Assembly (NCBI RefSeq): GCF_000013705.1
Contig: NC_007947.1
Span: 2,356,001 to 2,420,000 of the forward strand
Source: Methylobacillus flagellatus KT
GTDB taxonomy: Bacteria > Pseudomonadota > Gammaproteobacteria > Burkholderiales > Methylophilaceae
Direction of reading: 5' to 3'
DNA length: 64,000 nucleotides
Every line of letters begins with the position of its first letter. The stretch's first letter is position 1. The translations under genes and the position numbers were made by a program. The notes under the pieces were generated by a model, which was not told the origin of the DNA, did not search any database, and saw only the letters and a program-made list of their open reading frames with translations. Of this stretch, positions 1 through 64,000 are shown one piece after another.

Positions 1-2
1 GC

Positions 3-347
3 ATCCTGATCGCGATTATCTTTATCGTTGCAGGTGCAGGAAAGATTGCGGACCAGACGGGCACGATCGCCTACATGGAGTCCGTCGAGGTGCCAGGCAT
101 CTTGCTTTGGCCCACGATTGCGCTTGAGCTCCTGGGTGGAATCGCCATTATCATCGGTTTCCAGACACGCCTGGTTTCCTGGCTGCTCGCCATTTTCTGT
201 ATCGCGGCCGCCTTCCTGTTCCATTTCGACCTGAAGGACTCGATGCAGACCATCCTGTTCCTCAAGGATCTTGCCATCGCGGGCGGATTCCTGATCCTGG
301 CAAGCACGCCCACACTCTGGCTATCTGTCGATAGCCGACGCAATTGA
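3..347 (+). CDS. DoxX family membrane protein (5' truncated by window edge)
   Basis: The reading frame is open from the first bases of the window, so the N-terminus lies outside. The visible 114 residues are mostly hydrophobic, with about three membrane segments. A GKIAD-type segment near the start and a GxxxxIGFQTRLVSWLLA stretch match the DoxX/DoxD-like inner-membrane family (PF07681), of which this is the C-terminal three quarters. The family is linked loosely to redox or quinone processes, and no catalytic role can be read here. It ends 168 bases before an alcohol dehydrogenase with its own ribosome binding site, so the two may be separate transcripts. Confidence 0.75.
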   Translation: MLIAIIFIVAGAGKIADQTGTIAYMESVEVPGILLWPTIALELLGGIAIIIGFQTRLVSWLLAIFCIAAAFLFHFDLKDSMQTILFLKDLAIAGGFLILASTPTLWLSVDSRRN

Positions 348-449
348 TGACCCAACCACATCCATAGGCACGCCCCGGCTAGAAATACCAGTCTAGCCGA
401 GGCCAAACAATTCATATTTAAGGAATTGTGAAATTGAGATATTTCCATT

Positions 450-462
450 TATTGGATCAATA
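450..462. promoter_or_regulatory. Short inverted repeat upstream of the alcohol dehydrogenase
   Basis: The bases TATTG-GAT-CAATA form a 5-bp inverted repeat with a 3-base spacer. It lies just upstream of a possible -10 hexamer (CATAAT, 471-476) and 54 bases before the dehydrogenase start. It could be a regulator half-site pair, but a repeat this short in AT-rich DNA may also be chance. Confidence 0.25.
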
Positions 463-515
463 AAGCACGGCATAATAGCAACATTTTCCATATTCATTTA
501 CTGGAGTATTGCACC

Positions 516-1574
516 ATGACCAAAGCCATTAGTTATGCAGCACATGATCCCAAATCTCCTTTGGCCCCATTTTCTTTCGAGCGGCGTCAGGTTGGAGCGA
601 ATGATGTCCAGATCGAAATCCTATTTTGTGGCGTTTGCCACTCCGACCTGCACCAGGCGCGTAACGAATGGGGAAACTCCATTTTCCCAGTCGTGCCTGG
701 CCACGAAATCGTAGGGCGCGTGACCCAGGTCGGCAGCAATGTCAAAAAATTCAAGGTAGGCGACTTGGCAGGCGTAGGCTGCATGGTGGACTCATGCAAC
801 GCCTGCCCCGACTGTGCGGAAGGCCTGGAGCAGTACTGCAACCACGCTGTATTTACGTATAACAGCCCGGACAAGCACATGCCCGGCCAGGTCACTTACG
901 GAGGCTACTCCAACCTGATTGTGGTGGACGAACGTTTCACATTGAAGATTTCAGACAAGCTCGATCTAGCGGCGACAGCGCCACTGCTCTGCGCCGGCAT
1001 TACGACGTATTCCCCTCTGCGTCATTGGAATGTCGGCCCGGGACAAAAGGTCGGCATCGTGGGCCTGGGCGGTCTTGGACACATGGGCGTCAAATTCGCC
1101 AAAGCACTCGGGGCGCACACGGTGTTGTTCACCACCTCTCCCAGCAAGGTAGAAGACGCAAAACGCCTGGGTGCCGATGAAGTCATCATCTCCAAGGATC
1201 CTGAGCAAATGCAGCAGCACCTGCAAAGTTTCGATTTCATCCTCAACACAGTCGCCGCACCGCACGACCTTGACCAGTTCATGGCCCTGCTCAAGCGCGA
1301 TGGCTCCATGTGCCTGGTAGGCGTGCCCGACAGCCCGCACCCTTCCCCCAGCGTCGCCAACCTGATATTCAAGCGCCGCAAGCTGGCCGGATCCTTGATC
1401 GGCGGCATCAAGGAAACCCAGGAAATGCTGGATTTCTGCGCCGAACACAATATCACTTCCGACATCGAGCTGATCCCGATCCAGGAAATCAACAATGCAT
1501 TCGAGCGCATGCTGAAGAGCGACGTGAAATACCGCTTCGTGATTGATATCGCCAGCCTCAGGCAAGCGGCTTAA
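516..1574 (+). CDS. Zinc-dependent NAD(P) alcohol dehydrogenase (MDR, cinnamyl-alcohol-dehydrogenase type)
   Basis: Medium-chain dehydrogenase of 352 residues, the usual family length, which interconverts alcohols and aldehydes with NAD(P)H in the cytoplasm. Catalytic-zinc ligands are visible as GVCHSD (Cys41) and PGHE (His63, Glu64). The structural zinc knuckle is Cys94, Cys97, Cys100 and Cys108. The nucleotide-binding glycine motif GLGGLGHMG follows near residue 183. The closest functional group is the YahK/AdhC-like broad-specificity aldehyde reductases. In a methylotroph a role in aldehyde detoxification is possible, but the substrate cannot be read from sequence. The start is fixed by GGAG at 503-506. 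It is a single-gene unit ended by the hairpin at 1713. Confidence 0.9.
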   Translation: MTKAISYAAHDPKSPLAPFSFERRQVGANDVQIEILFCGVCHSDLHQARNEWGNSIFPVVPGHEIVGRVTQVGSNVKKFKVGDLAGVGCMVDSCNACPDCAEGLEQYCNHAVFTYNSPDKHMPGQVTYGGYSNLIVVDERFTLKISDKLDLAATAPLLCAGITTYSPLRHWNVGPGQKVGIVGLGGLGHMGVKFAKALGAHTVLFTTSPSKVEDAKRLGADEVIISKDPEQMQQHLQSFDFILNTVAAPHDLDQFMALLKRDGSMCLVGVPDSPHPSPSVANLIFKRRKLAGSLIGGIKETQEMLDFCAEHNITSDIELIPIQEINNAFERMLKSDVKYRFVIDIASLRQAA

Positions 1575-1608
1575 GCACAACAGCTCGCAAAATCCCTGTT
1601 GCATCGCA

Positions 1609-1651
1609 GTCCTGCCTCGCCATACTAGTTATAGCACTGGCTGGGCAGGAC
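1609..1651 (+). other. Stable hairpin in the 3' region of the alcohol dehydrogenase transcript
   Basis: GTCCTGCC (1609-1616) and GGCAGGAC (1644-1651) are perfect complements. The inner GCC (1619-1621) and GGC (1639-1641) extend the stem across a symmetric 2-base internal loop. It has no following T-run, so it is not itself a terminator. It sits between the dehydrogenase stop and the real terminator 60 bases on, and may protect the 3' end or mark a small RNA. Confidence 0.4.
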
Positions 1652-1712
1652 AACACGTCCAGTCAAAATCACTTTGCTGGATGCATGTTGTTGACACTCC
1701 ATGAAATAAAAC

Positions 1713-1736
1713 AAGCACACCGAGGTGTGCTTTTTT
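1713..1736 (+). terminator. Rho-independent terminator
   Basis: Stem AAGCACACC/GGTGTGCTT followed by six T. It closes the alcohol dehydrogenase transcript. The A-rich left side could also help end the convergent lspA transcript, which stops at 1761. Confidence 0.8.
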
Positions 1737-1760
1737 CTGTCCACTCAAGCCTGCAACGGC

Positions 1761-2216
1761 TCAGGCTTTCTTCCTGAAGCTGTCCAGTATCAGCAACGCG
1801 ACGCCCACGCAAATCGCCGAATCCGCCACGTTGAATGCCGGCCAATAGTATTCTCCGTAATGGAAGAACAGGAAGTCCACCACATAACCCAAGGTCACGC
1901 GGTCATAGAGGTTGCCCAGCGCACCGCCCAGCACCAGGGCTAGCCCAAGACAGAACAAGTGCTGCTGCGGGTGCTTGCGCAGCAGGCGGATGATAATGAT
2001 GGAAGCCACCACGGCGATCGCACTGAAAAAAATGCGTTGCCAACCGCCAGCGCCCGCAAGGAAGCTGAATGCAGCGCCTTCGTTGTGATAGCGCACCAGA
2101 TCGAAAAATGAGGTGAGCTGCAGGTGTTCGCCATACTCGAAAGCCTTAAGCACCAAGTGCTTGGTATAAAGGTCAAGCGCAACCACGATGCCGCTCAGGC
2201 CCAGCCACTTAAGCAT
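1761..2216 (-). CDS. lspA: Lipoprotein signal peptidase (signal peptidase II)
   Basis: Inner-membrane aspartyl protease that removes the signal peptide from prolipoproteins after lipidation. The 151-residue length and four membrane segments fit the family. Conserved blocks are visible: [15 protein letters not shown]-x-GYVVDFL with the first catalytic Asp region, and FNVADSAI with the second Asp. The ATG at 2216 is chosen over upstream in-frame ATGs because those lie inside ileS and only the shorter form begins with a normal N-terminus (MLKWLG). It overlaps the ileS stop by 8 bases, so translation is probably coupled. The ribF-ileS-lspA order is common in Proteobacteria. Confidence 0.96.
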
Positions 2217-5013
2217 AATGACGCGACTCGCCCTGACCGAACAGGTTGCTGACACAACGGCCGCAAATGGTTGGGTGCGCGGCATCACTACCGACATCGG
2301 CACGGTAATGCCAGCAGCGCTCGCACTTGGCATGCGCACTCGCACTTACCTTCACTTCCAACCCACCCTCTCGCGCATGCACGGTGACGCGTGAGGCCAT
2401 CAGCACGAAGCGCAGGTCGTCCTGCAGCCGCACGAGTGCGGCATGGATATCGCCGCTGGCATAGATATCCAGCTCAGCTTGCAGGGAAGCGCCAATTTTG
2501 CCTTGCGCGCGTTCGTTCTCGATCGCCTTGTTGGAGGCGTTGCGCACATCCAGCACTGTCTCCCATGCCTGCAGTGCGGACTGATCCAGGCCGTGCTCCG
2601 GCAAGGCGTACCAGGTTTCCTCGAACACGGTGGCCTTGGCATCCAGGCCCAAGGTGTTCCAGATTTCATCTGCCGTGAAGCTGAGGATAGGCGCCATCAG
2701 CCGCATCAGGGCATGGGTGATATGGTGCAGTGCACTTTGTGCGGAACGGCGCGCATGCGACTTGTCGCCCGATGTGTAGAGTCTGTCCTTGAGGATATCG
2801 AGATAGAAGCCGCCCAGCTCCTCGGAGCAGAAACCCACCAGCTTTTGCACCGCGAGGTGGAATTCGTAGCGATCGAAGTCGGCAAGCACCTGCGCCTGCA
2901 ATTGCTGTGTCAATGCCAAGCCGAAGCGATCCAGCTCCAGCCACTGCTCGACCGGCAGCAAATCCTGCTGCGCATCGAAGTCGGCCAGGTTGGCGAGCAG
3001 GAAGCGTAGGGTATTACGGATGCGGCGGTAACTGTCGGTCACACGCTTGAGGATTTCCTCCGACAAGGACATTTCGCCGGAGTAGTCCGTGGAAGCGATC
3101 CACAGGCGCAGCATGTCCGCGCCGAGGCGGTTGCAGATATCCTGCGGCTCGATGCCGTTGCCGCGCGATTTCGACATCTTGTAGCCTTTCTCGTCCACGG
3201 TGAAGCCGTGGGTGAGCAAGGCATCGTACGGTGCACGACCATCGATCGCACAGCCGGTGAGCAAGGATGACTGGAACCAGCCCCGATGCTGATCCGAACC
3301 TTCCAGGTACAAGTCGGCAGGACTTTGCAGTTCCGAACGGCGTTTCAATACCGCCGCATGGGTAGCGCCGGAATCGAACCAGACATCCAGCGTATCCGTC
3401 ACCTTTTTGTATTGATCTGCATTCTCGGGCGCATGCTGAGCCAGGAAGGTTGCCCCATCGAGCGAGAACCAGGCTTCGATACCCTGCTGCTCCACCTGCA
3501 ACGCGACGGTTTCGAGCAGCTCCGCAGTGCGCGGATGCGGTTCGCCGGTCTCCTTGTGCACGAAGAACGGCATCGGCACACCCCAATTGCGCTGGCGCGA
3601 GACGCACCAGTCAGGACGGTTCCTGATCATCGCCTCGAGACGCGCTCGGCCCCAGGCAGGATAGAACGCCGTATCGTCCACCGCCTTGTTTGCCAGTTCG
3701 CGCAGGGATTTGCCATTGCTGCCGACCTGGTTCATGCCGATGAACCATTGGTGGGTCGCCAATTGCATCAATGGCGTCTTGTGGCGCCAGCAATGCGGGA
3801 AACTATGGTTCAGGCGCGCACTGGCGAACAAGGCGCCCTTTTCCTGCAATACAGTCAGGATGACTTTGTTGGCCTCTTGCCGGTTCAAGCCGCGAATTGC
3901 GGCCAGCTCGACCAGCTCGCTGTTGAAGAATTTGCCGTCGCCGCCGATCAACACGCGTGGCTTTTCCTCGGGATAATGCGCACGCATCACCAACCAGTCA
4001 TCGTTGCCGTGCGCGGCAGCGGTATGCACCAGGCCGGTACCGGCATCGGTCGTGACATGCTCGCCCGTGATCACGGGGACGGTGCGCTGCTCGAAAGGAT
4101 GCTGCACGAGCAGACCCCTAAGCGCCGCGCCCTTGGCAGAGCCAAGCACCGGCGCCTCTTCCTCGCCATAACGCTTGAGCGTCGCTTCGGCCAGGTCGTG
4201 CGCCAGCACCAGCAAGCCGCGCGAAGTCTGAAGCAGGTCATACTCCAGCTCAGGATGCACGCTGACGGCTTGGTTGGCAGGCAAGGTCCAGGGCGTAGTG
4301 GTCCAGATCACCGCGTAGGCATCACCATTGACGGTGGTATTGAACGCTGCGCCAAGCGCAGCGTGATCGACGAACTTGAAGCCAACGTCGATCGCGGGCG
4401 AGTTGACGTCCTCGTATTCGACTTCGGCCTCTGCCAATGCCGAGCCGCAGTCCACGCACCAATGCACGGGCTTGGAGCCCTGGTAGAGATAGCCATTCTT
4501 GTAGATGTCGCCAAGCGCGCGGATGATGTCGGCCTCGGTCTGGAAGTCCATGGTGAGGTAAGGATGATCCCAGTCGCCCAGCACGCCCAGGCGAATGAAG
4601 TCCTGCTTCTGCCTCGCCACCTGCTCGGCGGCATAGGCGCGGCACAGCTCACGGAATTTAGCCGGCGGAATATCCTTGCCGTGCTGTTTCTCGACAGCCA
4701 GCTCGATCGGCAGGCCATGGCAATCCCAGCCAGGCACGTAAGGCGCATCGAAGCCGGACAAGGTCTTGGACTTGACAATGATGTCCTTCAATATCTTGTT
4801 GACGGCATGCCCCAGGTGAATCGCGCCGTTGGCATACGGCGGGCCGTCGTGCAGGATGAATTTCTTCGCACCCTTGCGCGCATTGCGTATGCGCTGGTAC
4901 ACCTGTTTGTCCTGCCAGCCTTTCAGCCATGCGGGTTCACGCTTCGCCAGGTCTCCGCGCATCGGAAAACTGGTTTCTGGCAGGTTCAACTTGTACTTGG
5001 TGTTTTCGCTCAT
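2209..5013 (-). CDS. ileS: Isoleucyl-tRNA synthetase
   Basis: Charges tRNA-Ile in the cytoplasm. At 934 residues it is close to the E. coli enzyme. Class I signatures are present: the HIGH-like HLGH within [11 protein letters not shown] near residue 70, and KMSKSRGN around residue 605. The editing (CP1) domain lies between them. The C-terminus carries the zinc-binding CERCWHYR...CGRC cysteines. The ATG at 5013 is preferred to an upstream TTG at 5031, since [14 protein letters not shown] matches normal IleS N-termini. It follows ribF by 41 bases and overlaps lspA. Confidence 0.97.
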
Positions 5014-5054
5014 CAGTCTAGTTTCGTTCAATCTTTAAAAATCAGGCTTCGCGC

Positions 5055-5975
5055 TCAGGGATTGGCACGAAAATACTCACGCGCCATCTCGGCATCCCTG
5101 GCAATCCAGTACTTCAATGTTTCCAGGCTGTCGAATTTCATTTCATCGCGTATTTTGTGCATGAATTTCACGCGTACATGACGGCCATAGATATCGCCGC
5201 TGAAATCAAACAGGTGCGCCTCCAGCGTCGGCTTGCCATCCTGCTTTACGGTAGGTCGCACACCGAGGCTAGCTACACCCGGCCAATCGCCGCCCTCGGC
5301 CAAACCTTCCAATTTTACCGCATAGATGCCGAAAAGCGGCGGCCTATCATGCAGCATGTGAATATTCGCCGTAGGATAGCCAAGCTCGCGTGCAAGCTTG
5401 TCGCCATGCACCACCTTGCCGCTGATACTGTAGGGGCGCCCCAGCAGGCGCGCAGCTTCATCGAGCTGCCCCTTCGCCAGCGCCTCGCGGATGGCGGTGC
5501 TGGAAACACGCTTGCCGTCCAGGTTGACCTGCGGCTGGCTTTGCAGATTGAATCCTGCGCGTGCAAAATCCTCCATACTGCCCTGGCGCCCGGCACCAAA
5601 ACGGAAGTCCTCTCCCACCAGGATAGTCCGGGCATCCAGCGCATTGCGTAGGATGTCCTGCATGAAGGCTTCCACCGTGATGGCGGCGAAACGGCGGTTG
5701 AAATGACAGACATAGACATAATCGACACCAGCTTCCGCAAACAACTCCAACTTCTCACGCAACGAAGTCAGCCTTGCAGGCGCCTTGTCAGGCGCGAAAA
5801 ACTCCCGCGGATGCGGCTCGAAAGTCATGACTGCCGACTTCAGTCCTTGTGCAGACGCCACCTCGATCAGGCGACGCAACAATGCCTGGTGGCCCAGGTG
5901 CACGCCATCGAAATTTCCAATAGCAACCGCAAGCGGATGATGGGCAGCCTGGTGGAAATGACGAAATACCTGCAT
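5055..5975 (-). CDS. ribF: Bifunctional riboflavin kinase / FAD synthetase
   Basis: Converts riboflavin to FMN and then FAD. At 306 residues it has the normal two-domain layout. The N-terminal nucleotidyltransferase domain has GNFDGVHLGHQ near residue 22, and the C-terminal riboflavin kinase domain has GYPTANI and the RPT-x-ARDG region in the form RPTVKQDGKPTLEAHL. It lies 13 bases downstream of murJ and 41 upstream of ileS, so murJ-ribF-ileS-lspA are probably one operon. Confidence 0.96.
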   Translation of the reverse strand: MQVFRHFHQAAHHPLAVAIGNFDGVHLGHQALLRRLIEVASAQGLKSAVMTFEPHPREFFAPDKAPARLTSLREKLELFAEAGVDYVYVCHFNRRFAAITVEAFMQDILRNALDARTILVGEDFRFGAGRQGSMEDFARAGFNLQSQPQVNLDGKRVSSTAIREALAKGQLDEAARLLGRPYSISGKVVHGDKLARELGYPTANIHMLHDRPPLFGIYAVKLEGLAEGGDWPGVASLGVRPTVKQDGKPTLEAHLFDFSGDIYGRHVRVKFMHKIRDEMKFDSLETLKYWIARDAEMAREYFRANP

Positions 5976-5988
5976 GAACCTCCCCGCC

Positions 5989-7530
5989 TCAACTCACACT
6001 TCGCTTGATAAAGTCGCGAATACGCAGTCCCATGACCCACAAGGCCGCAAAATAGACCGCAGCGCCCAAGCCTACCAGCCCCAGTAAATACGCAAGCTTG
6101 GCCCACAAGGTCGCATGCAGCCAATACTCGCTGTCGCCCGCACCTACCCAGAGCGCGGCGCCCATCGCCAGCAAGGCCACGGCGACACGCGCCATGAACC
6201 TCAGCCAGCCTGGCTGAGGCTGGTAAATGCCGTTCTTGCGCAGCTTGTAGTAAAGCAGGCCTGCGTTGATACAAGCGCCCAGCCCAATCGCCAATGCCAA
6301 GCCGGCGTGATGAAAAATGCCGACAAAAGCCAGATTCATCAGTTGCGTAGCTATCAAGGTGACCACTGCGATCTTGACCGGCGTCTTGACGTTCTGGCGC
6401 GCATAAAATCCCGGAGCCAGCACCTTGACCAGGATCAAGCCCAGCAACCCCAGACTATAGGCAATCAGCGCCTGGCGCGTCATCCAGACATCGTGCTCCG
6501 TAAAGGCACCGTAATGAAACAAGGAGGTCACCAACGGCACGGACAGCACTGCCAACGCTACCGCCGCCGGCAAAGCCAGCATCAAGGTCAGGCGCAACCC
6601 CCAGTCCAGCAGGGACGAATATTCGTGTTCCGCCTTGTCCGCCACGCTCTTTGAAAGACTGGGCAGGAGGATCGTTCCCAGCGCCACGCCCAGCAAGCCG
6701 GTAGGAAATTCCATGAGGCGGTCAGCATAATAGAGCCAGGACACGCTGCCACTCTCGAGAAAAGAGGCAAAGATCGTATTGATCAGCAATGACAACTGGG
6801 CGATCGAGACCCCGAACACTGCCGGTCCCATGAGGCGAAGGATGCGCCAGACACCCTCATCCCGGAAATCGAAGTGTAACTTGGGCAGCATCCCGATCTT
6901 GCGCAGAAAAGGCAGCTGGAAGACCAGCTGCAGCACACCGCCTGCGAATACCGCCCAGGCCAGCACCATGACCGGCGGATCAAAATAGGGGGCAAAGAAC
7001 AATGCGGCGACGATAAATGCAATGTTGAGCCAGACTGGCGTAAACGCCGGCACGGAAAACCTGCTATAGGTATTGAGCACACCGCCCGCCAGGGACACCA
7101 CGGAAATCAACAGGATATAAGGGAAAATGATGCGCAGCATGTCGATGGTCAGCGCAAAGGTTTCCGGCTCACGCTGCGCCCAGCCCGGCGCACTGATATA
7201 GGCAACAACGGGAGCTGCCAGTATGCCGAGCAAGGTCACGCCCATGAGCACCAGTCCGAGCAAGGTCGCCACTTTACTGACCAGCCCATATGTCTCGTCA
7301 TGACCGCGGCGGTTCTTGTACTCGGCCAGGACCGGCACAAAAGCCTGTGAAAACGCTCCCTCGGCGAACAGGCGGCGTAACAGGTTGGGGATCTTGAAAG
7401 CGACAAAGAAGGCATCCGTGTAGATCCCCGCACCGAACACCCGTGCGATCAATGTATCCCTGACGAACCCCAGTACCCGGGAGACAAAAGTCATGCTCCC
7501 GACCGCAGCCAACGCTTTTAACAGATTCAT
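5989..7530 (-). CDS. murJ: Lipid II flippase MurJ (MviN family)
   Basis: Polytopic inner-membrane protein of 513 residues in the MOP superfamily that moves lipid II across the membrane for peptidoglycan synthesis. The start [25 protein letters not shown] is typical. About 14 hydrophobic segments run through the protein, and a [14 protein letters not shown] segment follows the first pair. It is divergent from rpsT, with 167 bases between the starts, and is the first gene of the minus-strand group ending in lspA. Confidence 0.96.
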
Positions 7531-7624
7531 TGCACAGGTATCATCATATGGAGTCTCAGCGACTGATCAGACGGCGATTTTATCATGTCAGTGCAATCGC
7601 ACGCGGAACAAATTCACCATATTC

Positions 7625-7653
7625 TTGCAATTGGCGGCAATATTGGTTAATAT
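7625..7653 (+). promoter_or_regulatory. Sigma-70 type promoter of rpsT
   Basis: TTGCAA (-35, 7625-7630) and TAATAT (-10, 7648-7653) are separated by exactly 17 bases. This leaves a leader of about 38 bases with AGGA (7687-7690) before the rpsT ATG. Confidence 0.7.
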
Positions 7654-7697
7654 GCTTGGCTTCGTATTTTGTTAACTTATTTAATTAGGAACTATCC

Positions 7698-7961
7698 ATG
7701 GCTAATAGCGCACAGGCGAGAAAGCGTGCACGTCAGGCAGTCAAGCAACGCGCCCACAATGCAAGTTTGCGCTCGGCTCTGCGTACCGCGATCAAGAAGA
7801 TCATCAAAGCGGTAGAGGCCGGCGACAAGACTGCGGCTCAAAGCGTATTCAATGAAAATGTCAGCGTGATCGACCGTATTGCGGACAAGAAAATCATCCA
7901 CAAGAACAAGGCCGCTCGCCACAAGAGCCGTCTGAGTGCTGCAATCAAGGCGCTTGCCTGA
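7698..7961 (+). CDS. rpsT: 30S ribosomal protein S20
   Basis: Small basic protein of 87 residues that binds 16S rRNA early in 30S assembly. The N-terminus [13 protein letters not shown], the lysine-rich body and the terminal [11 protein letters not shown] pattern are diagnostic. It is a single-gene unit with its own promoter and a strong terminator, divergent from murJ, an arrangement often seen in Beta- and Gammaproteobacteria. Confidence 0.97.
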
Positions 7962-7980
7962 TTCAGCTCGAACTCTTGCG

Positions 7981-8007
7981 AAAAGCCGGGGGAATCCCGG
8001 CTTTTTT
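7981..8007 (+). terminator. Rho-independent terminator after rpsT
   Basis: AAAAGCCGGG-GGAAT-CCCGGCTTTTTT: a GC-rich stem followed by six T, 20 bases after the rpsT stop. The A-run on the left makes it potentially active in both directions. Confidence 0.9.
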
Positions 8008-8267
8008 ATTGCCTATTCAAGACTGTCCCGAATCACTTTCATTTCCCCGTCACTATTCAACCAAGCGCTTGATACACATGACGCCGGCAACCCCATCCGC
8101 CAGCCATCTTGCATGAATAGCATATGACTCGAGCCAGCACTACAACTACCCGATACATGCGTTAAAGGATATGCACTAAAGAAAGTCATATTCCTTCCGT
8201 AAAGTCTCATTAAGGTTTCAGAAAAAAAATATTTACTCACCACTTAACTTCAGGGGATAAGCTCAAT
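8008..8267. other. AT-rich spacer, possible remnant coding frame on the minus strand
   Basis: No convincing gene lies between the rpsT terminator and the first lipoprotein. The minus strand holds an open frame of 76 codons (8243-8013) without a good ribosome binding site or recognisable family. Its last 45 or so residues have fairly ordinary composition, so a decayed gene end is possible but unsupported. The final 50 bases are AT-rich and probably carry the promoter of the lipoprotein pair. Confidence 0.3.
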
Positions 8268-8945
8268 ATGCCAAAAACTACGGCAATACCTTTTCTTATC
8301 AGCATCCTGTTATCAGGTTGCGTGACTCCACACGGTGAAACGCCGATTGCGAAAAACTTTCCCACCATGTCGCAGGAGAAACTTCAAGCTGCCGCACATT
8401 GGGGATTAATAACTCAAGATCTATCCCAAAGGCTGCAAACACAAATGAGCGGCAAGGTGAGCAAAGAACAAACACTCTATGTGTCTGTGACTGAAGACTC
8501 TCCGTTCAACCAGGCAGTCGCAGGAGAATTGATCGCCACATTGGTCAATCGTGGCTATCACGTTGTCAAGACTCGCGGCGCCGCAGTCAACATTGAAATC
8601 GACACTCAAGTCCTGCAATTCTCTCCTCACCGCCTGCAAGCGCGCACTGTCGGCATTCCAACGGCCCTGGCAACAGGCGTGTGGACATTGAGCGAGCTCA
8701 ATAGTTCAATTTCTGCCGCAGGTGTGGTGACAGGCGTGATCAGTGGTGCAGAAGCGTTGACATACTTCAACTCAGATAAAGCCTCTGGCGCGACACCGCA
8801 AACGGAAATCATCATCAATGCCGCAGTAACGGATAACAGTCGTTATCTGGCCGTCTCTCGTGCCACGTACTATGTTGCAGATTCGGACCAATGGCTGTAT
8901 CACGCCGCCAGTCATGCCAACTTCAGCGTACGAGGAAGCCACTAA
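8268..8945 (+). CDS. Putative lipoprotein of unknown function
   Basis: Protein of 225 residues starting with a type II signal peptide and a lipobox ending LLSGC (Cys17), so a lipid-anchored envelope protein is likely. The middle (residues 60-110) has an alternating pattern with a conserved-looking segment around AVAGELIATLVNRGYHVV. That segment resembles the way FlgO-like domains assign a family of stress or surface lipoproteins. A hydrophobic, Gly/Ala-rich segment (about residues 140-165) follows. It is one base upstream of another lipoprotein with a clearer FlgO-like domain, so the two are co-transcribed and may act together. I cannot assign a function. Confidence 0.7.
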   Translation: MPKTTAIPFLISILLSGCVTPHGETPIAKNFPTMSQEKLQAAAHWGLITQDLSQRLQTQMSGKVSKEQTLYVSVTEDSPFNQAVAGELIATLVNRGYHVVKTRGAAVNIEIDTQVLQFSPHRLQARTVGIPTALATGVWTLSELNSSISAAGVVTGVISGAEALTYFNSDKASGATPQTEIIINAAVTDNSRYLAVSRATYYVADSDQWLYHAASHANFSVRGSH

Positions 8946-8946
8946 C

Positions 8947-9507
8947 ATGCTCAAGAACAGGTACACCATTGCAATGGTATTGGCTCTGACCGCATGCTCC
9001 GGCATGCCAACAGGATCGAGCACCAATGACAAGGCTGACTACACGACAGCAGCCAACAATCCGTTCATCGAGAATAATTACAAGGCAGCTGATGCGCTGA
9101 TACAGCAGCTTAGCGGCAAGATCAATCCCTCACACCCGATGATCATAGCCACCCTGGTCAATATCGATGCGCTTTCCAGTTCATCCACCTTCGGCAGGCT
9201 GGCTTCCGAGCAGATTTCATCACGCTTTTCCCAAGCCGGTTACAGCATGATCGAAATGAAGTTCCGCGACTACGTCTACATGAAGCAGGACCAGGGCGAG
9301 CTGCTACTCACCCGAGAAATCAAGGATGTCGCAAAAAACCATAATGCGCAGGCTGTCATCGCAGGCACTTACGCATTGAGTAGCGACATGGTGTTTGTCA
9401 ACTTGAAGGTCATTCAGCCCAGCAGCAATGTGGTGGTGGCAGTACATGATTATGCTTTCCCAATGGACAGCAACCTGAGAACCATGACCCGGAATATGCG
9501 CAAGTAA
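8947..9507 (+). CDS. FlgO-like lipoprotein
   Basis: Lipoprotein of 186 residues with signal peptide and lipobox LTAC (Cys15). Residues 50-180 resemble the FlgO domain (PF17680): ADALIQQL, then a hydrophobic strand around IIATLVNIDAL, then FGRLASEQISSRFSQAGY and a late ARGTYxx-like segment AVIAGTYAL. FlgO of Vibrio is an outer-membrane flagellar protein, but no flagellar gene is nearby, so the motility role should not be carried over. The ATG at 8947 begins one base after the previous stop. An earlier in-frame ATG at 8860 lies inside the upstream gene and would destroy the signal peptide. A strong terminator follows. Confidence 0.75.
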   Translation: MLKNRYTIAMVLALTACSGMPTGSSTNDKADYTTAANNPFIENNYKAADALIQQLSGKINPSHPMIIATLVNIDALSSSSTFGRLASEQISSRFSQAGYSMIEMKFRDYVYMKQDQGELLLTREIKDVAKNHNAQAVIAGTYALSSDMVFVNLKVIQPSSNVVVAVHDYAFPMDSNLRTMTRNMRK

Positions 9508-9524
9508 ATTACATCCGCAAAAAT

Positions 9525-9551
9525 AAAAGCCAGGCAATCTGCCTGGCTTTT
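9525..9551. terminator. Bidirectional rho-independent terminator
   Basis: AAAAGCCAGGC and GCCTGGCTTTT enclose a 5-base loop. It lies between the convergent FlgO-like gene and purK and has T-runs on both strands. Confidence 0.88.
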
Positions 9552-9573
9552 ATTGTTCAGGATTCCGGCTCCG

Positions 9574-10716
9574 TCAATCCCTGATGCCAAGCAAGTGGCG
9601 AACCTTCAACGCGCCTTGCAGCGTCTGGTCCGCCTTATCTCCAACCACGGTAAAGTGCCCCATCTTTCGGCCTGGCCTGGCTTCATGCTTGCCATAAAGG
9701 TGCATTTTCAACCCTGGCTCGGCATAGGCAGCATCCCATGAAGGCTCACCCCTGCTCCAGATATCGCCCAGCAGATTCACCATGACTGCGGGACTGTGCT
9801 GGCGCGCATCACCCAGCGGCAGGCCTGCCAACACACGCACTTGCTGCTCGAACTGGCTGGTTACGCATGCATCTATCGTGTAATGTCCGGAGTTATGGGG
9901 ACGCGGTGCCATTTCATTGACCAGCAGACGGCCCTGGCTGACGAAAAACTCGACGCCCAGAACCCCCGTGTAATTCAGCTTTTGCGCAACATCCACAGCC
10001 AGCTGGCGTGCCTGCTCCCGGATAGCCGCATCACCTCGTGCCGGCGCGATGCTGACATCAAGAATGCCGTTCAAATGACTGTTTTCTGCCGCAGGGAAGG
10101 TCTCCACATTGCCGTCGGCATCCCGTGCCAATACCACGGAAACTTCGTAGTCCAGCCTGAGCATGCGTTCCAGCACGCAGACCTCGGCACCGAACTTCTC
10201 AAAAGCGGCGCTTGCCTCCTCCGGAGTCGCTACTCGCGCCTGACCCTTGCCATCATACCCGAAGCGCGCCACCTTTAGGATGGCAGGATACAAACCGCTA
10301 TCGGCAGCAGGGATATCGATAGCCTGCTCAATCACGGCATACGGCGCAACCGGAAAGCCGGAGTCGCGGAAAAAGTTCTTTTCTGCGACGCGATTCTGCG
10401 CAATAGCCACTGAAGCAGCGGCAGGACGCACAGTACGATGCTGCGCCAGGAATTCCAGCGTAGATGCGGGCACGTTCTCGAATTCGGTGGTAATGGCCGC
10501 GCATTGCTCGGCAAGGGACTGCAGCGCAGTCTCATCATCATAGGCAGCACAGAGATGCACGTCGGCAATTTTGCCCGCCGGGCTGTTGCGGTCAGGATCC
10601 AGCACTGCCACCTTGTAGCCCATCTCATGAGCCGCAATCACAAAGAAGCGGCCCAACTGGCCGCCACCCAACATCCCCAGCATGGCCGGAGGCAATATAG
10701 TTTTTACACTACTCAC
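9574..10716 (-). CDS. purK: N5-carboxyaminoimidazole ribonucleotide synthase
   Basis: ATP-grasp enzyme of 380 residues that carboxylates aminoimidazole ribonucleotide in purine synthesis. The dinucleotide-like GMLGGGQLGR at residue 14, KVARFGYDGKGQ in the ATP-grasp and NEMAPRPHNSGH near residue 260 are PurK signatures. The start is GTG with GAGGAG five bases upstream. It is the last gene of the obg-proB-purE-purK series, 34 bases after purE, whose product takes its carboxylated intermediate. Confidence 0.96.
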   Translation of the reverse strand: MSSVKTILPPAMLGMLGGGQLGRFFVIAAHEMGYKVAVLDPDRNSPAGKIADVHLCAAYDDETALQSLAEQCAAITTEFENVPASTLEFLAQHRTVRPAAASVAIAQNRVAEKNFFRDSGFPVAPYAVIEQAIDIPAADSGLYPAILKVARFGYDGKGQARVATPEEASAAFEKFGAEVCVLERMLRLDYEVSVVLARDADGNVETFPAAENSHLNGILDVSIAPARGDAAIREQARQLAVDVAQKLNYTGVLGVEFFVSQGRLLVNEMAPRPHNSGHYTIDACVTSQFEQQVRVLAGLPLGDARQHSPAVMVNLLGDIWSRGEPSWDAAYAEPGLKMHLYGKHEARPGRKMGHFTVVGDKADQTLQGALKVRHLLGIRD

Positions 10717-10750
10717 GAAAACTCCTCGAGACTGAATATATCGTTCGATA

Positions 10751-11245
10751 TCAGGGCTGGTCCGGCAATGTCATGTCCAGCACCCGGGCCGCCTGTGCGG
10801 CACGAAAATCTGCCAGCTGCTGCGCAAGTGCGCTATCCGTCGTCGCCAGGATGGCGGCGGCAAACAAACCGGCGTTGGCAGCCCCTGCCTCACCGATCGC
10901 AAACGTCGCGACTGGAATCCCTTTAGGCATCTGGACGATGGATAGCAGGGAATCCTGCCCCTGTAGATGGCGTGATGGCACCGGCACGCCTAGTACCGGC
11001 AATGTCGTCTTGGCCGCCACCATGCCAGGCAGGTGGGCGGCGCCGCCAGCGCCAGCAATAATGACACGCAAGCCGCGTTCGGCCGCTTGCTCGGCAAACT
11101 CAAACATCAGGTCAGGCGTACGGTGCGCAGAGACCACGCGTGCCTCGTAGACAATGCCTAAATCGGCCAACGTCTGCGCCGCGGCGCGCATGACGGGCCA
11201 GTCGCTGTCTGAGCCCATGATGATACCAACCAATGGTTTGGACAT
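10751..11245 (-). CDS. purE: N5-carboxyaminoimidazole ribonucleotide mutase
   Basis: Class I PurE of 164 residues; moves the carboxyl group made by PurK to C4 of the imidazole. The phosphate and CO2 pocket GSDSDWPVM (residue 11), the SAHRTPD motif containing the essential His, and [11 protein letters not shown] are all intact. It sits 9 bases after proB. Confidence 0.97.
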
Positions 11246-11254
11246 GATTTCCCC

Positions 11255-12373
11255 TTACACCAGAATCAGGTTGTCGCGATGAATCAATTCAGGCCCATCG
11301 ATATAACCCAGGATATGTTCTATTTCGTGACTCGGCTGACGCAGGATGCGAGCCGTCTCTAGCGCACTGTAATTCACCAATCCGCGCGCGATTTCCTCGC
11401 CCGCGGTATTCACACAGGATACGACCTCTCCACGCTCAAAACTGCCTTCTACAGCCATCACGCCGATCGGCAACAGGCTGCGTCCCCCTTCGCGCAATGC
11501 CTTGGCTGCGCCTTCATCCACCACGACCTTGCCGGCAACACGCAGTTGATCCGCAAGCCATTGCTTGCGAGCCAAGGTCTTGACCTGGCCCGCCTTGAGA
11601 TGCGTGCCTACCACCTCGCCTTGCGCCAGCCTCACCAAGATATCCGGCTCCCGGCCGGAGGCGATGACAGTATGCGCCCCGCTACGCGCTGCCCGCTTGG
11701 CAGCGAGGATCTTGGTCAGCATGCCACCGCTCCCAATCAGGGTGCCGGCGCCACCTGCCATCTTTTCCAGAGCAGGATTGCCAGCAGTTTCATACTGAAT
11801 GAATTGCGCATCGGGATGCTTGCGCGGATCGGCCGAATACAAGCCCGGCTGGTCGGTGAGGATCACCAGCGCATCCGCTTCGATCAGGTTGGCTACCAGC
11901 GATCCCAGGGTGTCATTGTCACCGAAGCGAATTTCATCGGTCACAACTGTGTCATTTTCATTGATGATCGGAATGACGCCCAAGTCCAGCAAGGTACGCA
12001 ATGTCGTCCGCGCATTCAGGTAGCGTTTCCTGTCGGCCAAGTCTGCATGCGTCAGCAGAATCTGGGCAGTATGCAAACCGTGGGAAGCAAAGCAGGACTC
12101 GTACATCTGCACCAAGCCCATTTGCCCAACGGCTGCAGCAGCCTGCAACTCGTTGATCGCCACTGGCCGCTTCTTCCAGCCCAGGCGCTGCATGCCTTCC
12201 GCCACGGCACCGCTGGATACCAGTACCACCTGCCGGCCCGACTTCACCAGCCGGGCAATCTGATCGGCCCAGGCTGCAATGGCACCTTTATCCAGGCCAG
12301 CGCCGTTGTTAGTCACCAGACTGGAGCCTACCTTCACGACCAGGCATTTTGCATTCAATAGCAATGACGTCAT
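11255..12373 (-). CDS. proB: Glutamate 5-kinase
   Basis: First step of proline synthesis, phosphorylating glutamate. At 372 residues it is full length, with the amino acid kinase domain (KVGSSLVT at residue 14, NENDTV, GSGGM) followed by a C-terminal PUA domain (about residues 280-365). It lies 19 bases after obg and 9 before purE. The proA partner is not in the window. It is normally feedback-inhibited by proline; nothing at DNA level suggests special control. Confidence 0.96.
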
Positions 12374-12392
12374 CTCTGCCTATCCTGGCTGC

Positions 12393-13472
<1,080 letters not shown>

Positions 13473-13522
13473 TCAACTTGTTGAGGCAGTCATCATACCT
13501 GCCTGAAGGACGACTTAAAATA

Positions 13523-13552
13523 AAAAAGCCCTATCAGCGGATAGGGCTTTTT
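13523..13552 (-). terminator. Rho-independent terminator after rpmA
   Basis: Stem AGCCCTAT/ATAGGGCT with a 6-base loop and T-runs on both sides, 17 bases beyond the rpmA stop. It separates the ribosomal protein pair from obgE. Confidence 0.88.
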
Positions 13553-13569
13553 CCGAATCATGCCAGGAT

Positions 13570-13827
13570 TTACGCTGGAATGATGCTGACCAGCTTGCGA
13601 CCCAACGCGCCTTTCACGGAGAAAGCCACCTTGCCATCGACCTTAGCGAACAAAGTATGATCCTTGCCGATGCCGACATTCTCACCTGGGTGCATCTTGG
13701 TGCCGCGTTGACGAACAATGATGCTGCCAGCGGAAACAAACTGATCGCCGAAAGCTTTCACGCCCAGTCGCTGGGCATTCGAGTCGCGGCCATTACGGGA
13801 ACTACCGCCTGCTTTTTTGTGTGCCAT
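13570..13827 (-). CDS. rpmA: 50S ribosomal protein L27
   Basis: Protein of 85 residues near the peptidyl-transferase centre. The N-terminus [16 protein letters not shown] with the following [10 protein letters not shown] is characteristic, and no N-terminal extension of the Firmicute type is present. It starts 13 bases after rplU. Confidence 0.98.
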
Positions 13828-13840
13828 TTTTAACTACTCC

Positions 13841-14155
13841 TTACTTAGCAGCAATCTTTTCAATCTGGATTTCGGTAAAACTCTGGCGGTGGCCTTGAGT
13901 CTTGCGATAGTGCTTGCGGCGGCGCATCTTGAAGATCAATACCTTATCACCGCGGCCATGAGCCACAACCTTGGCCTGTACGCTCGCACCTTGAACCAGA
14001 GGAGAACCAATGGTGGTATTGTCACCATCAGAAACCAACAATACCTTGTCGAGGGTGATTTCGCTGCCGACTTCGCCCGCCAACTTTTCTACCTTAAGCT
14101 TGTCACCAGCGGCTACGCGATATTGTTTGCCACCAGTCTTGATAACTGCATACAT
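13841..14155 (-). CDS. rplU: 50S ribosomal protein L21
   Basis: Protein of 104 residues binding 23S r[17 protein letters not shown] at the start and [14 protein letters not shown] near the end are typical. The ATG at 14155 is chosen over a longer in-frame start at 14179 because it gives the canonical N-terminus. First gene of the rplU-rpmA unit. Confidence 0.98.
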
Positions 14156-14194
14156 GGTTATGCCTCGTTTGCTACGCATTCAAATGAATCGGGC

Positions 14195-14222
14195 ATTATA
14201 CGGAAAATCGCGCGGAAAGCAA
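14195..14222 (-). promoter_or_regulatory. Promoter of rplU-rpmA
   Basis: On the minus strand TTGCTT (-35, 14217-14222) and a perfect TATAAT (-10, 14195-14200) are 16 bases apart, about 40 bases upstream of the rplU ATG. Confidence 0.65.
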
Positions 14223-14348
14223 ATGCTATTATCGCTGACGCTTTTCATGCTGTAAAAATGCAATTTTCACGTTGGGCACCTGTCATGCAGACACTGCATC
14301 CGGCCTGGCATATGCTAGAATCCCGAGACTTATTTTTGGCAGCCAGAC

Positions 14349-15317
14349 GTGTCCCTAGCTTTTATTCAATCGTGCATCGCAGAAGACATGCAAAAGGTCG
14401 ATGCGGTGATTCGCAAAGCCCTGCATTCCGATGTCGTCCTGATCAACCAGGTCGCCGATTATATTATCAACAGTGGCGGCAAGCGCCTGCGACCCACCCT
14501 GGTACTGTTATCGGCTGGTGCATTCGGGCGCATTGAAGCAAAACACCATGAGCTGGCAGCCATTATCGAGCTGATCCATACCTCGACTCTGCTTCATGAT
14601 GACGTGGTGGACGAATCCTCGTTGCGCCGCGGCAAGGCAACAGCAAACACCTTGTTCGGCAATGCGGCAAGTGTGCTGGTCGGTGATTTCATCTACTCCC
14701 GCACCTTCCAGATGATGGTCGGCATCCAGAGCATGCGCGTGATGGAAGTGCTATCTGACGCGACCAACACGATTGCGGAAGGCGAAGTGCTGCAACTGCT
14801 CAATGTGCATGATGCGGACATCACCGATGAAGCCTACCTGAGAGTCATCCACTACAAGACAGCAAAGCTGTTCGAAGCCGCGACAAGACTTGGCGCCATC
14901 ATTTGCGGCACCGACGCCCAGGATGAAGCCGCGATGGCAGAGTACGGCATGCGTCTGGGCACGGCGTTCCAACTGGTTGACGATGTATTGGACCTGAGCG
15001 GCGACAGTAGCGAGATCGGCAAGAACCTCGGCGACGACCTCGCAGAAGGGAAGCCCACACTTCCCTTGCTATACGCCATGCGCCACGGCACAGAAGCCCA
15101 GCACGAGATTATCCGCAACTCAATTGAAAAGGGTGGGCTGCAGGAATTGCCGGCAGTGGTCGAGGCAGTGAAGGCAACAGGCGCACTGGAGCACGTTCGG
15201 GAGCTCGCCAAGGCAGAGGCCGCCGCCGGGTGCGCGGCCATCATGCACTTGCCTGAGTCCACCTACAAGGAGGCATTGCTGCGCCTTGCCGACTTCGCTG
15301 TCTCCCGGCGCTACTGA
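14349..15317 (+). CDS. ispB: Octaprenyl (polyprenyl) diphosphate synthase
   Basis: Long-chain trans-prenyltransferase of 322 residues that makes the side chain of ubiquinone. The two Asp-rich motifs are LLHDDVVDES (about residue 81) and LVDDVLDLSG (about residue 208); GGKRLRP precedes the first. The start is GTG, giving an N-terminus colinear with E. coli IspB. Its position divergent from rplU-rpmA is the usual proteobacterial arrangement. Chain length (C40) is inferred from family only. It converges on the TolC gene with 16 bases between the stops. Confidence 0.93.
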   Translation: MSLAFIQSCIAEDMQKVDAVIRKALHSDVVLINQVADYIINSGGKRLRPTLVLLSAGAFGRIEAKHHELAAIIELIHTSTLLHDDVVDESSLRRGKATANTLFGNAASVLVGDFIYSRTFQMMVGIQSMRVMEVLSDATNTIAEGEVLQLLNVHDADITDEAYLRVIHYKTAKLFEAATRLGAIICGTDAQDEAAMAEYGMRLGTAFQLVDDVLDLSGDSSEIGKNLGDDLAEGKPTLPLLYAMRHGTEAQHEIIRNSIEKGGLQELPAVVEAVKATGALEHVRELAKAEAAAGCAAIMHLPESTYKEALLRLADFAVSRRY

Positions 15318-15333
15318 AACCAGCGCATCGGAC

Positions 15334-17106
15334 TCAAGAGCCTAGTTCCACCTGGCCATAACCCAATAGGGTCCCGGTAGCATATGCAATGTCGATCAAC
15401 GCGGCCTGGTAATCCACCATGGCACGTATTTCCTTGATCTGCGACTCCCCTAGGCGGCTCAGCATTTCCAGCACCTCGGTCATATTCCGCAGCCCTTCAT
15501 TGAATTGCTTGAGTTCGCCATCGTAATTAACGCCTGCCAGCATCACCTGCTGCCGCGCTGCAATGATGCGCTGCCAATGCTGCTCAGCCCGGTCAACCGC
15601 ATCATGGATTTCCCTCTTGACCGTCAATATCTGCAACTCTTTGGTCGCTAAGCGCTGCATACGCTGCTGCACCGCCTGCTGCAATTGATTGCGTCGCGCT
15701 TCGTTCGTCATGGGCAGTTCGAAACGCAAGCCTACGGACCAATCACTGAAGCGGTTGTCGAATGGACTGTCGTACGCCCTCGACAGGCTGTTCTCGCCAG
15801 AAGACAAGGCACCATAGCTGTAATCCAGGGTAAACAACGGCAAGGTCTGGTTTTGCAGGTACTCCACCCTGTTGAGGTCTGCGGCGAGCTTCAACTCCAG
15901 CTCCAGCAATTCGAGCCGGCCCTGCATGGCGGACGAGATCAGCCTATCCTTGTCAAATTCGTAATGCATGAGGATAGGCTCGGATTGGGGACGGATCAGT
16001 GCATCGCTGTCTATGGCATATTGGGGATCATTGAGCAGGAATAGCAATTGTCGCTGGGTGAGCTGCAACCGGGTCTTGGCAAGGATCAAGGCCTCTATCC
16101 GGTCCGAAACGCCGATTTCGGCGCGACTGGCTTCAATGCCCGCGACCAGTCCCTCCTCCACCTTGCGGCGCACCATATCGAGATTACGCGCCGCTAGCTC
16201 ATATTGCTGGCGCCGGACATCCAGCTCAGCCCAAGCGGCATAGAGCTCCCAATAAGCCTTGTCGATCAACGATACCACGCGGATGGACTGCAACCGCGTC
16301 TTGGCATCCACCGCCTGTCGGTCCAGATCGGCAATGCGGATGCTGGCTTCATTGACCTTGACCCCGGCATTGCGCAGCAAAGGCTGGCTGATCGAAAAGC
16401 GTGTTGCGCGACGGTACTGGTCTGAGCCTAGTACGCCTTCCGTCAGTTTACGCTCGAAGGGGGTGCTCACCCTCACCACTCCCCCGGTTCTGAGCGGAAT
16501 GGCAACCCCGGCTTCGCCGTCCAGATAGTCAATCTGCTGTTCGGCCTTGTCTAACTTGGCGAGCTGTCCATCCAAGAGGGGGTCCTCGGACTTGATCTGC
16601 ACGATGTCACCACTGGTCAACGGCCGATCCTCACGCCTACGTTGCAAACTGGCATAGATAATATTGTCGAACTTTGCACGCTCCGCGCCCAATACGCTTT
16701 GCGCAATTTGCTGATCGAATTGCACAACCTTCAAAGAAAGATTGTTCTGCAAGGCCCGAGCCCTGACATCTGCAATCGTCAACCCATGTTCAACCCCTTT
16801 TGGCAAGAATATTTCCTGCTCACGACTTTGCGCCAATGCCTCATCCAGGTTCAGACGGAACCGCTCGGGAACCGACAATCCATACTGCCGCCGCGCATTT
16901 GCGTAGTCTTCTTCGAGCGTTGTTGCCTTGTTCCGGCTCATGGCATTCAAATCAATGTCATTTGGCAGCTGCTCAGGCATGACAGGCCCCAGCGCTTCCA
17001 TGCCGGACGCTGCCCAGGCCAGGGCTGGCGACATGCCTGACAGACTGAGCCAGGCCAACGCCTGACAACAGAGCATCACCAAACTCGACTGCCTATGTTG
17101 CATCAT
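15334..17106 (-). CDS. TolC family outer-membrane channel protein
   Basis: Protein of 590 residues with a signal peptide (hydrophobic to about residue 32) and two outer-membrane efflux protein repeats with long coiled-coil stretches (heptad-rich regions about 190-340 and 400-570). It is longer than typical TolC because of an N-terminal extension of roughly 100 residues before the first repeat. The start codon overlaps the stop of the HlyD-type gene by one base (TGATG), so the two are translationally coupled. It is predicted to form the outer-membrane channel of the tripartite exporter encoded with the two upstream genes. Confidence 0.88.
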   Translation of the reverse strand: MMQHRQSSLVMLCCQALAWLSLSGMSPALAWAASGMEALGPVMPEQLPNDIDLNAMSRNKATTLEEDYANARRQYGLSVPERFRLNLDEALAQSREQEIFLPKGVEHGLTIADVRARALQNNLSLKVVQFDQQIAQSVLGAERAKFDNIIYASLQRRREDRPLTSGDIVQIKSEDPLLDGQLAKLDKAEQQIDYLDGEAGVAIPLRTGGVVRVSTPFERKLTEGVLGSDQYRRATRFSISQPLLRNAGVKVNEASIRIADLDRQAVDAKTRLQSIRVVSLIDKAYWELYAAWAELDVRRQQYELAARNLDMVRRKVEEGLVAGIEASRAEIGVSDRIEALILAKTRLQLTQRQLLFLLNDPQYAIDSDALIRPQSEPILMHYEFDKDRLISSAMQGRLELLELELKLAADLNRVEYLQNQTLPLFTLDYSYGALSSGENSLSRAYDSPFDNRFSDWSVGLRFELPMTNEARRNQLQQAVQQRMQRLATKELQILTVKREIHDAVDRAEQHWQRIIAARQQVMLAGVNYDGELKQFNEGLRNMTEVLEMLSRLGESQIKEIRAMVDYQAALIDIAYATGTLLGYGQVELGS

Positions 17107-18407
17107 CAGGCTCCCTGGGCAGCATTAGCGGCAGGCTGCGGAACACGCGGAGGGAAACCATTCAGCACGCGCCAGATTTCATAACCAATCGAAACCTCCT
17201 CTAGCAGTATCCAGCCTCGGGCGGAACTTCCTTGCCTCAAGAAACGCTCGGAAGGCCATTTCTGCACACTTTCATCAGGCACCACCATGACCCGGAAACG
17301 CCCGGTGCCGTCATCGCTGGCATCGACAAAGGCTACTTTGCCGCCAAATGTGCCGATCGCAACATTGGGCCACCCGGAGATCTGCAACGCTGGCCAGCCT
17401 TCGAATTCCAACCTGACGCGGCTACCTGGAAGTATCAGCGCAGCATCCAGGCCCTTCACCATCAATTCCACCGCGCGCTGCTCTGTGTCAGGAATAATCA
17501 CCAGCAATGGCTGCCCTTGACTGATCACTTGCGATTGGGAATTGACCGGCAACCTGAACACGGTGCCTGCGCGCGGTGCCCGTACCAATTGCGACTCCTG
17601 GCGAGCAAGGCTGATCTCAAGACTGGTCAATTCGTTCTGGGTATCGGCCACCTCCGAACTGATCTTGCTGATCAGGGCGCGACTGGCATCAATATTAGCC
17701 TGGGTCTCGGCCCTGACCTGCGCCTGGCTGGCTGTTGCAGCTTTTTCCTCGGCACGTGCCGAGTCCAGTGCGGCCTTGGCGCTATTCACGTTACGAAGCG
17801 CTACCGCCCTGTCCCGCTCGGCTAATTCTACATCGCGCCTGGAAACCAGCCCCTCCTGTACCAGGCGCTGCATCCTGCTCACCTGGAAATCGGCTGCATC
17901 CAACGTAGCCTGGGCGGATGCAACGCTCTCACCGGCGGCCACGACTTTCTGCTGGGCAACATTCAGGCCATAATCCACGGCCGCTATCCTGGCTTGACGC
18001 ACAGCCAGCAAGTTCTGCAACTGTACTTCATAAGCCTGCAGCTCATCCTGCTTGGCCTTCAGCTTAGCAGCGACAGTCTGACGTTGTGCCGCCAGCCTTT
18101 CCTTGAACCTAGGATCGACATCGCTGATTTCAAGCAAGGGATCCCCAGCGTTGACGCGCGACCCCTCGCGCACGAACCACTGCCTGATCACGCCGCCCAC
18201 CGGGGCATCCACGCTTTGGCGCCTTTCCAGTGGTGCAAATGCGGTCACGGCGCCCATGGCTTGCACATTTTGCTGCCAAGGGAGGAACAATATTAAGGTC
18301 GGTACGATAAAACACGACACCACAACCCAGAGCAGGATGCGCTTCACCAGCCTGGGCGTGACCGTATATTGTGAGAACTGCTGGTTGTGGATAACGTCAG
18401 GCGTCAT
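17106..18407 (-). CDS. HlyD family periplasmic adaptor (membrane fusion protein)
   Basis: Protein of 433 residues from the chosen ATG, with one N-terminal membrane segment (about residues 24-45). A biotinyl-lipoyl-like half motif follows (VDAPVGGVIRQW...VREGSRVNAGDPLLEI), then a long alpha-helical hairpin and a returning beta half (VRAPRAGTVFRL). This is the adaptor that links an inner-membrane transporter to TolC in type I-like export. The ATG at 18407 overlaps the ABC gene stop by 11 bases. A longer start at 18461 would lie entirely inside the ABC gene. The cargo is unknown. Confidence 0.88.
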   Translation of the reverse strand: MTPDVIHNQQFSQYTVTPRLVKRILLWVVVSCFIVPTLILFLPWQQNVQAMGAVTAFAPLERRQSVDAPVGGVIRQWFVREGSRVNAGDPLLEISDVDPRFKERLAAQRQTVAAKLKAKQDELQAYEVQLQNLLAVRQARIAAVDYGLNVAQQKVVAAGESVASAQATLDAADFQVSRMQRLVQEGLVSRRDVELAERDRAVALRNVNSAKAALDSARAEEKAATASQAQVRAETQANIDASRALISKISSEVADTQNELTSLEISLARQESQLVRAPRAGTVFRLPVNSQSQVISQGQPLLVIIPDTEQRAVELMVKGLDAALILPGSRVRLEFEGWPALQISGWPNVAIGTFGGKVAFVDASDDGTGRFRVMVVPDESVQKWPSERFLRQGSSARGWILLEEVSIGYEIWRVLNGFPPRVPQPAANAAQGA

Positions 18408-20055
18408 GATCAGGCAACTCCAGCACAAGGGTCTGATCGCAGTGCTGTGCGATCGATGCACGGCGCGTCATGATGACAAGGCTGCACCCTGGCAAGTCAA
18501 GCAGCAAAGGCAGGGCGCGCTCCAAGTCGGCTTCATCCAGGTAGTCGAGCAAGCCATCCACAATCAGCAATGCCGGCTGGCCGATAATCCCCCTGGCCAA
18601 CATCAAGAGATTGATCTGTGTCGTGGAAAGCGGCGCACCATTGACGGAAAGCTGGGTATTCAGGCCATCCTGCAGCTGGTTGATGCTGGACATCAACCCC
18701 AGTCTGCCCAGCAGCTCAGTCACCTCCCCAAGCGGAATATCATTCCGTCCGATCAGGATATTCTCGATAATACTGCCTTCAATGATCTCCAGTTTTCCGA
18801 CACAGCCAATATGTTGGCGCAGCTCGTTCAAATTGAATTGGTCAATCGCGATATCATTGAACTCCACATGCCCGCTTTCTGGCTGCTTCAGGCCAGTGAG
18901 CAGTGCAGCCAATGAGGATTTTCCGCTGCCAGCAGCCCCCAGCACAGCAAGGCTGTGGCCAGGCTGCAGGGTAAAGCTGATGCCGGATTGCGAGGCTGTA
19001 TGCCGCAAGTAATGATAGCTAAGATTCACGGCACTCAACTTGATAGGGCGCTTTATCTCTACTTGGCGTAGCGGCGTCTTTTCTTGGGGGAGGTCTTGGA
19101 TATGGCCAATTTTGTCCATGCTGGCAAGGAGGTCGTAATAGTATTCCAGCTGGCCAATAAAGCGCAGGAACGATGCCAGGACGGCAAAGATGATCAGCTC
19201 GGCCGCAACGAACTGCCCAAGGTTGATTTGCCCCTTGATCACCAGGGTCCCGCCCAAGGCCAACATGGCAGTGCCGCCTACGGCATAGATAAACACCCCA
19301 CCCAGGTATTGATTGATGAGAATCCGGAAATGCGCGCTTCGTTTTTTCAGATATTCAGATGCAAGCTCACTGGTGCGCTCATGCGCCAAGGTCACGCCAG
19401 AAGAGAACTTAAAGGTGCTGAGATTACGGGCTATCGTTTCGAGCCAAGCGGCCAATTCAAACTTGGCATGAGACTCAGCAATCGCCGTCAGCGGTGCTCT
19501 ATGCCCGATGACGTATACAATGACCCCGATAACAAGCAACACCAAGGCCACTACCACCCCAAAATAAATGCTGTAGAACACCAGGATAATGCTGCCTACC
19601 ATTCCCTGCAGGATGGTGGCCACACCTATCGTCAATAAAGTGGCGACTGATTTTTGTACCGAGGTCACCTCGAAAAACCGATTGACCAACTCCTGTAGGT
19701 CGTCTACATCTGCAGCATCGTATCTTGCCCCCTGCGTCTTTTTTGCAGCATCAATCGCAATACGGCAGAAAATGCGGCGCTGGATGAGCTCGACAATAAA
19801 CATCTCCAGCACGTAGAACAAGCCTGCAAGCAGCAGAAAAACAAACAATATGAAGGAGATGATGAGCAACGGCTTCATCAGGCTGCCCATGGTCACTGTA
19901 TTGATCAGGGCCTGCACCGAAACGGGGATCGCCAGATTGATGAACCCCACCGCCCCCATCAATACGATGATCAGTAAGATATCTTTACGTTCCAGGCTCA
20001 GCAGGTCGATCAACCGGTGCCTAGGTTGTATTTTGTGCAAGGTGTCGTTATTCAT
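18397..20055 (-). CDS. ABC exporter with fused membrane and degenerate ATPase domains
   Basis: Protein of 552 residues: six-helix exporter membrane domain (about 25-310), then an ATPase domain (335-552). There is no N-terminal C39 peptidase domain. Walker A is intact (GAAGSGKSS, 373-381), but other catalytic elements are altered. The Q-loop position reads VGK (Lys421), the signature is LSTTQ (476-480) instead of LSGGQ, Walker B ends LLIVDG so that Gly501 replaces the catalytic Glu, and the H-loop position is TRR (530-532) without His. ATP binding is plausible but hydrolysis by this protein alone is doubtful. It heads an operon with an HlyD adaptor and a TolC channel. It may need another ABC partner or work as a gated, non-turnover channel; both are inference. 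Confidence 0.85.
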   Translation of the reverse strand: MNNDTLHKIQPRHRLIDLLSLERKDILLIIVLMGAVGFINLAIPVSVQALINTVTMGSLMKPLLIISFILFVFLLLAGLFYVLEMFIVELIQRRIFCRIAIDAAKKTQGARYDAADVDDLQELVNRFFEVTSVQKSVATLLTIGVATILQGMVGSIILVFYSIYFGVVVALVLLVIGVIVYVIGHRAPLTAIAESHAKFELAAWLETIARNLSTFKFSSGVTLAHERTSELASEYLKKRSAHFRILINQYLGGVFIYAVGGTAMLALGGTLVIKGQINLGQFVAAELIIFAVLASFLRFIGQLEYYYDLLASMDKIGHIQDLPQEKTPLRQVEIKRPIKLSAVNLSYHYLRHTASQSGISFTLQPGHSLAVLGAAGSGKSSLAALLTGLKQPESGHVEFNDIAIDQFNLNELRQHIGCVGKLEIIEGSIIENILIGRNDIPLGEVTELLGRLGLMSSINQLQDGLNTQLSVNGAPLSTTQINLLMLARGIIGQPALLIVDGLLDYLDEADLERALPLLLDLPGCSLVIMTRRASIAQHCDQTLVLELPDHDA

Positions 20056-20130
20056 TTTTGATATTTATTTCAAGCCAGCAAAACGACCTTGTCATTCAGA
20101 CTTAAGTTCCGGAAAGCAGACACTATAAAT

Positions 20131-20160
20131 AAAAAAAGCCCTGCAAGCAGGACTTTTTTT
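20131..20160 (-). terminator. Rho-independent terminator
   Basis: AAAAAGCCCTG-CAAG-CAGGACTTTTT with one mismatch and long A and T runs. It follows the 107-residue hypothetical gene (stop at 20180) on the minus strand and separates it from the ABC exporter gene. Confidence 0.8.
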
Positions 20161-20179
20161 ATCGCTAGCCTATCATCGC

Positions 20180-20500
20180 TCAGTTCAAAGTAATCGGCTC
20201 CCCATTCTCTGCGTGATAATAGCTGAGGTGGGCGCAATGACTGGTCCTGGTAGTCAGCGACCCGTCGAATACGGATTCGCCATCTACATCAACCGTGGCA
20301 TAACCGTTGTGGTAGAGGGTGACTTCGGCCTGCCGACGCCCGTGACGCATGGCAAAACTCATGTAGTTTTCATCCTCGGATTCGTCATAGACTTCCCAAT
20401 CGGCCTTGCCGGTCAACTGTTCTAACCAACCCGACAAATCCACTTCGACGCGGCAAACGACAGGGGTATCCCATGTGGTTTGGACTGCTGTACTCATCAT
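20180..20500 (-). CDS. Small acidic protein of unknown function
   Basis: I do not recognise this 106-residue protein. It has no signal peptide or membrane segment. The middle is acidic (DESEDEN near residue 42), and two His/Cys-containing segments occur late (SHCAHLSYYH). The second ATG at 20500 is chosen because AAGGA then sits about 6 bases upstream; the ATG at 20506 would be too close to it. It lies between pilD (divergent) and the ABC exporter operon (same strand, separated by a terminator), so a link to the exporter is only positional. Confidence 0.55.
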   Translation of the reverse strand: MMSTAVQTTWDTPVVCRVEVDLSGWLEQLTGKADWEVYDESEDENYMSFAMRHGRRQAEVTLYHNGYATVDVDGESVFDGSLTTRTSHCAHLSYYHAENGEPITLN

Positions 20501-20656
20501 GTGCATTCCTTTCAGGTTAGTGATGTGAAAATACTTTGGTATCTATTACATGGCGGCAACCCTGCCGATTTCAAGCCCATCCATAGTGCCATGCTTACGG
20601 TTGCCATAGTGATATAACGGTGCGATGATGCGGAAAGTTTACCGGTACCCCAATTT

Positions 20657-21523
20657 ATGCCTGAATTTGTTTTTCTGGATGCTTTGAGAGACAACCCCGC
20701 CCTCTTCATTACCTGCTCTGCGCTCCTGGGCCTCATGGTCGGCAGCTTCCTCAACGTGGTGATATACCGGTTGCCACGCATGATGGAGCTGGCCTGGCAT
20801 GCTGAGCGCTTGGAAGCCGAAGGCCAACCTCAAACAGAACAGGCCCGCTACAACCTGATCACACCTCGGTCACGCTGCCCGCATTGCCAGCATGCCATCA
20901 CAGCACTGGAAAATATACCAATCATCAGCTACATGATGCTGGGAGGAAAATGCAGGCAATGCAAGACTGCAATCAGCCCGCGATACCCTTTGGTAGAACT
21001 CCTCACGGCAACGCTGACCGGTCTTGCCAGCTGGCATTTCGGCTATTCCAGCCTTGCCGTGGCAAGCTGGCTTATCATCTTCGCGCTGATCGCACTCACC
21101 TTTATCGACCTCGACACGCATCTGCTGCCAGACGATATCACCTTGCCCTTGCTCTGGGCAGGACTGCTGTTCAATCTCGACCATGGCTTCACCGACATCA
21201 GCTCTGCCGTGATTGGGGCTGCTGCCGGATATCTTGTGTTGTGGTCAGTATACTGGCTATTCAAGCTCATCACAGGCAAAGAGGGCATGGGCTACGGTGA
21301 CTTCAAGCTCTTGGCAGCCCTGGGAGCCTGGTTCGGCTGGCAATTGCTCCCTGCTGTCATTTTATTATCATCCGTCGCTGGTTCCATCATCGGAATTGGA
21401 TTGATCGTATTGACCAAGCACGGACGGGAAACCCCGATTCCATTCGGGCCGTACCTGGCACTGGGAGGAATCGCAGCCCTGTTCTGCGGTGAACAACTTT
21501 CTCAATTATATTTAGGAGGCTGA
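20657..21523 (+). CDS. pilD: Prepilin leader peptidase / N-methyltransferase
   Basis: Inner-membrane aspartic protease of 288 residues that cleaves and N-methylates type IV prepilins and type II secretion pseudopilins. The two zinc-binding pairs CPHC and CRQC (about residues 74 and 99) are present, followed by the catalytic aspartates in DLDTHLLPDD and GYGDFK. Eight or so membrane segments. First gene of pilD-coaE-zapD-yacG, and ends 3 bases before coaE. No pilin genes are in the window. Confidence 0.96.
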   Translation: MPEFVFLDALRDNPALFITCSALLGLMVGSFLNVVIYRLPRMMELAWHAERLEAEGQPQTEQARYNLITPRSRCPHCQHAITALENIPIISYMMLGGKCRQCKTAISPRYPLVELLTATLTGLASWHFGYSSLAVASWLIIFALIALTFIDLDTHLLPDDITLPLLWAGLLFNLDHGFTDISSAVIGAAAGYLVLWSVYWLFKLITGKEGMGYGDFKLLAALGAWFGWQLLPAVILLSSVAGSIIGIGLIVLTKHGRETPIPFGPYLALGGIAALFCGEQLSQLYLGG

Positions 21524-21526
21524 TAG

Positions 21527-22135
21527 ATGTACGTCGTTGGACTCACCGGTGGCATCGGTGCTGGCAAAAGCGAAGCCGCAAGAATATTCAGCGGGTTAGG
21601 CGTACCCGTCGTGGATGTCGATGTCATTTCCCGCCGCCTGACCAGTGCTGGACAGCCATTGGTCGCGAAAATAGCCGAAGCATTCGGCCCAGAATATGTC
21701 ACCGCAGATGGCGCCATGGATCGCGCCAAGATCCGTGACCGCATCTTTTCCAGCGATCACGATCGCCGGCTGCTGGAATCCATACTGCATCCCGCCATTC
21801 ACAGCGAAGCACTGCGCGAACTTGAAAGCCATCACCAGGCGCCCTACCAAGTACTCGCCATCCCGCTGTTCTTTGAATCAAATCGTTACGAAGGGGTTGT
21901 CAATCGCACCTTGCTGATCGACTGCGATGAAGATAAGCAGATCAGCCGCGTCGTCAATCGCAACGGCTTTACCGAGAAAATGGTGCGCTCCATCATTGCT
22001 GCCCAGGCATCGCGTAGTTTCCGTCGGGCACTCGCCAATGACATCATCGACAACAACGGCACACTTGAGGAATTAGAGCAGAAAATCCGCATAATGCATG
22101 AAAAATTCATTAAGACTTGCATAGTTAGCGAATAA
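21527..22135 (+). CDS. coaE: Dephospho-CoA kinase
   Basis: Last step of coenzyme A synthesis. At 202 residues it is full length, with the P-loop GGIGAGKSEA at residue 8, DVDVISR following, and the lid region around RNGFTEKMVRSIIAAQ. GGAGG just before the ATG. In the usual pilD-coaE-zapD order. Confidence 0.97.
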   Translation: MYVVGLTGGIGAGKSEAARIFSGLGVPVVDVDVISRRLTSAGQPLVAKIAEAFGPEYVTADGAMDRAKIRDRIFSSDHDRRLLESILHPAIHSEALRELESHHQAPYQVLAIPLFFESNRYEGVVNRTLLIDCDEDKQISRVVNRNGFTEKMVRSIIAAQASRSFRRALANDIIDNNGTLEELEQKIRIMHEKFIKTCIVSE

Positions 22136-22189
22136 ATCTGATAATTCACGACAGCTTTCATCAACAAACGGATCAGCCTCGAGAAGCCC

Positions 22190-22948
22190 GTGCCCAGTTA
22201 CGACTACCCTTTTAATGAACGCATCCGTACCCTGTTGCGTCTGGAAGACCTGTTCACCAAGGTCTTGCATAACATTGAGGGTGAGCAAGAATTTATCCAC
22301 CATTGTGTCCTGATTTCCATTTTCCAGATACTGGATATCATCGAGCGGGCCGAGCTCAAAATGGATCTGCTGCAGGAGCTCGACCGCCAGAAAATGGTGA
22401 TGAATAACCTGCGCGGCAATCCGTCGATAGAAGAAAAAGTGCTGAATGACCTGGTAGCCGACATCGAAAATGCGGCACGCCCGCTGCGCAATACGCCAGG
22501 CAAGCTTGGGCAGTCACTGCGCGACAACGAATGGCTGATGAGCATCAAGCAGCGCTCCGTCATTCCTGGTGGTGTCTGTGAATTTGACCTGCCGTCCTAC
22601 CACTACTGGCTGGGCCTGAGCAGCGAACGCCGCAAGCACGACCTCAGCGTCTGGATGAGTCCATTAATGCCACTATATGATGCCATTCGCATCATCCTGC
22701 ATATCCTGCGGGGCAGTGGCGCCACCTCCAACATGACCGCCACCAATGGGGCCTACCAGCAAATGCTGGGAGGTGCCAAGCCTGCCCAGATGCTGCGGGT
22801 TGAGATCAGCGATGATACGCCCTGCTTTCCCGAAGTAAGCGCCAACAAGTACGCCATCAATATTCGTTTTAACAGCCTGGACAACGCCCAGCGGCCGCGT
22901 CCTTGTGACTCCAACATCGACTTCTCACTGACACTGTGCAATCTGTAG
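22190..22948 (+). CDS. zapD: Cell division protein ZapD
   Basis: FtsZ-associated factor of 252 residues that bundles FtsZ filaments at the Z ring. The family pattern is clear: [17 protein letters not shown] at the start and the later [19 protein letters not shown]. The start is GTG, colinear with family members. It is 54 bases after coaE and overlaps yacG by 13 bases. Confidence 0.95.
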
Positions 22949-23124
22949 GCAAAAAACTGGTTCCCTGCCCGCAATGCGGGGAGTTGTCAGAATACTCTAG
23001 CGCAAACCCATACCGTCCGTTCTGCTCGGAACGCTGTCGCCTGATTGACCTCGGCCAATGGGCAAGCGAGAGCTACCGCATCCCGGACAACAACCCCAAA
23101 CCTGACGATAGCGAAGAATACTAG
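22936..23124 (+). CDS. yacG: DNA gyrase inhibitor YacG
   Basis: Small zinc protein of 62 residues. The CPQCG...C-x3-C cysteines (PFCSERC) form the single zinc site, and [16 protein letters not shown] is the family signature. In E. coli it binds GyrB. The start GTG lies inside the end of zapD (13-base overlap), so it depends on zapD translation. Confidence 0.94.
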
Positions 23125-23136
23125 TGTAAGTGCCAG

Positions 23137-23562
23137 TTAAGGCTGGACGCTGAACTCGAGTGCATATTGAGCCTTCAACGGCGGAGTGGGACGTTTGATA
23201 TCCAGCGTCATCACCCAGTCGCTGCTTCGGCTCACACATACTGGCAAAGTGACCATGGCGCGCCAGCTGCCGTCAGGCTGTTGCTGAAGGCGGTAGCGGT
23301 TGAGCCCCATCTGCATATCTCGCATGTCAAAGCTGGCCTGTACCGACTCCGCCTCGGGCAACAACACCCGCAATTCGAACGCCTGCATGACTGTGGGCGT
23401 TGTCATTGTCCGGATCTCCAGGTCGCCATGGCGGCAGCCACGCACAATATCCTCGCAGGGGATCACTGACGGCTCGACCGTAGCTCCGCCAAGCCTGAGC
23501 CAAAAGTATGCCACCAGTACCGGCGCAGACGCCAGCACAACCGCCAATCGCTTGCGCGACAT
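23137..23562 (-). CDS. Membrane-anchored protein of unknown function
   Basis: Unrecognised protein of 141 residues. A basic N-terminus (MSRKRLA) is followed by one hydrophobic segment to about residue 22, then a periplasmic-type domain with two cysteines in the form PCEDIVRGC and a possible immunoglobulin-like beta pattern. The ATG at 23562 begins two bases after the Nudix-ThiE stop, with GGGA about 8 bases upstream; an alternative ATG at 23574 overlaps that gene. It is last in the argJ-DUF815-Nudix run and converges on yacG. Confidence 0.6.
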   Translation of the reverse strand: MSRKRLAVVLASAPVLVAYFWLRLGGATVEPSVIPCEDIVRGCRHGDLEIRTMTTPTVMQAFELRVLLPEAESVQASFDMRDMQMGLNRYRLQQQPDGSWRAMVTLPVCVSRSSDWVMTLDIKRPTPPLKAQYALEFSVQP

Positions 23563-23564
23563 GA

Positions 23565-24497
23565 TCAGTCCCATGCCCCGCGCATCATGGCAATACCGTG
23601 AGCACCGTGTTGCCATGCCTGTTCCATATGTGCCTTTTGCAGACCGCCCAATGCGTAGACCGGCAGGCTGCTGCCCTGCACCAAGGTAGAAAACCCCTCC
23701 CAGCCTAACACCCTTGCCTGGGGATGGCTCAATGTCGGCAACACGGGGGACAGTACGGCAAAATCCAGCGCCAGGGATTGGGCACGCGCAAGTTGCTGCG
23801 CATCATGACAAGAGGCAGCGCACAACATGTCATGAGGCCGCTCTGGTAGCGCCATCAGCCGCTCGGAAGACAGGTGCACGCCTGCCATGCCCAATGCCCG
23901 CGCAGTCTCGGGCTCGCCATTGAGCAGCACTCTAGCTTGATAAGGCTGCGCCAGCGTGAGTACTTGCTCCGCCAAACGCTCCAAGCTCTCGAGCGAAAGA
24001 TGCTTTTCCCTCAACTGCAATAAGCGCAGCCCTTGGTCCAGGGCGCGCTGCAAGCGCTCCAGGAAGCGTTGCTCGCCCAATTCCACCGCATTGCTGACCG
24101 CATACATGGACGGCAGGCCCAAGGCTGCCAGGATAGGCGCATTAGCTGGCAACATCGGGCCCACGGTTAACGCTGCAGGATGCTGCCAGCTTAGTTGCTG
24201 TCCTTCGCAGCCATGCGGATCATGTCTCCACCCGCGCACGATAAAAAAATGTAGCTCCACGCTGCGGTCTGGATACTCGAAGCGTCGTAACAACCAGGGA
24301 TAGGCTTTTTCCACTTCAATACCAAGCTCCTCGCGCAACTCCCGCACCAATGCATGGTATGGAGTCTCGCCCGACTCTATCTTGCCTCCAGGAAATTCCC
24401 ACCAGCCTTCCCAAGGCTTGCCAACAGGACGCTCCGCCAGCAGCACCTGCCCGTCAGCACGTTGCAATACGGCCGCAGCGACTCGAACTACGCTCAT
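23565..24497 (-). CDS. Nudix hydrolase fused to a ThiE/TenI-like domain
   Basis: Protein of 310 residues in two parts. Residues 1-125 are a MutT-type Nudix domain with a complete box: GGKIESGE, then RELREELGI (positions 37-60). Residues 135-310 are a TIM-barrel of the thiamine-phosphate synthase/TenI type (LLQLREKHLS near 190, GVHLSSERL near 230, YALGGL near the end). The diphosphate-binding STH and TxTK motifs of true ThiE are replaced by SCHD and TLSH, so thiamine synthase activity is doubtful. The same fusion is known in many Proteobacteria and is usually labelled 8-oxo-dGTP diphosphatase. It overlaps the upstream gene by four bases (ATGA). Confidence 0.9.
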   Translation of the reverse strand: MSVVRVAAAVLQRADGQVLLAERPVGKPWEGWWEFPGGKIESGETPYHALVRELREELGIEVEKAYPWLLRRFEYPDRSVELHFFIVRGWRHDPHGCEGQQLSWQHPAALTVGPMLPANAPILAALGLPSMYAVSNAVELGEQRFLERLQRALDQGLRLLQLREKHLSLESLERLAEQVLTLAQPYQARVLLNGEPETARALGMAGVHLSSERLMALPERPHDMLCAASCHDAQQLARAQSLALDFAVLSPVLPTLSHPQARVLGWEGFSTLVQGSSLPVYALGGLQKAHMEQAWQHGAHGIAMMRGAWD

Positions 24498-25369
24498 GAA
24501 TGCCCGGCTCCAGCCAGGGCTTGGCGGCCGACATAGTCGCGGGCGAACTGGTATGCCACCCGGCCGCTGCGCGCGCCACGGGTATGCGAAAACAGCAAGG
24601 CGGCGTTGCGAGTTTGCTCATCCACTTGCTCGATACCATAATGCTTGAGCCATTGCGCAACGACAGCCAAGTATTCATCCTGGCTGAATGAATAGAACGA
24701 CAACCATAGACCAAAGCGCTCGGACAATGACACTTTTTCCTCGGTCGTGTCTCCTGGCCTGATCTCGTCGCCGTTCCTTGCCACCTCCAGATTCTCCGAC
24801 ATGTATTCGGGCATCAAGTGACGACGGTTGGAAGTGGCATACACCACGACATTATCCGATGTCGCCGCAATCGAGCCGTCCAGCACCACCTTGAGCGCCT
24901 TGTATCCCGGATCACTGGCCTCAAAAGAAAGGTCGTCGCAGAAAATGATGAAGCGCTCCTTACGCGCGCGCAGCAAAGCGACGATTTCCGGCAATGCCAC
25001 CAAGTCCTGCTTGTCCACTTCCACCAGGCGCAGCCCCTGGTTCGCAAATGCACCCAGCACCGCTTTCACGAGTGAGGACTTGCCCGTGCCGCGCGCACCC
25101 GTCAACAACACATTGTTAGCCGGATAACCTAGTACGAACTGTTTGGTATTGCGCACGATCTCGGCTTTTTGCTCATCCACGTTGCGGATATCGTCCAGGC
25201 TGATATAGTGAGGATGCTCCACGGCCACCAGGTGACCGCGACCATTCAATACTTGCCAGCGCCAGGCAATGGCGCTCCAGTCGGGGTCGGGTACCGGCGA
25301 CGGCAGGAAGCTTTCCAGCCTTGCCAGCACCGCTTCGGCCCGGGTGATCAACCGCTCTAGATCAGCCAT
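24494..25369 (-). CDS. DUF815 family AAA-type ATPase
   Basis: P-loop protein of 291 residues. Walker A is GARGTGKSS (about residue 96) and Walker B is FIIFCDDLSFE (about 155). A sensor-like segment VVVYATSNRRHL follows. The DUF815 family (PF05673) is widespread, and its cellular role is not settled. The ATG at 25369 is 8 bases after argJ; a longer start at 25429 would lie inside argJ. Co-transcription with argJ and the Nudix-ThiE gene is common in Betaproteobacteria. Confidence 0.9.
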   Translation of the reverse strand: MADLERLITRAEAVLARLESFLPSPVPDPDWSAIAWRWQVLNGRGHLVAVEHPHYISLDDIRNVDEQKAEIVRNTKQFVLGYPANNVLLTGARGTGKSSLVKAVLGAFANQGLRLVEVDKQDLVALPEIVALLRARKERFIIFCDDLSFEASDPGYKALKVVLDGSIAATSDNVVVYATSNRRHLMPEYMSENLEVARNGDEIRPGDTTEEKVSLSERFGLWLSFYSFSQDEYLAVVAQWLKHYGIEQVDEQTRNAALLFSHTRGARSGRVAYQFARDYVGRQALAGAGHS

Positions 25370-25377
25370 GAATCGTC

Positions 25378-26610
25378 CTAACTGCGGTAGTCCGCGTTGA
25401 TGCGGACATAATCGTAGGAAAAATCGCAAGTCCAGACCGTGGCACTGGCCTGCCCACGGTTCAGCACGACACGCACGGTGATTTCGGCTTCCTGCATGAC
25501 GGCAGCACCTTGTTCCTCCACGTAGCTCGCCGCCCGTCCGCCATGCTCGGCTACCAGCACATCGCCCAGGTAAAGCTGCATGGCATTCACGTCAAGGTCG
25601 TCCACGCCAGCATAGCCAATCGCAGCGAGAATCCGTCCAAGGTTGGGATCGGAGGCGAAGAAGGCCGTCTTGACCAATGGCGAATGCGCAATCGCGTAAG
25701 CCACCTTGCGGCACTCATCCACATCTTTGCCGGACTCGATCTGGATCGTCATGAACTTGGTGGCGCCCTCGCCGTCCCGCACAATCGCCTGGGCCAGCTC
25801 GACCGCCACTTCTGTGATGGCATCCTGCAATTGCTGGAATGCCGCACTGGCAACCTCGACGATCTCGGCATTGCCGGCCTTGCCGGTTGCCATCACGATG
25901 AAGGAATCATTGGTCGAGGTGTCACCATCGACGGTGATGCAGTTGAAGGAGCGGTTCACGGCATGATCAACCAGTGCCTGCAGTGCGCCTTGGCTGATAG
26001 CAGCATCTGTCGCCACATAGCCCAGCATGGTCGCCATGTTCGGATGAATCATGCCTGATCCCTTGGAAATACCAGTCACCGTCACCACCTTGCCATCCAG
26101 GGTGATTTGCCGCGAAACGCCCTTGGGAACGATATCGGTCGTCATAATGGCTTCGGCTGCATCAAGCCAGTTCGAGTTACCGAGGTCAGCCACACATTGC
26201 GGCAAGCCAGCCAACAGGCGGTCCATGGGCAACGGCTCCAGAATGACACCCGTGGAAAAGGGCAACACTTGCTCGGGGCTGAGCTGCAGTAATCTCGCCA
26301 GCTCGCTGCAAGTCGCGTACGCTTTTTCCAACCCTGCCACCCCGGTGCCTGCATTGGCATTCCCGGTATTGACCACCAGCGCGCGAATATCGCCGTCCGT
26401 CTTGGATAAATGCGCTTTGCATACGGTCACGGGTGCTGCACAGAATCGATTTGTGGTGAAGACGCCAGCTACCCGTGTTCCTTCGGCAAGGCTGATGACC
26501 AGCATATCCTTGCGGTCAGGCTTGCGGATATTGGCTTTGGCAATACCAAGCGCTACACCTGGAACCGGCAACAAGGAGTGCGCTTCGGGCGCGACGAGAT
26601 TGACTGGCAT
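25378..26610 (-). CDS. argJ: Bifunctional ornithine acetyltransferase / N-acetylglutamate synthase
   Basis: Ornithine acetyltransferase of 410 residues that recycles the acetyl group from N-acetylornithine to glutamate. The autocleavage site is [14 protein letters not shown], with the Thr nucleophile (ATML). The C-terminus ends in the usual NADYRS. The ATG at 26610 has GGGAA 8 bases upstream and gives the normal N-terminus MPVNL; the longer frame to 26691 has no support. Note that the window also encodes an ArgA-type synthase (45966-47531), so acetylglutamate can be supplied in two ways. Confidence 0.96.
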
Positions 26611-26692
26611 GATGATATTCCCGGGAAAGCAAAAGGCCGATTTTACCGTAATCGGGCGACGCATGCCCTGCAGCCTGGACAACGCAAACAAT

Positions 26693-26716
26693 AAAAAAGC
26701 CGGAATTTCCGGCCTA
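26693..26716 (-). terminator. Rho-independent terminator after the DUF1289 gene
   Basis: GCCGG-AATTT-CCGGC followed on the minus strand by six T, directly after the DUF1289 stop. It ends the secA transcript group ahead of argJ. Confidence 0.85.
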
Positions 26717-26719
26717 TTT

Positions 26720-26905
26720 TCAATCGTGGCTAAGACGCCTTGCCGCCAATGCCTGCATCACCTGCAAGCGCTCATCGTCACTCATGGCACCCCAGCCACG
26801 GATTTCGCCAAGTGTCCTTAAGCAGCCTGTGCAATATTCCCGTCGGCTATCCAGCAAGCATGCCCTGATACAAGGGGAGGCCGGTTGCGTCGCTTGTGCC
26901 TGCAT
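26720..26905 (-). CDS. DUF1289 family small cysteine protein
   Basis: Protein of 61 residues with the DUF1289 pattern: PCIRAC, then [13 protein letters not shown]2-W and a terminal ERLQVMQAL helix. The four cysteines suggest a zinc or iron-sulfur site; the function is unknown. It starts 16 bases after the secA stop and is followed by the terminator, so it is the last gene on the secA transcript. Confidence 0.85.
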
Positions 26906-26921
26906 CCGTCCTGCCTCGATA

Positions 26922-29648
26922 TCAACTCAGCTTGCCATGACACTGTTTGTATTTCTTGCCGGAACCGCAAGGACAAGGATCGTTACGCCCCACCTTGGCA
27001 CCCGCGCGCTCAAAGGTTTTCACTGACTGATCGCTTGCTTCGTCAGATTCCTCGGCATTGCCCAGCGCCTCGTCAAAGTCCGCGTGCTGATATTGCACGT
27101 TCTCGAGTTCGGGATGCTTCTCGACGGCCTCCACATCAGCCTCGCTCTGCACTTTGACCAGCATGGTCACCTGGGTTACTTCGCGCTTGACGGTATCAAG
27201 CATGCTTGAGAACAAGGCAAAAGCCTCGCGTTTGTATTCCTGCTTGGGATTCTTTTGCGCATAAGAGCGGAGATGGATACCCTGGCGCAGATGATCCAGT
27301 GCTGCCAGATGCTCGCGCCAGTGATTATCCAGGCTCTGCAGCATCACGGCACGTTCGAACTGACGCAATACCGGAGCCGAAGCCTGTTCTTCCTTTGCCT
27401 TGTAGGCGGCATTTGCCGCCTCGACGATATGCTCGCGCAGCGTTTCTTCATGCAAATTGGGGTTTTCTTCCAGCATTTTCTGCAATGGGATCTCAAGGCC
27501 GAGATCAGCTTGCAGGGCTTTTTCGAGCCCGGGCACATCCCACTGCTCCTCCAGGCTTTCTGGGGGAATATAGGTCGCGATCAAATCGTGAATCACATCC
27601 ACGCGCATGGCTGCAATCGTTTCGCCCACGTCCGCAGCCTCGAGCAATTCATTCCGCTGCTGGTAAATCACCTTGCGCTGGTCATTCGCCACGTCGTCAT
27701 ATTCCAGCAACTGCTTGCGGATATCGAAATTGCGTCCCTCCACCTTGCGCTGCGCATTCTCGATCGCGCGTGTAACCCATGGATGCTCGATGGCCTCGCC
27801 TTCCGGCATTTTCAGGCGCTCCATGATGGCACCGACGCGGTCAGAAGCAAAAATACGCAGCAGTTGGTCTTCCAGCGACAGGTAGAAACGGCTGGAGCCC
27901 GGATCACCCTGGCGGCCAGCACGGCCCCGCAGCTGGTTGTCGACACGGCGGGACTCGTGGCGCTCAGTGCCTATGATATGCAGGCCACCCGCCGCCAGCA
28001 CTGCGTCATGCTTTACCTGCCAATCAGCCTTGAGTGCGGCGATGCGGGCTGCCTTATCTGCTTCGGATAACTGCTCGTCCGCCTCAATCTCTGCAATTTC
28101 ACCTTCCGGATTGCCACCCAGCACGATGTCGGTACCGCGGCCCGCCATATTGGTAGCAATCGTAATCATGCCAGGCCGACCAGCCTGGGCGATGATGTGC
28201 GCCTCCCGCTCATGCTGCTTGGCGTTGAGCACCTGATGCTCCAGCTTGGCTTCGGATAACACCTTGGAGATCAGTTCTGAATTCTCGATCGAGGTGGTGC
28301 CCACCAATACCGGCTGGCCGCGCTTCTGGCACTCCTTGATATCGTCGATCACCGCCTGGTATTTTTCCTTGGCAGTACGATATACCTTGTCCATGTAGTC
28401 TTTACGCTGCAAGGGGCGGTGCGTAGGAATCACCACGGTTTCCAGGCCATATATCTGGTTGAATTCATAGGCCTCTGTATCGGCGGTACCCGTCATGCCG
28501 GAAAGCTTGCCATACATACGGAAGTAATTCTGGAAGGTGATGGACGCCAGGGTCTGGTTTTCCTTCTGGATGGTCACACCTTCCTTGGCTTCCACCGCCT
28601 GGTGCAATCCGTCGGACCAGCGGCGCCCAGCCATCATCCGGCCGGTAAACTCGTCCACGATCACGATTTCGCCATCGCGCACGACATAATGCTGGTCGCG
28701 ATGGTAGAGCGATTGCGCTCTCAGGGCAGCATACATGTGGTGCACCAGGCTGATGTTGGCAGCGTCATAGAGGCTGCTGCCTTCAGCCAGCAGACCTGCC
28801 TCGGCCAGCAAGGCTTCTGCATGTTCATGTCCTTGCTCCGAGAGCAAGACCTGATGAGACTTTTCATCCACCCAGAAGTCGCCTTCGCCATCTTCTTTTT
28901 CCTGGCGCACCAGCTTGGCCGCGATGCTGTTCATCTGCAGATAGAGGTCCACACTGTCGTCGGCCTGACCGGAGATGATCAGTGGCGTGCGTGCTTCATC
29001 GATGAGGATGGAGTCAACCTCGTCCACCAATGCATAGTTGAGGCCGCGCTGCACGCGCTCTTCCGCCGTGAACACCATGTTGTCGCGCAGGTAGTCGAAA
29101 CCGAATTCGTTGTTGGTGCCATAGGTGATGTCCGCCGCATAGGCTTTCTGCTTTTCACCATGCGGCATCTGCGAGAGGTTGATCCCCACACTCAGCCCCA
29201 GGAAGTTATACAGGCGTGACATCCACTCGGCATCGCGCCGCGCCAGGTAATCATTCACCGTGACCACGTGGACACCCTTGCCGGTCAGGGCATTGAGGTA
29301 AGCTGGCAGGGTCGCGACCAGTGTCTTGCCCTCGCCAGTGCGCATTTCGGCAATCTTGCCAGCATGGAGCACCATGCCGCCAATCAACTGCACATCGAAG
29401 TGGCGCATGTTGAGCACGCGGCGACCACCTTCGCGCACCACGGCAAATGCTTCCGGCAAGATTTTTTCCAGCGATTCACCTTGCTGGTAGCGTTGTTTGA
29501 ATTCCTCCGTCTTTGCCCTGAGCTGCTCATCTGTCAATGCCTGCATGCTGGGCTCCAGCGCATTGATGGCCTTGACGTTCTGGGCATATTGCTTGACCAG
29601 CCGCTCGTTGCGGCTACCGAAGATTTTCTTGAACAACGCGGATAACAT
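26922..29648 (-). CDS. secA: Protein translocase ATPase SecA
   Basis: Motor of the Sec pathway, 908 residues. The Walker A-like MRTGEGKTL (about residue 103), Walker B-like [12 protein letters not shown], and the second nucleotide-binding part [10 protein letters not shown] are all present. The C-terminus is the zinc-binding tail [18 protein letters not shown] that contacts SecB and lipid. It is preceded by an M23 peptidase on the same strand (77 bases), a common betaproteobacterial order. No SecM-like arrest peptide could be identified. Confidence 0.98.
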
Positions 29649-29725
29649 GAAGTGACACCACTTTTCCGTCTAGACGGAAACCTCTAGGTTAGCTTTAAGT
29701 AAGTTTATTTAAATACAACCGAACT

Positions 29726-30592
29726 CTATTTCGCACTTTGCAAAAATTTGCGCGGATCCAGTGCAGCCCCATTCAGCCGTACCTCAAAATGCAGATGGGC
29801 GCCGGTAGAACGACCAGTGCTGCCGACACGGGCAATCATCTGGCCGCGCTCGACTCGATCCCCAGCTTTTACCAGCAGCTGGGACGCATGGGCGTAACGG
29901 GTTTCGAGCCCCGCGCCATGGTTAATCTTGACAATTCTACCATAATCGGGAGTCTGCTCCGCAGCCGTGACGATTCCTGCGGCTGAAGCATACACAGGCG
30001 TACCAGTGCCTGCTACAAAATCCAGGCCTTCATGGAAAGCGACCTTGCCGGAAAACGGGTCAACCCGCCAGCCGTAGCTGGAAGAGTTATATGCGACATC
30101 CGTTGGCATCGTGCTCGGCAATGTACTCGCCTTCAGGCGCTGCTGCAACAACATGGCTTCGAGCATACTCAATTTATCGCTGTTCAGCGCTATGGATTGT
30201 GCCAATGCATCAATGCGGTATGCCAGCTCAGGCCCGGACATGGTGCGTGCATCCACCATGGGGCCTCCCTGTCCCGGCGGCAATACATCGGCATCGCTGC
30301 CCTTGAGTCCCGCCAGGCTGGAGAGCCTGGCACCCAATGCATCCAGACGCAGTACCTTGGCCCCTATCTCTCCCAGCTGCTGCGCCAATGCATCAATGTG
30401 CACCTGCTCCCCTGCATGCGCGAAGTAGGGATGAAGCGGGGCTTCTTTGTGCTGATGCATGCCATGTGGCACAATAAGCACCCAGAGCAGCAGGGCTGGC
30501 AGCAAGCTTAGCAGCCCGATGCCAAGCAAGGCGAATGGGAGCGGGATGTTACGCGTCTTCGTCGTGCTATTCGATACTAAAATGATGTTCAT
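29726..30592 (-). CDS. M23 family metallopeptidase (LytM domain), membrane-anchored
   Basis: Protein of 288 residues. A single membrane segment (about residues 18-40) anchors a periplasmic part with a coiled-coil stretch and a C-terminal LytM domain. Zinc ligands are visible as FHEGLDF (H-x3-D) and HLHFEV (H-x-H), so an active endopeptidase on peptidoglycan is likely. The ATG at 30592 is supported by GAGGGG 7 bases upstream; the longer frame to 30685 would run into dciA. It is divergent from dciA with only 24 bases between the start codons, and is probably co-transcribed with secA. Confidence 0.9.
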   Translation of the reverse strand: MNIILVSNSTTKTRNIPLPFALLGIGLLSLLPALLLWVLIVPHGMHQHKEAPLHPYFAHAGEQVHIDALAQQLGEIGAKVLRLDALGARLSSLAGLKGSDADVLPPGQGGPMVDARTMSGPELAYRIDALAQSIALNSDKLSMLEAMLLQQRLKASTLPSTMPTDVAYNSSSYGWRVDPFSGKVAFHEGLDFVAGTGTPVYASAAGIVTAAEQTPDYGRIVKINHGAGLETRYAHASQLLVKAGDRVERGQMIARVGSTGRSTGAHLHFEVRLNGAALDPRKFLQSAK

Positions 30593-30616
30593 TACTTCCC
30601 CTCGGGAGAATCCGGC

Positions 30617-31033
30617 ATGCTGCGTGTAAGCGCATTGTTTACTGAAAATGCCGAATTGGCGGCTCTTTCGCAACAAGCAGAGCAACTGGCGCTGACGCAG
30701 AAGAAATGGAATGCCGTCGTTCCCGCCGCGCTAAAACCTTATACGCAGGCGGGAAGCCTCAGCCACAAGCGCCTGACGGTGTATGCCGCCAACGGCGCAG
30801 TCGCTGCAAAAATCAAACTGATGTTGCCCAGCCTGATGCTTGGGCTGAAAAAACAAGGGCTTGAAATTACTTCAATTCGGGTGGAAGTGCAAGTGCAATC
30901 TGCCGCTGGCAAGCCTGCCAAGAAAGTGCGCACCCTCAGCCCGGCCGCGGCAGCCAGCCTTGAAAAGCTGGCAAGGGAGTTGCAGGGCTCCCCTCTGGGC
31001 GAAGCCATTACCCGGCTTTCCAGCCGTCGTTAG
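30617..31033 (+). CDS. DciA-like DUF721 protein
   Basis: Protein of 138 residues with the DUF721 domain (residues 5-95) found in DciA, the ancestral loader of the DnaB helicase. The LxxLTVYAANGAVAAKI-type core (residues 51-70) and following LPSLMLGL helix fit; the lysine-rich tail is also typical. GGGAG is 8 bases before the ATG. In Betaproteobacteria this gene usually faces or precedes the M23-secA pair, as here. The assignment to DciA is by family resemblance and context. Confidence 0.8.
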   Translation: MLRVSALFTENAELAALSQQAEQLALTQKKWNAVVPAALKPYTQAGSLSHKRLTVYAANGAVAAKIKLMLPSLMLGLKKQGLEITSIRVEVQVQSAAGKPAKKVRTLSPAAAASLEKLARELQGSPLGEAITRLSSRR

Positions 31034-31079
31034 CAGCATCCTCTTTCCCTGAATTCACCAGGATTTTGTCGCACTCGAT

Positions 31080-31871
31080 ATGGAATTGATACTTTATCTT
31101 ATTGCCGGAGCTGGCGCGGGGATTTTGTCGGGGCTGCTGGGCGTAGGCGGAGGCACCGTGATCGTGCCCATCCTTGTCTTCATCTTCACTTCACTGGCAT
31201 TTCCGCCGCAGCACATTATGCATATCGCGCTCGGCACCTCGCTGGCGACCATCATTGTCACCTCGATTTCCTCGGCGCGCGCCCATCACAGGAAACAGAA
31301 TGTGCATTGGTCCGCCGTCAGGCTGATCGCGCCCGGCATCGTTATCGGCACACTGCTTGGCGCCGTACTGGCCGGCCAACTGGATACTGTGATACTCAAA
31401 GTGATATTTGCGGTGTTCGTGTTACTGATTGCCACCCAGATGGTGCTCAACTTTACACCGGCGCCCCATAGGCAATTGCCAGGCAGGGCGGGCACCTTGA
31501 GCATGGGAGGCATCATCGGCGTACTCTCCAGCCTGGTCGGCATTGGCGGCGGATCGCTCTCGGTACCGTTCCTGATCTATTGCAACTTCAATGCACGCTA
31601 TGCCATCGGCACCTCTGCGGCAATCGGTTTACCGATTGCCGTCGCCGGGACCCTGGGCTTCATCATCACGGGCCTGTCGCAAGGCAATCTACCCGCATAC
31701 AGCCTGGGCTATGTCTACTTGCCCGCATTCGCGGGGATTGCGCTCGCCAGCATGCTCACGGCGCCATTCGGCGCCTACCTGGCCCATAAGCTGCCGGTCC
31801 AGGTGTTGAAAAAACTGTTCGCACTATTGCTCTACATCGTAGGCATCAAGATGCTCTGGAGCCTGGTATGA
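31080..31871 (+). CDS. TSUP (TauE/SafE) family membrane permease
   Basis: Polytopic protein of 263 residues with about eight membrane segments arranged as two halves. Each half begins with a glycine-rich motif: GILSGLLGVGGGTVIVPIL (residue 15) and GVLSSLVGIGGGSLSVPFL (residue 148). This internal duplication is the hallmark of the TSUP family, which exports sulfite, sulfoacetate and other anions. The substrate is unknown. Its stop overlaps the next ATP-binding gene by four bases (ATGA). Confidence 0.92.
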   Translation: MELILYLIAGAGAGILSGLLGVGGGTVIVPILVFIFTSLAFPPQHIMHIALGTSLATIIVTSISSARAHHRKQNVHWSAVRLIAPGIVIGTLLGAVLAGQLDTVILKVIFAVFVLLIATQMVLNFTPAPHRQLPGRAGTLSMGGIIGVLSSLVGIGGGSLSVPFLIYCNFNARYAIGTSAAIGLPIAVAGTLGFIITGLSQGNLPAYSLGYVYLPAFAGIALASMLTAPFGAYLAHKLPVQVLKKLFALLLYIVGIKMLWSLV

Positions 31872-32608
31872 GCCAAGAGTTCGTCATCGAAGTCGATGGT
31901 CTATACAAGTATTTCGACCAGTTCTGCGCTGTGGAAAACCTCAGCCTGCGTGCCAGGCGCGGCGTCACTACAGCGCTACTGGGAGGCAATGGTGCGGGGA
32001 AAACCACAACAATTGCCATGCTACTGGGGTTGTTAACGCCGACCCAGGGGCATATTCGCATTCTCGGCGAGGATATGCTGCAGCATCGCCACCGACTACT
32101 GCACCGCATGAACTTCTCTTCGCCATATGTCGACCTGCCGCAACGGCTGACGATACGCGAGAACCTCACGGTCTACGGGCACCTGTACCGCTTGCCCAGA
32201 CTGAAGTCACGCATAGACGAGCTTGCCGGGGCGCTACACTTGGATACGTTATTGAACAAGCGTTACGGGCAACTCTCGGCCGGACAGAAAACCCGGGTTT
32301 CCCTCGCCAAGTCGCTGCTCAATGAGCCGGAACTGTTGCTGATGGACGAGCCCACCGCCTCTCTGGACCCTGACACCGCGGACTCCATTCGCAGCTACTT
32401 GGAGCAATACCAACGTGACACCGGCGCCAGCATCCTGCTCGCCTCGCACAACATGGCAGAGGTCGAGCGCATGGCCACTGACGTCATCATGATGCGCAAA
32501 GGCCAGGTGGTGGACACCGGTACACCTGACGAGCTGCAGGCCAGGTATGGTCGCAATAACCTCGAGGAGGTGTTCATCGACATCGCACGCCACAAGGAGC
32601 CTGCCTGA
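31868..32608 (+). CDS. ABC-2 type transporter ATP-binding protein
   Basis: ATPase of 246 residues with intact motifs: Walker A GGNGAGKTT (about 38), signature LSAGQ (137), Walker B LLLMDEPTASLDP (about 155) and H-loop SHNMAE. The CcmA/NodI-like sequence and the ABC-2 permease gene one base downstream suggest a two-component exporter. The substrate could be a polysaccharide, lipid or drug. In contrast to the ABC protein at 18.4-20 kb, all catalytic residues are normal. Confidence 0.93.
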   Translation: MSQEFVIEVDGLYKYFDQFCAVENLSLRARRGVTTALLGGNGAGKTTTIAMLLGLLTPTQGHIRILGEDMLQHRHRLLHRMNFSSPYVDLPQRLTIRENLTVYGHLYRLPRLKSRIDELAGALHLDTLLNKRYGQLSAGQKTRVSLAKSLLNEPELLLMDEPTASLDPDTADSIRSYLEQYQRDTGASILLASHNMAEVERMATDVIMMRKGQVVDTGTPDELQARYGRNNLEEVFIDIARHKEPA

Positions 32609-33414
32609 TGCGGGATATCCAGTTCTCTCCACGACGCATTGGCGCAGTGGCATTGCGTCACCTCTACCTGATGCGTTCCTCATGGCCTCGCGTGCTGGAA
32701 ATGGTCTACTGGCCCACGGTGCAGATGATACTGTGGGGCTTCATCACCTTGTACCTGCAAGGTAACAGCAGCCTGATTGCACAGGCCAGCGGCATCCTGC
32801 TGTCGGGCGTACTGCTTTGGGACGTGCTGTTCCGCGGGCAACTCGGCATTGCATTGGTATTCATGGAGGAAATGTGGTCGCGCAACCTCGGTCATTTGTT
32901 TGTCAGCCCGTTACGGCCTTATGAAATGGTGGCATCGCTACTGCTCATGAGCCTGATCCGCACCCTGATCGGCATCGGCGGCGCCACCCTCATCGCCATC
33001 CCGCTGTTTGGCTACAACATCTACGATATGGGCCTGCCGCTGATCGCCTTTTTTTTCAACCTCATCGTCATGGGCTGGGCCATTGGCCTGATCGTATCCG
33101 GCATTGTGCTGCGCTACGGTATGGGCGCTGAAAGCATCGCCTGGGTCAGCGTGTTTGCCATCCAGCCACTCTGCGCCATCTATTATCCGGTTACCACCCT
33201 GCCTGACTGGCTGCAGCCTGTCGCCCTGGCCCTGCCAGCCAGCCATGTATTCGAGGGAATGCGTGCATTGCTGTTGCAGCACCGCTTTGAGGCAAGCCAC
33301 ATGGCCTGGGCTATCGGGCTGAATATCCTCTACTTGGCCGTCGGCATCGCGGTATTCCTCATCTATTTCCAGATCGCAAGGCGCAAGGGGCTGCTATTGC
33401 AGGTGGGTGAATAA
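32608..33414 (+). CDS. ABC-2 type transporter permease
   Basis: Membrane protein of 268 residues with about six segments. An amphipathic N-terminus is followed by the family-typical MEEMWSRNLGHLFVSPLRPYEMV segment (residues 87-110). The start overlaps the ATPase stop by one base (TGATG), giving translational coupling. It forms the membrane half of the exporter with the preceding gene. No terminator is evident after it. Confidence 0.9.
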   Translation: MRDIQFSPRRIGAVALRHLYLMRSSWPRVLEMVYWPTVQMILWGFITLYLQGNSSLIAQASGILLSGVLLWDVLFRGQLGIALVFMEEMWSRNLGHLFVSPLRPYEMVASLLLMSLIRTLIGIGGATLIAIPLFGYNIYDMGLPLIAFFFNLIVMGWAIGLIVSGIVLRYGMGAESIAWVSVFAIQPLCAIYYPVTTLPDWLQPVALALPASHVFEGMRALLLQHRFEASHMAWAIGLNILYLAVGIAVFLIYFQIARRKGLLLQVGE

Positions 33415-33705
33415 TCAGCTTTCTTCTCAGGGGCCGTCCATATCACCCCCATTCCGCCTGCAAGTGCCAAGCGCCTGAGGTGCATCATAATGGGGCTGCA
33501 CACGAGTCTGGGCGCGCTCAAACCTCTACGTGAGCCACACCTACATCCTTCCAGGATATGCCTGAGTCACGACTGGTCGAGCCTCGCTCACACGTCAACT
33601 ATCATGACAAATACACATGCCGGAAAGGCCATGCCGATTGGCCTTGGCGGAGTCGGTAACGATCTCAAGAGACGCTGATAGACACCCCTGCTACCTTTAC
33701 CGCAT
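33415..33705. other. Gene-free stretch between the ABC-2 permease and the ppa terminator
   Basis: About 290 bases without a supported gene. Only short open frames occur, none with a ribosome binding site and family match. A perfect 7-bp hairpin AAGGCCA/TGGCCTT with a 7-base loop lies at 33625-33645, with an outer GCC/GGC pair, but no T-run follows. The stretch could hold an undescribed RNA or simply be spacer. Confidence 0.35.
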
Positions 33706-33731
33706 AAAAAAAGAGGAGCATCGCTCCTCTT
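33706..33731 (-). terminator. Rho-independent terminator after ppa
   Basis: Stem GAGGAGC/GCTCCTC with a 3-base loop and seven T on the minus strand, 28 bases past the ppa stop. Confidence 0.9.
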
Positions 33732-33758
33732 TCGGGTCGGTCTTATACCGAAACCGGA

Positions 33759-34286
33759 TTACTTGCCGAAGCGCTCAACCCCAGCAACGATTTCCGCCTT
33801 GGCATCTTCCGGCCCCTTCCACTCGCCAACCTTGACCCACTTGCCCTTTTCCAGGTCCTTGTAGTGCTCGAAGAAGTGGGCGATGGGTGCCAGCTGGAAC
33901 TCGGGAATATCTTGGTAGGACTTGATGTCCTTGTATTGTGGGCAGATCTTGTCCAGAGGCACTGCCAGCACCTTGGCATCCACACCGCCGTCATCTTCCA
34001 TGGTCAGCACGCCGATTGCGCGACAGCGGATCACCACGCCCGGCTGCAATGGAATCGGGGTGATCACCAGCACATCGACCGGGTCGCCATCTTCGGAGAG
34101 CGTCTGCGGAATATAGCCGTAGTTGCATGGATAGTGCATGGACGTGCCCATGAAGCGGTCCACAAATAAGGCGCCGGAGTCCTTGTCCACTTCGAACTTG
34201 ATGGGCTCGCCACGCATGGAGATTTCGATAATGACATTGAAGTCGTTAGGGATGTCTTTGCCTGCCGGCACATTACAGAGGGACAT
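33759..34286 (-). CDS. ppa: Inorganic pyrophosphatase (family I)
   Basis: Soluble hexameric enzyme type, 175 residues, hydrolysing pyrophosphate from biosynthetic reactions. The core signature D-x-D-P-x-D-V appears as DGDPVDVLV (about residue 66), and other Mg-binding acidic positions (DKDSG, EDDGG-x-DAK) are in place. Single-gene unit on the minus strand with its own terminator. Confidence 0.97.
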
Positions 34287-34368
34287 TATTGTTCCTTAAT
34301 ATGGGTTGGATTGGATCATGATTTGAAGATAACGCGGGATTTTAGCGTAAATCAGGAGCAAAAATCAT

Positions 34369-34638
34369 CTATTGGTCAGCTGTGCGATCAGCAACCTGCC
34401 GCCTGCACTCATCAATCACCACTGCCGGCACGCACTTGATTCCCAGGTAGAACAGGCCCGGTACGATGACCAGGTCGTCCAACTGACCGAGGATGGGAAT
34501 GAAGTCCGGGATCAAGTCGAAAGGCAGCAGCAGATAACCCACCGACATGCCAAGCAGTACCCTGGCCAGCCAGGGCGTTTGCGGATGGCGCAGCACCAAC
34601 TGATAGACTGCCAGTTCGGTCTTGAGCTGCCGCGCCAA
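34369..34638 (-). CDS. YkvA family (DUF1232) small membrane protein
   Basis: Protein of about 89 residues with the DUF1232 core: a helix ending PLLVR-like TPWLARVLLGMSVGYLLLPFDLIPDFIPILGQLDD (residues 22-56), then a second hydrophobic segment. Its function is unknown. No ATG is present. The TTG at 34638 has no ribosome binding site, whereas a CTG at 34659 has AGGA six bases upstream and would give LKENLKKLARQLK, closer to relatives. The true start may therefore be CTG. It follows purC, whose amber stop is in the same reading frame. Confidence 0.75.
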   Translation of the reverse strand: MARQLKTELAVYQLVLRHPQTPWLARVLLGMSVGYLLLPFDLIPDFIPILGQLDDLVIVPGLFYLGIKCVPAVVIDECRRQVADRTADQ

Positions 34639-34671
34639 CTTTTTCAGGTTTTCTTTCAGGGGATATCCTGG

Positions 34672-35565
34672 CTAGAAAGGCTTCCCGGTCAGGCGCTCGA
34701 ATGCCTCGCGGTATTTGTCCGCCGTCCTGGCGGCCACCTCATCAGGCAATGCAGGACCCGGCGGGGTCTTGTTCCAGCCAGTGGACTCCAGCCAGTCGCG
34801 CACGTATTGCTTGTCGAAGCTCGGTGGATTACTACCGACCTGATATTGATCCTGCGGCCAGAAGCGGGATGAATCCGGCGTCAGCACTTCATCGATCAGG
34901 TACAGCTCGCCCGCCTCGTCCAACCCAAACTCGAACTTGGTGTCGGCGATGATGATGCCGCGGCCCAAGGCGTATGCCGCCGCTTCCTTGTAGAGCTGTA
35001 CACTGACGCGCGCCACCTTGTCAGCCAGTTCAGGCCCGATCAGCTGGGCGCATTTTTCCAGCGTGATGTTCTCGTCGTGGTCGCCGACTTCCGCCTTGCT
35101 CGATGGCGTGAACAAGGGTTCGGGCAACTGGGCCGCCTCCTGCAGACCAGCCGGTAGCGGGATGCCACAAACGCTCTGGCTGGCCTGATATTCCTTCCAG
35201 CCGGAACCCGCGAGGTAGCCGCGCACGATCGCTTCGATCGGCAATGGCTTGAGCTTCTTCACTACCAGCGCGCGTGGTCCCAGCTGCGCCTGTTCAGCAG
35301 GATCCTTCACCACGGTGTTGGGGTCGATGCCGGTCAGGTGATTGGGCACGATATGCTTGAGCTTCTCGAACCAGAAATTGGCGATCTGGGTCAGGATCGC
35401 TCCCTTATCCTTGATCGGTGTCGGCAGGATGACGTCGAATGCGGAGAGGCGGTCACTCGCCACCAGCAACATGTGTCTGTCGTCGATATCATAAATATCC
35501 CGCACCTTGCCCTGGTTGATGAGCTTCAGGCTCTTGATGCTGGAGTGCATGAGAGGAGTAGTCAA
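34672..35565 (-). CDS. purC: Phosphoribosylaminoimidazole-succinocarboxamide synthase
   Basis: SAICAR synthase of 297 residues, the long (non-E. coli) form common in Betaproteobacteria; ligates aspartate to CAIR in purine synthesis. [11 protein letters not shown] (about residue 20), [13 protein letters not shown] and the later DTKFEFGLD are family signatures. The TTG at 35565 has AAAGG 8 bases upstream and gives [13 protein letters not shown], matching relatives; the first ATG at 35550 has no ribosome binding site. It lies downstream of fba after a 260-base leader. Confidence 0.94.
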
Positions 35566-35826
35566 ATCGCGTACCTTTATCAAAAACTATTTGTGAAGGT
35601 CCTGTTCGGGACCGTCGGAATAAGGAAATTTCACATATCCGTAGCGCGCCTCTCAAGAGGGAAGCAGCGATCGGCAGGATGGAAGCCGCCACAGTCACGG
35701 TTCGCATGGCCCAGATATGCAGCGCTGCCCTAAATGGCTGTATTGATTGGGTTGCATAGCGCTTCCGGCTCAAGCAAATGATCCCGGCATTATACGCTGC
35801 AAACATCCGCAACCGTGAACAGGCGC
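35566..35826 (-). other. Long leader between fba and purC with several inverted repeats
   Basis: A perfect TATAAT lies on the minus strand at 35794-35789, about 225 bases before the purC start. The -35 is weak. Between them are complementary pairs AGCGCT (35758-35763 and 35721-35726), the palindrome CCTCT-CA-AGAGG region (35649-35660), and GGTCC/GGACC (35598-35602 and 35609-35613). No open frame is convincing. It may be a structured 5' leader for purC or carry a separate small RNA. Confidence 0.4.
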
Positions 35827-36876
35827 CTAGGAAACCACGTATCTCTGCGCCATTTCGTCGAGAGGGACAGGTTGGATTTGTGTCGCCCGCCCGGCAGAGC
35901 CAAATGCCTCGAAGCGTTCCCGGCATAATGTCTGCATGGCGCTGGTCGCGGCCGCCAAGATTTTGCGTGGATCGAATTCCGCCGTGTGCTCCGGCTGACC
36001 GAGAAAGCGGCGCAGCGCCCCAGTGAAAGCCAACCGCAAATCGGTATCGATATTGACCTTGCGCACCCCGCTGCGGATCCCCTTGACGATTTCCTCCACC
36101 GGCACGCCATAGGTCTCGGGAATCTCGCCGCCATATTCATTGATTACCTGCAGCCACTCCTGCGGCACGGAGGAAGACCCATGCATCACCAGATGCGTGT
36201 TCGGCAACCTTGCATGAATCTCGCGCAGGCGGCTGATGGCAAGTGTTTCACCAGTAGGCGGACGCTTGAATTTATAGGCCCCATGCGACGTGCCGATCGC
36301 GACTGCCAAAGCATCCACGCCTGTCCGCGCAACAAAATCCACCGCCTCTTCCGGGCTGGTGAGCAACTGGCTACGATCCAGACGGCCTTCAGCACCAACA
36401 CCATCCTCCTCGCCTGCCAGGCCAGTTTCCAGCGAGCCTAGCACGCCCAGCTCGCCTTCCACTGACACGCCCACCGCATGCGCCGCCATCACCACCTGCC
36501 GCGTCACCTCCACATTGTATTCATAACTGGCCGGCGTCTTGCCATCCTCCAGCAACGAGCCGTCCATCATCACGCTGCTAAACCCACTTTGGATGGCATG
36601 TAGGCATATCGCCGGACTGGCACCGTGATCCTGGTGCAGCACGACAGGAAGATGCGGATAACTGGCGATGGCCGCTTCGGCGAGCTTGAGCAGAAAAGCC
36701 TCTCCTGCATACTTGCGCGCGCCTGCGGATGCTTGCAGGATCACCGGGCTATGGCACGAATCCGCTGCGCGCATGATGGCTTGCACCTGCTCCAGGTTAT
36801 TCACATTGAAGGCTGGCACGCCGTAGTCATGCTCGGCAGCGTGATCCAGCAATTGACGTAGACTGATAAGCGCCAT
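35827..36876 (-). CDS. fba: Fructose-bisphosphate aldolase, class II
   Basis: Zinc-dependent aldolase of 349 residues. VPAFNVNN (residue 20), LHQDHGAS with the catalytic Asp and zinc His (about 83), HGSSSVP with zinc His (about 210) and [12 protein letters not shown] with the substrate loop (about 278) are intact. In a ribulose-monophosphate methylotroph it acts in cleavage and rearrangement of hexose phosphates. The ATG at 36876 gives the normal [10 protein letters not shown] start. It is 47 bases after pyk. Confidence 0.95.
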
Positions 36877-36923
36877 CCTACTGTATACCCTCAAAGATTG
36901 TTCGTCGCCAATATGACTGGCAG

Positions 36924-38366
36924 TCAGTGCCGCTCGCGCCTGTGCTCGCCTACTCTGACGATCTGCAGGGTATTGGTGCCGCCCGCCTTGCCGATCGGCT
37001 CGCCGAAGGTCAGCATCATGAGATCGCCGCGCTGCACAGCGCCCAGCCGCAATAGCGTTTCCTCTGCATCGTAGAGTATCTTGCTCAGTTCCTGGCTAGC
37101 AAACTCCACATGATAAGGATAGACCCCCCGGTACAACGTCAGCTTGCGTCTTGTGTCGCGTTCTGTCGTCAAGGCATAAATCGGCACATTCGTATTCGAG
37201 CGTGACAGCCAGGTGACAGATGAACCCGACTTTGTCAGGGCAGCAATCGCCTTCACATTCAAATGTTCTGCCGCATACACCGATGCCATGGCAATCGCCT
37301 CATCGATGAACTCGAATTCATCATTGATCGGCGCCTGAAGATGATGGCTATCATACTCCTTCTCCGCCTCCAGACAGACACGGTGCATGGCCTGGATGGA
37401 CTCGACCGGATAATGCCCCACAGCCGTCTCGCCGGAAAGCATCACCGCATCGGTGCCATCCAGCACGGCATTCGCGACATCGGATACCTCTGCCCGGGTC
37501 GGGATCGGGCTGCTGATCATGGACTCCAGCATCTGCGTCGCCGTAATCACCAGCTTGTTGCGCATGCGCGCCGTGCGGATCATGCGCTTCTGCAAGCCGG
37601 GCACCGCCGCATCGCCCACCTCGACGCCGAGGTCGCCGCGCGCCACCATGATCACATCAGCAGCATCGATAATCTCTTCGAGCGCATCTATCGCCTCCGC
37701 GCGCTCGATCTTGGCGACAATCGCCGCATGGCCGCCTGCCTCCCTGACCAAGTGGCGCGCCAGCTCGATATCCGCACCGCTGCGCGGGAACGAAACAGCG
37801 ATATAGTCTGCCTCCAATGCCACTGCCGTCCGGATATCTTCCTGATCCTTCAGCGTCAACGCTGGCGCAGAAAGCCCTCCCCCTTTACGATTGATGCCCT
37901 TATTGTTCGACAGCACTCCACCGGCCGCCACCGTGCAATGCACCTCGCCGCCGTTCACCGCTTCGACATTGAGCACAATGCGCCCGTCATCCAGCAGCAA
38001 CACCGCACCAGGCTCCACTTCGGATGGCAGCGTCTTGTAATCCAACCCCACCCGCTCCTGGTTGCCCAACTTGCACGCCGCGTCGAGGATGAACCTGTCG
38101 CCGGCCTTCAGTAGGATGCGGTCATTTTCGAACTTGCCGATACGAATCTTCGGCCCCTGCAGGTCGCACAATACCCCCACTGGCCGCCCGCTGCGACGGG
38201 AGATATCGCGCACCAACTCGGCGCGGGCAATATGGTCTTGCGCAGACCCATGCGAAAAATTGAGTCGCACTACATCCATCCCGGCATCCACCAGCCGCTC
38301 AATCACCGCCTCCTCACTGGAAGCCGGCCCCAGCGTCGCCACAATTTTTGTTTTACGTAATGCCAT
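36924..38366 (-). CDS. pyk: Pyruvate kinase
   Basis: Enzyme of 480 residues converting phosphoenolpyruvate and ADP to pyruvate and ATP. The N-terminus [13 protein letters not shown], the [14 protein letters not shown] block and the active-site segment [10 protein letters not shown], then ATQMLESMI, are complete. The C-terminal allosteric domain is present. Normally in one run with pgk, but here an AT-rich protease pair separates them. Confidence 0.97.
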
Positions 38367-38511
38367 GACAGCCTTTCCTTAGGATTTCTCAGTGTTCATG
38401 TTAATGCTGACATCGCCTAGGGAGAAGGGTGCATATTTTGTGTCATGAGATAATAGAAACCAATTAGCAGCTTACATCTACCCCTAGGAGTATTAATCGA
38501 CATATTGCACT

Positions 38512-39081
38512 TCATCTGGGAATGCATTGCTCTGATAATTTATGCAAATCCTTAAGATCATGATTGGGAAATAGATCGCAGAGCTGTTCAAATGTCACAG
38601 AGCCTAGACTTCCAACAGCATCACGCACATGGCGAGCAGCGCAGAACGTACCACTAGGCAGCAACCGAACCATATTTAAAGCTTCATGATAAGGGCCTGA
38701 GTGCGGAGACTGTATAGACGTAAGGTTAAATTGTTGTTGGGCATAGATTGAAAACTCAACAGCAACACCCTCTTCTAGCCAATTAGTGTATCCAGCCATT
38801 GGGTTCAATAAATGAATTGTTTCATGTGCCATTTCATATACAACGGTTGGCCAATAATTTTTACTCGCATAACTAAGCTCAGAAAATGCGCCATCAAATG
38901 AAGGAGTGTTACGGATATTTGGACCGTTTTCGTGAAACTGAGGTTGATAAATCTTTTTTGATTGATCTCGCATACCAACAAGCTCTTCAGCCCAATTGAG
39001 CAAAATATTTTGTAACGACCAAAGACTCGAAGAATCCGCTTCAGGAACTGATGTAGGTAATTGCATCATATGGTTAAACAC
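38512..39081 (-). CDS. HExxH metalloprotease-like protein of unknown function
   Basis: Protein of up to 189 residues that I do not recognise as a named family. It has a zincin motif HETIH at 86-90 and an EEG segment 13 residues later (Glu103, Glu104), as in gluzincins. No signal peptide is visible. It is 11 bases after the trypsin-like gene on the same strand, so the two probably form an operon. The codon and base use is more AT-rich than in the flanking glycolytic genes, pointing to acquisition. The start is uncertain: GTG at 39081 or ATG at 39069; neither has a strong ribosome binding site. Confidence 0.6.
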   Translation of the reverse strand: MFNHMMQLPTSVPEADSSSLWSLQNILLNWAEELVGMRDQSKKIYQPQFHENGPNIRNTPSFDGAFSELSYASKNYWPTVVYEMAHETIHLLNPMAGYTNWLEEGVAVEFSIYAQQQFNLTSIQSPHSGPYHEALNMVRLLPSGTFCAARHVRDAVGSLGSVTFEQLCDLFPNHDLKDLHKLSEQCIPR

Positions 39082-39092
39082 ACAATCATCAT

Positions 39093-39827
39093 TTAGATAT
39101 CACCCTGTGTCTGACAGGCTAGCAAAACTGTGATTTTCTGCGCATGGTCAGCGATAAATATAGGATCCTGCCGTTGCCACTTCCCCCAAGCAGAATAAGA
39201 TAATTGATATTTATTAGCGAACTCGACGATTGCATTATTGTTATAAAAGAAAATCCATTTATCTCCGTAACCCGCTGAACTCAGCGTATTAATGTTTGGA
39301 GCAGGGTATTTTGACCCAGCAAACAGAATACCTACCAAGAGACCAGCATAATCCAGGATCGGCGAACCTGATGCCCCGGGAAAAGCATCCATACGCATAC
39401 GCTGTATGAACGGCTCTTCGTTTGGATCGCTCCATACTTGAATCTGCCCCCACTTTGTTTGCAACCTAAAACGGTTGCGCTCTGGAGCAGAAAACCCCGC
39501 ACTAAAAATATCTTCCGTCTCAGTTGGAACGGATACGCTCCCTGTATTTCCATATACACGTATTGAAGCAAAAGCATCAACTGGCTTGTTAATACTCCCG
39601 GCAGCCAAGTCTGCTTGTGTATCAATCGCTAGTAGACTCACTGGATGCCAAGCACCATCAGAGGTTCTCGCATGAATAGATCCATCACGACACTCTGAAA
39701 TCACATGCCGATTTGTAAAAAAATCCCCATTGCGGTTATAAAAAAACCCTGTACCAAAGCTCATTACATTTTCGGGAGGCAATACACTTACCGAAACGAG
39801 CGAAAGAAGAGTGCTTGTTAAAATCAC
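39093..39827 (-). CDS. Trypsin-like serine protease
   Basis: Protein of 244 residues with an S1/HtrA-like catalytic triad: His41 in TNRHVIS, Asp73 in TQADLAAG and Ser153 in GASGSP. A hydrophobic N-terminal segment (residues 2-16) may be a signal peptide, though it lacks a basic n-region. No PDZ domain follows. The GTG start has GAAGGA 6 bases upstream. It is AT-rich relative to neighbours and lies, with the HExxH gene downstream, between pgk and pyk, which are otherwise adjacent in this type of cluster. The target is unknown; see findings. Confidence 0.75.
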   Translation of the reverse strand: MILTSTLLSLVSVSVLPPENVMSFGTGFFYNRNGDFFTNRHVISECRDGSIHARTSDGAWHPVSLLAIDTQADLAAGSINKPVDAFASIRVYGNTGSVSVPTETEDIFSAGFSAPERNRFRLQTKWGQIQVWSDPNEEPFIQRMRMDAFPGASGSPILDYAGLLVGILFAGSKYPAPNINTLSSAGYGDKWIFFYNNNAIVEFANKYQLSYSAWGKWQRQDPIFIADHAQKITVLLACQTQGDI

Positions 39828-39987
39828 AAATTTTCCTTCATTCTAGTATCAAAAATTAATCGGCCATCCTAACTTAGATACAGTAGGATAGTAGCAAATC
39901 ATCTTTTCAAACAACACTTGGATATCAACAAATAACTAGTACAGCAACTTGGCTTTGCTACACGCATCCAAAAGAGATCTTACAAAA

Positions 39988-40019
39988 AAATAAAGGAGCC
40001 CGCAGGCTCCTTTATTTTT
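39988..40019 (-). terminator. Rho-independent terminator after pgk
   Basis: AAAGGAGCC-CGCA-GGCTCCTTT with a long T-run on the minus strand, 16 bases past the pgk stop. It insulates the glycolytic genes from the protease pair downstream. Confidence 0.9.
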
Positions 40020-40035
40020 AGGCTTATCTTAGCAA

Positions 40036-41217
40036 TCAACCTTTAGCACGCTGTTCCAAAATCTCCACCGCCGGCAATTTCTTGCCTTCAAGGAATTCCA
40101 GAAATGCCCCGCCCGCCGTCGAGATATAAGACACCTTGTCATAGATATCGTATTTCTGGATCGCAGCAATGGTGTCGCCGCCGCCGGCCAGGGTGAAGGC
40201 CTTGGTCTTGGCAATGGCGTCGGCGATGGTCTTGGTGCCTTCGCCGAACTGGTCGAACTCGAATACGCCGACCGGGCCGTTCCAGACCACGGTGCCTGCA
40301 TTGAGGATGATCTCGGCCAGTTGCTTGGCCGACTCGGGGCCAATGTCGAAGATCATGTCGTCGTCGGCCACGTCCTCCGCCGATTTGAGTACGGCAGGCT
40401 CATTGGCGTCGAACTGCTTGCCGCAGACCACATCCACCGCGATTGGCACGGCCGCACCACGCTTCGCCATTTTTTCCATCAGGCATTGGGCAGTAGGTAC
40501 CAGGTCGTCCTCGCTCAGTGAGCGGCCAATCGGTTTTCCAGCTGCCTTGAGGAAGGTATTGGCAATACCGCCGCCTACCACGAGCTGGTCGACCTTTTCA
40601 GCCAGGCTTTCCAGCACGGTAAGCTTGGTGGAGACCTTGGAGCCGCCGACAATCGCGACCATGGGGCGGGCAGGTTCGCACAGGGCCTTGCCCAGTGCAT
40701 CCAGCTCGCCGACCAGTAGCAAGCCCGCCGCCGCGACCGGTGCATATTGCGCCACCCCGTAGGTGGAGGCCTCTGCGCGGTGAGCTGTACCGAAAGCGTC
40801 CATCACGAATACATCGCATAGCGCGGCATACTTGCGCGCGGTTTCTTCGGCGTTTTTTTTCTCACCTTTATTGAAGCGGCAATTTTCCAGCAAGACCACT
40901 TCGCCTTCCGCCACTTCAAAGCCACCGTCGACCCAGTCCTTGATCAGGCGCACCGGCTGACCCAGCTTGTCGGCCAGCACGTCAGCCACGGGCTGCAAGG
41001 AGTTTTCCTCCGAATATACGCCTTCTTCCGGGCGACCAAGGTGGGAAGTCACCATAACGCGTGCCTTGGCATCCAGGGCATGGCGTATGGTGGGAATGGA
41101 GGCGGTGATACGCGCATCGGAAGTGACTTTGCCATCGCTGACCGGCACGTTAAGATCGGCGCGAATGAAGACGCGCTTGCCCGCGAGGTCAAGGTCCGTC
41201 ATGTTGATTACGGTCAT
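40036..41217 (-). CDS. pgk: Phosphoglycerate kinase
   Basis: Enzyme of 393 residues. The substrate-binding [10 protein letters not shown] (residue 15), the TSHLGRP segment (about 57), GGSKVSTKL (about 190) and the C-terminal GGGDTIAAI are complete. 15 bases after gap, and ended by the terminator at 39988. Confidence 0.97.
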
Positions 41218-41232
41218 CGCTTGCTCCTTGGC

Positions 41233-42294
<1,062 letters not shown>

Positions 42295-42307
42295 TCAATT
42301 CACGCCA

Positions 42308-44299
42308 TTACAGCACGGACTTGACGGTGTTCACTACATTTTCAACCGTGAAGCCGAAGTGCTTGAACAGCACGCCGCCTGGAGCAGACTCGCCAAAGGT
42401 GTCGATACCGACCACGGCACCTTCGAGGCCAACATACTTGCGCCAGAAATCGGTCACACCAGCTTCAACAGCTACGCGCTTCACGCCTGGGGTCAATACG
42501 CTGTCCTTGTAGGCTTGATCTTGGCGGTCGAACACGTTGGTGGATGGCATGGAAACCACACGCACCTTGGTGCCAGCAGCATTCAACTCTGCCGCAGCCT
42601 TGATTGCCAGGTCCAGCTCGGAGCCGGTCGCGATCAGGATGACGTCTGCCTTGCCTTCCACGTCGGAGAACACATAACCGCCCTTGCGGATCAGTTCGAA
42701 GTGCTTCTCGTCGTGCTTGATGCCAGGCACATTCTGGCGGCTCAGCACCAGGCTGGTCGGGCCATCCTTGCGCTCAACGGCAGCCACCCAGGCAATCGCG
42801 GTTTCAACGGAGTCGGCAGGACGCCATACATCCATGCGGGGAATATAACGCAGGCCTGCGGTGTTTTCGATTGGCTGGTGGGTAGGACCGTCTTCGCCCT
42901 GACCGATGGAGTCATGCGTCAACACCGCGATAGTGCGTTGCTTCATCAATGCTGCCATGCGCAATGCGTTCTTAGCGTAATCGGAGAACATGTGGAATGT
43001 ACCGCCGAAAGGCAGCAGACCGCCATGCAGCGCCATACCGTTCATGATCGCGAACATGCCGAACTCACGCACGCCGTAGGAAATGTAGTTGCCTGGCTCC
43101 TTGCCGCTAACATGCTTGAAGCTGGCGCAGCTGGTCAGGTTGGAACCGGTCAGGTCGGCAGAGCCGCCGAGGAACTCGGGCAGCACTGGTGCCAAGGCAG
43201 CAATGGCATTCTGGGAGGCCTTGCGGGTAGCAATGCTTTCTGCCTTTTCGTTGGTGGCCTTGATGAAGGCGTCGGTGACTTCCTTCCAGTTGGCAGGCAA
43301 CTCACCAGCCATGCGGCGCTTGAACTCAGCAGCTTCAGCAGGATAGGCCTTGGCATACGCTTCGAACTTCGCGTTCCACTCGCTTTCGAGCTTAGCGCCT
43401 TTTTCCTTGCCATCCCAGCCAGCGTAGACCTCTTCAGGAATCACGAATGGCTCGTGTTTCCAGCCCAAGGCTTCGCGGGTAGCGGCGACTTCTTCCAGGC
43501 CAAGGGCAGAACCATGGCAGTCATGGGAGCCACACTTGTTGGGGGATCCCTTACCGATGATGGTCTTGCAGCAAATCAAAGTCGGCTTGTCAGTCACCTT
43601 CTTCGCAGCTTCGATGGCGGCATTGACTGCGTCGAAATCGTGACCATCAACATTGGGGACAACATGCCAGCCGTAAGCTTCGAAACGCTTGGCTGTATCG
43701 TCAGTGTACCAACCCTCGATGTGACCATCGATGGAGATGCCGTTGTCATCCCAGAAAGCAATCAGCTTGCCCAAACCCCATGTCCCGGCCAGCGCTGCGG
43801 CTTCGTGGGAAATGCCTTCCATCATGCAGCCATCGCCGAGGAAACAGTATGTATAGTGATCGACGATCTCATGGCCTGGCTTATTGAATTGGTGTGCCAG
43901 CAGTTTTTCAGCCATGGCGAAACCTACAGCATTGGTAATGCCCTGGCCAAGAGGACCAGTTGTGGTTTCGACGCCAGGCGCGTAGCCATACTCAGGGTGA
44001 CCAGCACAACGGGAATGCAGCTGACGGAAAGACTTGATGTCGTCCATGTTCAGGTCGTAGCCTGTCAGGTGCAACAAGGAGTAGATCAACATGGAGCCGT
44101 GACCGTTGGACAGGATGAAACGGTCACGATCAGCCCAACTAGGGTTGGTCGGGTTGTGACGCAGATGATGGTTCCAGAGAACCTCTGCGATGTCTGCCAT
44201 CCCCATCGGTGCACCAGGGTGTCCAGAATTTGCCTTCTGAACTGCATCCATGGATAACACGCGGATGGCATTTGCCAATTCTTGACGACTTGCTGCCAT
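42308..44299 (-). CDS. tkt: Transketolase
   Basis: Thiamine-diphosphate enzyme of 663 residues that moves two-carbon units between sugar phosphates, central to ribulose 5-phosphate regeneration. The TPP motif GDG...N appears as [15 protein letters not shown] (about residue 153) and the later [14 protein letters not shown] block is present. RBS GGGAG is immediately before the ATG. Its leader carries a hairpin followed by five T (44324-44362). Confidence 0.97.
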
Positions 44300-44323
44300 A
44301 CATATCTCCCTACGGTTGAAGAG

Positions 44324-44362
44324 AAAAAGGCTTCACCAGCACAGGGAAGGCTGGTGGAAGCC
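44324..44362 (-). terminator. Terminator-like hairpin in the tkt leader
   Basis: On the minus strand GGCTTCCACCAGC pairs with GCTGGTGAAGCC (one bulged C, 9-base loop) and is followed by TTTTTC. It ends only 24 bases before the tkt ATG and overlaps no other gene. It may end the thioredoxin-like transcript or act as an attenuator of tkt. Confidence 0.75.
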
Positions 44363-44533
44363 TCACTCAAATTCTTGAAAACCCTCTGGAATGTTGGGGA
44401 TGCTGAAACCGTTGCAAACCACAATGACGAAGAGGTATTTAACCCATAATTATTCCTTAGATGTGCGGTTTCAGCAATACCAACAACGAGATTAATGCCG
44501 TTGCCGCCATGATCCCCGCCTATTCACGCCGGC

Positions 44534-45100
44534 TCATTCCGCAGGCTCACGCCACTTGATCGAGCAACCGATTGAAGGCACCTGTTCGGCAGGGCCACGC
44601 CCCGTCTCGGCAATCTGCTTCATGGCATTGAACAGGTCGCGGGTGGGGTTTTCCACTGGCGTCATGCTCCGCCCCTGATTATCGAAGCGCCCGCGGTATT
44701 GCAGTTCGAGATGCGCATTGAAGCCGAAGAAATCCGGCGTACAGACAGCACCGTAGGCCTTGGCCACTTGCTGGCTCTCATCAAACAGGTAAGGAAAAGG
44801 AAAATGAAACTCGCGGGCCACTTCCGCCATTTTCTCGAAAGAATCCTCGGGATACGTCACTGCATCATTGGATGAAATAGCGACAGCATTGATGCCGAAT
44901 TCGCGCAAAGCGCGCACATCGGCCACCAGCCTCTCGCGGATGGCCTGTACATACGGACAGTGATTGCAAATGAACATCACCAGCGTACCGTTGACCCCCT
45001 TGACCTCTTCTAGCGACCAATGCCTGCCATCCACACCAGGCAGGTTGAAATCAGGCGCCTTCCAGCCAAAATCACAGACTGGAGGGTTCAGACTTGCCAT
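44534..45100 (-). CDS. Thioredoxin-like (AhpC/TSA-redoxin) protein
   Basis: Protein of 188 residues with a redoxin fold. MFICNHCPYV contains a CxxC pair (Cys-Asn-His-Cys) at about residues 46-49. Related proteins are annotated as thioredoxin family or peroxiredoxin-like. No signal peptide, so cytoplasmic. The ATG at 45100 has AAGGAG upstream; the frame is open to 45364 but lacks support there and runs antisense to rsmE. Divergent from rsmE. Confidence 0.85.
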   Translation of the reverse strand: MASLNPPVCDFGWKAPDFNLPGVDGRHWSLEEVKGVNGTLVMFICNHCPYVQAIRERLVADVRALREFGINAVAISSNDAVTYPEDSFEKMAEVAREFHFPFPYLFDESQQVAKAYGAVCTPDFFGFNAHLELQYRGRFDNQGRSMTPVENPTRDLFNAMKQIAETGRGPAEQVPSIGCSIKWREPAE

Positions 45101-45154
45101 AATGCACACTCCTTCCATTAGAATTTCAAGTTCCGCCAATACTACCACCTCCCC

Positions 45155-45892
45155 ATGACAACTCCTCGCTTTTACCATCCCGGGGCACTGATTCCCGGCA
45201 ATGAAACCGCATTGGCTGGCAATGCAGCAAGCCATGCCAGCAAAGCCCTGCGTATGCAAGTAGGCGACCATGCCATCCTTTTCAATGGCGATGGACACAA
45301 TTACTTGAGCAGGCTGACCTCTATTCGCAAACAGGAGGTAATTGCCGAGGTATTGGAAGCGCAACCATGCCCGACAGAGTCTCCCTTGAAAATCACGCTG
45401 GCCCAGGCAATCTCCTCAGGCGACCGCATGGACTTCACGATTCAAAAAGCGGTGGAAATGGGCGTATCGTCCATCCAGCCCATCTTTAGTCAGCGCAGTA
45501 TCGTCAAGCTCACCGGCGAGCGCGCCGAGAAACGCCGGGAACATTGGCAGAATGTGGCTATTTCCGCCTGCGAGCAGTCAGGGCGCGCCTATATTCCTCC
45601 CGTGGCGCCCGCCATCAACCTGAGCGAGTGGCTGGCACAGAAACCAGGTGCAGATGCCTATATTACCCTGGCGCCCGGCGCACCTCTCACACTGCCGCAA
45701 CTTACTTCCCCAACACGCCATATCTGCTTGCTGATCGGCCCCGAAGGGGGCTTGGCCGACCATGAAATAGCACTGGCTGCTCAACACGGGTTCACTCTCG
45801 TACGCATGGGTCCGCGCATACTCAGAACGGAAACAGCCGCCATTGCCGCCATTGCCAGCATGCAAACGCTATGGGGTGATTTTATCAATTGA
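45155..45892 (+). CDS. rsmE: 16S rRNA m3U1498 methyltransferase
   Basis: SPOUT methyltransferase of 245 residues that methylates U1498 of 16S rRNA. An N-terminal PUA-like domain (HASKALRMQVGD) is followed by the knotted SAM domain with LLIGPEGGLADHEI (about residue 190) and the final GPRILRTETAAIAAI. Just upstream of the HTH-ArgA gene, but a 73-base gap with inverted repeats separates them. Confidence 0.96.
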   Translation: MTTPRFYHPGALIPGNETALAGNAASHASKALRMQVGDHAILFNGDGHNYLSRLTSIRKQEVIAEVLEAQPCPTESPLKITLAQAISSGDRMDFTIQKAVEMGVSSIQPIFSQRSIVKLTGERAEKRREHWQNVAISACEQSGRAYIPPVAPAINLSEWLAQKPGADAYITLAPGAPLTLPQLTSPTRHICLLIGPEGGLADHEIALAAQHGFTLVRMGPRILRTETAAIAAIASMQTLWGDFIN

Positions 45893-45915
45893 CTCCAATT
45901 AAATTGCATTAAAAG

Positions 45916-45957
45916 TCTATTTGCTATAGAAATATGTCTTAAACGCAAATTTAGGAC
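45916..45957. promoter_or_regulatory. Inverted repeats upstream of the HTH-ArgA gene
   Basis: Two imperfect palindromes lie in the 50 bases before the start: TCTAT-N5-ATAGA (45916-45930) and GTCTTAA-N8-TTAGGAC (45936-45957, one mismatch). In addition ATTTGC (45919-45924) is complementary to GCAAAT (45945-45950). They are candidate operators for the protein's own N-terminal DNA-binding domain or for another regulator. Confidence 0.4.
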
Positions 45958-45965
45958 AGATTTCC

Positions 45966-47531
45966 ATGGCTTTAGGAAACGCAATCCGCAAACGTCGCAA
46001 AGCGCTCAACATGACGTTGCAAGAACTGGCCCGCAAGGTCAACGCGAATAGCGGCAACCTATCCCGCATTGAACGCGGAGCGCAAGGCGTATCCGAAACC
46101 ATGTTGCGCAAGCTATGCACTGCACTGGATTGCACTGCAGCCTACCTATATGCCCAAAGTGATGCAGAAAGCGGGCATAGCACCAATACCTCACGCCTGA
46201 CCCTGCACCAACCTCAGGAGTTCGTCCGCTGGTTCCGCTCTGCTGCCCCTTATATCCACGCATTTGGGGGGCGGACCTTCGTGATTGCCTTTGGCGGCGA
46301 GGTCGTGGATGACGGCCAGTTCGTTGCCCTTTCGCACGACCTCAACCTGCTTGCCAGCCTGGATGTGCGTCTTGTGCTCGTGCATGGCGCACGCCCGCAA
46401 ATAGAACGCCGCCTCAGGCGTGCCAAGCTGCAGACCAAACTGGTCAATGGCTTGCGTGTCACGGATGACGAAGCCATGGAAGCCGTCAAGGAAGCGAACG
46501 GCGCCGTTCGCGTTGAAATAGAATCCTTGCTTTCTATGGGGCTGATCAACTCGCCGATGGCAGGCGCAGACATTCGCGTTGCCAGCGGCAACTTCGTCAC
46601 CGCCAAGCCGCTCGGCGTGCGCGACGGTATAGACCTGCAGCATACCGGCGAAGTACGCAAAATCGATGCTATTGGTATCCAAAAGCGCCTGGACGACGGT
46701 GAGCTGGTATTGCTATCGCCCCTGGGCTACTCGCCTACCGGGGAAGTATTCAACCTGACGCTGGAAGATGTTGCCACCAGCACGGCCATTGCCCTGGACG
46801 CTGACAAGCTGATTTTCCTCATGGACTCCAGCGGCGTGCACAATATTCGCGGGGAGCTGCTGCGGGAAATGACCACCGACAAGGCCAGAAACCTTCTGCG
46901 CCATATCGGTAACAACGGTGCCCAACAGATTACCGAAGATGAATTGTATTACCTGCCTGCCGCAGTCCGCGCCTGCGGACAAGGCGTAGCACGCACTCAC
47001 CTGATCAGTCGGCATGTGGACGGCGCGATTTTGCAGGAGCTCTTCACACACGACGGCATCGGCACCATGGTGACCGAGGATCCGCTGGAAGCCATGCGGC
47101 CTGCGGATATTGGTGATGTCGGCGGCATACTGCAATTGATCGAGCCCTTGGAAAACGAGGGAATACTGGTCAGGCGCGGGCGCGAACGCCTGGAAATGGA
47201 AATCAACCACTTTTATGTCATGGAGCATGACGGCAAGATCATTGGCTGCGCAGCGCTCTACCCCTTTGCTGATGCCAAGACCGCGGAGCTCGCCTGCATG
47301 GCCATCCACTCCTCATTCCGCCGTGGCGGACGCGGCGACCGACTGCTCAGCTATTGCGAAGGACAAGCGCGCGAGCTGGGCTTGAAATCCATCTTTGTCC
47401 TCACGACGCGCACAGAGCATTGGTTCCTCGAACGAGGCTTTATTGAAACCAGCGTCGAGCAACTGCCGGGTGAAAAGCAGAAACTCTACAACCTGCAGCG
47501 CCGCTCCAAGGTTTTCATCAAGCATATTTGA
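45966..47531 (+). CDS. argA: N-acetylglutamate synthase with an N-terminal XRE-type HTH domain
   Basis: Single open frame of 521 residues. Residues 4-62 form a Cro/CI-type helix-turn-helix (KALNMTLQELARKV, then SGNLSRIERG). A short linker (63-80) leads into a complete ArgA of about 441 residues. The acetylglutamate-kinase-like domain contains FVIAFGGEVV near residue 105, and the C-terminal GNAT domain contains RRGGRGDRLL near 450. ArgA makes N-acetylglutamate, the first step of arginine synthesis, in the cytoplasm. Relatives normally start at the QEFVRWFRSAAPY segment; no internal start with a ribosome binding site is seen there, so the fusion looks real. Regulation by arginine through the kinase-like domain is known for the family; coupling to DNA binding is inference. 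Confidence 0.88.
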   Translation: MALGNAIRKRRKALNMTLQELARKVNANSGNLSRIERGAQGVSETMLRKLCTALDCTAAYLYAQSDAESGHSTNTSRLTLHQPQEFVRWFRSAAPYIHAFGGRTFVIAFGGEVVDDGQFVALSHDLNLLASLDVRLVLVHGARPQIERRLRRAKLQTKLVNGLRVTDDEAMEAVKEANGAVRVEIESLLSMGLINSPMAGADIRVASGNFVTAKPLGVRDGIDLQHTGEVRKIDAIGIQKRLDDGELVLLSPLGYSPTGEVFNLTLEDVATSTAIALDADKLIFLMDSSGVHNIRGELLREMTTDKARNLLRHIGNNGAQQITEDELYYLPAAVRACGQGVARTHLISRHVDGAILQELFTHDGIGTMVTEDPLEAMRPADIGDVGGILQLIEPLENEGILVRRGRERLEMEINHFYVMEHDGKIIGCAALYPFADAKTAELACMAIHSSFRRGGRGDRLLSYCEGQARELGLKSIFVLTTRTEHWFLERGFIETSVEQLPGEKQKLYNLQRRSKVFIKHI

Positions 47532-47562
47532 GTCTTGCATTCTTCCCCAGCAAAATAAAGTA

Positions 47563-47591
47563 TTGACCTTTTAAATGATAATAATTACTAT
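47563..47591 (+). promoter_or_regulatory. Promoter of the PEP-CTERM gene
   Basis: TTGACC (-35, 47563-47568), 17-base spacer and TACTAT (-10, 47586-47591). It would give a leader of about 100 bases. A Fur-like palindrome overlaps spacer and -10. Confidence 0.6.
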
Positions 47592-47596
47592 TATTT
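47573..47596. promoter_or_regulatory. Fur-box-like palindrome
   Basis: A 24-base near-palindrome, AAATGATAATAATT-ACTATTATTT, with 20 of 24 positions symmetric. It resembles repeats of the GATAAT unit of the Fur operator. It covers the -10 of the PEP-CTERM gene promoter, where binding would repress. An additional repeat ATATAAA/TTTATAT (47605-47611, 47621-47627) lies downstream. Confidence 0.45.
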
Positions 47597-47696
47597 AATC
47601 AATGATATAAATGATACCTATTTATATTTATTGATCATTCTCACCGCCTGGTCACGCTCATAGTGCTCAGGCACTCAACCAGCTTTAAGGGGAAAA

Positions 47697-48443
47697 ATGC
47701 ATTTCACATACACTAAAAGCATTCTTGCACTGAGCCTGCTTGCAGCCACATCCATCGCTCAGGCAGCCACCGAAACCAGCGAATACTTCACTGACGTTGC
47801 AGGCTCAGCGTCTACAGACGGCTTCAACCAATTGATTGCCAGTCGTCTCGGTAGTGGCGCAACCGGCATAGCCGCAGTCACCACAGGCGTTGTCAGCAAC
47901 GCTCCTGCTGGCGATGCCGTCCTGACCCGCACATCTGGCACAGCTTATCCTGCAGGCTTCGGCCTCTATGAGTGGCAAGGCCCATACTCAACTTTCACCA
48001 TTAGCGATGAAACACTGATCTCTGATCTTGGCTCCATCGTATTCCAGAGCCATGTCAACCCTGGCGGCAATTATGAGCTTGGCGGCGCTGGCGGCATTGA
48101 TGCTGCGATTTCAGAAGTATTCCTGAGCTTCAACGGCGGCAACCAACTTCTTGCGGCAACTTCGTTCAGCCTCACAAATGCCATTGACAACCCTGGCTCG
48201 CCTTTCTACAACCCTGACAGTCCAATCCTTGAGGCAGCAATCGGCTACTTTACGTGGGATTTGAGCGGGATCAGCGACCCAATCACTTCCTACTCAATTT
48301 CTTTCGGTACCCATGCCCACAGCAGCATCATCGCCTTCCAGGTTGACCAGATCGCTGCCGCTGTACCCGAGCCTTCCGCTTATGCACTGATGCTCGGCGG
48401 CCTGGCGCTGGTGGGCTTTGCGGCTCGTCGCAAAAAGGCTTAA
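47697..48443 (+). CDS. PEP-CTERM sorting-signal protein (exosortase substrate)
   Basis: Exported protein of 248 residues. A Sec signal peptide ends around AQA (residue 23). The mature part is rich in Gly, Ser, Thr and Asn with a beta-type pattern. The C-terminus carries the PEP-CTERM tripartite signal: VPEPSAYALMLGGL, a hydrophobic stretch, then RRKKA. Such proteins are processed by exosortase (EpsH) and often associate with exopolysaccharide or biofilm. No exosortase gene is in the window. The ligand or role of the mature domain is unknown. Confidence 0.9.
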   Translation: MHFTYTKSILALSLLAATSIAQAATETSEYFTDVAGSASTDGFNQLIASRLGSGATGIAAVTTGVVSNAPAGDAVLTRTSGTAYPAGFGLYEWQGPYSTFTISDETLISDLGSIVFQSHVNPGGNYELGGAGGIDAAISEVFLSFNGGNQLLAATSFSLTNAIDNPGSPFYNPDSPILEAAIGYFTWDLSGISDPITSYSISFGTHAHSSIIAFQVDQIAAAVPEPSAYALMLGGLALVGFAARRKKA

Positions 48444-48474
48444 TCGTCCACGGTCTTTGACATCTACCCCGGTC

Positions 48475-48511
48475 GGCAACCTCCCGCGCTGTTCAAGGAG
48501 GTTGCCGCTTT
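48475..48511. terminator. Hairpin between the convergent PEP-CTERM and fhs genes
   Basis: GGCAACCTCC (48475-48484) and GGAGGTTGCC (48497-48506) are perfectly complementary over 10 bp with a 12-base loop. The T-run is poor (GCTTTC), so it may be a weak bidirectional terminator or a 3'-end protecting stem. Confidence 0.55.
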
Positions 48512-48534
48512 CACGTTCCCTCACCCATCACCCG

Positions 48535-50208
48535 CTAATATAGCCCGACCACCTGCCCATCATCATCTATATCCATCCTGATTGCGCATGGCTCCTCCGG
48601 CAATCCAGGCATCGTCATGATGTCATCACATATGATCACGACAAACTCTGCTCCAGCACACAGGCGTACCGCTCTGACCGTCAATATATGCTCATGCGGC
48701 ACACCGCGCCGGGACGCGTCCGTCGAGAATGAATACTGAGTCTTGGCGATACATATCGGATAATGCCCATACCCTGCATCCTGCAACCTGTCGATCATGG
48801 CACGAACCGGGCGAGGCGCATGGACATCCATCGCACCATAAATCTTGCGCGCCACCTGATTGACCTTTTCCCAGAGTGTCTCGCTACTTTCGTACACATA
48901 CCGCACTCCTTCGCTTCGGCCCTCGATTAATTGCAACACATGGGCAGCAAGGCTTTCCGCACCAGCTCCGCCCTTTGCCCAGTGCTCCGCCACTACCACC
49001 TTGATCCCCATCTCCCCCATTCGCTTCATCACCAGCGCAAGCTCCGCCTCGGTATCATGATCAAAGCGGTTCAGCGCAATCACTGCGGGCATACCGTAAT
49101 GCGTCGTCACGTTTTCCACATGCTTTTCCAGGTTGGCAATCCCTCGGTCCAACGCCAGCATATCCTCTCTTGATAGCGCCGACACGTCGGCGCCACCGTG
49201 ATACTTGAGCGCACGTATGGTCGCTACGATCACACAGGCATCGGGATGCAATCCCGCCTTTCTGCACTTGATATCAATAAATTTCTCCGCGCCCAAGTCG
49301 GCACCAAATCCAGCCTCAGTCACGACATAATCTCCCAGTTTCAGGGCGGTCCTGGTGGCAATGACAGAGTTGCAGCCATGGGCGATATTGGCAAACGGCC
49401 CGCCATGCAGCAGCGCAGGCGTATGCTCCAATGTTTGCACGAGGTTGGGCTTGATGGCATCTTTGAGCAGTACCGTCATCGCTCCGTGTGCCTTGAGGTC
49501 CTGCGCCGTCACCGGCTGACCTGAATATGTATATCCAACCACGATACGACCCAGGCGCGTGCGCAAATCCTTGAGAGAGTCCGCCAGGCAGAACACAGCC
49601 ATCACCTCAGAAGCCACGACGATATCGAAACCGTCCTCGCGAGGCTGGCCATTGACCTTGCCGCCCAACCCGATCACGACCTGGCGTAAGGCACGATCGT
49701 TCATGTCGATCACCCGCTTCCATGTGACTTGGCGCGGATCTATCTGCAAGGCGTTGCCGTGGTGGATATGATTGTCGATCATGGCGGCAAGCAGGTTGTG
49801 CGCTAGCGCGATCGAGGCAAAGTCGCCAGTGAAGTGCAGGTTGATATCCTCCATCGGCACGACTTGGGCATAGCCGCCGCCGGCAGCCCCTCCCTTCATG
49901 CCGAATACCGGCCCCATGGAAGGTTCGCGCAGACAGATGACAGCGCGTTTGCCCATACGCTGCAAGGCATCACCGAGGCCAACCGTGGTCGTGGTTTTGC
50001 CTTCTCCCGCTGGGCTCGGGCTGATGGCCGTGACCAGGATGAGCTTGCCGTCCGGCTGCGCTTGCAGTTGCGGGTTGGCGTTGAGGTCTATCTTGGCCTT
50101 GTATTGCCCATAAAGCGTGATGGAGTCCTCGTTCAGGCCGAGTTCAGCGGCAATCTCGCTGATTTTACGGAGCTTGGCCTGCCGGGCAATTTCAATATCG
50201 CTGAACAT
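48535..50208 (-). CDS. fhs: Formate-tetrahydrofolate ligase
   Basis: ATP-dependent enzyme of 557 residues making 10-formyl-tetrahydrofolate from formate. The P-loop-like [15 protein letters not shown] (about residue 64) and the [13 protein letters not shown] segment (about 105) are typical. In methylotrophs it links formate to the folate C1 pool. It stands alone on the minus strand, divergent from argB. Confidence 0.97.
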
Positions 50209-50368
50209 GCAATTCCCTGTGCTGATGGTTGAAGAATACCAGGAAGGTGTGACTTTCGAGCTCAGTGTACCTCTGCCTTCCAGGCTTTGATAGTTTTAGC
50301 AAGCTGTCGCGTGATTTTCACGTTAAACCAGTTAAAATAACCGCTTATTCATTCACTCGCACTTTTAG

Positions 50369-51262
<894 letters not shown>

Positions 51263-51284
51263 GCGCATACTCCCGTCCTAATCC

Positions 51285-52010
51285 ATGTCACACAAGGTCT
51301 GGATCTTCGACCTCGACAATACCTTGCATGATGCAGATGCGGAAATCTTTCCGCATCTGCATATCGAGATGACGCGCTACATCATGAGCGAGCTCAGGCT
51401 GGAGGAAGAGGCGGCATGCCTGTTGCGCCAGCATTACTGGCGCATCTACGGCGCCACCCTGAAAGGCCTGATGCGCCATCACCGTGTGCACCCGCACCAT
51501 TTCCTGCAGACCACCCACCAGCTCGCCGGGCTGCCTCAAATGGTGCGCTCGGTCAAAAAGCTGCGACATACCTTGCAGCAACTCTCTGGCCGTAAGGTAG
51601 TATTCACTAACGCGCCGATGAGTTATGCCAAAAGAGTGTTAAAATTGCTCGCTATCGACGACTTGTTCGACCAGGTGTTCAGTGTGGAATCCTCTGGTTT
51701 CCACCCCAAACCTGCCATACGGGGATTTCAGCACCTGCTGCGAACGCTCAAGGTCAATGCCGGCGACTGCGTGCTACTCGAAGACAGCCTGCCGGCATTG
51801 ATGACAGCCAAGCGACTGGGCATGAACACCATCCATGTCTCGCGCAGGCCAAAACGCCCCAGTTATGTGGATGCACGCATTTCGAGCGTGTTGGAGCTAC
51901 CGCATACCTGGCTTTATAAAACGTACAACAATGCAGAGTATCGCCATCCCCCGGCGTACTGTCCCGGACTGGCTTCCTGCCTGGATCAAGAGGTAAAGAA
52001 ATGGCTTTGA
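51285..52010 (+). CDS. HAD-superfamily pyrimidine 5'-nucleotidase-like phosphatase
   Basis: Protein of 241 residues with HAD motifs: FDLDNTL with the nucleophile Asp (residue 9), VFTNAP (about 106), the KP lysine region (HPKP) and LEDSLPAL with acidic residues (about 166). Close to the SDT1/YjjG-type nucleotidases. Lies between argB and slmA and overlaps slmA by 10 bases. Confidence 0.88.
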   Translation: MSHKVWIFDLDNTLHDADAEIFPHLHIEMTRYIMSELRLEEEAACLLRQHYWRIYGATLKGLMRHHRVHPHHFLQTTHQLAGLPQMVRSVKKLRHTLQQLSGRKVVFTNAPMSYAKRVLKLLAIDDLFDQVFSVESSGFHPKPAIRGFQHLLRTLKVNAGDCVLLEDSLPALMTAKRLGMNTIHVSRRPKRPSYVDARISSVLELPHTWLYKTYNNAEYRHPPAYCPGLASCLDQEVKKWL

Positions 52011-52579
52011 AACCCGGAGAACGCAAACAGCAAATCCTGGAAACCCTGGCGAAGATGCTGGAATCGCCCAAGCGCGAAAAAATCACCACCGCGTCCCTGG
52101 CCGCCAAGCTTGATGTCAGCGAAGCAGCGCTCTACCGCCACTTCCCCAGCAAGGCCCGTATGTTCGACGGGCTCATCGAATTCATCGAGCAAACCCTATT
52201 CGGCCTCATCAACAAGATCACCTCGGAAGAGGAAGAAGGCCTGCGACAAGCGCGGCGCATTGTCACCATCCTGCTGCTGTTCGCGGAAAAGAACCACGGT
52301 ATGACCCGCGTGCTGATCGGCGATGCATTGGTCAACGAAGATCCTGCCCTGCAAACCCGCATCAACCAACTGTTCGACCGCATTGAATCTACCCTGAAGC
52401 AAAGCCTGCGCATTGCTGAAACCCAGACCGGCCGCAAGTTCGATCCCGAGTCCCAGGCCAACTTGCTGCTATGCTTCGTGATTGGCCGCTGGCACCAGTT
52501 TGCCAAGAGCGGCTTCAAACGCAAGCCGATGGAATATGTACAGCAGCAATTGACCTTGCTGTATGGCCTCGAAGAATAA
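52001..52579 (+). CDS. slmA: Nucleoid occlusion factor SlmA
   Basis: TetR-family DNA-binding protein of 192 residues that blocks FtsZ assembly over the nucleoid. Helix-turn-helix ITTASLAAKLDVSEAALYRHFPSK at residues 28-51 and the ARMFDGLIEFIE segment after it are typical. ATG overlaps the end of the HAD gene. Its DNA target (SBS) sites are not evident in this window. Confidence 0.93.
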   Translation: MALKPGERKQQILETLAKMLESPKREKITTASLAAKLDVSEAALYRHFPSKARMFDGLIEFIEQTLFGLINKITSEEEEGLRQARRIVTILLLFAEKNHGMTRVLIGDALVNEDPALQTRINQLFDRIESTLKQSLRIAETQTGRKFDPESQANLLLCFVIGRWHQFAKSGFKRKPMEYVQQQLTLLYGLEE

Positions 52580-52625
52580 GGTTAATTAAGCTGGCGGCGG
52601 GCTGGATTTAATGCACAAACGGCGC

Positions 52626-53615
52626 TCAATCTGGCCTAAAGGCGAGTATTGTTCCAGCAAATCCAACAGCCCATCCTGTACGTCCATCCGCTGTCACGTG
52701 AACAGATCTAAGCTCGTTGGATGTGCCACTCGATTGAACCGTCCACGCCTGACCTCCATTTGAGGTGGCTAGAATGATGCCGTTAAACCCGACGGCCCAA
52801 CCTGAACCACCATCAGGCACAACGCTGACAGAGTGAAGTTCATGTTGGGTGCCACTGGATTGCATTTTCCAGACACCTCCACTGTCCGAAGTGGTGAGAA
52901 TAGTGCCACCGAATCCCACAACCCAACCGTGGCGGCCATCAGACGTGATGCTGATTGAGTACAACTCATTTGATGTACCACTATCTTGGCGTATCCAGGT
53001 TTCTCCGCCATCTACTGTAGAGAGTATCGTACCGTTGAATCCAACTGCCCAACCTGTGCGCCCATCGGCTGTGAATGTCACAGAACGAAGCTCATTCATC
53101 GTTCCGCTTGCTTGTGGCTCCCAAGCCAGACCTCCATTGGTGGTAGCAAGAATAGTACCGCCAAACCCGACTGCCCAGCCGTGCTGCCCATCACTAGCCA
53201 CACTGACTGAACGTAGCTCGTAAGGCGTGCCGCTCTCTTGCTGCACCCAGGTGGTCCCGCCATTGGAGGTGGTGAGTATGGCTCCACCGAAGCCGACTGC
53301 CCACCCCTGTCGACCATCACGGCTAATACTCACTGAGTTTAGCTCGCTAAAGGTACCACTGTCCTGTGCCACCCAGGTTTCCCCTCCATTGGAGGTAGCG
53401 AGTATCGTTCCGCCGAAACCCACTGCAAATCCGTGCTGCCCATCACTAGCAAAACTGACTGAGCGTAGCTCATGGGACGTGCCACTGTCTTGCTGCATCC
53501 AGATCTGTTCTGCGTAGGCGCCCACTGCAATGGACATTGCGAAGAAGCTCATGAGCAATATTGCGATGCCCCGAAAAATCGCACCAAATTGAGCAACACT
53601 CACATTGAACTCCAT
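52626..53615 (-). CDS. Exported protein of seven YCF48/BNR-like repeats
   Basis: Protein of 329 residues with a signal peptide (cleavage near AYA, residue 35). The rest, residues 39-329, is seven tandem repeats of 42 residues, each with W-x2-Q-x-SGT, ELxSV, DG-x-GWAVGF-x-G-x-ILxT and often SNGG. Seven blades predict a beta-propeller like those of the YCF48/Hcf136 photosystem-II assembly family and sialidase-type BNR repeats. No enzymatic residues are recognisable. The ATG at 53615 has GGAGG 8 bases upstream; the longer frame to 53714 is not supported. Converges on slmA. Confidence 0.85.
   Translation of the reverse strand: MEFNVSVAQFGAIFRGIAILLMSFFAMSIAVGAYAEQIWMQQDSGTSHELRSVSFASDGQHGFAVGFGGTILATSNGGETWVAQDSGTFSELNSVSISRDGRQGWAVGFGGAILTTSNGGTTWVQQESGTPYELRSVSVASDGQHGWAVGFGGTILATTNGGLAWEPQASGTMNELRSVTFTADGRTGWAVGFNGTILSTVDGGETWIRQDSGTSNELYSISITSDGRHGWVVGFGGTILTTSDSGGVWKMQSSGTQHELHSVSVVPDGGSGWAVGFNGIILATSNGGQAWTVQSSGTSNELRSVHVTADGRTGWAVGFAGTILAFRPD
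52629..53501 (-). repeat. Seven tandem 126-base repeats within the propeller gene
   Basis: Each repeat encodes 42 residues (the last 39). They differ mostly at variable positions between the fixed W-x2-Q, SGT and GWAVGF anchors. Their nucleotide similarity is high enough that repeat number could change by recombination. Confidence 0.85.
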
Positions 53616-53832
53616 CGCTAATGCCTCCATCAAGCACCATTTTTCCCAGATCAATTGGCAGCCGGATTTAGGTAAGCAGCACTTACCAACTGCATTCACC
53701 AGCGTGATAGTCACAAGTCAATCATGCCTGAGTCATATTGATACGAGTGCTAGCATCAGCCACGACTGAGCATCCCTTTCCAGCTCCGTCTCTGAGCAAC
53801 CCAATTTCTTTGCAGCAGGGATGTACCTTCAA

Positions 53833-55068
53833 TCATCCAACAGCTTCCTTAAGCGGAAACCGGTATGCGGCTTCCATTGCCGCAACCCGGGCGGAAAATA
53901 CAGCTTCCTTGATCGCGTCCGGACTACTTTGCTCACGGGCAATTGCGCCAGCATCCACTGTCCTTACAAGTTGCAATATCTCCAGCAATAGTGGGAACAA
54001 TGGCAATGCCTGTTGCTCGAAGCCAGTCCGCCCGCGGGCATCCGCCTCGCAGGCGGACAGAAAATCACGGAATCGTCCCGGCTGCCGCAGTGCATCGGTT
54101 TCCTGCAGGAAACGCAGGACAGTGGCCGCCTTCATCTCGCCGACCTGATGCACCTTGCCGTGGTGCTTTGCTACCAGCAAGGCCAGATCCTTGCAATCAT
54201 TTGGTACACGCAAGCGCTTCACCAGGGACTGCAGCAGCTCCACGCTACGCTCTTCATGGCCAATGTGTCGTGGCAGGATATGGGCTGGCGTAGTTCCCTT
54301 GCCCAGATCATGAGTCAACGCGGCAAAGCGAACCGGCAGGCTGAATCCCGCACGAGCGGCATAGTCAATGACCAACATGACGTGGACGCCGGTATCGATT
54401 TCAGGGTGGTATTTGGCCGTCTGCGGTACGCCAAACAATCTGTCCAGTTCGGGTAACAGCCTCTTCAGCGCACCGCAGGCCCGCAATACTTCAAACATGC
54501 GGCTGGGCCGCTGCTCCATCAAGCCCTTGGCCAGCTCCTGCCAGACGCGCTCCGGCACCAGGGCGTCGACTTCGCCATCTTCCACCATATGCCGCATCAG
54601 CGTCATGGTTTCGTCTGCTACACTGAATTCGACAAACCTGGCCGCAAAGCGTGCAACGCGCAAGATGCGCACCGGGTCTTCACAGAAGGCGGGACTGACA
54701 TGGCGCAGCACCTTGGCATGCAGATCGGCGACCCCATGGTAGGGATCGATCAAATTTCCGTGCTCATCCTCAGCAATCGCATTAATGGTAAGATCCCGTC
54801 GCGCCAGGTCCTGCTCCAGCGTCACTTCTGGATCTGCATGAACCTGGAACCCTTTGTAACCTTTGCCAGTCTTGCGTTCAGTACGCGCCAAGGCGTACTC
54901 CTCATGAGTAACCGGGTGGAGGAACACTGGAAAATCCTTACCCACCGGCCTGTAGCCCAATTGCACCATCGCCTCTGGCGTACTGCCGACCACGACATGG
55001 TCCCGATCCTTGACTGGCAAGCCCAGCAACCTGTCCCGAACAGCGCCACCGACCGTATAAATGCGCAT
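53833..55068 (-). CDS. cca: Multifunctional CCA tRNA nucleotidyltransferase
   Basis: Enzyme of 411 residues that adds and repairs the 3' CCA of tRNA. GGAVRDRLLG (residue 8) and KDRDHVVVG with the metal-binding DxD (about 20) define the nucleotidyltransferase. A C-terminal HD domain (FAALTHDLGKG, about 230) gives phosphatase/phosphodiesterase activity as in E. coli. The ATG at 55068 is 4 bases after the upstream gene; a frame open to 55146 lies in that gene. Confidence 0.95.
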   Translation of the reverse strand: MRIYTVGGAVRDRLLGLPVKDRDHVVVGSTPEAMVQLGYRPVGKDFPVFLHPVTHEEYALARTERKTGKGYKGFQVHADPEVTLEQDLARRDLTINAIAEDEHGNLIDPYHGVADLHAKVLRHVSPAFCEDPVRILRVARFAARFVEFSVADETMTLMRHMVEDGEVDALVPERVWQELAKGLMEQRPSRMFEVLRACGALKRLLPELDRLFGVPQTAKYHPEIDTGVHVMLVIDYAARAGFSLPVRFAALTHDLGKGTTPAHILPRHIGHEERSVELLQSLVKRLRVPNDCKDLALLVAKHHGKVHQVGEMKAATVLRFLQETDALRQPGRFRDFLSACEADARGRTGFEQQALPLFPLLLEILQLVRTVDAGAIAREQSSPDAIKEAVFSARVAAMEAAYRFPLKEAVG

Positions 55069-55072
55069 GAAT

Positions 55073-56038
55073 CTAACGCCTGCTGAACGTACGTCCAGCC
55101 AGGCTGCGAAAACGCTCATAAGCACTGCGCGGCGTTTCTCCGGCAATATACTCGGGAGCTATCGCTTCCAGTGAAGCCAGGGAATGTCCAAAGAACTCGG
55201 AAATTGGCCCATCACATACGCTATCCACTTCCATGCTCAGCAGATTGTCACGCGTCATCAGCTTGAATGGCATCAGCTCAAGCGCATAGGCCTGATAGTA
55301 GGACAGCTTGTCGTTCAAGCTGACAATGCGGCGCTTCTTTCCTAGCAAGAGGGCCGTAAGCTCAATCAACTGCTTGAGGGTGTATACCTGCGGCCCGCCA
55401 AGATCGATGCTGCGGCCATAAGTGCTGACATTTTCCAGCGCTGTCAGGAACACATAAGCCACATCCTCTACCCAGATGGGCTGGAACTTCGCGTTTGGCT
55501 TGGCAACCGCAACGACTGGCATCATATTGACAACATTGGCCAACATGCTGAGGAAGTGGTCGCCCCGGCCAAAAATGACCGAGGGACGGAATACCGTCAC
55601 CTGCAACTCATCTGCCCGCCGGAGCACAGCCTGTTCCCCGGCCGCCTTGGAGCGAAGATAGGCGCTTTTAGCATCGGCACTGGCCTTCAGCGCACTCATG
55701 TGCAACAGGCGAGGCACGCCCTGTTTGCAGCAGATATCGGCAATCCTGGTCGCCAGGTCGACATGGATGGACTCGAATGTCGCGTTTCCGCTCTCGTGCA
55801 GAATGCCTGCCAGGTTGATGACAGCATCCTGGCCATGGAGCTGTCCGGATAACGAGGCCTCGTTGAAGACGTCGCACTCTGTCACCTGCACGTTCGGGAG
55901 CAGGATCAAGTGCTTGCTGCTCTCACGCCTGCGTGTCAGCACCTTGACATCATAGCCGGCGGTGCTGAGCCTATGCACGAGGGCGCTACCGACAAAGCCC
56001 GAGCCACCGACGACACATATTTGCCTGACACGTTGCAT
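55073..56038 (-). CDS. NAD(P)-binding protein of the NDUFA9-like SDR family
   Basis: Protein of 321 residues with a Rossmann fold: QICVVGGSGFVGSAL at the N-terminus and a following AGILHE segment. Extended/atypical SDR of the complex I NDUFA9 subunit-like group, which often lacks the catalytic YxxxK (here SAYLRSKAAGEQ gives Y-x3-K at about residue 132). A role in quinone or lipid metabolism is only suggested. Lies between slt and cca, 4 bases from cca. Confidence 0.85.
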   Translation of the reverse strand: MQRVRQICVVGGSGFVGSALVHRLSTAGYDVKVLTRRRESSKHLILLPNVQVTECDVFNEASLSGQLHGQDAVINLAGILHESGNATFESIHVDLATRIADICCKQGVPRLLHMSALKASADAKSAYLRSKAAGEQAVLRRADELQVTVFRPSVIFGRGDHFLSMLANVVNMMPVVAVAKPNAKFQPIWVEDVAYVFLTALENVSTYGRSIDLGGPQVYTLKQLIELTALLLGKKRRIVSLNDKLSYYQAYALELMPFKLMTRDNLLSMEVDSVCDGPISEFFGHSLASLEAIAPEYIAGETPRSAYERFRSLAGRTFSRR

Positions 56039-56077
56039 ATTGAATATTTTCCTTGCTGCTATCTGCCAAGGACAGGC

Positions 56078-58093
56078 TTAATCCTGTTCCGGATTGACTG
56101 GTGATCCCACGCCTGGTACGACCCCCAGCCGCTGCTTGAGCGTCTGTGACTGAGTCCCCAGTTGATGGGAATAATAGATGGAGTTGCTGAGTACTTTCTT
56201 GACGTAGTCACGCGTTTCACTGAAGGGAATGGTTTCAGCATACACCGCTCCCTCCAGTGGCTGATCCGAAGCCCAGCGTTTTGGCCTGCCTGGACCAGCA
56301 TTGTAGGCTGCAGTCGCCATCAGAGGCTGTTGGTCCATCCTATCCATGGTATAGCGCAGGTAATGGGTGCCAAACTTCAGGTTGGTATCGAGCTGGTTAA
56401 TCATGGCAGGCTTGTAGTCTCTCATGCCCATGCGCTTGGCAATCCACTTGGCGGTTTCAGGCATGACCTGCATCAAGCCGGATGCGCCGACCACAGACTT
56501 GGCCCAGCTGACAAACCGGCTTTCCTGGCGAATCAGGCCATAAACCCAGGCTTCGTCCAATGCATTGTCCGCCACATATCCCTGCATCAGGTCTCGATAA
56601 GGAGTAGGGTAGCGCAAGGCGAAATCGTGCAACAACTTGGTGCGGTCAGCCGTATTGATGGCAATGTCGTACCAACCTTCACGGAACGCCACCTCGGCAG
56701 CGGCGATCAACTGCTTGTCATCGAAGTCGCGACTGGCAAATCGCCATTCCTCGCGTGACTCCCAGCGCATTTCCAGCCGGCGTAGTGCCAAGGCACGCTG
56801 TATGCCAGGGTTATCCAATACGGCCCGCACCTCATCGGCACTTGCACGGTAGCGCTCAGGCGCCGCGCCTAATGCATCGCCCATCTCCTCTTCCGCCAGC
56901 AATCCATAGTAAGTATTTTCCTTGGCCAGTTTGACCAAGATCAAATTGGCCGCGACGATCTGCTTTTGTTCTTTGAGTGCCCGGGCTTTCCAATACTGCC
57001 AAACCTGTTCTGCCTGCAGGGATTCCGGCATGGCGGCAATCGCTTCCTGCAATGCCTTCCAATCGCCTGCCCGCATGGCAGCCCTGGCTTTCCATTCCCG
57101 CTGATCATTGTCCAGGACCACATTCCCGGCTCTCTGGAAATAGGTCAATGCGGCGGGATCATGTTTGCGTGCGGCATGGAGGGCAAAGCGCCCCCAGAAA
57201 TAGTCGCGGTCCGCCACGTCGAAATTGCCGTGTATCTTTTCCCACAAATCCAGCACCAATGCAGGCTGGCTACGGCTCAGTCGTTCCAGGGCGTAAAGAT
57301 TGAGCTCTCTTCCCAGGCGACTCTTGAAGCTGATCTGGCGATTTTCCAGGACTTTCTGTGGGTTCTGGTAAACCCGGTCCAAGAGCTTGAGATTGTTCTT
57401 GTCGATGCCCGGCAGACGCTGCAGCACAGACTTGGCCACAGTGATCCTTGAGCCTTGCAACAGCAAACGGGTCCTTGCCCAGATATCCTCTTCCCGCAGA
57501 ACGCCGCCCTTCTGCAGCCGGTCAAACACGGCATCGCAATTGGCAGGCAGTTCATTGCCCGTCATCCATAGGGCCTTGCCTGCATTGACGGCAGACTCCA
57601 GGCCCTGCTGGATGCCGCCGTCTGCCGCATAGCAGTTCACCGCCATATCCTCGCGCTGGAGCTTGGGATATTCTTCAAAGAATGTTTCCCAATCTTGGCG
57701 TCTCGCCAATACTTTCAACCATTCGCCGCGCAGGCGATCCGCGAAGGGCGCATCCTTGTATTGATCGAGGAACTGCCTCACGGACTGGTTGCTTGCCTGA
57801 TTCAACTCCAGCAAGAAACGCCAATAATCGGTGTAGGGAGCGAGAATATAATGCTGCGCATGCAGGTTTCGCGAAGCAGTGGTGAGTGCATTGAGGTTGC
57901 GGGCATTATAGGCTGCGCGCGCGCTCAGGAAGACATCGTCAGGACCGGCGGCATGCCCGGAGCCATTTCCCAACAGGAGCCCTGCCACCATCAGGAATGA
58001 GGCACACGCCATCCTGCACACTTCTACCCATTTGGTTTTGCCTGTACGACGCAAGCCACTTGCCTGCGCGATGCCCACCTTACTCAATTGCAT
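56078..58093 (-). CDS. slt: Soluble lytic murein transglycosylase
   Basis: Periplasmic enzyme of about 671 residues cleaving peptidoglycan glycan strands. A long alpha-superhelical part is followed by a C-terminal goose-lysozyme-like domain with catalytic Glu in IRQESRF (about residue 530), then SGLMQVMPETAKW. The signal segment is SFLMVAGLLLGNGSGHA. The start is uncertain: ATG at 58093 (used) or 58012, which would place the signal peptide at the very N-terminus. Confidence 0.92.
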   Translation of the reverse strand: MQLSKVGIAQASGLRRTGKTKWVEVCRMACASFLMVAGLLLGNGSGHAAGPDDVFLSARAAYNARNLNALTTASRNLHAQHYILAPYTDYWRFLLELNQASNQSVRQFLDQYKDAPFADRLRGEWLKVLARRQDWETFFEEYPKLQREDMAVNCYAADGGIQQGLESAVNAGKALWMTGNELPANCDAVFDRLQKGGVLREEDIWARTRLLLQGSRITVAKSVLQRLPGIDKNNLKLLDRVYQNPQKVLENRQISFKSRLGRELNLYALERLSRSQPALVLDLWEKIHGNFDVADRDYFWGRFALHAARKHDPAALTYFQRAGNVVLDNDQREWKARAAMRAGDWKALQEAIAAMPESLQAEQVWQYWKARALKEQKQIVAANLILVKLAKENTYYGLLAEEEMGDALGAAPERYRASADEVRAVLDNPGIQRALALRRLEMRWESREEWRFASRDFDDKQLIAAAEVAFREGWYDIAINTADRTKLLHDFALRYPTPYRDLMQGYVADNALDEAWVYGLIRQESRFVSWAKSVVGASGLMQVMPETAKWIAKRMGMRDYKPAMINQLDTNLKFGTHYLRYTMDRMDQQPLMATAAYNAGPGRPKRWASDQPLEGAVYAETIPFSETRDYVKKVLSNSIYYSHQLGTQSQTLKQRLGVVPGVGSPVNPEQD

Positions 58094-58158
58094 TGTAATG
58101 TACCCAATGGTGCTCTCGTAGCACAACCATCCAGAGAGAGCTGCTGCCAATCAGCAAT

Positions 58159-58341
58159 CTAGTAAAGAATGATGCGGCCCATTGAAATCACCAAGGCCAC
58201 GACCATCAGCATGACCAGCGTGAATTTGGTCAACTGCCAGGTGAACTTGAGATAGCGCTTGTCGCCGGATATAAAATAAATGCCCAGCGAGACAGCAACC
58301 GAAATCAAGCCCAGTACCAGCAGGATTCGTAATACCAGCAT
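58159..58341 (-). CDS. Small membrane protein of unknown function
   Basis: Protein of 60 residues with two hydrophobic segments (about 2-24 and 36-56) joined by a short basic loop (SGDKRYLKF). The ATG at 58341 begins 2 bases after the lpxC stop, so it is in the lpxC transcript. Similar small proteins occur at this place in other Betaproteobacteria; their role is not known. Confidence 0.65.
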   Translation of the reverse strand: MLVLRILLVLGLISVAVSLGIYFISGDKRYLKFTWQLTKFTLVMLMVVALVISMGRIILY

Positions 58342-58343
58342 GG

Positions 58344-59273
58344 CTAGACGTATTGTAATGCCGGCGGCAGACCAATGGGATTCCGAAAGGCGCCGGGCGC
58401 CTCCTCGATCTTGGCAAAGGTGGCGTATTCCCATGCATCGCCATCGGCCAATAGTGCCCGCAGCAGTTGATTATTCATGTAATGCCCCGCTTTGTAGGCG
58501 CTGAAAGCACCAATCAAGGGGTGGCCCAATACGTATAGGTCGCCAATGGCGTCCAGCATCTTGTGCTTGACGAACTCGTCGTCATAGCGCAATCCATCGC
58601 TGTTCAGTACGCGAAACTCGTCCAGCACGATCGCATTATCCAGGCTACCGCCCCGGGCAAGGCCCATGGAACGCAGCGCCTCCACCTCATGCATGAATCC
58701 GAAGGTGCGCGCACGACTGATTTCCTTGATATAGGAGTTATCAGCAAAATCAATCGTGATGCGCTGTCCGGTGTGCTCCACGGCAGGATGGTTGAAATCA
58801 ATCGTGAAATCGAGCTTGAAGCCAAAATAGGGATCGAAACGTACCCATTTGTCGCCTTCGCGGTACTCAACGGTTTTCTTGATGCGGATGAATTTCTTCA
58901 TCGCATCCTGTTCGACGATGCCGGCCTGTTGCAGAAGGAAGACAAAAGGCCCGGCACTGCCATCCATGATAGGGACTTCACCCGCATTGAGCTCAATACG
59001 GATGTTGTCTATCCCCAACCCTGCCAGGGCAGACATCAGGTGCTCAATCGTGGCAACCCGGGCACCGTTGCACTCCAGGGCGGAACACAACTTGGTATCG
59101 GTCACGAGATGAGGTTGTACCTTGAATTCCGCAGTATCGGGCAGATCGATCCTGCGGAATACAATGCCGGTATCAGGTGCCGCCGGGCGCAAGGTCAGGG
59201 TCACCTTGTCGCCGGAATGCAAACCAACGCCGGTGGCGCTTATTTCTTTTTTCAGTGTTCTTTGTTTAAGCAC
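58344..59273 (-). CDS. lpxC: UDP-3-O-acyl-N-acetylglucosamine deacetylase
   Basis: Committed step of lipid A synthesis, zinc hydrolase of 309 residues. The His ligand region [13 protein letters not shown] (about 78) and the later [22 protein letters not shown] with zinc His and Asp (about 237-255) are intact. The GTG at 59273 gives the family N-terminus MLKQRTLK and has AGAGGGG upstream; the ATG at 59300 adds nine residues and has no ribosome binding site. Downstream of ftsZ as in E. coli. Confidence 0.96.
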
Positions 59274-59359
59274 TGCTGCCCCTCTCGCGAGAGCCCTCAT
59301 TCATATGATTGCCATATTGTAGCACGCAACGCTACCCGACCTGGTCGGGCAAGCCCGCT

Positions 59360-60523
59360 TCAGTCAGCCTGCTTGCGCAGGAATGCAGGAATATCATATT
59401 CCTCCACGCCCGACATCTTCATGGCTTCAACCTGCGCACGACGGCCATTCGAACTGAATACGGCAGGACTGTCATCATCCGTACCACCCATATACATCGG
59501 CTGGTTGGTGGTACCATCGCGCACCTGCGTCATCACACGCAATTCGGGCTTCTGCTGGCGACGAGACGCCACACCGTTCAACCCGGTTGCTACCATGGTG
59601 ACACGCAAGCCATCGCCGATAGACTCATCGAACACATTGCCCACGATCACCGTGGCATCCTCAGCCGTGAACTCCTTGATCGTGTTCATCACGTCATAGT
59701 ACTCCTTCATCTTGAAGGAAGTGCTTGCAGTGATGTTGACCAGCACGCCACGCGCATTGGCGAGGTTGACGTCTTCCAGCAGAGGGCTTGCCACTGCCTG
59801 TTCAGCTGCGATGCGGGCGCGCTCGCTGCCGGTGGCAGTCGCGGAACCCATCATCGCCATGCCCATTTCGGACATGACGGTACGCACGTCGGCAAAGTCG
59901 ACATTGACCATGCCAGGGCAATTGATGATCTCGGCAATACCGGATACCGCATTGTGCAATACGTCGTTGGCCGCTTGGAACGCCTCCAGGAAGGGTACGT
60001 CTTCACCCAGCACCTGCATGAGCTTCTCATTCGGGATGATAATAAGAGAATCGACATGCTTAGAAAGTTCTTCCAGCCCCTCCTGTGCGACCTTGGTACG
60101 TTTGCCTTCAAAAGCGAACGGCTTGGTCACCACCGCCACGGTGAGGATGCCCATTTCCTTGGCGACTTCCGCGATGATGGGCGCTGCGCCGGTGCCGGTG
60201 CCTCCCCCCATGCCTGCGGTGATGAACAGCATGTCTGCACCATCGATCACCTCAGCGATGCGATCGCGGTCTTCCAAAGCGGCCTCGCGGCCGATCTCCG
60301 GACGCGCACCTGCACCCAGGCCCTTGGTGATGTCAGTGCCAATCTGCAACACGGTCTTGGCTTGGCTCTTCTTCAGTGCCTGCATGTCGGTATTGGCGCA
60401 AATGAACTCCACGCCGCCGACCTCTTTTTCAATCATGTGAGCCACTGCGTTGCCGCCGCAACCACCCACGCCTATCACTTTGATCACGGCCTCTTGTGAG
60501 TCCCTGTCCATAATCTCAAACAT
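59360..60523 (-). CDS. ftsZ: Cell division protein FtsZ
   Basis: Tubulin-like GTPase of 387 residues that forms the Z ring. The GGGTGTG nucleotide motif (about residue 106) and the T7 loop NVDFADV (about 207) are present. The C-terminal tail has the conserved DIPAFLRKQ binding peptide for FtsA and ZipA. Located after ftsA by 83 bases. Confidence 0.98.
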   Translation of the reverse strand: MFEIMDRDSQEAVIKVIGVGGCGGNAVAHMIEKEVGGVEFICANTDMQALKKSQAKTVLQIGTDITKGLGAGARPEIGREAALEDRDRIAEVIDGADMLFITAGMGGGTGTGAAPIIAEVAKEMGILTVAVVTKPFAFEGKRTKVAQEGLEELSKHVDSLIIIPNEKLMQVLGEDVPFLEAFQAANDVLHNAVSGIAEIINCPGMVNVDFADVRTVMSEMGMAMMGSATATGSERARIAAEQAVASPLLEDVNLANARGVLVNITASTSFKMKEYYDVMNTIKEFTAEDATVIVGNVFDESIGDGLRVTMVATGLNGVASRRQQKPELRVMTQVRDGTTNQPMYMGGTDDDSPAVFSSNGRRAQVEAMKMSGVEEYDIPAFLRKQAD

Positions 60524-60606
60524 GTTAAATCCCTCCTAAGTTACGTCTGCCTAAACTCGAAAAAAGCACTATTGCTTACCAACAATCGCTTAAAATCAAT
60601 GTACTA

Positions 60607-61845
60607 CTAGAAATTACCCTGAAACCAACTCTTCATCCGGCTCAATACCTGGCTGAAGGAATTGGATTCCATCTGTCCCTGAAGCTGACGTTCCACTTGC
60701 TGCTGGCCCATCAGCACCAGTCCCACCCCGGTGGCATAACGCGGATTGCCTACCACCTCGGACAAACCTCCCACATTGCGCGGCATGCCAAGACGAACCG
60801 GCATGTGGAAAATCTCTTCACCCAGCTCCACCATCCCCTTCATGAGAGAGGAGCCGCCAGTAATCACGATGCCGGAGGCGATCATTTCCTCCATGCCGCT
60901 ACGGCGCAGCTCGCCGAGCACGAATTCGTACAGCTCGACCACGCGGGGCTCGATCACCTCGGCCAGGGTCTGTACTGACAACTGGCGCGGGTCGCGGCCA
61001 TCGACACCCGGCACTTCCACTACTTCGCGGGCATCGGCCAGCTGGCGCAAGGCGCAGCCATGCTTGATCTTGATCTCTTCCGCCGATTGGGTGGGTGTAC
61101 GGAATGCCACTGCGACATCGTTGGTGATCTGGTCGCCAGCAATCGGCACCACGGCCGTATGGCGGATCGCGCCCTGCTTGAACACGGCGATGTCGGTCGT
61201 GCCGCCGCCTATATCCACCAGGCAGACGCCGAGCTCCTTTTCGTCTTCAGTCAATACTGCGAGACTGGAAGCCAGCGGCTGCAGAATGAGATCGCTGACC
61301 TCCAGGCCGCAGCGCTTGATGCACTTGACGATGTTTTGCGCGGCAGAAACCGCGCCAGTGACGATATGCACCTTGACCTCAAGCTTCATGCCGCTCATGC
61401 CCAAGGGTTCGCGCACATCCTCCTGGCCATCAATAATGAACTCTTGCGTCAGGATATGCAGGATCTGCTGATCTGACGGCAGGGCAATCGCACGTGCGGT
61501 TTCGATCACGCGGTCCACATCCATCTGCGTTACTTCGGCATCCTTGATCTTCACCATGCCGTGCGAGTTGAGGCTCTTGATATGGCTGCCAGCAATGCCG
61601 GTGTAAACGGTGCTGATCTTGCAATCCGCCATGAGCTCGGCCTCCTCCAGCGCGCGCTGTATGGCCTGTACCGTGGAGTCGATATTCACCACGACGCCCT
61701 TCTTCAGGCCGCGCGAGGTGTTCTGGCCCAGGCCGATCACCTTGAGGCTGCCGTCTACCTGCAACTCGGCCACGATCGCCACGATCTTCGAGGTGCCTAT
61801 ATCCAGCCCGACGATCAGATTCTTATCTTCCCGGACCCTGCTCAT
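60607..61845 (-). CDS. ftsA: Cell division protein FtsA
   Basis: Actin-like membrane-tethering partner of FtsZ, 412 residues. The phosphate loops GLDIGTSKI (residue 14) and LVDIGGGTTD (about 210) and the late GIVITGGSSLM (about 335) mark the ATPase fold. The C-terminus MKSWFQGNF is the amphipathic membrane helix. In order ftsQ-ftsA-ftsZ. Confidence 0.98.
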   Translation of the reverse strand: MSRVREDKNLIVGLDIGTSKIVAIVAELQVDGSLKVIGLGQNTSRGLKKGVVVNIDSTVQAIQRALEEAELMADCKISTVYTGIAGSHIKSLNSHGMVKIKDAEVTQMDVDRVIETARAIALPSDQQILHILTQEFIIDGQEDVREPLGMSGMKLEVKVHIVTGAVSAAQNIVKCIKRCGLEVSDLILQPLASSLAVLTEDEKELGVCLVDIGGGTTDIAVFKQGAIRHTAVVPIAGDQITNDVAVAFRTPTQSAEEIKIKHGCALRQLADAREVVEVPGVDGRDPRQLSVQTLAEVIEPRVVELYEFVLGELRRSGMEEMIASGIVITGGSSLMKGMVELGEEIFHMPVRLGMPRNVGGLSEVVGNPRYATGVGLVLMGQQQVERQLQGQMESNSFSQVLSRMKSWFQGNF

Positions 61846-61870
61846 TTATTTCTCCAATTTTCCATGTTTC

Positions 61871-62602
61871 TCAGGCTGCTCCTGTCTTGCGTTTTGGCGT
61901 CAACCCCTCGGGCTTGCGCACGGCAAAGCCATTGGGATAGCGCAAATCGGCGTAGCTGATCGCCACTTTCAGCCCGCCTAATGTCTGTTTGTACACGCTG
62001 GCAAATTTCTGCAATCGTGTTTCCATCTGCTCCCGCCCCAGTTCGACCACCATGCCGGTATTGGTCCTGATCTGCCAGGCGCGCCGCGGTGTCAGCGCCA
62101 GCTGGACAATATGCATGCCGGTGCCCTCTGCCAGTATCCGGCTGTAGATACCATATTGCTTTGCCACCTCGGCCACGCCGTCTCCGGGTCCGTAAAACAC
62201 GGGCAGGTCGCTGTCCGAGGCCGCATGGAACAGCTCTCCGTAACTGTTCACCAGCGCGATATTGCCCCAGCGCGCCAGCTCCCGGTGCTCCTCAATCACG
62301 ACTTCCAGGCGGTCGGGCCAGCGTTTCCGTACGCTGACCTTGCGTGCCCACGGCAGCTTCTGGAAAGCATCGCGCGCTTTCGCCACGTCGACCGTGAAGA
62401 AGTTGCCCTGCAAATGCCGGTCCGCAATCAGCTTGATCTGCTCGCGTGTGACATGCTCCAGCTTGCCATTCACCCGGACTTCCCTTAGCGGGAAAATCGG
62501 CAGATGAACCACCACATACACCAGCCCGTACAAGAACATCACTGCCGCCAGCGCATTGAGCAGGTTCGCGATCCAGTTGAGGACCCGCGGCTTATCCCAC
62601 AT
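61871..62602 (-). CDS. ftsQ: Cell division protein FtsQ
   Basis: Bitopic divisome protein of 243 residues. Short cytoplasmic N-terminus, one membrane segment (about 14-34), then the POTRA domain (about 35-105) with [10 protein letters not shown] at its start and the FtsQ beta domain. The ATG at 62602 overlaps the ddl stop by 11 bases. Confidence 0.94.
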
Positions 62603-63500
62603 GCGCAAGCTCCAATATGCTCAATACCAGCTCGTCAAAGCCAAGCCCGACCGCCTTGGCCCCCATGGGCACCAGGCTGTGGTCAGTCATGCCGGGTGAA
62701 GTATTCACTTCAAGGAAGTAATGGCGTCCGGCCTCATCCATGAGGAAATCCACTCGCCCCCAACCTCGTCCGCCGACGATGCGGAATGCCTGCAAAGCCT
62801 CAGCCTTGATCTGCTCCTCCAGCGACGCATCCAACCCACATGGACAAAGGTATTGTGTGTCGTCGCGCAGGTACTTGGCCTCATAGTCGTAGAACTCATT
62901 GGCAGGCACGATGCGAATCACCGGCAAGGCGGCCCCACCGAGTATGCCCACCGTATACTCGCCACCGCCGACGAACTGCTCAGCGATCACCAGTGGGTCG
63001 GACTTGGCCGCCAGCGCGTAGGCTGCCTGGAGACCGCCTGCGGCCTTCACCTTGCTGATACCAATGCTGGAACCTTCATTGGCAGGTTTTACGAACAAGG
63101 GCAGGCCAAGCTTGCGTTCTATCGCGTCAAAGTTGCTATCTGCCGTCACCAGTTCGAAATCCGGGGTCACCACGCCAGCCGCACGCCAGAGCAGTTTGGT
63201 TCGCCATTTGTCCATCCCCACGCTGGATGCCATCACTCCACTGCCGGTATAGGGAATGCCCATGAGCTCCAATGCGCCCTGAATGGTGCCGTCCTCGCCA
63301 TAACGGCCATGCAGTGCGATGAACACGCGGTCGAATCCGGCCAGTTCGCTCAGCGCGCGTTCAGCCGGATCGAAGGCATGGGCATCGACGCCGTTGCGGC
63401 GCAAGGCAGCCAGCACTGCAGCACCGCTCTTCAGCGACACCTCGCGCTCACCCGACTTGCCTCCCAGCAGCACGGCCACCTTGCCGAAATCCCTACGCAT
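62592..63500 (-). CDS. ddl: D-alanine-D-alanine ligase
   Basis: ATP-grasp ligase of 302 residues forming D-Ala-D-Ala for peptidoglycan. [17 protein letters not shown] (residue 9), [12 protein letters not shown] (about 63) and the C-terminal [15 protein letters not shown] are conserved. The ATG at 63500 has GGAG 9 bases upstream and overlaps the murB stop by 8 bases; an ATG at 63506 is an alternative but is too close to that site. Confidence 0.96.
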
Positions 63501-64000
63501 GCCCATCTTCTCCAATCACTCTCACTTCCGGTTGCAGATCCACACCCTGCTGTTGCTTCACCACTGCCTGCACATGCAGGATTAATTGTTCGATATCCCT
63601 TGCCGTCGCATCGCCCTGGTTGACGATGAAATTGGCATGCTTCTCAGACACCTGTGCTCCGCCGATACGGTAACCCTTGAGGCCACTGGCCTCGATCAGG
63701 CGCGCCGCATGGTCACCCGGCGGGTTGCGGAAAACTGATCCGGCATTCGGCAGGTTCAATGGCTGTGTCGCCAAGCGCATTGCCAAGAGCTGCTTGATCT
63801 TGCTTTCTGCCTCTTCCGCATCGCCATCCGCCAATCTGAACCAGGCTGCCACGAACCACTCGTCCGCCACCGGCATCTCCACATGGCGGTATGCAGTGGC
63901 GAACGCCTGGTGGTTACGCTCGTGCAGCTTGCCTACGCGGTCTATGGTCAACACGCGGTCGACAATCTCCCAGGTTTCGCCGCCATGGCAGCCCGCATTC
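63493..64000 (-). CDS. murB: UDP-N-acetylenolpyruvoylglucosamine reductase (N-terminus beyond the window)
   Basis: Partial: the frame is open to the last base, and the visible 168 residues are the C-terminal half of the flavoprotein that reduces UDP-GlcNAc-enolpyruvate. It begins [13 protein letters not shown], an FAD-domain segment. GSVFRNP with the catalytic Ser and the terminal [12 protein letters not shown] motif follow. An ATG at 63954 is internal, not the start. First of the cell-wall and division genes that continue with ddl. Confidence 0.94.

Follow-up and report, generated by a model that had tools for sequence, protein, structure and literature searches.

An XRE-type helix-turn-helix fused to N-acetylglutamate synthase in Methylophilaceae, and the operator-like palindromes in front of its gene

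Results

Architecture of the fused gene

The window, by which we mean the whole stretch of 64,000 nucleotides of Methylobacillus flagellatus KT DNA that was analysed, contains at positions 45966-47531 of the forward strand a single open frame that starts with ATG and encodes 521 residues followed by a stop codon. Residues 7-61 (45984-46148, +) form an XRE-type helix-turn-helix (HTH), as determined by the Pfam model HTH_3 (E value 1.5e-9, 38.2 bits against a cut-off of 23); HTH_31 (35.5 bits, cut-off 27) and HTH_26 (31.8 bits, cut-off 22) also score above their thresholds, and HTH_19 stays under its own (23.5 against 30.2 bits). A linker (residues 63-85, 46152-46220, +), variable in length and sequence across the fused relatives, leads to an amino-acid kinase-like (AAK) domain (Pfam AA_kinase, residues 104-348, 46275-47009, +) and to an acetyltransferase (GNAT/NAT) domain (residues 375-520, 47088-47525, +) that is identified by Pfam (Acetyltransf_1 at residues 409-483), NCBIfam and structure match. 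The NCBIfam equivalog models for ArgA score 687.9 bits over residues 82-520 (NF003641, cut-off 344) and 583.4 bits over residues 86-520 (TIGR01890, cut-off 202.85), and the closest solved structure, the N-acetylglutamate synthase of N. gonorrhoeae (ngNAGS, 2r8v), aligns over residues 80-517. A preliminary description made from the sequence alone had read one continuous HTH-ArgA frame with domain limits at residues 4-62 and about 81-521; the Pfam and NCBIfam models bear out the frame, and the limits prove accurate when set against the Pfam (7-61) and NCBIfam (82-520) boundaries. A ribosome-binding-like AGGA (45953-45956, +) can be read nine bases 5' of the ATG. Directly 3' of argA, past an AT-rich gap, lies a gene for a PEP-CTERM protein (47697-48443, +).

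Read by eye, the window argA contains no in-frame ATG, GTG or TTG between codon 47 (TTG) and codon 106 (GTG), as had been claimed for this copy, and a listing of start codons places none of the three at codons 60-88. A stand-alone ArgA expressed from the window gene therefore appears unlikely. This argument holds for the window copy only; among the 81 fused relatives, 57 have some start-type codon at positions 60-88, and in 20 of these a ribosome-binding-like motif is close by.

Conservation of the HTH and synthase domains

For comparison, 98 loci with a match starting at or before residue 16 and ending at residue 500 or later were reduced to 83 distinct proteins and, after removal of L139 (a plain ArgA of another family) and L161 (an argB-centred locus), to the 81 of the fused set. 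Truncated copies (for example L057, L072 and L156), L071 with a frame change and L136 with an N run were kept outside it. The plain set comprises 46 ArgA loci with a match start at residues 40-99, an end at residue 500 or later and an identity above 44%, again without L136; L138 and L141 fell outside.

Mean pairwise identity in the 81 fused proteins is 57.1% in the HTH (residues 4-62), 15.6% in the linker, 70.7% in the AAK domain and 62.1% in the NAT domain, and rises to 77.5% in HTH residues 28-41. Within this stretch lie residues 28-38 (46047-46079, +), which we take to be the putative recognition helix region on the basis of the general fold of such domains; L32, S33 and E36 are invariant in 81/81 proteins, N31 and I35 occur in 80/81. 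The linker between the HTH and the N-terminal helix (N-helix) of the synthase, by comparison, is 7-51 residues long and barely conserved. In 94 non-independent pairs with a mean ArgA dS of 0.91, mean dN amounts to 0.127 for the HTH, 0.374 for the linker, 0.070 for the AAK and 0.113 for the NAT domain. These values indicate purifying selection on the HTH, with a constraint comparable to that on the catalytic domain. That the HTH is vestigial, or a structural appendage devoid of DNA binding, we consider highly improbable, given its invariant residues, its low dN and its retention in 14 genomes of 1.2-1.4 Mb.

In the synthase part, the decapeptide ELFTHDGIGT (residues 358-367, 47037-47066, +) agrees with the motif described for the loop of the arginine site, E-(L/I)-(F/M)-(T/S)-X-X-G-X-G-T (PMC4490483). 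With ngNAGS positions mapped through the 2r8v alignment and residue roles taken from PMC4490483, the arginine-site and loop residues K281, E358, T361, G364, G366 and T367, which include the equivalents of ngNAGS K201 and E270, are invariant in 81/81 fused proteins, as are R404 and E441, the equivalents of ngNAGS R316 and of the general base E353. C444 (the ngNAGS C356 position) is found in 78/81 and S514 (S427) in 80/81. The S392 position is Thr in 81/81 fused and 46/46 plain proteins, and the R425 position is variable, with Arg in 32/81 fused and 17/46 plain sequences. Judged by the equivalog models and the arginine-site residues, the protein would thus rank as a classical ArgA.

Distribution and origin of the fusion

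The best 120 of 8000 scored homologues all match an HTH Pfam model together with the AA_kinase and GNAT models; the source name of one reads 'transcriptional regulator, XRE family /N-acetylglutamate kinase /N-acetylglutamate synthase'. Within Methylophilaceae a match was obtained in 180/187 genomes, including 119/119 good ones, and the seven genomes without a match are all less than 90% complete; the weak matches in G006, G121 and G184 may not be ArgA. The family matches listed start at residues 1-3 with four exceptions, namely G181 and G047, which both have the HTH, the linker being interrupted by an N run in the former and longer in the latter, G153 (argA split over two contigs) and G055, whose match begins at residue 173; the likely counterpart of G055, L071, carries the HTH and changes frame near residue 172. 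In the small-genome genus g2, which we term OM43-like solely on account of its genome size, the HTH sits on a full-length protein in 14/16 genomes searched (L142-L155); of the remaining two, G013 yields a C-terminal fragment only, and in G015 the HTH is carried by a fragment.

Outside the family, ArgA matches were found in 388/399 genomes of an order sample and in 311/370 of a class sample, and the matches listed, about the best 150 places of each, mostly start near residues 70-88. Reading the N-termini of the longer non-family matches G254, G360, G235 and G415 revealed no HTH. A further longer match, G328, begins at residue 54 and contains an internal stop, and among the class-sample matches listed none but that of the M. 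flagellatus genome itself (G000) starts before residue 33. The earlier view that the fusion is unusual among ArgA proteins is in line with this, as no HTH was found outside Methylophilaceae among the order- and class-sample matches listed. A contig scan at the species level likewise assigned all fused loci to Methylophilaceae or to MAGs, the nearest plain ArgA being L075 (65% identity, from residue 85). In a tree of the ArgA part, built with FastTree only, one branch with support 100 separates the 81 fused from the 46 plain proteins; a single origin of the fusion is the simplest reading of this topology.

A separate HTH gene, which would have spoken against the fusion, was looked for in relatives and not found. 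In a search that requires shared 5-residue words, the HTH alone (69 residues) matches only four proteins of 63-110 residues, of which three come from contigs 515-1311 bases long and the fourth, from a contig of 4177 bases, bears the source name amino-acid N-acetyltransferase. Around plain argA, the 46 loci gave two insignificant HTH matches (E 0.11 and 0.66).

Because the same architecture occurs in the 120 best homologues and in independent genomes, we regard 45966-47531 as a confirmed XRE-HTH/ArgA fusion at the level of sequence, neither a chance frame nor a sequencing slip. An assembly artefact that joined two genes could appeal to two interrupted assemblies, L136 with its N run in the linker and L071 with its frame change outside the HTH; most relatives that were read have an uninterrupted frame, and its recurrence family-wide in independent genomes, along with the scarcity of HTH-only proteins, refutes this explanation. 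L071 is a draft contig of Methylobacillus glycogenes JCM 2850 in which argA changes frame near base 3016, so that residues 1-172 and 173-519 lie in separate pieces.

Palindromes in the argA control region

The control regions of fused argA genes contain palindromes of about 19 bp that resemble ATTTGYA-n5-TRCAAAT; in many cases there are two of them, set over promoter-like sequence at a centre-to-centre distance of 30 bp. In the window, the upstream operator-like palindrome 1, AATTGCATTAAAAGTCTAT (45902-45920), has a degenerate right half and scores 14.2 bits, rank 3 of the 64-kb window and on its own within chance; palindrome 2, ATATGTCTTAAACGCAAAT (45932-45950), scores 20.0 bits and ranks first, the best of 20 random sequences reaching 17.6. 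A consensus scan of 45850-46000 found no sigma-70 consensus promoter. The comparison of promoter layouts points tentatively to a -35-like TTGCAT inside palindrome 1 (45904-45909, +) and, 15 bases past it and between the palindromes, to a -10-like TATAGA (45925-45930, +) that agrees in 4 of 6 positions.

The palindrome was first spotted by eye in upstream regions, and a palindromic 19-bp matrix seeded in this way was trained on the fused set, in which it marks 150 sites over the 81 regions. A best score of 12 bits or more is reached in 78/81 fused versus 0/46 plain control regions, a comparison that is not independent of the training. Mean best scores are 17.0 bits for fused regions versus 2.4 in shuffles, and -7.8 bits for plain regions versus -7.1; by appearance, plain argA genes are richer in G+C on average. 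Checks came from held-out groups and from an unseeded count of dyads. When held out, 14/14 regions of the small-genome genus g2 scored at least 14.1 bits, 2/2 regions of g15 scored 19.7 bits, and the eight regions nearest the window averaged 13.3 bits versus -1.5 in shuffles, the weakest near relative, L004, scoring 6.8 bits, a value equalled by 4/100 shuffles. Among 16128 dyads counted without a seed, TGTA-N5-TACA and its degenerate form tie for first place with 37/81 regions against 0.0 expected from 10 shuffles, and TACA-N17-TGTA, a trace of the tandem layout, occurs 20 times against 0.4 expected.

The sites are concentrated in front of argA. In 79/80 fused loci (one with fewer than 110 bases upstream was left aside) the argA site is the top-scoring place of the whole locus; sites of at least 14 bits number 120 in the argA control regions (about 9 kb in all) versus 10 in 403 kb elsewhere, all 10 of them within argA itself. 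In 50/81 regions a distance of 29-32 bp separates the two best sites, exactly 30 bp in 37, versus a mean of 1.6 and a maximum of 4 in 20 controls; 31/81 regions lack such a pair of best sites. When this spacing is accepted at any score, 59 regions qualify, and in these a -10-like hexamer comes after the TTGYAT-like letters of the first site, at a distance of 17 bases in 40/59. In the paired regions palindrome 1 lies over the -35-like element and palindrome 2 over the -10/start region.

In the g2 genomes L144, L146-L149 and L151 the best palindrome spans the argA start codon, and the first codons (ATGCAAAA) form one half of it. Strong palindromes also occur within argA, in linker codons of L018 and L024 at +197 and L046 at +227, and in HTH codons of L110 and L111 at +22; these are perhaps auxiliary operators. 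The intragenic places in these five loci and the operator-like places at other genes described below would leave scope for the HTH as an activator, or for distant genes as its main task; since the palindromes of the 59 paired regions cover the -35-like and -10/start regions, the usual layout for repression, we hold this alternative to be quite unlikely.

Other genes and ArgR

The palindromes go with fused argA, and neither with plain argA nor with the argC, argF and argJ starts tested. These three genes are present in 25/25 genomes searched, and from -300 to +60 of their starts (argC 26, argJ 25, argF 25) all best scores fall below 12 bits; their 77 loci, together 310 kb, contain one site of at least 14 bits. 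Two further arginine genes share the window with argA, argJ at 25381-26553 (-) and argB at 50378-51262 (+); no palindrome is found at their starts (-0.2 and -1.1 bits, respectively). An arginine regulon spanning the pathway is thereby ruled out for the argB, argC, argF and argJ starts examined.

Across the 2.97 Mb of the M. flagellatus genome the window-site pattern, with up to two mismatches, occurs at 3 forward and 3 reverse places versus 8 and 1 for the reversed control, and is thus not in excess. Its only zero-mismatch place is argA, as expected by construction; a place with one mismatch lies inside metW. In 12 genomes, the matches listed do not clearly outnumber the reversed control in every genome (5 versus 8 in G064), and the best site of 14 pattern-selected stretches falls within one of the longest frames in 10/14.

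Operator-like palindromes were seen at the start of a gene that we take to be metW-like, behind a presumably metX-like gene: two 30 bp apart in L245 (G064, 1419-1467), two 42 bp apart in L248 (G109, 1914-1974) and one in L167 of the M. flagellatus genome (about 1500-1518). One of these palindromes is encoded by the peptide DFA(L/I)I(A/T)N, and the loci, having been found by the pattern, are a biased choice; the metW-start palindromes are likely coding chance. Elsewhere in the same genome (L244, record 2508400-2511400), GATTGCGAAATATGCAAAA at 1497-1515 scores 14.0 bits and lies 15 bases 5' of the start of a presumably YebC-like gene. The identical 19 bases GATTGTATTTTTTGCAAAA (15.0 bits) were found in two genera near his and tat-like genes, in L252 (G103, 1479) and L254 (G064, 1507), outside the four longest frames shown.

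ArgR was considered as owner of the palindromes and rejected. The ArgR domain (PF01316) is absent from the Pfam matches of the fused protein, and a PF01316 search found no ArgR over the cut-off in the M. flagellatus genome (0/1), in the family (0/187, with two weak matches below it) or in the order (0/150, two weak matches); the same search was positive in 9/14 known control genomes. Since ArgR is missing in the order sample as well, its absence is no special pointer to the fused protein. Another, unlinked regulator might own the palindromes while the HTH of ArgA binds elsewhere; operator-like places exist at other loci too, at the metW start and 5' of the YebC-like gene. As the palindromes accompany the HTH (78/81 fused versus 0/46 plain regions) and the obvious candidate, ArgR, was not found, we deem such an owner unlikely.

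Discussion

We propose a probable 'trigger enzyme': the fused protein would be a functional N-acetylglutamate synthase and, in addition, the repressor of argA. The suggestion in the preliminary description that the enzyme doubles as a transcription factor gains support from the palindromes conserved 5' of its own gene, and the architecture, HTH plus AAK plus GNAT, recurs in independent genomes across Methylophilaceae. The HTH would bind these palindromes, the effect would be repression, and one oligomer would bridge both sites. Paired HTH domains of the enzyme, probably a hexamer, may thus occupy a typical operator of two palindromes whose centres are 30 bp, or about three DNA turns, apart; with palindrome 1 over the -35-like element and palindrome 2 at or just past the -10-like element, the bound protein would exclude RNA polymerase.

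The structure of ngNAGS suggests how the HTH domains could be paired. Its six subunits are joined through their AAK domains, with interlaced N-terminal helices between neighbours; the arginine site is close to the end of the N-helix, and its occupation shifts this helix and widens the ring by ~10 A (PMC4490483). Placed just ahead of the N-helix, the HTH could be presented as dimers by the interlaced subunit pairs, of which a hexamer has three, enough for two palindromes. We further suggest, tentatively and with somewhat less than even confidence, that arginine at a single site both switches off the acetyltransferase and, through displacement of the paired HTH-bearing N-helices, locks the same hexamer onto the two palindromes 30 bp apart. 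That arginine at the feedback site strengthens DNA binding is about evenly balanced and is the least certain part of the model. The linker, at 7-51 barely conserved residues, makes a stiff arginine lever unlikely; arginine would instead act through dimer geometry or the state of the oligomer.

A serious rival, though less likely than not, shares the autorepressor core but dispenses with arginine in gene control: the HTH would repress argA according to the amount of enzyme, and arginine would act on catalysis only. Such an arginine-independent homeostat is favoured by the same linker, which at 15.6% mean identity separates the HTH from the arginine-responsive helix, and by argC, argF and argJ, whose lack of an operator implies that the pathway as a whole is not addressed. 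Yet the HTH directly precedes the helix that moves on arginine binding in ngNAGS (PMC4490483), and end-product control is the expected use of such an arrangement. With ArgJ found in 25/25 genomes, recycling of acetyl groups is probable, and the main role of ArgA may be to replenish the cycle.

If arginine does couple to DNA binding, Methylophilaceae, in which no ArgR was found, would possess a counterpart of ArgR built from an enzyme. The fusion suggests a way in which arginine synthesis may be controlled in bacteria without detectable ArgR, and its apparently single promoter offers a system for studying the coupling of ligand and DNA binding in an allosteric oligomer. Attempts to overproduce arginine in these methylotrophs would need to take the HTH into account besides the feedback site. 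Searches of the open-licence PubMed Central literature found no report of an HTH-ArgA fusion; 'DNA' and 'helix-turn' are absent from the text of a NAGS review, and a passage search of a regulon survey (PMC5343134) found neither 'Methylophil-' nor 'Methylobac-'. Fusions of enzyme and repressor are already known from PutA and NadR, and BzdR is known as an enzyme-derived regulator; the palindromes of the fused argA genes appear to be new.

Like ngNAGS, the fused protein contains AAK and NAT over the full length and the equivalents of K201, E270, E353 and R316 in 81/81 sequences; unlike it, an N-terminal XRE HTH, a linker and an operator-like control region are added, and S392 is replaced by Thr and R425 is variable, as in plain relatives. 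Trigger enzymes in which the enzyme carries a fused DNA-binding domain include NadR and PutA; both represent other enzymes and pathways. In NadR, the pathway of the enzyme is controlled by a repressor domain fused to it. The same is described for PutA (PMC5293562); the PutA domain is a ribbon-helix-helix. BzdR, a dedicated regulator of benzoate genes, combines an XRE HTH, a linker and a shikimate-kinase-like domain (PMC3602430), and so resembles the fused protein in joining an XRE HTH through a linker to an enzyme-derived effector domain. Fused ArgA differs in keeping its synthase residues, and the BzdR family model NF006015 scores only 28.1 bits (cut-off 204) over residues 2-87, the HTH part.

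In Escherichia coli, hexameric ArgR occupies a pair of 18-bp boxes overlapping the -35 element (PMC6245113). If our reading is right, fused ArgA would work alike, as a hexamer on two palindromes of 18-19 bp over a promoter, a likeness of working and not of membership, for the proteins are unrelated and the fused HTH is of the XRE type without PF01316. The sites differ as well: the fused-argA half-site is TGYA and not an ArgR box, and its centres are usually 30 bp apart, whereas the 18-bp ArgR boxes are separated by 3 bp. Finally, in contrast to ArgR, the fused protein seems to address argA alone among the arg genes tested.
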